Origin: a virus | Strand: one strand, 5' to 3' | Virus record (IMG/VR): IMGVR_UViG_3300035204_002457 | Coordinates: 1 to 21,738 of that record | DNA length: 21,738 nt | In this document: positions 1-21,738 of the stretch, one piece after another | How positions within the stretch are numbered: position 1 is the first letter of the stretch | Layout: each line of letters opens with the position of its first letter | Position numbers and translations under genes: made by a program | The notes under the pieces: generated by a model | Told to the model about the DNA's origin: nothing | What the model saw: only the letters and a program-made list of their open reading frames with translations | Database searches by the model: none

Positions 1-2
1 GT

Positions 3-125
3 AGAGAGTACGTGATGTCAGAATTTTCTTATCAGAAAACTATAGATCTATGGCATGAAACGATGAAATCAACTATAGAAAATTGGAAAACTAATTACAC
101 TAGATGGAAGCTGGAGGAGAAATGA
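3..125 (+). CDS. C-terminal part of an unknown gene, or a very small protein
   Basis: An open frame runs from the left window edge to a TGA at 123-125. It reads about 40 residues and ends in a polar, aromatic-rich helix-like tail (three Trp, ending KLEEK). The nearest ATG is at 15, so this may be a complete 36-residue protein, but the frame is also open up to the edge and it may be the tail of a larger gene. Its stop overlaps the next start in a TGATG junction, the same arrangement seen at 9185 and 12661, which supports it being translated. I do not recognise the family. Confidence 0.5.
   Translation, partial: REYVMSEFSYQKTIDLWHETMKSTIENWKTNYTRWKLEEK
113..119 (+). promoter_or_regulatory. Ribosome binding site that fixes the glycosyltransferase start
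   Basis: GGAGGAG lies 5 bases before the ATG at 125 and only 2 bases before the ATG at 122. An in-frame ATG at 104 lies upstream of this site and has no comparable site of its own. This favours 125 as the true start. Confidence 0.7.
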
Positions 126-1285
126 TGAAAAAGAAAGTGCTAATAAGAGGGCCGCTGCTGACCATGTCTGGTTATGGGACTCATTCACGCCAGATTTTCA
201 GATGGTTGGAAACCAAAGATGTGCAAGTATGCTCTCAAATAACTCCGTGGGGAGTCACACCGTGGTATGTAAATCCAGATTTATGCGACGGTCTTGTTGG
301 GCGAATAATGGCAACAGCTTCTCCACTTACGCAAAGACCAGATGTTTCTTTTCAGATACAGCTTCCAAACGAGTGGGATCCCACTATAGCAAAATACAAT
401 GTGGGAATTACTGCTGCTGTAGAAACCGACAAGTGTAATCCTGAGTGGGTCGAAGCTTGTAATAAAATGAGCAAGGTAATTGTACCCTCAACCCATACTA
501 AAAAATGCCTCGAGAATTCTGGAAGATTATCTAAAGAAATAGAAGTTATACCCGAGGCTTTTTATGACTGTTTGTTAGATAGTAAAAATGAAAGTACTTT
601 AGATTTAGAGCTATCTACTGATTTTAATTTTCTTATATTTGGCCAAATAACTGGTTTTGATCCGTTCACGGACAGAAAAAATACTTTCTTTGCCATACGC
701 TGGTTATGCGAAGAGTTCAGTAACAACCCTGATGTTGGAATAGTTATTAAAACAAATCAAGGCACTAATTCTTCGAGAGATCGGGTGATGACTTCTAAGA
801 TGCTTGACCAACTGGTTCGAGAAGCTAGAAAAGGACCGTATCCTCGTATTTATATGCTTCATGGCGCACTAGAGCCTGAAGAAATTCAAAGCGTATACCA
901 GAATCCAAAAATTAAAGCTTTGGTATCTGCGACAAGAGGCGAGGGATTCGGGCTTCCAATATTAGAATCGGCGGCTGCAGGATTACCAGTAATAGCCACA
1001 GATTGGTCAGGCCATTTAGATTTTATGAACAAGGGAAAATTTATTAAGTTAAATTATAGTTTGCAAAATATTACTGATAAAAGAGTTGACGGAAACATAT
1101 TTTTACCTGGAACTAAATGGGCCGAAGTAAGTGAACAAGATTTTAAGCGTAAAGTTAGAAAATTTTATAAATCATCTGATAAGCCAAAAGAATGGGCGGT
1201 AAACCTTTCTAAGATAATCAAAGAGAATTATTCTCAGGAATCCATCAACAATTTATATACGCAAACATTTGATGGAATACTATGA
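125..1285 (+). CDS. GT-B fold glycosyltransferase, family 4-like
   Basis: This 386-residue protein should transfer a sugar from an activated nucleotide donor to an acceptor. The N-terminus has a short beta-strand and a glycine-containing loop (IRGPLLTMSGYGTHSRQ), as in the acceptor-side Rossmann half of GT-B enzymes. The C-terminal half has the GT4 donor-site signature RGEGFGLPILE, with the E-x7-E pair at residues 273 and 281, followed by AAAGLPVIATDWSGH. Length is normal for the family and no signal peptide is seen. I chose ATG 125 over 104 because of the ribosome binding site. It overlaps the next gene by ATGA. The acceptor is unknown: virion protein or modified phage DNA are both plausible given the place at the edge of the structural genes. 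The fold and activity class are well supported; the substrate is not. Confidence 0.85.
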   Translation: MKKKVLIRGPLLTMSGYGTHSRQIFRWLETKDVQVCSQITPWGVTPWYVNPDLCDGLVGRIMATASPLTQRPDVSFQIQLPNEWDPTIAKYNVGITAAVETDKCNPEWVEACNKMSKVIVPSTHTKKCLENSGRLSKEIEVIPEAFYDCLLDSKNESTLDLELSTDFNFLIFGQITGFDPFTDRKNTFFAIRWLCEEFSNNPDVGIVIKTNQGTNSSRDRVMTSKMLDQLVREARKGPYPRIYMLHGALEPEEIQSVYQNPKIKALVSATRGEGFGLPILESAAAGLPVIATDWSGHLDFMNKGKFIKLNYSLQNITDKRVDGNIFLPGTKWAEVSEQDFKRKVRKFYKSSDKPKEWAVNLSKIIKENYSQESINNLYTQTFDGIL

Positions 1286-1596
1286 CGATTTTAGAAATTT
1301 CTTTAATATGTTCTAATGCTGTAATCTTTATATTGCTCTGTATATCTTTAAGATATAACATCAAGCATGGCATATTCATATTAAAAATTCTAGAATCTAT
1401 AGAAGCGGCTTTAGACATTTTAGACGAAAAATATGATTCTATATCTAAAGTATTAGAAGTCCCTCTTTTTTATGACAGTCCTCAAATTAGAGGCGTTGTT
1501 GATGATATAAGAGTTTGCAGAGACTCGTTGTTGGAGTCTGCAAGTATATTAACCGAAGTTCAGCAGGAAGAAAATGAAGAAAAAGAGGATAATTAG
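1282..1596 (+). CDS. Small single-pass membrane protein, unknown function
   Basis: This 104-residue protein has one hydrophobic segment at about residues 4-24 (rich in Ile, Leu, Cys, Ser), followed by a basic residue cluster and then a long, mostly helical, acidic cytoplasmic-like part ending in a Glu-rich tail (EENEEKEDN). The pattern suggests an N-terminal membrane anchor with a soluble helical domain. It overlaps the glycosyltransferase stop by ATGA and the following sigma-factor gene by 23 bases, so its translation is coupled to both. Small membrane proteins of this form are common in T4-like phages but I do not recognise a named family; a role in glycosylation or at the membrane would be a guess. 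Confidence 0.6.
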   Translation: MTILEISLICSNAVIFILLCISLRYNIKHGIFILKILESIEAALDILDEKYDSISKVLEVPLFYDSPQIRGVVDDIRVCRDSLLESASILTEVQQEENEEKEDN

Positions 1597-2293
1597 AAGA
1601 TCAAAATCTAAAAATAGAGTTCTTTATTTTACTGAAGACACTCAAAAAGCGATTGTTGAGTATCAAGTAGCTTCTGCGGATGAAACAAAGCATGCCATAT
1701 ATCAAGCAAGAATAATGCCGGCTTTTGATAAGTTAGCAGAAAACTTAATTTTAATTTATGGGTTTGCAAAATATGAAACTTTTGAAGTTTTAAAAAATGA
1801 TTGCGTTTCTTTTTGTTACGAAACGCTGAATAAATTTGATAATTCTAAGGGTAAAAAAGCATTTTCTTATTTTAACGTAGTTGCAAAAAATTGGCTTATT
1901 TTGAATTCTAGGAGACGCCGCCGGCAAGTAGATGGTCATTTAAGCATATCAGATCATCAGTATATGAAAGCTGAAGATAAGATGGCTGTTGCTATGCACC
2001 AAGTCGCGCCATCTCCTGACGACGAAATGATTTCCAAAGAATATAGGGGCGAAATTTTAACCGTACTATTTAGTATAAAGTCTAAAGTAGATAGAAGGAA
2101 TGATGTTGCTTGTATTGATGCGATCATCAGAGTTTTTGAAATGGTAGATCAGCTAGATTTTCTTAATAAAAGAGCCATATTTGTGTATGTGAGAGAGATT
2201 AGTGGCTTGAATTCCAAACAACTTTCTTCCTCAATGTCAACTATAAGAAAACATTATAGAGAAATAAAGAAAGACGAAAAGTTTATTTTTTAG
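1574..2293 (+). CDS. gp55: Probable late-transcription sigma factor, T4 gp55-like
   Basis: A 239-residue basic protein. Residues about 55-120 fit the gp55/sigma region 2 pattern: a helix (LAENLILIYGF), a second helix leading to LNKFDNSKGKKAFSYF at about 85-100, then VVAKNWLILNSRRRRRQ. T4 gp55 has the equivalent order of a hydrophobic helix, 'HNFDETKYKNPHAYIT' and a basic RIKKERK stretch. The last 40 residues (NKRAIFVYVREISGLNSKQ onward) look like a helix-turn-helix and recall region 4 of other sigma factors; T4 gp55 (185 residues) is shorter and leaves that job to a partner. The gene product should recruit host RNA polymerase to late promoters. AGGA at 1565-1568 serves ATG 1574. Assignment rests on remembered family patterns, not on a search. 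Confidence 0.72.
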   Translation: MKKKRIIRRSKSKNRVLYFTEDTQKAIVEYQVASADETKHAIYQARIMPAFDKLAENLILIYGFAKYETFEVLKNDCVSFCYETLNKFDNSKGKKAFSYFNVVAKNWLILNSRRRRRQVDGHLSISDHQYMKAEDKMAVAMHQVAPSPDDEMISKEYRGEILTVLFSIKSKVDRRNDVACIDAIIRVFEMVDQLDFLNKRAIFVYVREISGLNSKQLSSSMSTIRKHYREIKKDEKFIF

Positions 2294-2304
2294 AGGAATT
2301 AATA

Positions 2305-2658
2305 ATGAATGATTTATTAGAAAGATTAGAGAAGTCTAAAAAGAAAGTAAAAGAATTTTCTGATTTATTAGATTCTATCGAGTCCATGGAAGGGAAGAAA
2401 AAAGCGCTTTGGAAAGAAATATATGAAAATGCTATAAACGATAGAGAAAATGCTTTCATTTTATTTAACGAGGCGTATTCTGCAATGATGAACACTGCCG
2501 CCGAGCATATTTCTCTTGGTCCTGTTTTAAACAAATATTTAGAAAGGATGAACAAATCAAACGAACAGCTTCTTAAGTTAGCAGATTTAATAGCAAAAGC
2601 CGAAGAGCGTTCTGCTAAAATCGATCCAGACGATTTGTTCTCTAAGATTACGGAGTAG
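2305..2658 (+). CDS. Small helical protein, unknown function
   Basis: This 117-residue protein is almost wholly charged alpha-helix, with heptad-like spacing in the first 35 residues (LLERLEKSKKKVKEFSDLL) and again near the C-terminus (NEQLLKLADLIAKAEER), so a coiled coil or helical bundle is likely. There is no signal peptide or membrane segment. GAGGA at 2293-2297 gives a 7-base spacing to the ATG, and the gene ends two bases before the spike protein gene. The position between the sigma factor and the spike protein suggests a structural or assembly role such as a chaperone, but no family is recognised. Confidence 0.6.
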   Translation: MNDLLERLEKSKKKVKEFSDLLDSIESMEGKKKALWKEIYENAINDRENAFILFNEAYSAMMNTAAEHISLGPVLNKYLERMNKSNEQLLKLADLIAKAEERSAKIDPDDLFSKITE

Positions 2659-2660
2659 AA

Positions 2661-4313
2661 ATGGGCGACGCTAGAGCAAAAATGGGGACTCCTGGCAGTG
2701 GGGCCAAGGGCGCAATGATGGGTACCGAGGGTGGCGGCGGAAGAGTTCTCTATAAGGCTGTAATCGTCGAGTATATAAATGACATGTCTATTTACACCCC
2801 GGAATACCTTCAAACTACATACGGAGTTGATGTAGAAGATCCTGAAAACGATGAAAACTCTGCTTTAAGAGTAAGCAATCCGCAATTTTTAAACGCATGT
2901 CCTAGAAACGCATGCGTGGTCCGTCCAGTGTCGCAAGGATTTGATAAACAGCAGCCCCCTATTTTAGCTTATCCATTTTTCCCGCCACACCTCTGTTTTC
3001 CAGCTAAACCTGGCGAACAAGTTTGGTTAATAACAGAGTCTCCAAGCGGAATCGGAGAGTTGCCACTGTGGATGTGCAGAGTTCCGAGTACATTACAAGT
3101 GGATGACTTGAATTTTACTCATGACGATAGAAAACTTTCTACGATTACTACTTTAACAACTAGCGAAAGGCTGGAGGCCCAGGGAGACGAAGCAAGTAAA
3201 ATACCAACCTTTCCTAATGGCACTGGTAATTCTGCAAGTGAAACAAGCTTAAAGCCAGCTCTTGGTAATAATGAAGAGACTGCTTTCGAAGATCAAGACA
3301 ACTCTTATGATTTAGTAGTTGCAAACTCTGTTTCATACACTAATTTTACGCCAGAAGAAGTTCCTCGACTTACGAAAAGACCTGGCGATTTGGTGTTTCA
3401 AGGGTCTAATAACACCACTATAATACTTGGCGAAGACAGAGGGTGGAACCCAGAAGAAGATCCAACTGCGTCTGAAAATAGTAACGCCACTGTTGGTTAT
3501 GAAGATTTGCCGGCATTTAAAGGCACTATCGATATAGTTGCCGGAAGGGGCAGGTTTTTTGCTGATGAATTAATTGCTGAAACTACTGCCGATGGTGCTG
3601 GTGACGATCCAGAAAACACTCAACCAAGATTAGTCGCTAACGAAAGAAAAGACGGCACGAGTTATATAGAAGTAGATAAAAATCCAGAAGTAAATGAATT
3701 AGATCCAGTTCCTCCAGAAGGTGATCCAGATTTTGTAAGAGATTGCTCTAGAGTTTATGTCTCCATGAAAACTAATGGAGACCAAAATTTTGGAATAAGC
3801 AACACAAGCGTTCCAGATTCTATGGCTACAGGATTTGAGACAGCCATTGAAGATGTAGATGAATCTCCATACGTTATATTAAAATCTGATGAAGTAAGAA
3901 TTATAGCAACTAAAAATGAAGACAACGACATTAATGGAGGCATCCGTATAGTCAAACAAGGAACTAAAGATGATGACTTAGCAACAATCACTTTACTTCC
4001 GGATGGAGTTATTCAAATTAGCGGAAGCAAAATTTATCTAGGAAGATCCACTGACGACGGCGGAGTTGGCGGCGGCCCGGGTGAAGGAGAGTCACAGCCA
4101 TACGTAAAATATCAAGAATTAGAAGATTTATGGAATGCGTTTATGGATGAAATGTCAGCTTTTTGTGACACTGTTTTAACTCATACAACCCCGGGGTATG
4201 GCGCGCCGTCACCGCAGCTTAACCAAGCTGCGACAGAACTTAAATCAAATATAGAGTCTACACATAAACCAGACATCGAAACTATACAATCAGAAAGAAT
4301 ATTCGGAGAATAA
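2661..4313 (+). CDS. gp5: Baseplate central spike protein, gp5-like, without lysozyme domain
   Basis: A 550-residue virion protein, expected as a trimer at the tip of the tail tube. After a Gly-rich leader (residues 1-27), residues about 28-140 look like the OB-fold of gp5/VgrG-type spikes, including PFFPPHLCFPAKPGEQVWLI at about 104-123. Residues about 140-420 are acidic, low in hydrophobic residues and unassigned. Residues about 424-465 have short alternating strands (GIRIVKQ, ITLLPDGVIQISGSKIYLGR) like the start of a triple-stranded beta-helix needle. The last 70 residues return to helix (YVKYQELEDLWNAFMDEM). T4 gp5 carries a lysozyme domain between the OB-fold and the needle; none of its motifs is visible here. 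GGAG at 2652-2655 serves the ATG. It lies just upstream of gp25 and gp6, as expected for the baseplate cluster. Confidence 0.7.
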   Translation: MGDARAKMGTPGSGAKGAMMGTEGGGGRVLYKAVIVEYINDMSIYTPEYLQTTYGVDVEDPENDENSALRVSNPQFLNACPRNACVVRPVSQGFDKQQPPILAYPFFPPHLCFPAKPGEQVWLITESPSGIGELPLWMCRVPSTLQVDDLNFTHDDRKLSTITTLTTSERLEAQGDEASKIPTFPNGTGNSASETSLKPALGNNEETAFEDQDNSYDLVVANSVSYTNFTPEEVPRLTKRPGDLVFQGSNNTTIILGEDRGWNPEEDPTASENSNATVGYEDLPAFKGTIDIVAGRGRFFADELIAETTADGAGDDPENTQPRLVANERKDGTSYIEVDKNPEVNELDPVPPEGDPDFVRDCSRVYVSMKTNGDQNFGISNTSVPDSMATGFETAIEDVDESPYVILKSDEVRIIATKNEDNDINGGIRIVKQGTKDDDLATITLLPDGVIQISGSKIYLGRSTDDGGVGGGPGEGESQPYVKYQELEDLWNAFMDEMSAFCDTVLTHTTPGYGAPSPQLNQAATELKSNIESTHKPDIETIQSERIFGE

Positions 4314-4314
4314 A

Positions 4315-4578
4315 ATGCCATTATCAGCAGCTTTATCATCACTAGAATCTGATATAGAATCAGCATATCAAACGTGCAAGTCCGACGGCTCAGAAGATGG
4401 AGCAGATTCAGATTCGGTAATTTCTCAATTAGCGCAAGATCTTGCAGACGCAGTACACGCCTATATGACTTCAGCGCTAGTAACAACTACTGTCACTGTT
4501 GATACCGGCCAAATGGACGCTGTTGGAGGTTCAACAATAACCGAGGGTTCTGGTGCAGGAACTGGAAATTTATCATAA
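4315..4578 (+). CDS. Small virion-like protein with one acidic helical unit
   Basis: This 87-residue protein begins with a helix (LSSLESDIESAYQTC), then a very acidic loop (SDGSEDGADSDS), a second helix (VISQLAQDLADAVHAYMTSA) and a beta strand (LVTTTVTVDTG), followed by a Gly/Ser/Thr-rich tail ending GTGNLS. The same unit occurs twice in the next gene. Proteins of this form (helix, LA-x-AI helix, 'SALV' strand, GSGTGTIS-type tail) are known to me near gp5/gp25 in marine T4-like phages, where they are annotated only as hypothetical or structural. GGAG at 4305-4308 gives a normal spacing to the ATG, and the gene starts two bases after the spike gene stops. Confidence 0.65.
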   Translation: MPLSAALSSLESDIESAYQTCKSDGSEDGADSDSVISQLAQDLADAVHAYMTSALVTTTVTVDTGQMDAVGGSTITEGSGAGTGNLS

Positions 4579-5073
4579 CGGAGAATTATAATGCCCCTAG
4601 CAGCAGGTCACCCAACTTTAAAAACCGATATTGAAGATGCTTATATAACTGCTAGAGACGACGGTTCCGAAGACGACGCCGATTCTGATGCTATAATTGC
4701 TCAGTTAGCAGAAGATATTGGCAATGCAGTTCATACCTACATGGAAACCGCCCTAGTTTCAACAACTGTGATAGTAGAGCCGGCTTCCAGTAATGCTTCT
4801 GGTTCTCCAGCTGCGACTGCTGTTCCAATAGCTTCTTATATAACTCCTGGTTCTGGAACCGGCACAGGCACAATTTCTTTTGAGGGCGGTGATGTAGACA
4901 CTCTGATTAGCGACATAGAAGCTGCTTTTATAACAGTTAGAGACGACGGCGCAGAAGATGAAGCCGATCCAGATGCAATTATTGCCACTTTAGCTACTGA
5001 TTTAAAAACAGCTATTGACACTTTTGCCCTAACTGCTTTAGTTGAAACTGACGTAACTGTTTTTCCAGGTCAA
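4327..5073 (+). repeat. Three diverged copies of a 60-residue coding unit across two genes
   Basis: The copies are at about 4327-4506, 4609-4788 and 4894-5073. Shared positions are DIE-x-A-(Y/F), DG-(S/A)-ED-x-AD-x-D, an I-x-x-LA-x-D helix and AL-V-x-T-x-V. The two copies in the second gene share the RDDG and IIA residues and are spaced by 285 bases. The first gene carries one unit plus its tail, so the second looks like a fused doublet of it. Confidence 0.8.
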
Positions 5074-5190
5074 ACGGTGTTTGGGTATATGGCTATTGCT
5101 GGTCCTGCTACAGTCCCTGTACCAGCGGTCAGCTTGGCAGGCACGGGATCAGGCGAAGGTGATCCCGGTAATAGCGAAGGTTTGTCATAA
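4591..5190 (+). CDS. Virion-like protein with two fused acidic helical units
   Basis: This 199-residue protein is two copies of the unit found alone in the preceding gene. Copy one covers residues about 7-66 (TDIEDAYITARDDGSEDDAD, then an IIAQLAEDIGNAVHTYM helix). Copy two covers about 102-161 (SDIEAAFITVRDDGAEDEAD, then IIATLATDLKTAIDTF). Each is followed by an Ala/Pro/Gly/Ser-rich linker of about 35 residues with GTGTGTIS or GTGSGEG. The protein has no Cys and is strongly acidic. GGAG at 4580-4583 precedes the ATG by 7 bases. Its place between the spike and gp25 suggests a small baseplate or spike-tip component. The acidic loop might bind cations, but it does not fit the canonical EF-hand spacing. 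Confidence 0.65.
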   Translation: MPLAAGHPTLKTDIEDAYITARDDGSEDDADSDAIIAQLAEDIGNAVHTYMETALVSTTVIVEPASSNASGSPAATAVPIASYITPGSGTGTGTISFEGGDVDTLISDIEAAFITVRDDGAEDEADPDAIIATLATDLKTAIDTFALTALVETDVTVFPGQTVFGYMAIAGPATVPVPAVSLAGTGSGEGDPGNSEGLS

Positions 5191-5213
5191 TGTTGTTACG
5201 AAAATTTCAACAT
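5190..5213 (+). other. Weak hairpin after the doublet gene
   Basis: ATGTTG at 5190-5195 can pair with CAACAT at 5208-5213 around a 12-base loop. The stem is short and AT-rich and no T-run follows, so it is a poor candidate for an intrinsic terminator. It might mark an RNA processing or stability element at the only sizeable gap inside the structural genes. Confidence 0.25.
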
Positions 5214-5238
5214 AAACTTACGTGAAGGATAATTAGTT

Positions 5239-5286
5239 ATGATAGCAGGATATAAATCTTATGGCAGAACAGAACCAGAACTATAA
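5239..5286 (+). CDS. Possible 15-codon upstream reading frame overlapping gp25 start
   Basis: ATG 5239 has the best ribosome binding site in this gap, GAAGGA at 5224-5229, with a 9-base spacing. It encodes MIAGYKSYGRTEPEL and stops at 5284-5286, 23 bases inside gp25 in another frame. It could be a leader for translational coupling, a relic of an older gp25 N-terminus, or chance. Its YKSYGRT resembles the FQSVGET near the start of gp25 itself. The evidence is only positional. Confidence 0.3.
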   Translation: MIAGYKSYGRTEPEL

Positions 5287-5764
5287 AGTATATGATTTTC
5301 AATCCGTCGGCGAAACTTTAGAAGCCTATAGAGATAATAGAAGGTTTGGCACAGCGACTCCGGTACCAATTGGTATAAGAACTCCCATGGCTCTAGACAC
5401 GGGAGGAGGAGGGTTGTTTGTGATGCATACCGAAATGACCCAGCAAATAAAAGATAATTTTAAAAATCTTATTCTCACTAATCACGGCGATAGATTAGGA
5501 ATGTATGATTACGGAGCGAATCTTCAAGAACTCACTATGGAGCTTGGGTCTGAGTCTTTTGATACTGAAGCTATCAGAAGAATTAAAACGGCCGTTACAA
5601 AATATATGCCATATTTAAGTTTAGGTACTTTTGAGCCCGTCATTGATAGAGAAGCCACTACTGGCGGTATAACAAAAGTTGGTTTAAAAATTACTTATAC
5701 GATTCCATCGCTTGGAAGTGGTTTCCCACAACAAATGCAAGTATCACTATACGCGGGAGGATAA
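5261..5764 (+). CDS. gp25: Baseplate wedge protein gp25
   Basis: This 167-residue protein matches the gp25/gpW-like family, a conserved piece of contractile injection systems that helps join the baseplate wedge to the sheath. The family core is clear from about residue 60: IKDNFKNLILTNHGDRLGMY followed by DYGANLQEL, and a later alpha/beta region ending in the strands VGLKITYTIPS and MQVSLYAGG. T4 gp25 is 132 residues; the extra length here is an N-terminal arm (VYDFQSVGETLEAYRDNRRF, then PVPIGIRTPM), a form I associate with marine T4-like relatives. AGGA at 5247-5250 lies 10 bases before ATG 5261, a weaker site than the one feeding the upstream short frame. It is followed four bases later by gp6, the usual gene order. 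Confidence 0.92.
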   Translation: MAEQNQNYKVYDFQSVGETLEAYRDNRRFGTATPVPIGIRTPMALDTGGGGLFVMHTEMTQQIKDNFKNLILTNHGDRLGMYDYGANLQELTMELGSESFDTEAIRRIKTAVTKYMPYLSLGTFEPVIDREATTGGITKVGLKITYTIPSLGSGFPQQMQVSLYAGG

Positions 5765-5768
5765 TTAA

Positions 5769-7613
5769 ATGGCAACTTCAAATTCAGTATCTAAACTCAG
5801 CTCCAAGACTTATTTAGCAAAAGATTTTACTTCTTTTAGAGGCGAGCTAGTTACTTATGCAAAAAATTATTTTGCAAATCAGATTCAAGATTTTTCAGAA
5901 GCTGGTATTGGAGGAATGTTTGTTGAATTAGCGGCGTTTGTTGGTGATTCTATGTCATTTTATTTAGATCATCAGTTTAATGAACTGAATCCAGCAACTT
6001 CAGTTGAGATACGAAATATCGAAAGTCATGCTCGAAATGCCGGCGTTAAGATAACTGGTGCGGCGCCCGCGGTTGCTAAAGTTACTTTTTATATAGAAGT
6101 TCCAGCGACTACACTTTCCGATGGAACGTATTTTCCTGACACTAGCACGTTTCCAATAATAAAAGCCGGTACTGAATTAAGGTCTAACAGCGGCGGAATA
6201 TATTTCACGTCAACCGATGATGTAGATTTTGCTGAAGAGAGTACTGATGGTGTGCTATTATCTAGTTACTCTATTTCAAATACAGATAGTTCCGGAAATC
6301 CAACTCATTATATCGTTACAAAAGATCAAGATTGTATTTCTGGTCAGATAAAAAAAGACGAATTTAAGATAGGGACAGTTTTAAAGCCGTTTAGAAAAAT
6401 TACGTTAACCAGAACAGACGTGACTCAAATTATAAACGTAAAAGATCTTTCTGGAAACGAATACCATGAAGTGGAATCATTAACGCAAGACACCGTGTTC
6501 AAAAGAGTGCAAGTTTTAGATAACGAGCGCGATGATGTTTCTGACAACCTGGAAGTTATTCCTGCTCCATATCGATATATAACCCGCACAGACTTTACTA
6601 CACGATTAACTAAGCTCCAGTTTGGATCTGGTGATGCATCAACTACTGATGATGATATAATTCCCGATCCAAGTGATTTAGCTCTTCCATTATATGGAAA
6701 AAAAGTTTTTTCTAAATTTTCTTTAGACCCTAACAGCTTACTGAAAACGCACACACTTGGAATTTCTCCTGTTAACACTACTATATCTGTAGAGTATAGG
6801 CATGGTGGAGGATTAAGCCATAACGTACCTTCTGAGGGTATTAGAAATATATCTCAACTTAAAATAATGTTTCCAAAGCAGCCCACATCGGATATACAAG
6901 ATGCTGTTATTAAATCTTTAGATGTGAAAAATCAAAATCCTGCTTCCGGAGGATCTGCTACTTTGTCTTTAGAAGAATTAAGAAGCCTTATAAGTTCATC
7001 TCGAAATCAACAAAATAGAATAGTGACCCAGCAAGACTTGTTAGCTAGACTTTACACTTTGCCAGCAGTATTTGGCAGAGTATATAGAGCGGGTCTAAGG
7101 AAAAATGAAGAAAACCCACTATCTACAGAGCTTTACTTGTTGTGTAGAGACAAAGACGGCAAGCTACAAATTGCACCAGACGCCCTCAAGAAAAATCTAA
7201 GAGTCTATCTAAATGAATTTAGGCTTATATCAGACGCAATAGATATATTAGACGGCAGTGTCATAAATTACAAGATAAACTTTAGCATAATCTGCACACC
7301 TAGCTCTAATAAAAGCACTGTTTTAGCTAACGTAATAACCAGGATTAAAAAAGTTAGCGACCTAAAATTCTTTCAAATAGACCAGCCGGTAGTCGAAGCT
7401 GATGTTATAAATGCAATTATTAATACGCCTGGCGTTCTTTCAATGACATCCCTAGAGTTTAATAACGCGTTTGGTACAGTCGGTAGTTATACTTATTCTG
7501 ATATAGAGTTTGATATGACGGCAAATCTTTATAAGGGATTAATAATTGGAACACCAGGATCGATATTTGAGCTTAAGTATCCCGATTCGGATATTACTGG
7601 AACCGCGGAGTGA
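5769..7613 (+). CDS. gp6: Baseplate wedge protein gp6, baseplate-J-like
   Basis: This 614-residue protein is close in length to T4 gp6 (660). In T4, gp6 dimers form the continuous inner ring that holds the baseplate wedges together. The N-terminal region is typical of the family: KTYLAKDFTSFRGELVTYAK, then a conserved helix pair (GIGGMFVELAAFVGDSMSFY, LDHQFNELNPATSVEIRNI) and the HARNAGVKITGA turn. The middle part, about residues 120-350, is beta-rich. The later region contains QQDLLARLYTLPAVFGRVYR, the J-protein-like helical part with an 'LP..fG.v.ra' pattern, and closes with alternating strands and helices. GGAGGA at 5756-5761 is a strong ribosome binding site seven bases before the ATG. 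Confidence 0.9.
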   Translation: MATSNSVSKLSSKTYLAKDFTSFRGELVTYAKNYFANQIQDFSEAGIGGMFVELAAFVGDSMSFYLDHQFNELNPATSVEIRNIESHARNAGVKITGAAPAVAKVTFYIEVPATTLSDGTYFPDTSTFPIIKAGTELRSNSGGIYFTSTDDVDFAEESTDGVLLSSYSISNTDSSGNPTHYIVTKDQDCISGQIKKDEFKIGTVLKPFRKITLTRTDVTQIINVKDLSGNEYHEVESLTQDTVFKRVQVLDNERDDVSDNLEVIPAPYRYITRTDFTTRLTKLQFGSGDASTTDDDIIPDPSDLALPLYGKKVFSKFSLDPNSLLKTHTLGISPVNTTISVEYRHGGGLSHNVPSEGIRNISQLKIMFPKQPTSDIQDAVIKSLDVKNQNPASGGSATLSLEELRSLISSSRNQQNRIVTQQDLLARLYTLPAVFGRVYRAGLRKNEENPLSTELYLLCRDKDGKLQIAPDALKKNLRVYLNEFRLISDAIDILDGSVINYKINFSIICTPSSNKSTVLANVITRIKKVSDLKFFQIDQPVVEADVINAIINTPGVLSMTSLEFNNAFGTVGSYTYSDIEFDMTANLYKGLIIGTPGSIFELKYPDSDITGTAE

Positions 7614-7619
7614 TAAATC

Positions 7620-9185
7620 GTGTATTTGATATTAACTGCAAGTAAAGACACTTATATAACTAACAAAGTTATAGACAATACTTTTCGCGCTAAAGACGCA
7701 AATGTTGGAAGAGCGGGCACCATTGATATATTCAAGCTTTGGGACGAATCAACTTATCTTTCTGCCTCTACTAGAATAACTGCATCTGTTGGTGAAATTT
7801 CTAGAGGTCTTATAAAATTTGAATTTGACACAGTAAAAGCGCTAACAGCTTCTAATTTAGATTTAAACTCATCTAGATTCCAAGCTAGGCTTAGGCTTTT
7901 TGACATAATGGGCGGGCAAGCCACTCCTTCTAATTTTTACTTAATAACTTATCCGCTTTCTAAGTCTTTTGATGAGGGCGTTGGAAGAGACGTAGCGTCA
8001 TTCGGAGATTTAGATGTAGCTAATTTCATGACAGCGTCTGTAACGAATGGAACGCCGGCGATGTGGAATTTATCCGGAGCTAATGTTGGAGGGCTACTTG
8101 GTTCTGACGATCTAGATTATATTTCATCTGGCACCAGCGCATCTCCAGGGTTTTCAGCTTATATAGATTTTGGAGCTTCTCAATATTTTAAAAATGGAAA
8201 CGAAAATTTAGATATAGACATTACAAAATATGTAAGCGCGTCTATAGCTGGCCAGATTCCAGATTTCGGGCTGAGACTTTCATTCTCTGGTTCTGATTCT
8301 ACTGATCAAAAAACGAGGTTTGTAAAGAGATTTGCTTCTAGACATTCTTCTAATCTTTTGAAAGTACCACAGATACACGTTTCATGGGACGACAGCGTAG
8401 TAGATAATCACGAAGATTTTATTTTTGATACTAGCGGTTCTTTGTTTTTAAGAAATTATGTTAGAGGAGTTCCAACTAATTTAAAATCAGGATCTGATGC
8501 TAGCGCGATAACTGGCGATAATACCATTTTACTCAAGTTGCAAGTTCAAAGTTTTAATGAAATATTTACTGGATCTCAGCATACTGCAGGAACTGATGCG
8601 ACTCAAATAGCAGGTCTTTATTCTGCATCTTTTGCTATGTCTACTTATGATACCAGAACAGTAAATCAGTCTAATCATACTTTTGTGGATTTAATTGAAA
8701 AGAGCGGTTCAATAACTTTTAAAACATATTGGATCTCTGTAGATGAATCTATTGCTTACCACACTGGATCTTTAACGGTAAGGCCCTCGAGGAAAACTAC
8801 ATTTGAAAGGCAGCCGTCTGACTTGATGTTTAACTTCACTAATTTAGAGCCAGAATATAATAAAAATGACGATGTTTATCTAAATGTTTTTGTGGAAGAT
8901 TTGTCTACAGAAGACAAAGTTTATAAAATTCCATACTCAAAAAAGAGTATTAGCTTAAGTAAAGTTTACTACAGAATAAGAGAAGCTTCTACTGGCCAGA
9001 TAATGGTGCCGTTTGATGACTCTAGAGAAACTACAAAACTTTCTTCAGACAGCAATGGATTATCTTTTTATTTTAAAATGTCTAGCTTGCCAAAGGGCTT
9101 TGTTTATTATTTCGATTTGTTAGTAAAAGACTACGGAGAAAATAGAATATACAATGAGGCTAGCGGCAAATTTAAGGTAGTCTGA
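7620..9185 (+). CDS. Virion protein with DNRLRE-like N-terminal domain
   Basis: A 521-residue protein that starts with GTG; GGAG at 7607-7610 is 9 bases upstream. Residues about 1-270 resemble a DNRLRE-type beta-sandwich: ASKDTYITNKVID and NVGRAGTIDIFKLW at the start, SRGLIKFEFDTVKAL in the middle, then KRFASRH and VPQIHVSWDD at the end. The remaining 250 residues are beta-rich, perhaps Ig-like (FTNLEPEYNKNDDVYLNVFV). Ser/Gly/Thr are abundant and there are no Cys. It follows gp6 directly and overlaps the next large structural gene by one base, so it is probably an outer baseplate component. Many marine T4-like phages have a 'virion structural protein' of this size here; I know of no more exact name. 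Confidence 0.65.
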   Translation: MYLILTASKDTYITNKVIDNTFRAKDANVGRAGTIDIFKLWDESTYLSASTRITASVGEISRGLIKFEFDTVKALTASNLDLNSSRFQARLRLFDIMGGQATPSNFYLITYPLSKSFDEGVGRDVASFGDLDVANFMTASVTNGTPAMWNLSGANVGGLLGSDDLDYISSGTSASPGFSAYIDFGASQYFKNGNENLDIDITKYVSASIAGQIPDFGLRLSFSGSDSTDQKTRFVKRFASRHSSNLLKVPQIHVSWDDSVVDNHEDFIFDTSGSLFLRNYVRGVPTNLKSGSDASAITGDNTILLKLQVQSFNEIFTGSQHTAGTDATQIAGLYSASFAMSTYDTRTVNQSNHTFVDLIEKSGSITFKTYWISVDESIAYHTGSLTVRPSRKTTFERQPSDLMFNFTNLEPEYNKNDDVYLNVFVEDLSTEDKVYKIPYSKKSISLSKVYYRIREASTGQIMVPFDDSRETTKLSSDSNGLSFYFKMSSLPKGFVYYFDLLVKDYGENRIYNEASGKFKVV

Positions 9186-12100
9186 TGGCTAATACATTTT
9201 CAAATGGAAATCTTCTTTTTTCACCAACAATAATTCAGAGAGCTATCGATGGATCAGGCGCTGTTACTGATGCTACGCTTACAGATTATTCTGGCTCTAA
9301 TATTACCGGAAGCAATTCTTTTCGTTTTGACGAACCAGGCACTCCTTTTAAATCTACGCAGCAGATTCCGCTAGACTGGTCTAAATTTGAGAACCATACA
9401 TTTTTTAATTCTGCTGAATCTAAAGTAAATGTAGCGTTCGACACAATAATCAACTATTTTCCGTTTGACGGAACAAATGACGAAATTCAAACTTTCATGG
9501 ATGGTCTTAACGGTTGGGAAAAGCATGTTTTTGATAAATTTCCAAAACAAATCGGGTATCTCTGCATGTCCGGCACACTCCCTACAGAAAATCCAGAAGG
9601 AGGGTTCAACGCAGGCTTAGGCACATTTATACGAGTGCATGACGTAGCTGGGTCTTTGTATCCTTCGCTCTCTAAAGATACTAGCGGGTTAAACATAATA
9701 GACCCGGGTTTAAAATCTATATCGTTCCAATTTTGGATTCATTTGCCGCCAGAAGCGTGTAAAAACCAGGTTATATTCCAGAAACTTTCAGACACCAATC
9801 AAGGTTATTCGATGTTTGTTTCTGAATCTGCTGCTAATCGAGCTGACGTAGTTTTTATAGCGTCTAGCGGGTCGAATGCGATAACTGCAAGCTATAACAT
9901 TCCAAAAGATGAAATGTTACATATTTCTGCTAATTTTGATAGAGAATCCACAGGCCTATCAAGTTTGAAAATTTTTAAAACTGGCAGTTTAGTAGCTTCT
10001 TCTTCTTATAGCACAAGCTTTGGACTGATGGATTTTCAGTCGGATCCGTTGTTAATCGGATCTGGTGCTGCGCACGACATGGGTTCTTTAGGGACCGGAA
10101 TATTTACTCCAGAAGTCACTTTAAGCGGTTGTTTAGATGATTTTAGATGCTATCACGGCGGAAGGACTTCTAGCGCCATAAAATCAAATTACTTATCGGA
10201 CGCTTTTCCTACTAGCAGTTTAAGACTTTATCTCAAGTTTAATGAAGCTTCTGGATCTTATGCGAATAATTCTGTAGTTTTAGATTCTTCTGGATTTTCT
10301 TTGCATTCGCATATAAGCAACTTTCATTCTTCGTCAAGAGATTATAAACTGGGTTCTCCACACCAGTGGATGTCGCTAGAAAGGTCTGAAATTAATCCGG
10401 TTTTATTTCCTGGAAACGCTGACGTGCTTTCATTTAACCAGCTCTTGTTAGCGTCTGCGTCGCAATACGATAATAATAATCCAAATTTAATAACTAAATT
10501 AATTCCAGAGCATTATCTTTTGGAGGCCGATCTAGAAGAGGGTTTTGAAGACATTTATGCTGGAACTGGAGATGACTATAGCTATAGTATAGATTTCCCA
10601 GGCGGTGGAAGAATTGGCCAACCGCAAATTATAGCTTCGTTGTTGTTTACTTGGGCTAAATTTTTCGATGAAATAAAACTGTTTACTGATCAATTTGGAA
10701 ATCTGCTAAGAATAGATTATGATGATTCTAATACAGTGGCTTCTCACATGTTGCCATTTTTTAGTAAATACTATGGGTTTGTTTTACCAAATAATTTTTC
10801 TAACGCTTCTTATGCTCAATATTTACTGGGCGAAAACTTGGAGAAAGATCCGGCCATAGCGGCGTCTAGTTTATATAATGTGCAGTCGGAGATATGGAGA
10901 AGAATATTAGTAAACCTGAGCTCTATTATTGAGTCTAAAGGTACGCTATTCGCCATCAAGTCTGTTATGAGAGCAGCAGGAATAAATCCGGATTCTATGT
11001 TTAGATTTAGAGAATTCGGCGGCTCTAGGACAATAACTACAGACGATGCCCGCCGGAGTAGGAGTGAAGTAGCTTCTCAACTTTGGTTATCTTCTAGTAA
11101 AGAAAGAATAATTTCTCCCTATCTTTCTTCTTCTAGAAAAGCACCTGGATTTCCCTATGCCTCTAACCCAACGCTACCAAGAAGAAGTGACGGGTTATTA
11201 ACTAGTGGTTCTTGGACGTACGAGGGCTTATATCAGTTTGATTTTCGAAACACAAGTAATCAACCTCTAACACAGAGTTTAATTAGATTTTGGACGACCG
11301 GCTCTTGGGGCGTTGCTGGTCAAGGTCCCGGCGCTTTAGTATCTAATTTAATAGCTTATGGAACCGGTAGCAAGGGTAATGTTACTGGATCTTTAAAATT
11401 ATTTTTGAGACCAGGCCCTGAAGACAACGATCCCGTTATGAAATTAGTGCTTACGGGAGTTAATATCTTTGATCAAGATCGTTGGCACGTTTCTTTTGGA
11501 AGAAACGTTGGTTCTCCAACTGGATCCTTGGCTACTGCATCTTACTTTATTAGGGCAGCAAGGGCAACAAATGGCGATATCGCCGAGTTCTATCAAACTT
11601 CTTCTATTTTTGGTTTAGGTGATCGCGGCAGTTTAGTATTCAATACTTCTTCAGACGACTATAACGCTTCTGGCTCTTATTTTGAGTTTGGCGGAAAATC
11701 TACTTCACAAGCCCTAGATACTTCTGGCAATAAATTTTTAAATGCTTCTAGTATCATAACTGATGCAGACGCTAGAAATACATCTTTATCTGCAAAAGTT
11801 TCTGGCGTGAGATTCTGGACAAAAGCTTTAACTTCTAAAGAAACTAAAGAGCACGCTAGAAACTTTAAGAGTGTAGGCGTTGAAGATCCGCAAGTTAATT
11901 TCAACTTCGTTACATCTATTTCTGGCTCTTGGGAGAGATTAAGGATAGATGCAAGTTTGGACCAGCTCGTAACTAAATCAGACTCTTCTGGAGAATTGAG
12001 CGTTTTTGATTTTTCGCAAAACTCATTTTTCTTAACAGGCTCTGGGTTTGAATTGTCTAAGCAAGTAATTAACCCAGCATTATTTAGATACACTATCCTC

Positions 12101-12661
12101 GATCCCTCTTTTGGAGAAAGAAGTGCCGAAAATAAGATAAGGGTAAGAGGGTTTCAAAAAGATTTGAATATCCAAGAATTCAACACTCTTAAATCTCCTG
12201 TAAGACAGATAGAGCCGGGACAACCCACTCTAGATGATTCTAGATTCAGCATAGAAGTTTCTGCAGTTGGAGCTCTTAACGAAGACATAGTTAACATATT
12301 GGCTGGACTCGATTGGTTAGATAGTGCAATAGGGAATCCTGAGCTACAGTTTGCTTCTGATTATCCAGCGCTTAGAAGATTAAGAGAGGTTTATTTTCAC
12401 CGTCTGACAGATAAAGTTAATTTTAAGAATTTGTTTCTTTTTTATAAGTGGTTTGATGATTCTCTTTCTATTATAATTGAAAGATTAATTCCGAGAACTA
12501 CAAAATATATGGGAATTAATTTCGTTATCGAATCTCATTTCTTAGAGAGACCAAAATTTAGAAATATGAATAATAACATTTATTTATCTGCTGCAGATAG
12601 AAGAGGAATAAACGACGAGCTGCTGATGGCAGTTTTGAGCGGATTCCTTAAGAGGTATTGA
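9185..12661 (+). CDS. Large LamG-containing baseplate protein, possible gp7 counterpart
   Basis: A 1158-residue protein starting in a TGATG overlap. A first concanavalin/LamG-like domain lies at about residues 165-355: KSISFQFWIHLPPEACK, a run of strands, then SGCLDDFRCYHGGR and SLRLYLKFNEASGSY. A second, less clear one spans about 680-900, with DRWHVSFGRN near 760 and GVRFWTKALTSKETKEHARN near 872. Between them, about residues 380-640 are helical (SIIESKGTLFAIKSVMRAAG). The C-terminal 200 residues are mixed helix, including REVYFHRLTDKVNFKNLFLF. T4 gp7 is 1032 residues and occupies the same slot after gp6, so this may be its counterpart, but I see no direct sequence match to gp7. LamG domains commonly bind carbohydrate, so contact with the host surface is likely. 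Confidence 0.62.
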   Translation: MANTFSNGNLLFSPTIIQRAIDGSGAVTDATLTDYSGSNITGSNSFRFDEPGTPFKSTQQIPLDWSKFENHTFFNSAESKVNVAFDTIINYFPFDGTNDEIQTFMDGLNGWEKHVFDKFPKQIGYLCMSGTLPTENPEGGFNAGLGTFIRVHDVAGSLYPSLSKDTSGLNIIDPGLKSISFQFWIHLPPEACKNQVIFQKLSDTNQGYSMFVSESAANRADVVFIASSGSNAITASYNIPKDEMLHISANFDRESTGLSSLKIFKTGSLVASSSYSTSFGLMDFQSDPLLIGSGAAHDMGSLGTGIFTPEVTLSGCLDDFRCYHGGRTSSAIKSNYLSDAFPTSSLRLYLKFNEASGSYANNSVVLDSSGFSLHSHISNFHSSSRDYKLGSPHQWMSLERSEINPVLFPGNADVLSFNQLLLASASQYDNNNPNLITKLIPEHYLLEADLEEGFEDIYAGTGDDYSYSIDFPGGGRIGQPQIIASLLFTWAKFFDEIKLFTDQFGNLLRIDYDDSNTVASHMLPFFSKYYGFVLPNNFSNASYAQYLLGENLEKDPAIAASSLYNVQSEIWRRILVNLSSIIESKGTLFAIKSVMRAAGINPDSMFRFREFGGSRTITTDDARRSRSEVASQLWLSSSKERIISPYLSSSRKAPGFPYASNPTLPRRSDGLLTSGSWTYEGLYQFDFRNTSNQPLTQSLIRFWTTGSWGVAGQGPGALVSNLIAYGTGSKGNVTGSLKLFLRPGPEDNDPVMKLVLTGVNIFDQDRWHVSFGRNVGSPTGSLATASYFIRAARATNGDIAEFYQTSSIFGLGDRGSLVFNTSSDDYNASGSYFEFGGKSTSQALDTSGNKFLNASSIITDADARNTSLSAKVSGVRFWTKALTSKETKEHARNFKSVGVEDPQVNFNFVTSISGSWERLRIDASLDQLVTKSDSSGELSVFDFSQNSFFLTGSGFELSKQVINPALFRYTILDPSFGERSAENKIRVRGFQKDLNIQEFNTLKSPVRQIEPGQPTLDDSRFSIEVSAVGALNEDIVNILAGLDWLDSAIGNPELQFASDYPALRRLREVYFHRLTDKVNFKNLFLFYKWFDDSLSIIIERLIPRTTKYMGINFVIESHFLERPKFRNMNNNIYLSAADRRGINDELLMAVLSGFLKRY

Positions 12662-13608
12662 TGGCACATCCAGACTATTCAAAAGTAAGAATGACAGTAG
12701 TTCCAGCTCTAAGTGAGTCTTTTCCTTATATACAGGGGGCCTCTGTAAAATCTTCTTATTGGACCGCAAGAACGCTTCCAGCTTTGGGCAGAGGTCCAGA
12801 TAAACTATTTTTCAGCTCTTCTGCCGGTATATTCAATGTATCAGACAAACAATATTTCGACGATTGTATAGTTGGGAAAATTGCTGTTGTCGGCGAAAGC
12901 ATTCAAGCTGAAATGAGTTCTGAAGCTGGTAAACTAGAGACCAGATTTGCGTATGATTACATAGGATATACTTGGGGAATACCAGATAACGATCCAATAA
13001 GAACCGAGCCATATAGAGACAAAAATTATTTTAATCCAGTCCAGTATTTGATTAATTCTGCATCTATGACGTGGCCAGTGGTTTTAGAAGATCCTGCTGC
13101 TGTAGATACACTAGATTACAACGGCGTACTTGAACCGCTGACTATTAGAACTCGTGTTGGGATGTCCAGCACATTTGTTGGAGACCACTTAGATCCTGAG
13201 CCGCATTGCATTAGGGGCGTTTTTGCTGGTGGATATGCAGAAGAACCTTATCGTAGAAGCAGTTTGATAACTCATTATATAGAACCTGATGATTCCAATA
13301 GAAATTATCCGTTTAGCTATGTTGTAGATTGGAGGATATACGAGGGTTTTTCTCGACACGTTCCAGACTCTACATACACTGCTAACAACAACAAAAGAAT
13401 CAAACCGTTTCATGAAACAACTATAAATGAAATAGTTTTCGCAGAGATTTCCGATGTTCCGATGCAAAATTATTTTATCCATAACGTCACTTCTGCCTCT
13501 TTGGATAGTCGACCTTCTCTAGGAGCAAAAACTCTTGGGTGCGGGCACACTTATGAAAACTGTATTTTTGGTACAGACTCTGTGTCTTACGGAGGCTTGT
13601 TGAAATGA
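12661..13608 (+). CDS. Virion structural protein, possible gp8-position protein
   Basis: This protein has 315 residues from ATG 12661, which is coupled to the previous gene by TGATG; AGAGG at 12651-12655 is the likely ribosome binding site. A TTG at 12658 would add one residue. The sequence is beta-rich and aromatic, with no signal peptide, membrane segment or coiled coil. Distinctive stretches are the start AHPDYSKVRMTVVPALSESF, RFAYDYIGYTWGIPDNDP and the C-terminal GAKTLGCGHTYENCIFGTD. It ends in an ATGA overlap with the giant protein gene, so the two are translationally coupled and may assemble together. T4 gp8 (334 residues) occupies a similar place and size, but no sequence match is evident. 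Function is inferred from context only. Confidence 0.5.
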   Translation: MAHPDYSKVRMTVVPALSESFPYIQGASVKSSYWTARTLPALGRGPDKLFFSSSAGIFNVSDKQYFDDCIVGKIAVVGESIQAEMSSEAGKLETRFAYDYIGYTWGIPDNDPIRTEPYRDKNYFNPVQYLINSASMTWPVVLEDPAAVDTLDYNGVLEPLTIRTRVGMSSTFVGDHLDPEPHCIRGVFAGGYAEEPYRRSSLITHYIEPDDSNRNYPFSYVVDWRIYEGFSRHVPDSTYTANNNKRIKPFHETTINEIVFAEISDVPMQNYFIHNVTSASLDSRPSLGAKTLGCGHTYENCIFGTDSVSYGGLLK

Positions 13609-16600
13609 GAAAAGACTATAGGATAAAAATTCCGTATGACTTGCAACGAGCATTTGGGGATTACCACCAGCCGCAAAATTTAAAGCATTATTTTAGGCTG
13701 TATTCTGCTGATGATAACTCTATAGATTCGTCCCTTTCAAATATAGCAGAACCAATCGGGTACCCTATTGTCGGCAGTGATATTTCTACGCTTAGGACTT
13801 CTCCGTTTAATAAGCTTGTAAGATATACTAGCGACATAAAAGCTACAGATGGTTCTTATTATCGAGTAGCTTGGGGAGGTACTAACTATAACGCGTTTAG
13901 AAACGACGGGAATACTTTCACGATCGGAATGTGGGTCCAAATTCCAGTGATTGGAACTGGATCTCCAGATAATGAGCACGTAATTTTCAACAAGGTAAAA
14001 GCAGGTACCTTGGCTGGCAACTGGGGACAGGGAGGAATTGAAGAAAGCCAGAATTTAGGCGAGATGGCTATCACCTATATCAGCGCGGGAAACAACTTTA
14101 AATTTCAGTGGGTAGGAAAAAATCTTGCAGATAACAATTATTACATAATCAACGTTCCAACTTTTGATCTTAATCTTCTTGATAACGGACCATACAGGAG
14201 CGGTGACTGGATATATTTGGCTGTTACAATGAGCCATTCATTGCCAGTCTCTGCTAACACACTAATAGAAAGCATCGTAACTTTTTATGTCAATGGAAAA
14301 GATGCCACGGATAAATCTTCTATTACTGGAGGTGATGCAGTTGGTGGTATAAAAATCTCTCCAGATTTTCAAGCAGCACAAAATTATGGCGATATTTTGA
14401 TAGGCCGCGGCCTTGGAGATACGAACCCGCCTTCTAGTAATGATAATACTGCTTGTAGAGTATATGATTTAGCTATATGGGATGCAGCATTAGAACAACC
14501 AGCCATTGCTTCTATTTGGGAAAGATCAAAATTCTTTGAAGGCACCGGATTTTTAAGTCTACCTCCAAGAGTTCAGCTAAAAAAAGAAGTGTCTACCACG
14601 CCGGTTTATTTTGCTAGCAAAAACACCCCAATAGTTCAGGGACAAGATAGGCTCAAGGGGTTTGATGACAGCAGGACTATTACCTTTGAAACTGAGCGTA
14701 AAGTTAATCTACAATATCCTCTGGGTATACCATATGACGGCGGTTCACTTGGTACCGGAAGTTATGATCCCAATGATTTAACTTCTTGTTTATTAGCAAC
14801 CCCCAATAAATTACCAGACATATGGGCTCCAGGAATTAAAAACTTTGGAATTTTGCAAAATTACTATGGGCCATCGCAAATTAGCGAGGGCCAGCCAAGA
14901 TTCTTGCCGTTTAACGACGCTTTAGTGTTGCCAAATGGCGATGGCAATTTTTATGGTGGCACAACATCTATAGGCGGATTTAATTCAAAGCTCCGCGACA
15001 AGATCCAGGTAACAATAGAGCTTCCAATGAACGAGACAGCAACAGTCTCAAGATATTCAGCTAAATGGGATGCAATTGGGCCTACTACTCCAAACTTAGT
15101 GGAGGATCTAAAGCCTAACGATCCAACTGCAATTAATCCTCACTATGATGCTGAAGGAGAATTTAAAGAACAAAATTTAACTGGATTTCTATACTATAAT
15201 AAATCGCGTGGTGCTTGGGAGCAAAAGGGTATTGCTGACGTCGTTACTGGTCAGTATGTGAAAGCAATAGGATATATCAAGGGCGATCAAAATATTGAAG
15301 CAAACGGTGTTACCTTTACATTAATAAACGCTGATAATATACCGCAAGTTTTTATCTTTGATACTAGCGTAACTACTTGCGACGGCACTTGGGACGCTCC
15401 CGGAACAAAGCGGGTGCTTGTTGGACTATCTGGATTAGCTGCTGTAGATGTGGATAAAGCAGCTTCTAGAATGGCTAGCGCAATTAATGGAGCTGGCGTG
15501 GTAGAAGCTTCTGGAGATTTGGGTTGGTCTGCAACTTCAGGTGAATTTACTGCTAAATCTACAGTGACAATAATCCAAAGCGGCCCGGGCAAAGTCGGCA
15601 ATACTGTAATATCTCAGACTGGTGGGATGACCCTTACTAATTTTTCCGGAGGATCCACCGGTTATTCTTACGACGAAATAGCCCAAGAGCTTAAAGCCTC
15701 TAATTTAACTTTCGCTCAAGATTCTACTAGAAGAATTGTGGGGTCTAATTTAATTACTTCGGGCGTGTCGCACGTAATGAGGCTATTTTATCCTGGAGGT
15801 TGTACGGATGGACAAGGTCAATACGCAGCGGGTGGCCTTGAAGGAAATGGCGTAGACGTTGGAGTTTTCGATACACAACTAGCTGCCAACGTAGGCCATC
15901 CAATGTGCACCAATTATGGCCCTAACGCATATCAGTATTTTGCTACTGGCAGCCAAGTCTTAAAGATGAAAGACTATATTTCTGAGCCATTCTTGCTGGA
16001 AAAAGTTATATTAGAAATTCCAGACACTGTTGCAAGAAAAATATATGACTTCGAAGAAGAGCTAGACTCTCCCACAGCCGCTAGACCTCAAGACGATTAT
16101 GTCTTCTTCCTCATGAGACAAGCAAGAAGATACCCTGGTATGCCAGCTCAATTTTACGGTCCCAATGGCCAACCGCTATCTTCCGATAGCGAGAAAGATA
16201 AGATTAGGTTTGAAGTATCTTCTAGCGTAAGATATTTGATATGCTCTGGAAACGCTTGTTTTTATAACGATGAAAGAAGAGTACCGGGCAAAATACCATA
16301 CGATGAAGAAGAAAATCCAACTTTTTCTCCATGGGAACCCAGAAATTCGCCAGCTTTTGTTCATAATTTTTCCAGTTCGATTGGTACTGCTCACCAGCAC
16401 GTAATGGTCCGGTCAGGATCGATAATGCTTCCTATGATCCCAGCAGTCCCAAGCAGAAAAATGTTGGGGAATTATATATTGCCAACTTGGGATGGGTCTT
16501 CAGCGCTTTATATAACCCAGTCTGGGGGTGATGTCACCTTATTCCTCACCGGAAGCACGGTTGCTGGTGACCAGGGAGCTTGCTACCCAGGAACAGTTCA

Positions 16601-19511
16601 GGCTTTCTGGCCTGGTGGAACCTCAACGCTTCCACTTTCTGGCGCATTGAGCGGGAGTAGATCCGATGTAGTGACAGCAAATCTTCACTCTGCAAAAGAA
16701 GATACTACCGATCCTTATGGCTATCTTAGAAACACTGTGGGTGAAGCAACGTACAATGAAAGAACGTTTTATGAGATAAATTCTTATGTTGATCCTGGTT
16801 TTTCGAAGCTGAGCGCGCAAGCAATCGATTCAAGGACATTTAAGTTCTTTGGGGCTGGAGGGTCTAAAAAAGGTCTGAACGTCGCTACAGTCTCCGGACT
16901 TTCTGGGTCTTGGCAAGCCGGTTTTCCAGATGATCTTTCTGATTTAGACGCAGATTCACCTTATTTGCTATTTCCTGAAGATGAACTAGTTCTAGGTCTA
17001 GACGCCGCGCTTGGATGGACTGCTACTATGGCTTCTGGAATAACGGCCAAAGCTTTAAAGAGCGATAACATGAGCTACGTAGATCCTAAGCTCATTGTCG
17101 GGGCGAACAATTTAACTGGGTCACTTTTAAGACTTGAGCGCGGCCAACCGATGACTTTGCGGCTCTACGGGTCTTTAGTAAAAGATCAAGTAGAAGCACC
17201 ATCTTATCCAAAATCAGATATAACTCAACCAGATATCACAGATGTAATAATTGGTTCTCATACTTTAGATGAGTATGATATATCTTCTCTTATGGAAAAT
17301 TCTGGTTCTTATAGAGAGCGCCTCTTCACCGGATCTTTAACGAATCCACCGACCGGTCCTTCTAGAGTGGAAAATAAAGGAGAGGGAATTTATTCTTCTG
17401 CTGTCAATGCTTCTCCATTTTACTGGAGTGGAAATAGTATTGCCTGGCAACAAGGCGCCGGCGCCCATGTGGAAGTAATGCGTCCAGATTGGTCTACGGT
17501 TATAACGTGCTCTATTCCATCATCGCTTACTGGCTTTACTTACGACTCAACTCACCCAACCCCCGGCGCGCCACTCGATAAAATCTACATTAGATTTTGG
17601 CCAAATTTAGGCGGGATCCCGAACCCGCCTGCCCCCGGACCGCTCGGTATTTATTACAATTTTTATACAGTCCAAAATTGGGATCATATCACTGACGGCG
17701 GCGGTGGGCCGTATCAAATTCGGCCAGATGAAATCTTTATATGGCAGCCAAGCAAAACCGATATGCCCCCATGGGACGCTTACAGTGGAATTCCTGAAGT
17801 TTACTTTTCCCATTTTATATCTTATTTGATTAACGGGGCGGGATATTCATGGGGGATGAACTATTATATAAAATACGGAACTAGCGTTGGTGGAGTGTAC
17901 GGCGGTGGACTGCGCCTGCTCGGGATACTCGACTCAGGGCCGCTCCTCGCCGCCGTAGATGGCAACCAGTATAGCCCATACGACGGAATTCCAGGATTAA
18001 GCGCAACATATTCAGAATATGGCAAGGTGACAATAAGCGTCACTGGGGATCCAGTTGACGGAAACAAGGTGAATTTTATCGAAGGCAGGGTAGATGACAC
18101 TTATAACAATTCATCAACAAGGGTGACTCCCGGAATAGTAGCTGCGGCAGAAGTGACCGGCTCGCAGGGGACTCCTACTGCAGACTACCCCGCGTTATTT
18201 ACTGCCATTGATGGTGGAGCGCAGAGTTTGGGCGGCGGATTAGTTGAGCTCAATGCAGTTCGAGAAGTTGCAGCAACTACTTCTCGCGGAAATATGGGAG
18301 AATATGGTTCTTTCAATAGATTTTTAACTTTCCCGTGCAGCACAGAAAAATATTTTGATACAGCAGTTCCATTCTTAGAGGAAATATGGGCATGTCTCGA
18401 CAGAAAACCGCTAAAGTTTGATATATTGGATATATCCGGAACAGGGATCCCCGGCGGTTATGATAAATTTGAATTATTAATTTATGGTATAACGGTTGGA
18501 AAATATGCTCTGGGTACTGGACCAGGTGGAGATGGGACCGGCCTTTCGGATATTGGAAGTCAAGACCCATTTTCTGCAGATTGGTGGGCCGGATTCCCGT
18601 TTGAACCAAGGTATGCAGTCAGAAAAAATGACCAAGGTATGTCTCAATCGACAAGGAGAACTTTCGGTAGCCAGGCTGTTACTGATTCAGAGGGTCGTAT
18701 AGCTGCCGCGCTCTATTGGATAACTAACGATACTTATGCTGGCTGGGGGCAGGGATATACTCATACTGGCAGTATACAGCCCGCGGCAGTCAGCGGTAGC
18801 TTTGGTTGGGATTTCCAAGATTTAGTAGGGGGTCCAGGTACAACTATTGGTAAAAAGACTTCAACTTGGGGCAATGCTCAGATCGGTCTCGTTGCTACTA
18901 TGGATGAACAGACATTTGGTTTAAATCCTTCTTATTCAGATCTTGCAAAATCAAGCCTAAAAGTATTTTATGGGGCTGGCGACGGGCTTGGCAGTTTGGT
19001 AACTAACAGCCCAGAAGATTATTTGTATCCGACGTCAGAGCAATATGCTGGTATCGATGGTAAAGCAGATTCGAATGGATATTATCCAAACTATTATAAA
19101 ATCTTTAGAAGGTCTAGAAAACCAAGGGGCTGGAAGTATGGTCTATTAAACGCACTGCCACAGTACACCAACATTACTTTTAGATCTGACCATTATGGTC
19201 AATTTAGAGATATGCTGGAGATTCGACCCTACGGAGTGTTTACTTGGGCAAACAGCAGCCTAGAGAATAATTATGACTTAGGGCCTGTAGTGGTGGGATT
19301 TCAAGAGCCAATGTTCTTACAGTCAAACCCAGGTATTATAGTGACAAAAGATCCAGTATCGACTAGATCAGGAAACTTATCTATGTTTGCAACTTCATCC
19401 TTGCCGTTTTTCGATGAATGTGATGGAGTTTATGGAAAATATCCATTTGGAAGAGATAGGCCTGAAGAAATTAAGACTGAAGAGTTTGAAATCTACGTAG
19501 AAACTACATAA
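13605..19511 (+). CDS. Giant LamG-containing virion protein, mosaic
   Basis: A 1968-residue protein, the largest here. GGAGG at 13591-13595 is 9 bases before the ATG. A LamG-like domain occupies about residues 100-300 (FTIGMWVQIPV, SGDWIYLAVTMS, CRVYDLAIWDAALEQPAIAS). Residues about 552-690 form an apparent inserted beta-domain (GVTFTLINADNIPQVFIFDT ... AINGAG ... STVTIIQSGPGKVGN), splitting a region that continues with SYDEIAQELKASNLTF. A possible relative of it lies at about 1300-1545 (YLINGAG ... GKVTISVTGDPVDGN) in a GC-rich stretch. The C-terminal 400 residues are another conserved-looking core, with RKPRGWKYGLLNALPQ and SDHYGQFRDMLEIRPYG. No transmembrane segment is seen. I infer an outer baseplate or receptor-binding role from the LamG domain and the position upstream of the tail fibre. 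Confidence 0.6.
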   Translation: MRKDYRIKIPYDLQRAFGDYHQPQNLKHYFRLYSADDNSIDSSLSNIAEPIGYPIVGSDISTLRTSPFNKLVRYTSDIKATDGSYYRVAWGGTNYNAFRNDGNTFTIGMWVQIPVIGTGSPDNEHVIFNKVKAGTLAGNWGQGGIEESQNLGEMAITYISAGNNFKFQWVGKNLADNNYYIINVPTFDLNLLDNGPYRSGDWIYLAVTMSHSLPVSANTLIESIVTFYVNGKDATDKSSITGGDAVGGIKISPDFQAAQNYGDILIGRGLGDTNPPSSNDNTACRVYDLAIWDAALEQPAIASIWERSKFFEGTGFLSLPPRVQLKKEVSTTPVYFASKNTPIVQGQDRLKGFDDSRTITFETERKVNLQYPLGIPYDGGSLGTGSYDPNDLTSCLLATPNKLPDIWAPGIKNFGILQNYYGPSQISEGQPRFLPFNDALVLPNGDGNFYGGTTSIGGFNSKLRDKIQVTIELPMNETATVSRYSAKWDAIGPTTPNLVEDLKPNDPTAINPHYDAEGEFKEQNLTGFLYYNKSRGAWEQKGIADVVTGQYVKAIGYIKGDQNIEANGVTFTLINADNIPQVFIFDTSVTTCDGTWDAPGTKRVLVGLSGLAAVDVDKAASRMASAINGAGVVEASGDLGWSATSGEFTAKSTVTIIQSGPGKVGNTVISQTGGMTLTNFSGGSTGYSYDEIAQELKASNLTFAQDSTRRIVGSNLITSGVSHVMRLFYPGGCTDGQGQYAAGGLEGNGVDVGVFDTQLAANVGHPMCTNYGPNAYQYFATGSQVLKMKDYISEPFLLEKVILEIPDTVARKIYDFEEELDSPTAARPQDDYVFFLMRQARRYPGMPAQFYGPNGQPLSSDSEKDKIRFEVSSSVRYLICSGNACFYNDERRVPGKIPYDEEENPTFSPWEPRNSPAFVHNFSSSIGTAHQHVMVRSGSIMLPMIPAVPSRKMLGNYILPTWDGSSALYITQSGGDVTLFLTGSTVAGDQGACYPGTVQAFWPGGTSTLPLSGALSGSRSDVVTANLHSAKEDTTDPYGYLRNTVGEATYNERTFYEINSYVDPGFSKLSAQAIDSRTFKFFGAGGSKKGLNVATVSGLSGSWQAGFPDDLSDLDADSPYLLFPEDELVLGLDAALGWTATMASGITAKALKSDNMSYVDPKLIVGANNLTGSLLRLERGQPMTLRLYGSLVKDQVEAPSYPKSDITQPDITDVIIGSHTLDEYDISSLMENSGSYRERLFTGSLTNPPTGPSRVENKGEGIYSSAVNASPFYWSGNSIAWQQGAGAHVEVMRPDWSTVITCSIPSSLTGFTYDSTHPTPGAPLDKIYIRFWPNLGGIPNPPAPGPLGIYYNFYTVQNWDHITDGGGGPYQIRPDEIFIWQPSKTDMPPWDAYSGIPEVYFSHFISYLINGAGYSWGMNYYIKYGTSVGGVYGGGLRLLGILDSGPLLAAVDGNQYSPYDGIPGLSATYSEYGKVTISVTGDPVDGNKVNFIEGRVDDTYNNSSTRVTPGIVAAAEVTGSQGTPTADYPALFTAIDGGAQSLGGGLVELNAVREVAATTSRGNMGEYGSFNRFLTFPCSTEKYFDTAVPFLEEIWACLDRKPLKFDILDISGTGIPGGYDKFELLIYGITVGKYALGTGPGGDGTGLSDIGSQDPFSADWWAGFPFEPRYAVRKNDQGMSQSTRRTFGSQAVTDSEGRIAAALYWITNDTYAGWGQGYTHTGSIQPAAVSGSFGWDFQDLVGGPGTTIGKKTSTWGNAQIGLVATMDEQTFGLNPSYSDLAKSSLKVFYGAGDGLGSLVTNSPEDYLYPTSEQYAGIDGKADSNGYYPNYYKIFRRSRKPRGWKYGLLNALPQYTNITFRSDHYGQFRDMLEIRPYGVFTWANSSLENNYDLGPVVVGFQEPMFLQSNPGIIVTKDPVSTRSGNLSMFATSSLPFFDECDGVYGKYPFGRDRPEEIKTEEFEIYVETT
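17440..18240 (+). other. GC-rich island inside the giant virion gene
   Basis: Hand counts of 60-base rows here give about 53% (17581), 50% (17701), 40% (17761), 65% (17881), 55% (17941) and 63% (18121) GC. Ordinary rows nearby and elsewhere give about 30-32% (15121, 7801). The island codes for Gly/Pro-rich sequence (PNPPAPGPLG, GGVYGGGLRLLG) at residues about 1280-1545 and stays in frame. It may be a recombined, externally acquired module. Smaller rises are at 15361 (57%) and 16501-16620 (53-57%). Confidence 0.6.
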
Positions 19512-19522
19512 AGAGAGTTGTT

Positions 19523-21358
19523 GTGGCTAAGTACAAAGTAGATAATGCTCAAGTTAAAAAGACTAACCAGGTAAGCGTAAGAAATAGAAAAACTGGTGAG
19601 ATTTCTTCTAGTGTTCTTACTAAGAACACCCAGGTTGGTAGCCCGGGGCAAACAACAACTCAGCCGACTTTTAAGACATATGGAAACTTAAAGGCTTATT
19701 CTGGATTATCTGGTTCGCTCCAGCAGTTAACAGATGGCACCGATTATTTAATAGCTGGCGCTGGAATAACAGTTCAAAAGAATACAAATGGGTCTATGAC
19801 CATCACTGCGGGTGCCATATCCCCCGCGAGTGCCCTTACTTTTGGTAATGGATTTGACCCCTACAATACCTCTTACAATGGCACAGCGGCTACACCGATA
19901 GCCATTGGTGCAGAATCTAATAAGGGTTTAGGTGTTTCTTCTTCTGGCATTAAGCTGGATGTTACTAATTTAAGTACCACTGTCTCGCCCACGACATCTT
20001 ACGAAATTATAGTTGCAGACGGTGTAAACGTATATCGCTCTACTTTAAACAATGTTTTAAGCCTTGGAGTTTCTTCTGGGATTACATTAAACAATCCAGT
20101 AACAATAGGGCATGGACTTGTAGATACTGGAAATTCTCCAGCAGAGACTTCTTATAATAATAGCACAGCAGTGACTTTGGCGATAGAGCCAGAAGCCAAT
20201 AAAGGGCTTTCTGTCAACGCGGTTGGATTAAGAATAGACCCATCCACCTTAACATCAGTAACGGTAGATGCTGCAGATAAAGTGCTGATAGGCGATGTTA
20301 ACGATAGTGATGCTATAAAATATGTAACCGCTCAATCTATAGCTAATTTGGCGTCTGTTGGTACGTTGCCCCACTCGCTAGCTGTTGGAAATGGTTTGAG
20401 TCCATTTGGATCAAGTTTTAATGGAGCTGCAGCAATAGCGCTTTCAGTATCACCATCAGACGCAACAATAGCTGTAGATGCTTCTGGAATAAGCGTATCA
20501 AAAGTTCCAAACTCTTTAAACAGTGGAGACGGAATTTCTGCATTAAGCTTTGATGGATCATCAATGGCAACAGTATCTGTAGAGGCTCCTGTAAACAGTG
20601 GTTTAAACTCTAAAGCAAACGGTTTATATCTAGAGCTGTCTAATTTACCAGACGCGACTTTTAATGGAAATGACTATCTTCCATTTTATGATTACAGTGG
20701 AGGAACAACCGCGGTTGCAAAATCCACCATTAATTCATTCAAGTCGGCATTTATAGATACTGCGGTAGAAGCTTCGCGCGCGCTCGGGACTCCTTATAAT
20801 TTAACGGAAGGTACTGGTATTGCTTCTTTTACGTTTAATGGAGCATCTGCGCAACAAGTATCTATAGACACCACTCTCGTTCCAATGAAAGGCGAGCTGA
20901 ACGGTAAGTCTTATTTAGTTGCTGGGTCTGGAATGACTATAGTTTCAGCCTCAGATGGACAAATAACCCTATCTTCAGCTGGTGGTGGAGGCGGCGTCGG
21001 TTCTGATGCACCAATTGTATCTTGGGAATCAGACACGTCTTTAACGAATGAAAGAATTGTAACTTCGTCTGCTGGGTTCAGTATAGTAAATGACGGCGCT
21101 AATTTAATTATGGACACTGATCCTAGAAAAGTTTCATACCGCCTTCCTTCTGGGCAATCTTCTGGGTCTCCTTTGACTATTCCAAATGCGAGATTCGATG
21201 ATAATTCTTATGACAATAACAAGACTGATGTATATTTAAATGGTGTAATGCTGATATCTGGTTCACTAGACGATTATAGCCTTGTTGGAGATCAAAATTC
21301 TGTAATTTTTAATTTCGATCTTGTTGAATCTGATACTATCTTAATTAAGTTCACGTAG
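19523..21358 (+). CDS. Repeat-built tail fibre protein
   Basis: A 611-residue protein with a GTG start; GAGAG at 19512-19516 is a modest ribosome binding site 6 bases upstream. After a basic N-terminus (MAKYKVDNAQVKK), two copies of a known marine-phage motif appear: GTDYLIAGAGITVQKNTNG near residue 73 and KSYLVAGSGMTIVSASDG near 463. Between them, five hinge units (for example FGNGFDPYNTSYNG, VGNGLSPFGSSFNG) alternate with 'snkGL..GI.ld' strands and with three 'YEIIVADGVNVYRSTLNN'-type units. The C-terminus is a compact beta domain (DVYLNGVMLISGSLDDYSLV ... DTILIKFT). This is the usual build of T4-like fibre shafts with a C-terminal tip, so trimeric fibre assembly is likely. Which fibre (long, short or baseplate-linked) cannot be told. 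Confidence 0.78.
   Translation: MAKYKVDNAQVKKTNQVSVRNRKTGEISSSVLTKNTQVGSPGQTTTQPTFKTYGNLKAYSGLSGSLQQLTDGTDYLIAGAGITVQKNTNGSMTITAGAISPASALTFGNGFDPYNTSYNGTAATPIAIGAESNKGLGVSSSGIKLDVTNLSTTVSPTTSYEIIVADGVNVYRSTLNNVLSLGVSSGITLNNPVTIGHGLVDTGNSPAETSYNNSTAVTLAIEPEANKGLSVNAVGLRIDPSTLTSVTVDAADKVLIGDVNDSDAIKYVTAQSIANLASVGTLPHSLAVGNGLSPFGSSFNGAAAIALSVSPSDATIAVDASGISVSKVPNSLNSGDGISALSFDGSSMATVSVEAPVNSGLNSKANGLYLELSNLPDATFNGNDYLPFYDYSGGTTAVAKSTINSFKSAFIDTAVEASRALGTPYNLTEGTGIASFTFNGASAQQVSIDTTLVPMKGELNGKSYLVAGSGMTIVSASDGQITLSSAGGGGGVGSDAPIVSWESDTSLTNERIVTSSAGFSIVNDGANLIMDTDPRKVSYRLPSGQSSGSPLTIPNARFDDNSYDNNKTDVYLNGVMLISGSLDDYSLVGDQNSVIFNFDLVESDTILIKFT
19838..20872 (+). repeat. Degenerate fibre-shaft repeats
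   Basis: Hinge units start near nt 19838, 20096, 20378, 20519 and 20801 (G-x-G-(F/L/I) followed by (Y/F)-(N/D)-(G/N) and a (T/S/A)-V strand). The 'D-x-(I/L)-(I/P)' strand units lie near 20000, 20270 and 20660. The order hinge, GL/GI strand, D-strand gives a composite unit of roughly 90-95 residues, the fourth and fifth copies being shortened. Confidence 0.7.
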
Positions 21359-21391
21359 ATAATAGATAGTTATAGTAGGAGAGAAATTCAT

Positions 21392-21616
21392 ATGTACGAA
21401 ACAAGCGATCTCGGAATAGCAGCTTATCTCATGCTAAAAGAGCTTGTGCTTAAGTCTTGCAGCATCACGCAGAGCGGTCGTTATTCTTTCCAATTTGAAG
21501 ATCCTCTTGGCGTCGCTCCAGATCTCTCTATGGAGTTTCTGCAGTCCGATTTTTCTAAGTACGATGATCGCATGAGAACGCTAAGAAAAATGTTAAAATT
21601 TCGTTCTCGAAAATAA
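21392..21616 (+). CDS. DUF5659-like small protein
   Basis: This 74-residue protein opens with YETSDLGIAAYLMLKEL, followed by a strand pair around GRYSFQFEDP and a helix ending FSKYDDRMRTLRKML. This is the pattern I know from DUF5659 proteins: an 'ETSDL.lAAYL' helix, then 'f.Fe' strands, then a helical end with 'LR.L'. They are small proteins found in phages and bacteria whose function is unknown. AGGAGA at 21377-21382 lies 9 bases before the ATG. It follows the fibre gene after a 33-base gap and is the last complete gene in the window. A fibre chaperone role would be only a positional guess. Confidence 0.68.
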   Translation: MYETSDLGIAAYLMLKELVLKSCSITQSGRYSFQFEDPLGVAPDLSMEFLQSDFSKYDDRMRTLRKMLKFRSRK

Positions 21617-21624
21617 TCGAACGA
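21601..21624 (+). other. Small hairpin over the DUF5659 stop codon
   Basis: TCGTTC at 21601-21606 pairs with GAACGA at 21619-21624, with the TAA stop (21614-21616) in the 12-base loop. A longer bulged pairing using the two TCGA copies is also possible. The following AAGTTTCTT is not a good T-run, so terminator function is uncertain. Confidence 0.3.
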
Positions 21625-21680
21625 AAGTTTCTTAATAGTTATATCGAATGTTAAATTAAAAGTGTAGTTTGTCTTTCGTT
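21620..21680 (+). repeat. Inverted repeat in the 3' non-coding segment
   Basis: AACGAAAG at 21620-21627 and CTTTCGTT at 21673-21680 are perfect 8-base inverse copies, 45 bases apart. The left arm overlaps the end of the smaller hairpin at 21601-21624, so the two structures could be alternatives. Function unknown. Confidence 0.4.
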
Positions 21681-21714
21681 TTGTCTCTTAACGTAAAGTA
21701 ATGTGAATAAAAGC

Positions 21715-21723
21715 TATAAAATA
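21715..21723 (+). promoter_or_regulatory. Possible T4-type late promoter box
   Basis: TATAAAATA resembles the T4-like late box TATAAATA with one extra A. It sits in the 122-base non-coding segment, just upstream of a ribosome binding site. The spacing to the site is short (7 bases), which would give a very short leader, and the surroundings are AT-rich enough for a chance match. Confidence 0.3.
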
Positions 21724-21730
21724 AAATAAT

Positions 21731-21736
21731 AAGGAG
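21731..21736 (+). promoter_or_regulatory. Ribosome binding site for a gene beyond the right edge
   Basis: AAGGAG two bases before the window end, preceded by an A/T-only stretch. The spacing implies that a start codon follows within about ten bases, outside this window. Confidence 0.6.
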
Positions 21737-21738
21737 AC

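Follow-up and report, generated by a model that had tools for sequence, protein, structure and literature searches.

Small genes behind a probable phage central spike carry one unit or three of a family that may cap the spike

The central spikes of the contractile tails of Milano and A-1(L) are C3 symmetric (PMC10811340, PMC10966104). A single PAAR protein covers the spike and meets its trimeric prism with pseudo-trimeric symmetry (PMC10715212), and self-tipped spikes form the point from their own C-terminus with a metal-binding histidine motif (PMC10966104, PMC10715212). In T6SS, a PIPY/DUF4150 tip and a DUF2169 chaperone are encoded by spike-linked genes without canonical PAAR motifs (PMC11883445).

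Here we describe a locus in which a separate small gene follows a probable spike gene. The window, that is, the whole stretch of DNA analysed, is a 21.7-kb virus record (21,738 nucleotides) of an uncultured contractile-tailed phage. Its features around the slot between the spike gene and the gp25-like gene are these:

2661..4313, plus strand: probable central spike, gp5/VgrG/gpV-like, 550 aa (AlphaFold2 model, VIA-align matches)
4101..4310, plus strand: C-terminal tail of the spike, a helix hairpin with SERIFGE as last residues (helices at residues 484-507 and 518-541 in the model)
4315..4578, plus strand: gene A, a single-unit gene of 87 aa consisting of unit A, the first unit (ORF, unit alignment, Q.D signature)
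4591..5190, plus strand: gene B, two fused units, 199 aa (ORF, alignment, profile)
4591..4890, plus strand: unit B1, the second unit (unit profile matches residues 1-96 of B)
4891..5187, plus strand: unit B2, the third unit, with a GY[ML]...PVP signature (profile matches residues 97-194 of B)
5261..5764, plus strand: gp25-like baseplate wedge protein, which closes the slot on its downstream side (GPW_gp25 and phrog_43 matches)
5769..7613, plus strand: gp6/J-like baseplate wedge protein (phrog_219, E 1.1e-5)

Genes A and B are co-directional, and A begins directly after the 550-aa gene. Like PAAR/gp5.4 spike-tip proteins (PF05488), the units are encoded with a spike that is presumably trimeric, and we propose that they cap it. 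In contrast to PAAR, they are predicted to consist of a helix hairpin and a beta hairpin, give no profile match, lack an HxH pair, contain few cysteines and come in a dose of one or three. The unit protein would work like PAAR but, judged by profile, is not PAAR. The self-tipped spikes of P2, phi92, Mu, R2 pyocin and Milano are likewise central spikes of contractile tails, whereas here a helix hairpin comes after the predicted shaft, and a separate small gene lies behind the spike gene. The PIPY/DUF4150 and DUF2169 tip system shares genetic linkage to the spike gene, but the units have no Pfam match to DUF4150 or DUF2169.

The product of 5261-5764 matches phrog_43 (baseplate wedge) at E 3.5e-5 and GPW_gp25 (PF04965) at E 1.9e-4. 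As the latter score, 21.6 bits, is below the curated cut-off of 27.2, we call this protein gp25-like only. In Flavobacterium phage immuto, a protein about 33% identical to the gp6-like product of 5769-7613 bears a baseplate wedge annotation. Farther along in the tail region lies a 1968-aa ORF (13605-19511), judged by its place a possible large tail fibre or adhesin.

The product of 2661-4313 is likely a gp5/VgrG-type spike, because contractile systems return repeatedly as matches of the front part of its model. This AlphaFold2 model (pLDDT 81.6, pTM 0.73, 57 rows) shows an N-terminal beta domain, a beta-rich shaft and then the predicted C-terminal helix hairpin. With residues 22-413, VIA-align recovered eight spike or baseplate chains of contractile systems at Z 5.8-6.8, values below 8 being middling on the program's own scale. 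The partners are the PlPVC1 central spike, the PVC, P1, E217, Pa193 and Bas63 baseplates, VgrG1 of Pseudomonas protegens and the cell-puncturing protein Orf41 of phage SN; in the five entries titled as baseplates, the matched chain is presumably the spike. Other rows, at residues about 23-160, were small proteins such as EutN and IF-1, and the many rows at residues 481-550 were unrelated helix hairpins that we set aside. Foldseek of the model returned no match below E 1, the spike profile none in the PDB up to E 0.1, and the gene none that was meaningful in Pfam, PHROG or NCBIfam.

The sequence-only reading had described a single-unit gene followed by a two-unit gene. Both ORFs are present, and their units are 45-56% identical in amino acids (A-B1 56%, A-B2 45%, B1-B2 48%). 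Homology among the units, also claimed there, is borne out by a codon-level alignment and by local alignment scores of 230 (A-B1), 144 (A-B2) and 185 (B1-B2), with z of 31, 19 and 25; these lie far above all of 1000 shuffles (means 32-34, highest 63). Identical sites at codon positions 1/2/3 number 56/68/36 of 87 for A-B1, 40/51/35 of 80 for A-B2 and 59/55/38 of 93 for B1-B2. Across the pairs, second positions agree in 59-78% of codons and third positions in only 41-44%. Conservation of the protein at so low an agreement of third positions argues for an old duplication, indicating that the window units are old copies kept under protein-level constraint.

An acidic loop was said to be common to the units. 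Within a 75-unit alignment, its exact form (DG[SA]ED.AD.D) occurs in all three units of the window but is absent from the remaining 72, and 25 of the 75 carry two acidic residues or fewer in this region. By this alignment it is a window-specific form of a variable loop. Cation binding by the loop, which had been suggested, was abandoned since the loop is not conserved across the 75 units.

We built a family model and counted units per locus among relatives, which were reached via their neighbours: the gp6-like and gp25-like proteins, three spike profiles (one of which had 80 of its 349 relatives taken in) and one unit profile. The last gave six loci, of which L027, L029, L030 and L031 were read, L028 being the contig of L004 and L032 resembling L031 around the unit. 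With loci of identical last 150 spike residues counted once, 149 distinct loci remained; as they were fetched mostly through the spike, the count would miss units lying elsewhere. Members of the unit family both match the profile and lie between the spike and the gp25-like gene.

By this profile count of the spike-to-gp25 slot, 79 of the 149 loci bear units. A single unit is found in 64, a 1+2 arrangement in nine (the window, L019, L027, L084, L093, L094, L099, L118 and L170), three fused units in five (L042, L057, L066, L192 and L193) and a 1+1 arrangement in one, while 70 have none (four of these have no gp25 on the record). Exactly three units are therefore present in 14 loci (nine 1+2 and five fused). 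The 64 singles include shortened and extended forms, such as those of L106 (64 aa) and L058 (166 aa), and four of them (L005, L137, L140 and L148) were counted with a relaxed start, the automatic start having fallen inside the spike. Spikes that share as little as about 30% identity with the window's still have units beside them. The 1+1 locus, L050 (7507-7830 and 7861-8337), is a counter-case to a rule of one or three. Its two units are sisters in the unit tree (99/95), the second bearing a 40-aa N-terminal extension, and because they are sisters the pair probably reflects a separate duplication.

A spike ending in F/Y-G-E accompanies 74 of 79 unit loci as compared with 15 of 66 loci without a detected unit (145 loci with gp25). 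A Fisher test of this association, which ignores kinship, gives p 9e-20, and a kinship-aware test, with three pairs only, was not significant; for both reasons we treat the association as supporting evidence only. In three loci (L207, L208 and L209) the spike has an FGE tail and gp25 starts 82 bases behind it, too close for a slot gene to fit between.

The three units of a three-unit phage are not equivalent. On a unit tree of 75 rows and 94 columns, which is poorly resolved and whose bootstrap had not settled, the label 'single' requires 3 changes, as few as in none of 500 shuffles. Third units group across phages (2 changes). The labels 'first' and 'second' require 5 and 6 changes, a poor separation. 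Within the tree, B2 forms a clade with the third units of L041 and L019 (support 100/94), B1 groups with the second unit of L066 (99/93), and unit A falls among first and second units from three-unit phages (91/88, not starred). Short signatures also mark position. The third-unit signature [VI].G[YF][MLQ] is present in 12 of 14 third units, those of L057 and L170 lacking it. Nine of the 10 third units in the tree set carry it, as do 3 of the 4 later units; of the 20 first or second units and 45 singles in the tree set, none does. A weaker first-unit signature, Q.D, is borne by 10 of 14 first units: 6 of the 10 in the tree set, window unit A included, and all 4 later ones. Elsewhere it occurs in none of 20 second or third units and in 1 of 45 singles. 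Together with the tree, the signatures indicate that the three units are non-equivalent and that third units are orthologous across phages. Since third units cluster with one another and not with their own neighbours, the three-unit state appears older than the split of the phages compared. The set may have arisen only once or twice, in which case the 14 loci are not 14 events. Clustering by gene, which had been held to speak against duplication, is thus seen for third units, where it argues against a recent duplication and not against duplication as such.

One-unit and three-unit sets occur beside nearly the same kind of spike. The window spike falls inside a clade of single-unit phages (L004/L011/L034, SH-aLRT 99), and spike trees imply 4 changes between three units and other states, 3 of them forced by starred branches. 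The window is 78% identical in the spike and 71% in gp25 to L033, the same contig as L004; its identities to L041 are 61% (gene B), 53% (spike) and 46% (gp25). Because the window spike belongs with single-unit phages while the units carry the signatures of other three-unit phages, the simplest account is that the three-unit set, or gene B at the least, came in ready-made and was not freshly duplicated. Unit A shares 59% identity both with the single unit of L033 and with the first unit of L019, 55% with the first unit of L041, and 40-47% with the singles of L011, L034 and L035. Given this equal closeness and the unstarred place of unit A in the tree, unit A might be a single unit native to the window, with gene B alone gained; the Q.D signature speaks for unit A as the first unit of a set. 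Tandem duplication followed by fusion, the origin first proposed, agrees with the homology and with the 1, 1+2 and three-fused forms of relatives, but a duplication in the lineage of the window itself is not supported. Exchange extends to other slot occupants: L003 has a gp25 72% and a gp6 74% identical to those of the window, yet a different slot protein, and L012, whose gp25 is 71% identical to the window's, has another slot protein and another spike tail.

The natural three-unit fusion of L066 (280 aa) was used for fold prediction. AlphaFold2 gave pLDDT 83.4 and pTM 0.77 from an alignment of 17 rows, in which the rows of A fell on unit 2 and unit 1 rested on three rows. Each third of the model comprises two helices and two or three strands, and in this one natural triple the Gly-rich tail is the last beta strand. 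The unit is thus predicted to be a helix hairpin plus a beta hairpin, three of which pack compactly in one chain, and a pTM of 0.77 for tandem units suggests a defined packing. VIA-align of the model returned small, 8-stranded closed beta barrels (residues about 46-280) and helix bundles (residues about 1-234), all middling, consistent with one barrel and one bundle built jointly by three units. Its top row, a designed nanocage (Z 7.9, residues 4-141, every row being below 8), and the best Foldseek match in the PDB, urate oxidase (E 0.074, TM 0.12), were rejected. The only Foldseek match at E <=0.001 was BFVD A0A8S5RUZ0, a viral protein of 207 aa (E 6.1e-8, probability 1.00). It resembles the L066 model with TM 0.77 by target length, but differs in sequence (20% identity, rmsd 5.9) and is uncharacterised, with no name or function given.

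Searches with the sequences themselves place the units outside the families consulted. By tblastn against INPHARED phages, gene B, the units of L016 and L031, the L066 triple, the window spike and the L211 slot protein found no match, and gene B as a single sequence found no relative in viral_contigs. Matches of units in PHROGs, Pfam and NCBIfam never bettered E 0.021, fell in families unrelated to one another and were dismissed as chance; the best PDB profile match, the effector SemD (E 0.054, 26 positions only), was rejected. Scans of slot proteins and spikes gave no convincing Pfam, NCBIfam or PHROGs match. The units seem to form a baseplate-side family to which Pfam, NCBIfam, PHROGs and the PDB offer no convincing counterpart. 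In the titles and abstract openings searched, mostly from outside subscription journals and bioRxiv, no spike-tip set of one or three was described.

PAAR (PF05488) gave no match up to E 1 for A, B, L042, L066, L057, L016 or the second gene of L050. It was likewise absent from all 20 related records, five of them of 242-293 kb, with a control positive in 3 of 14 genomes; these records may be fragments, and at least three (L040, L060 and L064) carry other slot proteins. A DUF4280 search found nothing in the same number of records (0/20) and its control was silent too, so that it has no weight. With no HxH pair in any of 75 units and cysteine in 18 of them, there is no evident sign of a metal-tipped point like that of other spikes; a metal site could possibly be formed between chains.

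In the reading we prefer, the small slot protein would dock on the C-terminal (distal) end of a trimeric central spike as a cap or adaptor. A single-unit gene would give a homotrimer on the spike. From a three-unit set, each unit would be supplied once and in a fixed place, making a pseudo-threefold heterotrimer ring in which the third unit, with its GY...PVP loop, may have a special role. As part of the virion, the slot protein would ride into the host with the spike. For such a spike-associated cap or adaptor, homotrimeric if single and pseudo-threefold if three units are present, we put the chances at slightly less than even. The idea of three units on a trimeric spike, already raised by the sequence-only reading, fits the count of one or three, the position signatures and the compact model of the natural triple best, and we hold it as the best hypothesis, believed almost as readily as doubted.

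Proximity to the spike gene and variation with the spike tail are also predicted if the slot protein is a dedicated assembly chaperone that folds or protects the C-terminal helix hairpin and stays outside the virion. The units do adjoin the spike gene, are associated with its tail and are small and mostly acidic (median pI 4.5 over 75 units), and T6SS has spike-tip chaperones of the DUF2169 family (PMC11883445). However, a count of one or three with position-specific third units is less natural for a transient helper, and the compact three-unit model suggests a stable assembly, so that we regard a chaperone as unlikely. The gp25-like and gp6-like genes downstream, and the hexameric hub named earlier as another possible site, would suit an accessory of the hub or wedge that takes six- or three-fold places round the hub, or between spike and gp25, and not at the tip. 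This placement is more improbable than a chaperone: the occupant of the slot tends to change along with the C-terminal end of the spike, and in L003 a gp25 and gp6 72-74% identical to those of the window accompany a different slot protein.

Whether the number three has any mechanistic meaning is a further question. Plain redundant duplication, with three as an accident inherited from one ancestor, agrees with third units that point to one or few origins and with L050, whose 1+1 state shows that other counts occur. Against it, three units are kept in 14 loci over diverged spikes, including a window spike whose nearest relatives have single units, and first and third units retain their own signatures; we rate redundancy about as low as an accessory of the hub or wedge. 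Copy number would also be irrelevant if the slot protein were effector-like cargo on the spike, exchanged for its action in the host. Spike-mounted effectors are known in T6SS, which provides a precedent, and slot occupants are diverse and swap between phages. We nevertheless consider cargo the least probable of these explanations, as no convincing enzyme or toxin family was matched, units persist beside spikes of only about 30% identity to that of the window, and the dose of one or three is left unexplained.

If a cap or adaptor is indeed what the slot encodes, the phages offer a testable natural experiment that bears on the construction of symmetric spike tips and on the reasons for which asymmetry arises. 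Place and profile allow members of the family to be annotated in many uncultured phages, and the family is a candidate tip for phages in which PAAR was not found. We also entertain, with distinctly more doubt than the cap or adaptor itself, a broader scenario: large phages in which PAAR was not found would cap the spike with a small homotrimer, which a diversified three-unit set, as 1+2 genes or one fused gene, would have replaced by horizontal exchange. If that were true, a C3 ring would have turned into an ordered pseudo-C3 heterotrimer. The tip of an injection machine would then exist in nature in graded forms, with a homotrimer at one end and a single-chain pseudo-trimer at the other, and would have converged on the pseudo-trimeric base of PAAR.

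Other slot proteins were seen in the survey. One kind, of about 195 aa, occupies L003 (104-709), L012 (527-1120), L024 (359-934) and L083 (2317-2901), and three of these four end in ...FTGAYL.G.F.GP..HV..L. L012, L024 and L083 also have a different spike tail, and the spike of L003 is not on the contig. An iterated profile that included its own new members matched the N-terminal parts of the proteins of L003 (4e-10), L012 (3e-6) and L083 (0.004). The notion that these four are doublets was rejected, the strict profile, whose table excludes L003 and L024, finding no unit in L012 or L083. The slot proteins of L211 (4485-4964) and L098 (7392-7826) end in ...TIPWS and ...SIPWS, respectively, and presumably resemble small spike-side proteins of other phages. 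In L159 (4905-5192) and L109 (2593-2895), a second slot gene with a common cysteine-rich segment (CxxC, CxKCGC) stands behind a slot protein rich in apolar residues. L107 encodes a 441-aa protein (7328-8653) with a weak BclA_C match (E 0.0041), whose opening helical segment looks like the N-terminal half of a unit. Slot proteins of 166-177 aa in L058-L061 and L039/L040 carry GFS.GSP..H.V..PFGDA near the end, and the unit profile recognises the C-terminal half of the L058 and L061 proteins.

Follow-up and report, generated by a model that had tools for sequence, protein, structure and literature searches.

The window analysed here is a viral record of 21,738 nt, in which a single open reading frame (ORF) at 13605..19511 on the plus strand encodes a giant virion-associated protein of 1968 aa (P0001). 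The earlier note had placed the gene at these positions and had pointed out four short motifs in its product, all of which are present as described: AINGAG at residue 626, STVTIIQSGPGKVGN at residue 652, YLINGAG at residue 1407, and GKVTISVTGDPVDGN at residue 1473. On the same strand, the upstream genes include a baseplate wedge gp25-like gene (5261..5764; phrog_43 at 3.5e-5, with Pfam GPW_gp25 at 1.9e-4 lying below the cut-off), a gp6/J-like baseplate wedge subunit gene (5769..7613; phrog_219 at 1.1e-5, and 33% identity to the baseplate wedge protein of Flavobacterium phage immuto), and genes for a 521-aa tail protein (7620..9185), an 1158-aa LamG-containing tail protein (9185..12661; Pfam Laminin_G_3 at 36 bits, above the cut-off), and a 316-aa neighbour of the giant protein (12658..13608). 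Because the upstream genes comprise gp25-like and gp6-like wedge genes together with the 1158-aa Laminin_G_3 protein, the window is assigned to the baseplate region of a contractile tail. The two wedge genes occur in the same order as in the T4-like baseplate wedge cluster, whereas no PDB relative of the giant protein's core is detectable, and PHROGs contains no match to the 1158-, 521-, or 316-aa genes.

Several other features accompany these genes. Adjoining the baseplate genes, the stretch at 104-1285 is glycosyltransferase family 4-like, with many sub-threshold NCBIfam glycosyltransferase matches (the best at 2.2e-7), and the 239-aa protein encoded at 1574-2293 may resemble a T4 gp55-like late sigma factor. 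Two adjoining ORFs at 4315-5190 contain three tandem near-repeats of one unit (MPLSAALSSLESDIESAYQT.../MPLAAGHPTLKTDIEDAYIT.../VDTLISDIEAAFITVRDDGAEDEADPD...). Downstream of the giant gene, a 611-aa protein (19523-21358) with repeated segments of the type SYNGTAATPIAIGAESNKGLGVSSSGIKLD matches no family in Pfam or PHROGs and is likely a fibre or adhesin.

Searches of Pfam, PHROGs, NCBIfam, and 50,697 GenBank phages gave no match to the giant protein. Single-sequence searches with either the whole protein or the module described below identified no relative in Pfam, PHROGs, the GenBank phages, or the PDB, and no close one in IMG/VR. Relatives were collected by using the upstream 1158-aa gene as an anchor, and a search of IMG/VR yielded 80 loci (individual loci are designated by L numbers); in approximately 50 of these, homologues of the giant protein adjoin the 1158-aa gene in the same gene position and possess a homologous core. 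Segment HMMs resolve a core common to these roughly 50 related viral contigs, consisting of N2 (residues 353-497; 14661..15095), core3 (residues 717-953; 15753..16463), core4 (residues 1057-1252; 16773..17360), C5 (residues 1567-1670; 18303..18614), and C6 (residues 1786-1941; 18960..19427, also aligned directly), all on the plus strand and separated by joints that are hypervariable in length. A profile search of the core against the PDB found no relative, and no core homologue was found in the three searched GenBank phages that have a gp6 relative. The core is preceded by an N-terminal region (residues 1-326; 13605..14582, plus strand) whose HMM is common to L083 and L088. An N-terminal LamG-like domain had been proposed for this protein, and the proposal stands only transitively, through homologues: no Pfam Laminin_G_3 match falls in the N-terminus of the window protein itself, whereas the regions of L088 and L083 matched by its HMM do so with E-values of 1.8e-5 and 0.0013, although the Laminin_G_3 scores of the homologous N-terminal regions (19-25 bits) lie below the curated cut-off of 27.6.

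In many relatives the core is encoded not by one gene but by two or three adjacent genes, with breaks inside N2 and, at no fewer than two different points, inside core4, which is the two-gene split point in many of them. The breaks take the form of an overlapping stop and start, a short overlap, or a one-base gap (L020 17259/17261, L036 11083/11077, L040 17212/17206, L028 11933/11930, L048 17610/17607, and L059 16446/16443), and the split core pieces must presumably reassemble. The joints of the same core also carry other payloads in relatives, namely a BNR repeat-like stretch (L020 17801-19530; E 1e-3) and an F5/8 type C-like stretch (L061 15420-16112; E 1.3e-4), both below the cut-off.

Region 1 of the window protein (residues 552-689; 15258..15671, plus strand) is a true insertion in the joint between N2 and core3. 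The closest relative spanning it, L008, shares 40% identity with the window protein before region 1 and 49% after it, and its sequence passes directly from window residue ~554 to ~690. At 214 aa, the window's joint exceeds the 79-aa joint of L008 by 135 aa, which is the length of the module. The interruption of a sequence that then resumes, suspected earlier from the letters alone, is therefore borne out by a homologue from which region 1 is cleanly missing, and the borders suggested at that stage (552-690) prove nearly residue-exact when compared with the independent HMM envelope of 552-686.

Iterated HMM searches place region 1 in a domain family of about 113 residues, with the consensus ATITFTG.P..GETITIISTDGTSKTYTAKA...ATSLKAAIEAANGHNGKITVS...GTLTLTQATAGTAGNTTITSTL.NVT..NFTGG; the window copy is matched over residues 552-684/686 with 49.9-51 bits (iE 6.6e-14). 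The family is absent from Pfam, PHROGs, and the 50,697 GenBank phages, and a scan of bacterial genomes with one 8-residue pattern, a probe of low sensitivity, gave no occurrence of the module. Two further scans for the family added 31 and 62 loci. In the 182 fetched loci, which include some overlapping fetches, there are 201 family hits in 98 ORFs; in a reduced set, from which repeat fetches of the same contigs were left out where recognised, 89 copies are found in 41 proteins, with 1-12 copies per protein. Some members possess long internal insertions.

The module is spread over several kinds of protein. Four carriers, in L106, L110, L113, and L115, are tail sheath proteins (phrog_23, E ~1e-60) that bear it at four different positions of the chain, and another carrier is a tail-fibre-like protein. 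Eight small proteins of 165-213 aa, each composed for the most part of one module, belong to two or more families distinguished by their N-termini (MTKRTKTELA... and MAKRGYRGKHP...); they are found at L090 7848-8462, L098 7812-8453, and L101 7830-8330 as well as in L104, L108, L109, L111, and L112. Clean in-frame insertion also occurs in neighbouring tail genes of relatives: in L007 and L002 a single module lies at residue ~53 of the homologue of the 316-aa neighbour, with none there in the window or L008, and the homologue of the 521-aa gene bears one copy in L005. Modules are gained or lost between relatives as well, as L087 has two extra whole modules relative to L088 within a gene (another copy of the upstream gene) over which the two share 79% nucleotide identity. 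No target-site repeats are evident by eye at the L087/L088 module borders, where the nucleotide alignments are ragged near the gaps.

Evidence on the fold comes from a sibling copy in L101 rather than from the window copy, which, at the head of a 15-sequence alignment, gave a poor model (pLDDT 46) that was not used. The AlphaFold model of the L101 copy, built with 42 sequences, reached a pLDDT of 92.9 and a pTM of 0.87, and it shows strands, a 13-residue helix at positions 53-65, and two more long strands. In a Foldseek comparison of this model with the PDB, contractile tail sheaths rank on top, with A-1(L) (8kee) at E 5.7e-4 accompanied by Milano, PhiTE (9cba; TM 0.65, rmsd 2.7), XM1, and 7-7-1, while a flagellin and tail tubular proteins appear among the lower matches. 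Among predicted viral proteins, the same model matches marine phage proteins, baseplate-J-like proteins, and sheath proteins. At the sequence level, the family HMM recognises residues 89-201 of the Milano sheath marginally (14 bits, iE 0.007), hhalign aligns the family to residues 106-181 of the same protein, and hhalign finds nothing in the A-1(L) sheath. From the Foldseek ranking on the one hand and the weak Milano HMM and hhalign matches on the other, the predicted link to tail sheaths is graded as good in fold and marginal in sequence. The Milano HMM borders nearly coincide with the external sheath extension domain of gp20, defined as 91-203 by the authors of that structure (PMC10811340). 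Likewise, the insertion domain of XM1 sheath gp6 is similar to FliD D3 (PMC10457771), which parallels the flagellin among the fold matches of the module. Both the sheath domains and the module are insertions in conserved virion proteins; however, the module here is part of a giant tail protein, and the family to which it belongs extends across many protein types, often in multiple copies, with the sheath proteins carrying family members other than the window copy.

Region 2 (residues ~1263-1550; 17391..18254, plus strand) is a second insertion, located in the joint between core4 and C5. In the window this joint is 312 aa long, compared with 4-55 aa across the approximately 45 other loci that were measured. 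The flanks continue in the alignment on either side, so the earlier proposal that this region also interrupts a resuming sequence holds; with region 1 absent from L008 and the second joint short elsewhere, each of the two regions is missing from homologues at or near the borders originally drawn. Only the first ~45 aa of region 2 are clearly common with L008, whose sequence ends soon afterwards, and the remainder has no relative in any locus scanned. Third-codon-position GC content is higher in region 2 (0.45) than elsewhere in the gene (0.30-0.34), which fits a recent foreign origin without proving one.

These observations leave several alternatives to be weighed. Since a single close relative extends across region 1, the case for insertion rather than loss depends on the wider pattern, and region 1 could in principle be ancestral and have been deleted in L008. 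This is very unlikely, because the N2-core3 joint is at most ~50 aa in most other loci and family members sit at a wide range of positions in unrelated genes, among them the adjacent gene in close relatives. An assembly artefact as the source of the presence/absence pattern might be suspected on the ground that all relatives are uncultured metagenomic contigs; it deserves hardly any weight, as independent contigs agree (L007 and L002 share the same neighbour-gene insertion, and L017 and L088 are concordant) and the open reading frames are unbroken throughout. Regions 1 and 2 might also be diverged copies of one module, with a long insertion separating the motifs of region 2. The shared order of an INGAG-like motif followed by a G..GN motif, from which the earlier note had tentatively derived such kinship, would agree with this, as would the long internal insertions of some family members. 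The comparison nevertheless failed: Smith-Waterman alignment of residues 552-690 with 1300-1545 scores 38, a value reached by 209 of 1000 shuffled sequences, and the best alignment leaves the INGAG motifs unpaired. With filters off, the family HMM gave no hit in region 2 and did no better there than on shuffled controls, deep module profiles found nothing in region 2 of either the window or L008, and hhalign returned a probability of 0.1. Moreover, the motifs are short and not clearly kept in L008. Common descent of the two regions is thus unlikely, and it was rejected as unsupported in view of the shuffle-level score and the failed profile comparisons. The picture of a conserved core carrying inserted modules survives as a core with two insertions but not as one bearing two modules of the same kind; no sequence relationship between the inserted region 2 and region 1 is detectable.

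Taken together, the data favour, with a probability of roughly 80%, a large scaffold of a contractile-tailed phage, proximal to the baseplate or at the tail periphery, whose permissive linkers gain, lose, and swap accessory domains, with region 1 belonging to the sheath-external-fold family and region 2 representing a second payload. In such an arrangement, the core domains would form the scaffold at the baseplate or tail periphery, and the joints connecting them would tolerate independently folding domains that can be gained, lost, or exchanged. Region 1 would fold alone, and a module foldable on its own could therefore enter a surface joint in frame and leave the core undisturbed, whereas region 2 would be a second, unrelated-looking payload in another joint. 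Like the related sheath domain, the inserted domains would be located on the exterior of the particle, and the fold and protein context of the module both point to surface exposure. It thus looks like an exchangeable surface part, and regions 1 and 2 are most likely exchangeable, surface-exposed accessory domains that would serve host contact or particle stability.

The benefit of these domains might be an additional weak contact with the host surface or a reinforcement of the virion, and both stability and adsorption have been proposed for additional sheath domains (PMC9230969). A purely structural role, in which the inserted domains act as stabilisers or spacers within the virion and never touch the host, is a serious contender that falls a little short of even odds. 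The predicted fold of the module is that of the external domain of sheath proteins, and tail stabilisation has been suggested as a function of additional sheath domains (PMC9230969), both of which agree with such a role. Against it, the presence of the module differs even between near relatives, and it is therefore dispensable; in addition, the weak F5/8 type C and BNR matches, found in the same kind of joints in relatives, lean slightly towards surface contact. For the exchangeable accessory domains favoured here, a part in changing host contact is plausible.

Accessory domains of virions and the shuffling of domains among tail proteins are already known (PMC8718954, PMC9230969, PMC10684548). 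Ig-like virion domains (Fraser et al. 2006) are described as optional, promiscuous, and often dispensable additions to diverse virion proteins for which weak binding to the cell surface has been proposed (PMC8718954, PMC9230969), and to that extent the module resembles them. It differs, however, in consisting of strands and a central helix instead of an Ig sandwich and in being inserted within chains rather than appended to them; in the L101 model the 13-residue helix separates strand pairs, and the module matches no Pfam Ig family. Similarly, ongoing domain shuffling has been reported for phage receptor-binding and tail proteins in a study that used ECOD domains (PMC10684548), and the module is likewise shuffled among tail proteins, whereas its family, which is absent from Pfam and PHROGs, extends into the sheath as well. 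The novelty lies in an uncatalogued promiscuous family of predicted sheath-external fold in several protein types, together with a giant scaffold whose joints serve as insertion sites. It is possible, though less likely than not, that this one family constitutes a common exchangeable currency of the whole outer surface in many environmental tailed phages, with copies being inserted, amplified, and removed in the sheath, the baseplate-proximal scaffold, fibres, and small proteins, and that it has an origin in common with the external domain of the solved sheaths.

Discussion of virion accessory domains usually centres on Ig-like ones. The present family adds a different domain, distributed over tail proteins of several kinds, and connects the sheath's external domain with a mobile family. 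A profile of the family would annotate many giant tail proteins of environmental phages that are currently labelled hypothetical. As the module is gained and lost between near relatives, it offers an independent handle on how the outer surface of these phages is remodelled without rebuilding the machine.
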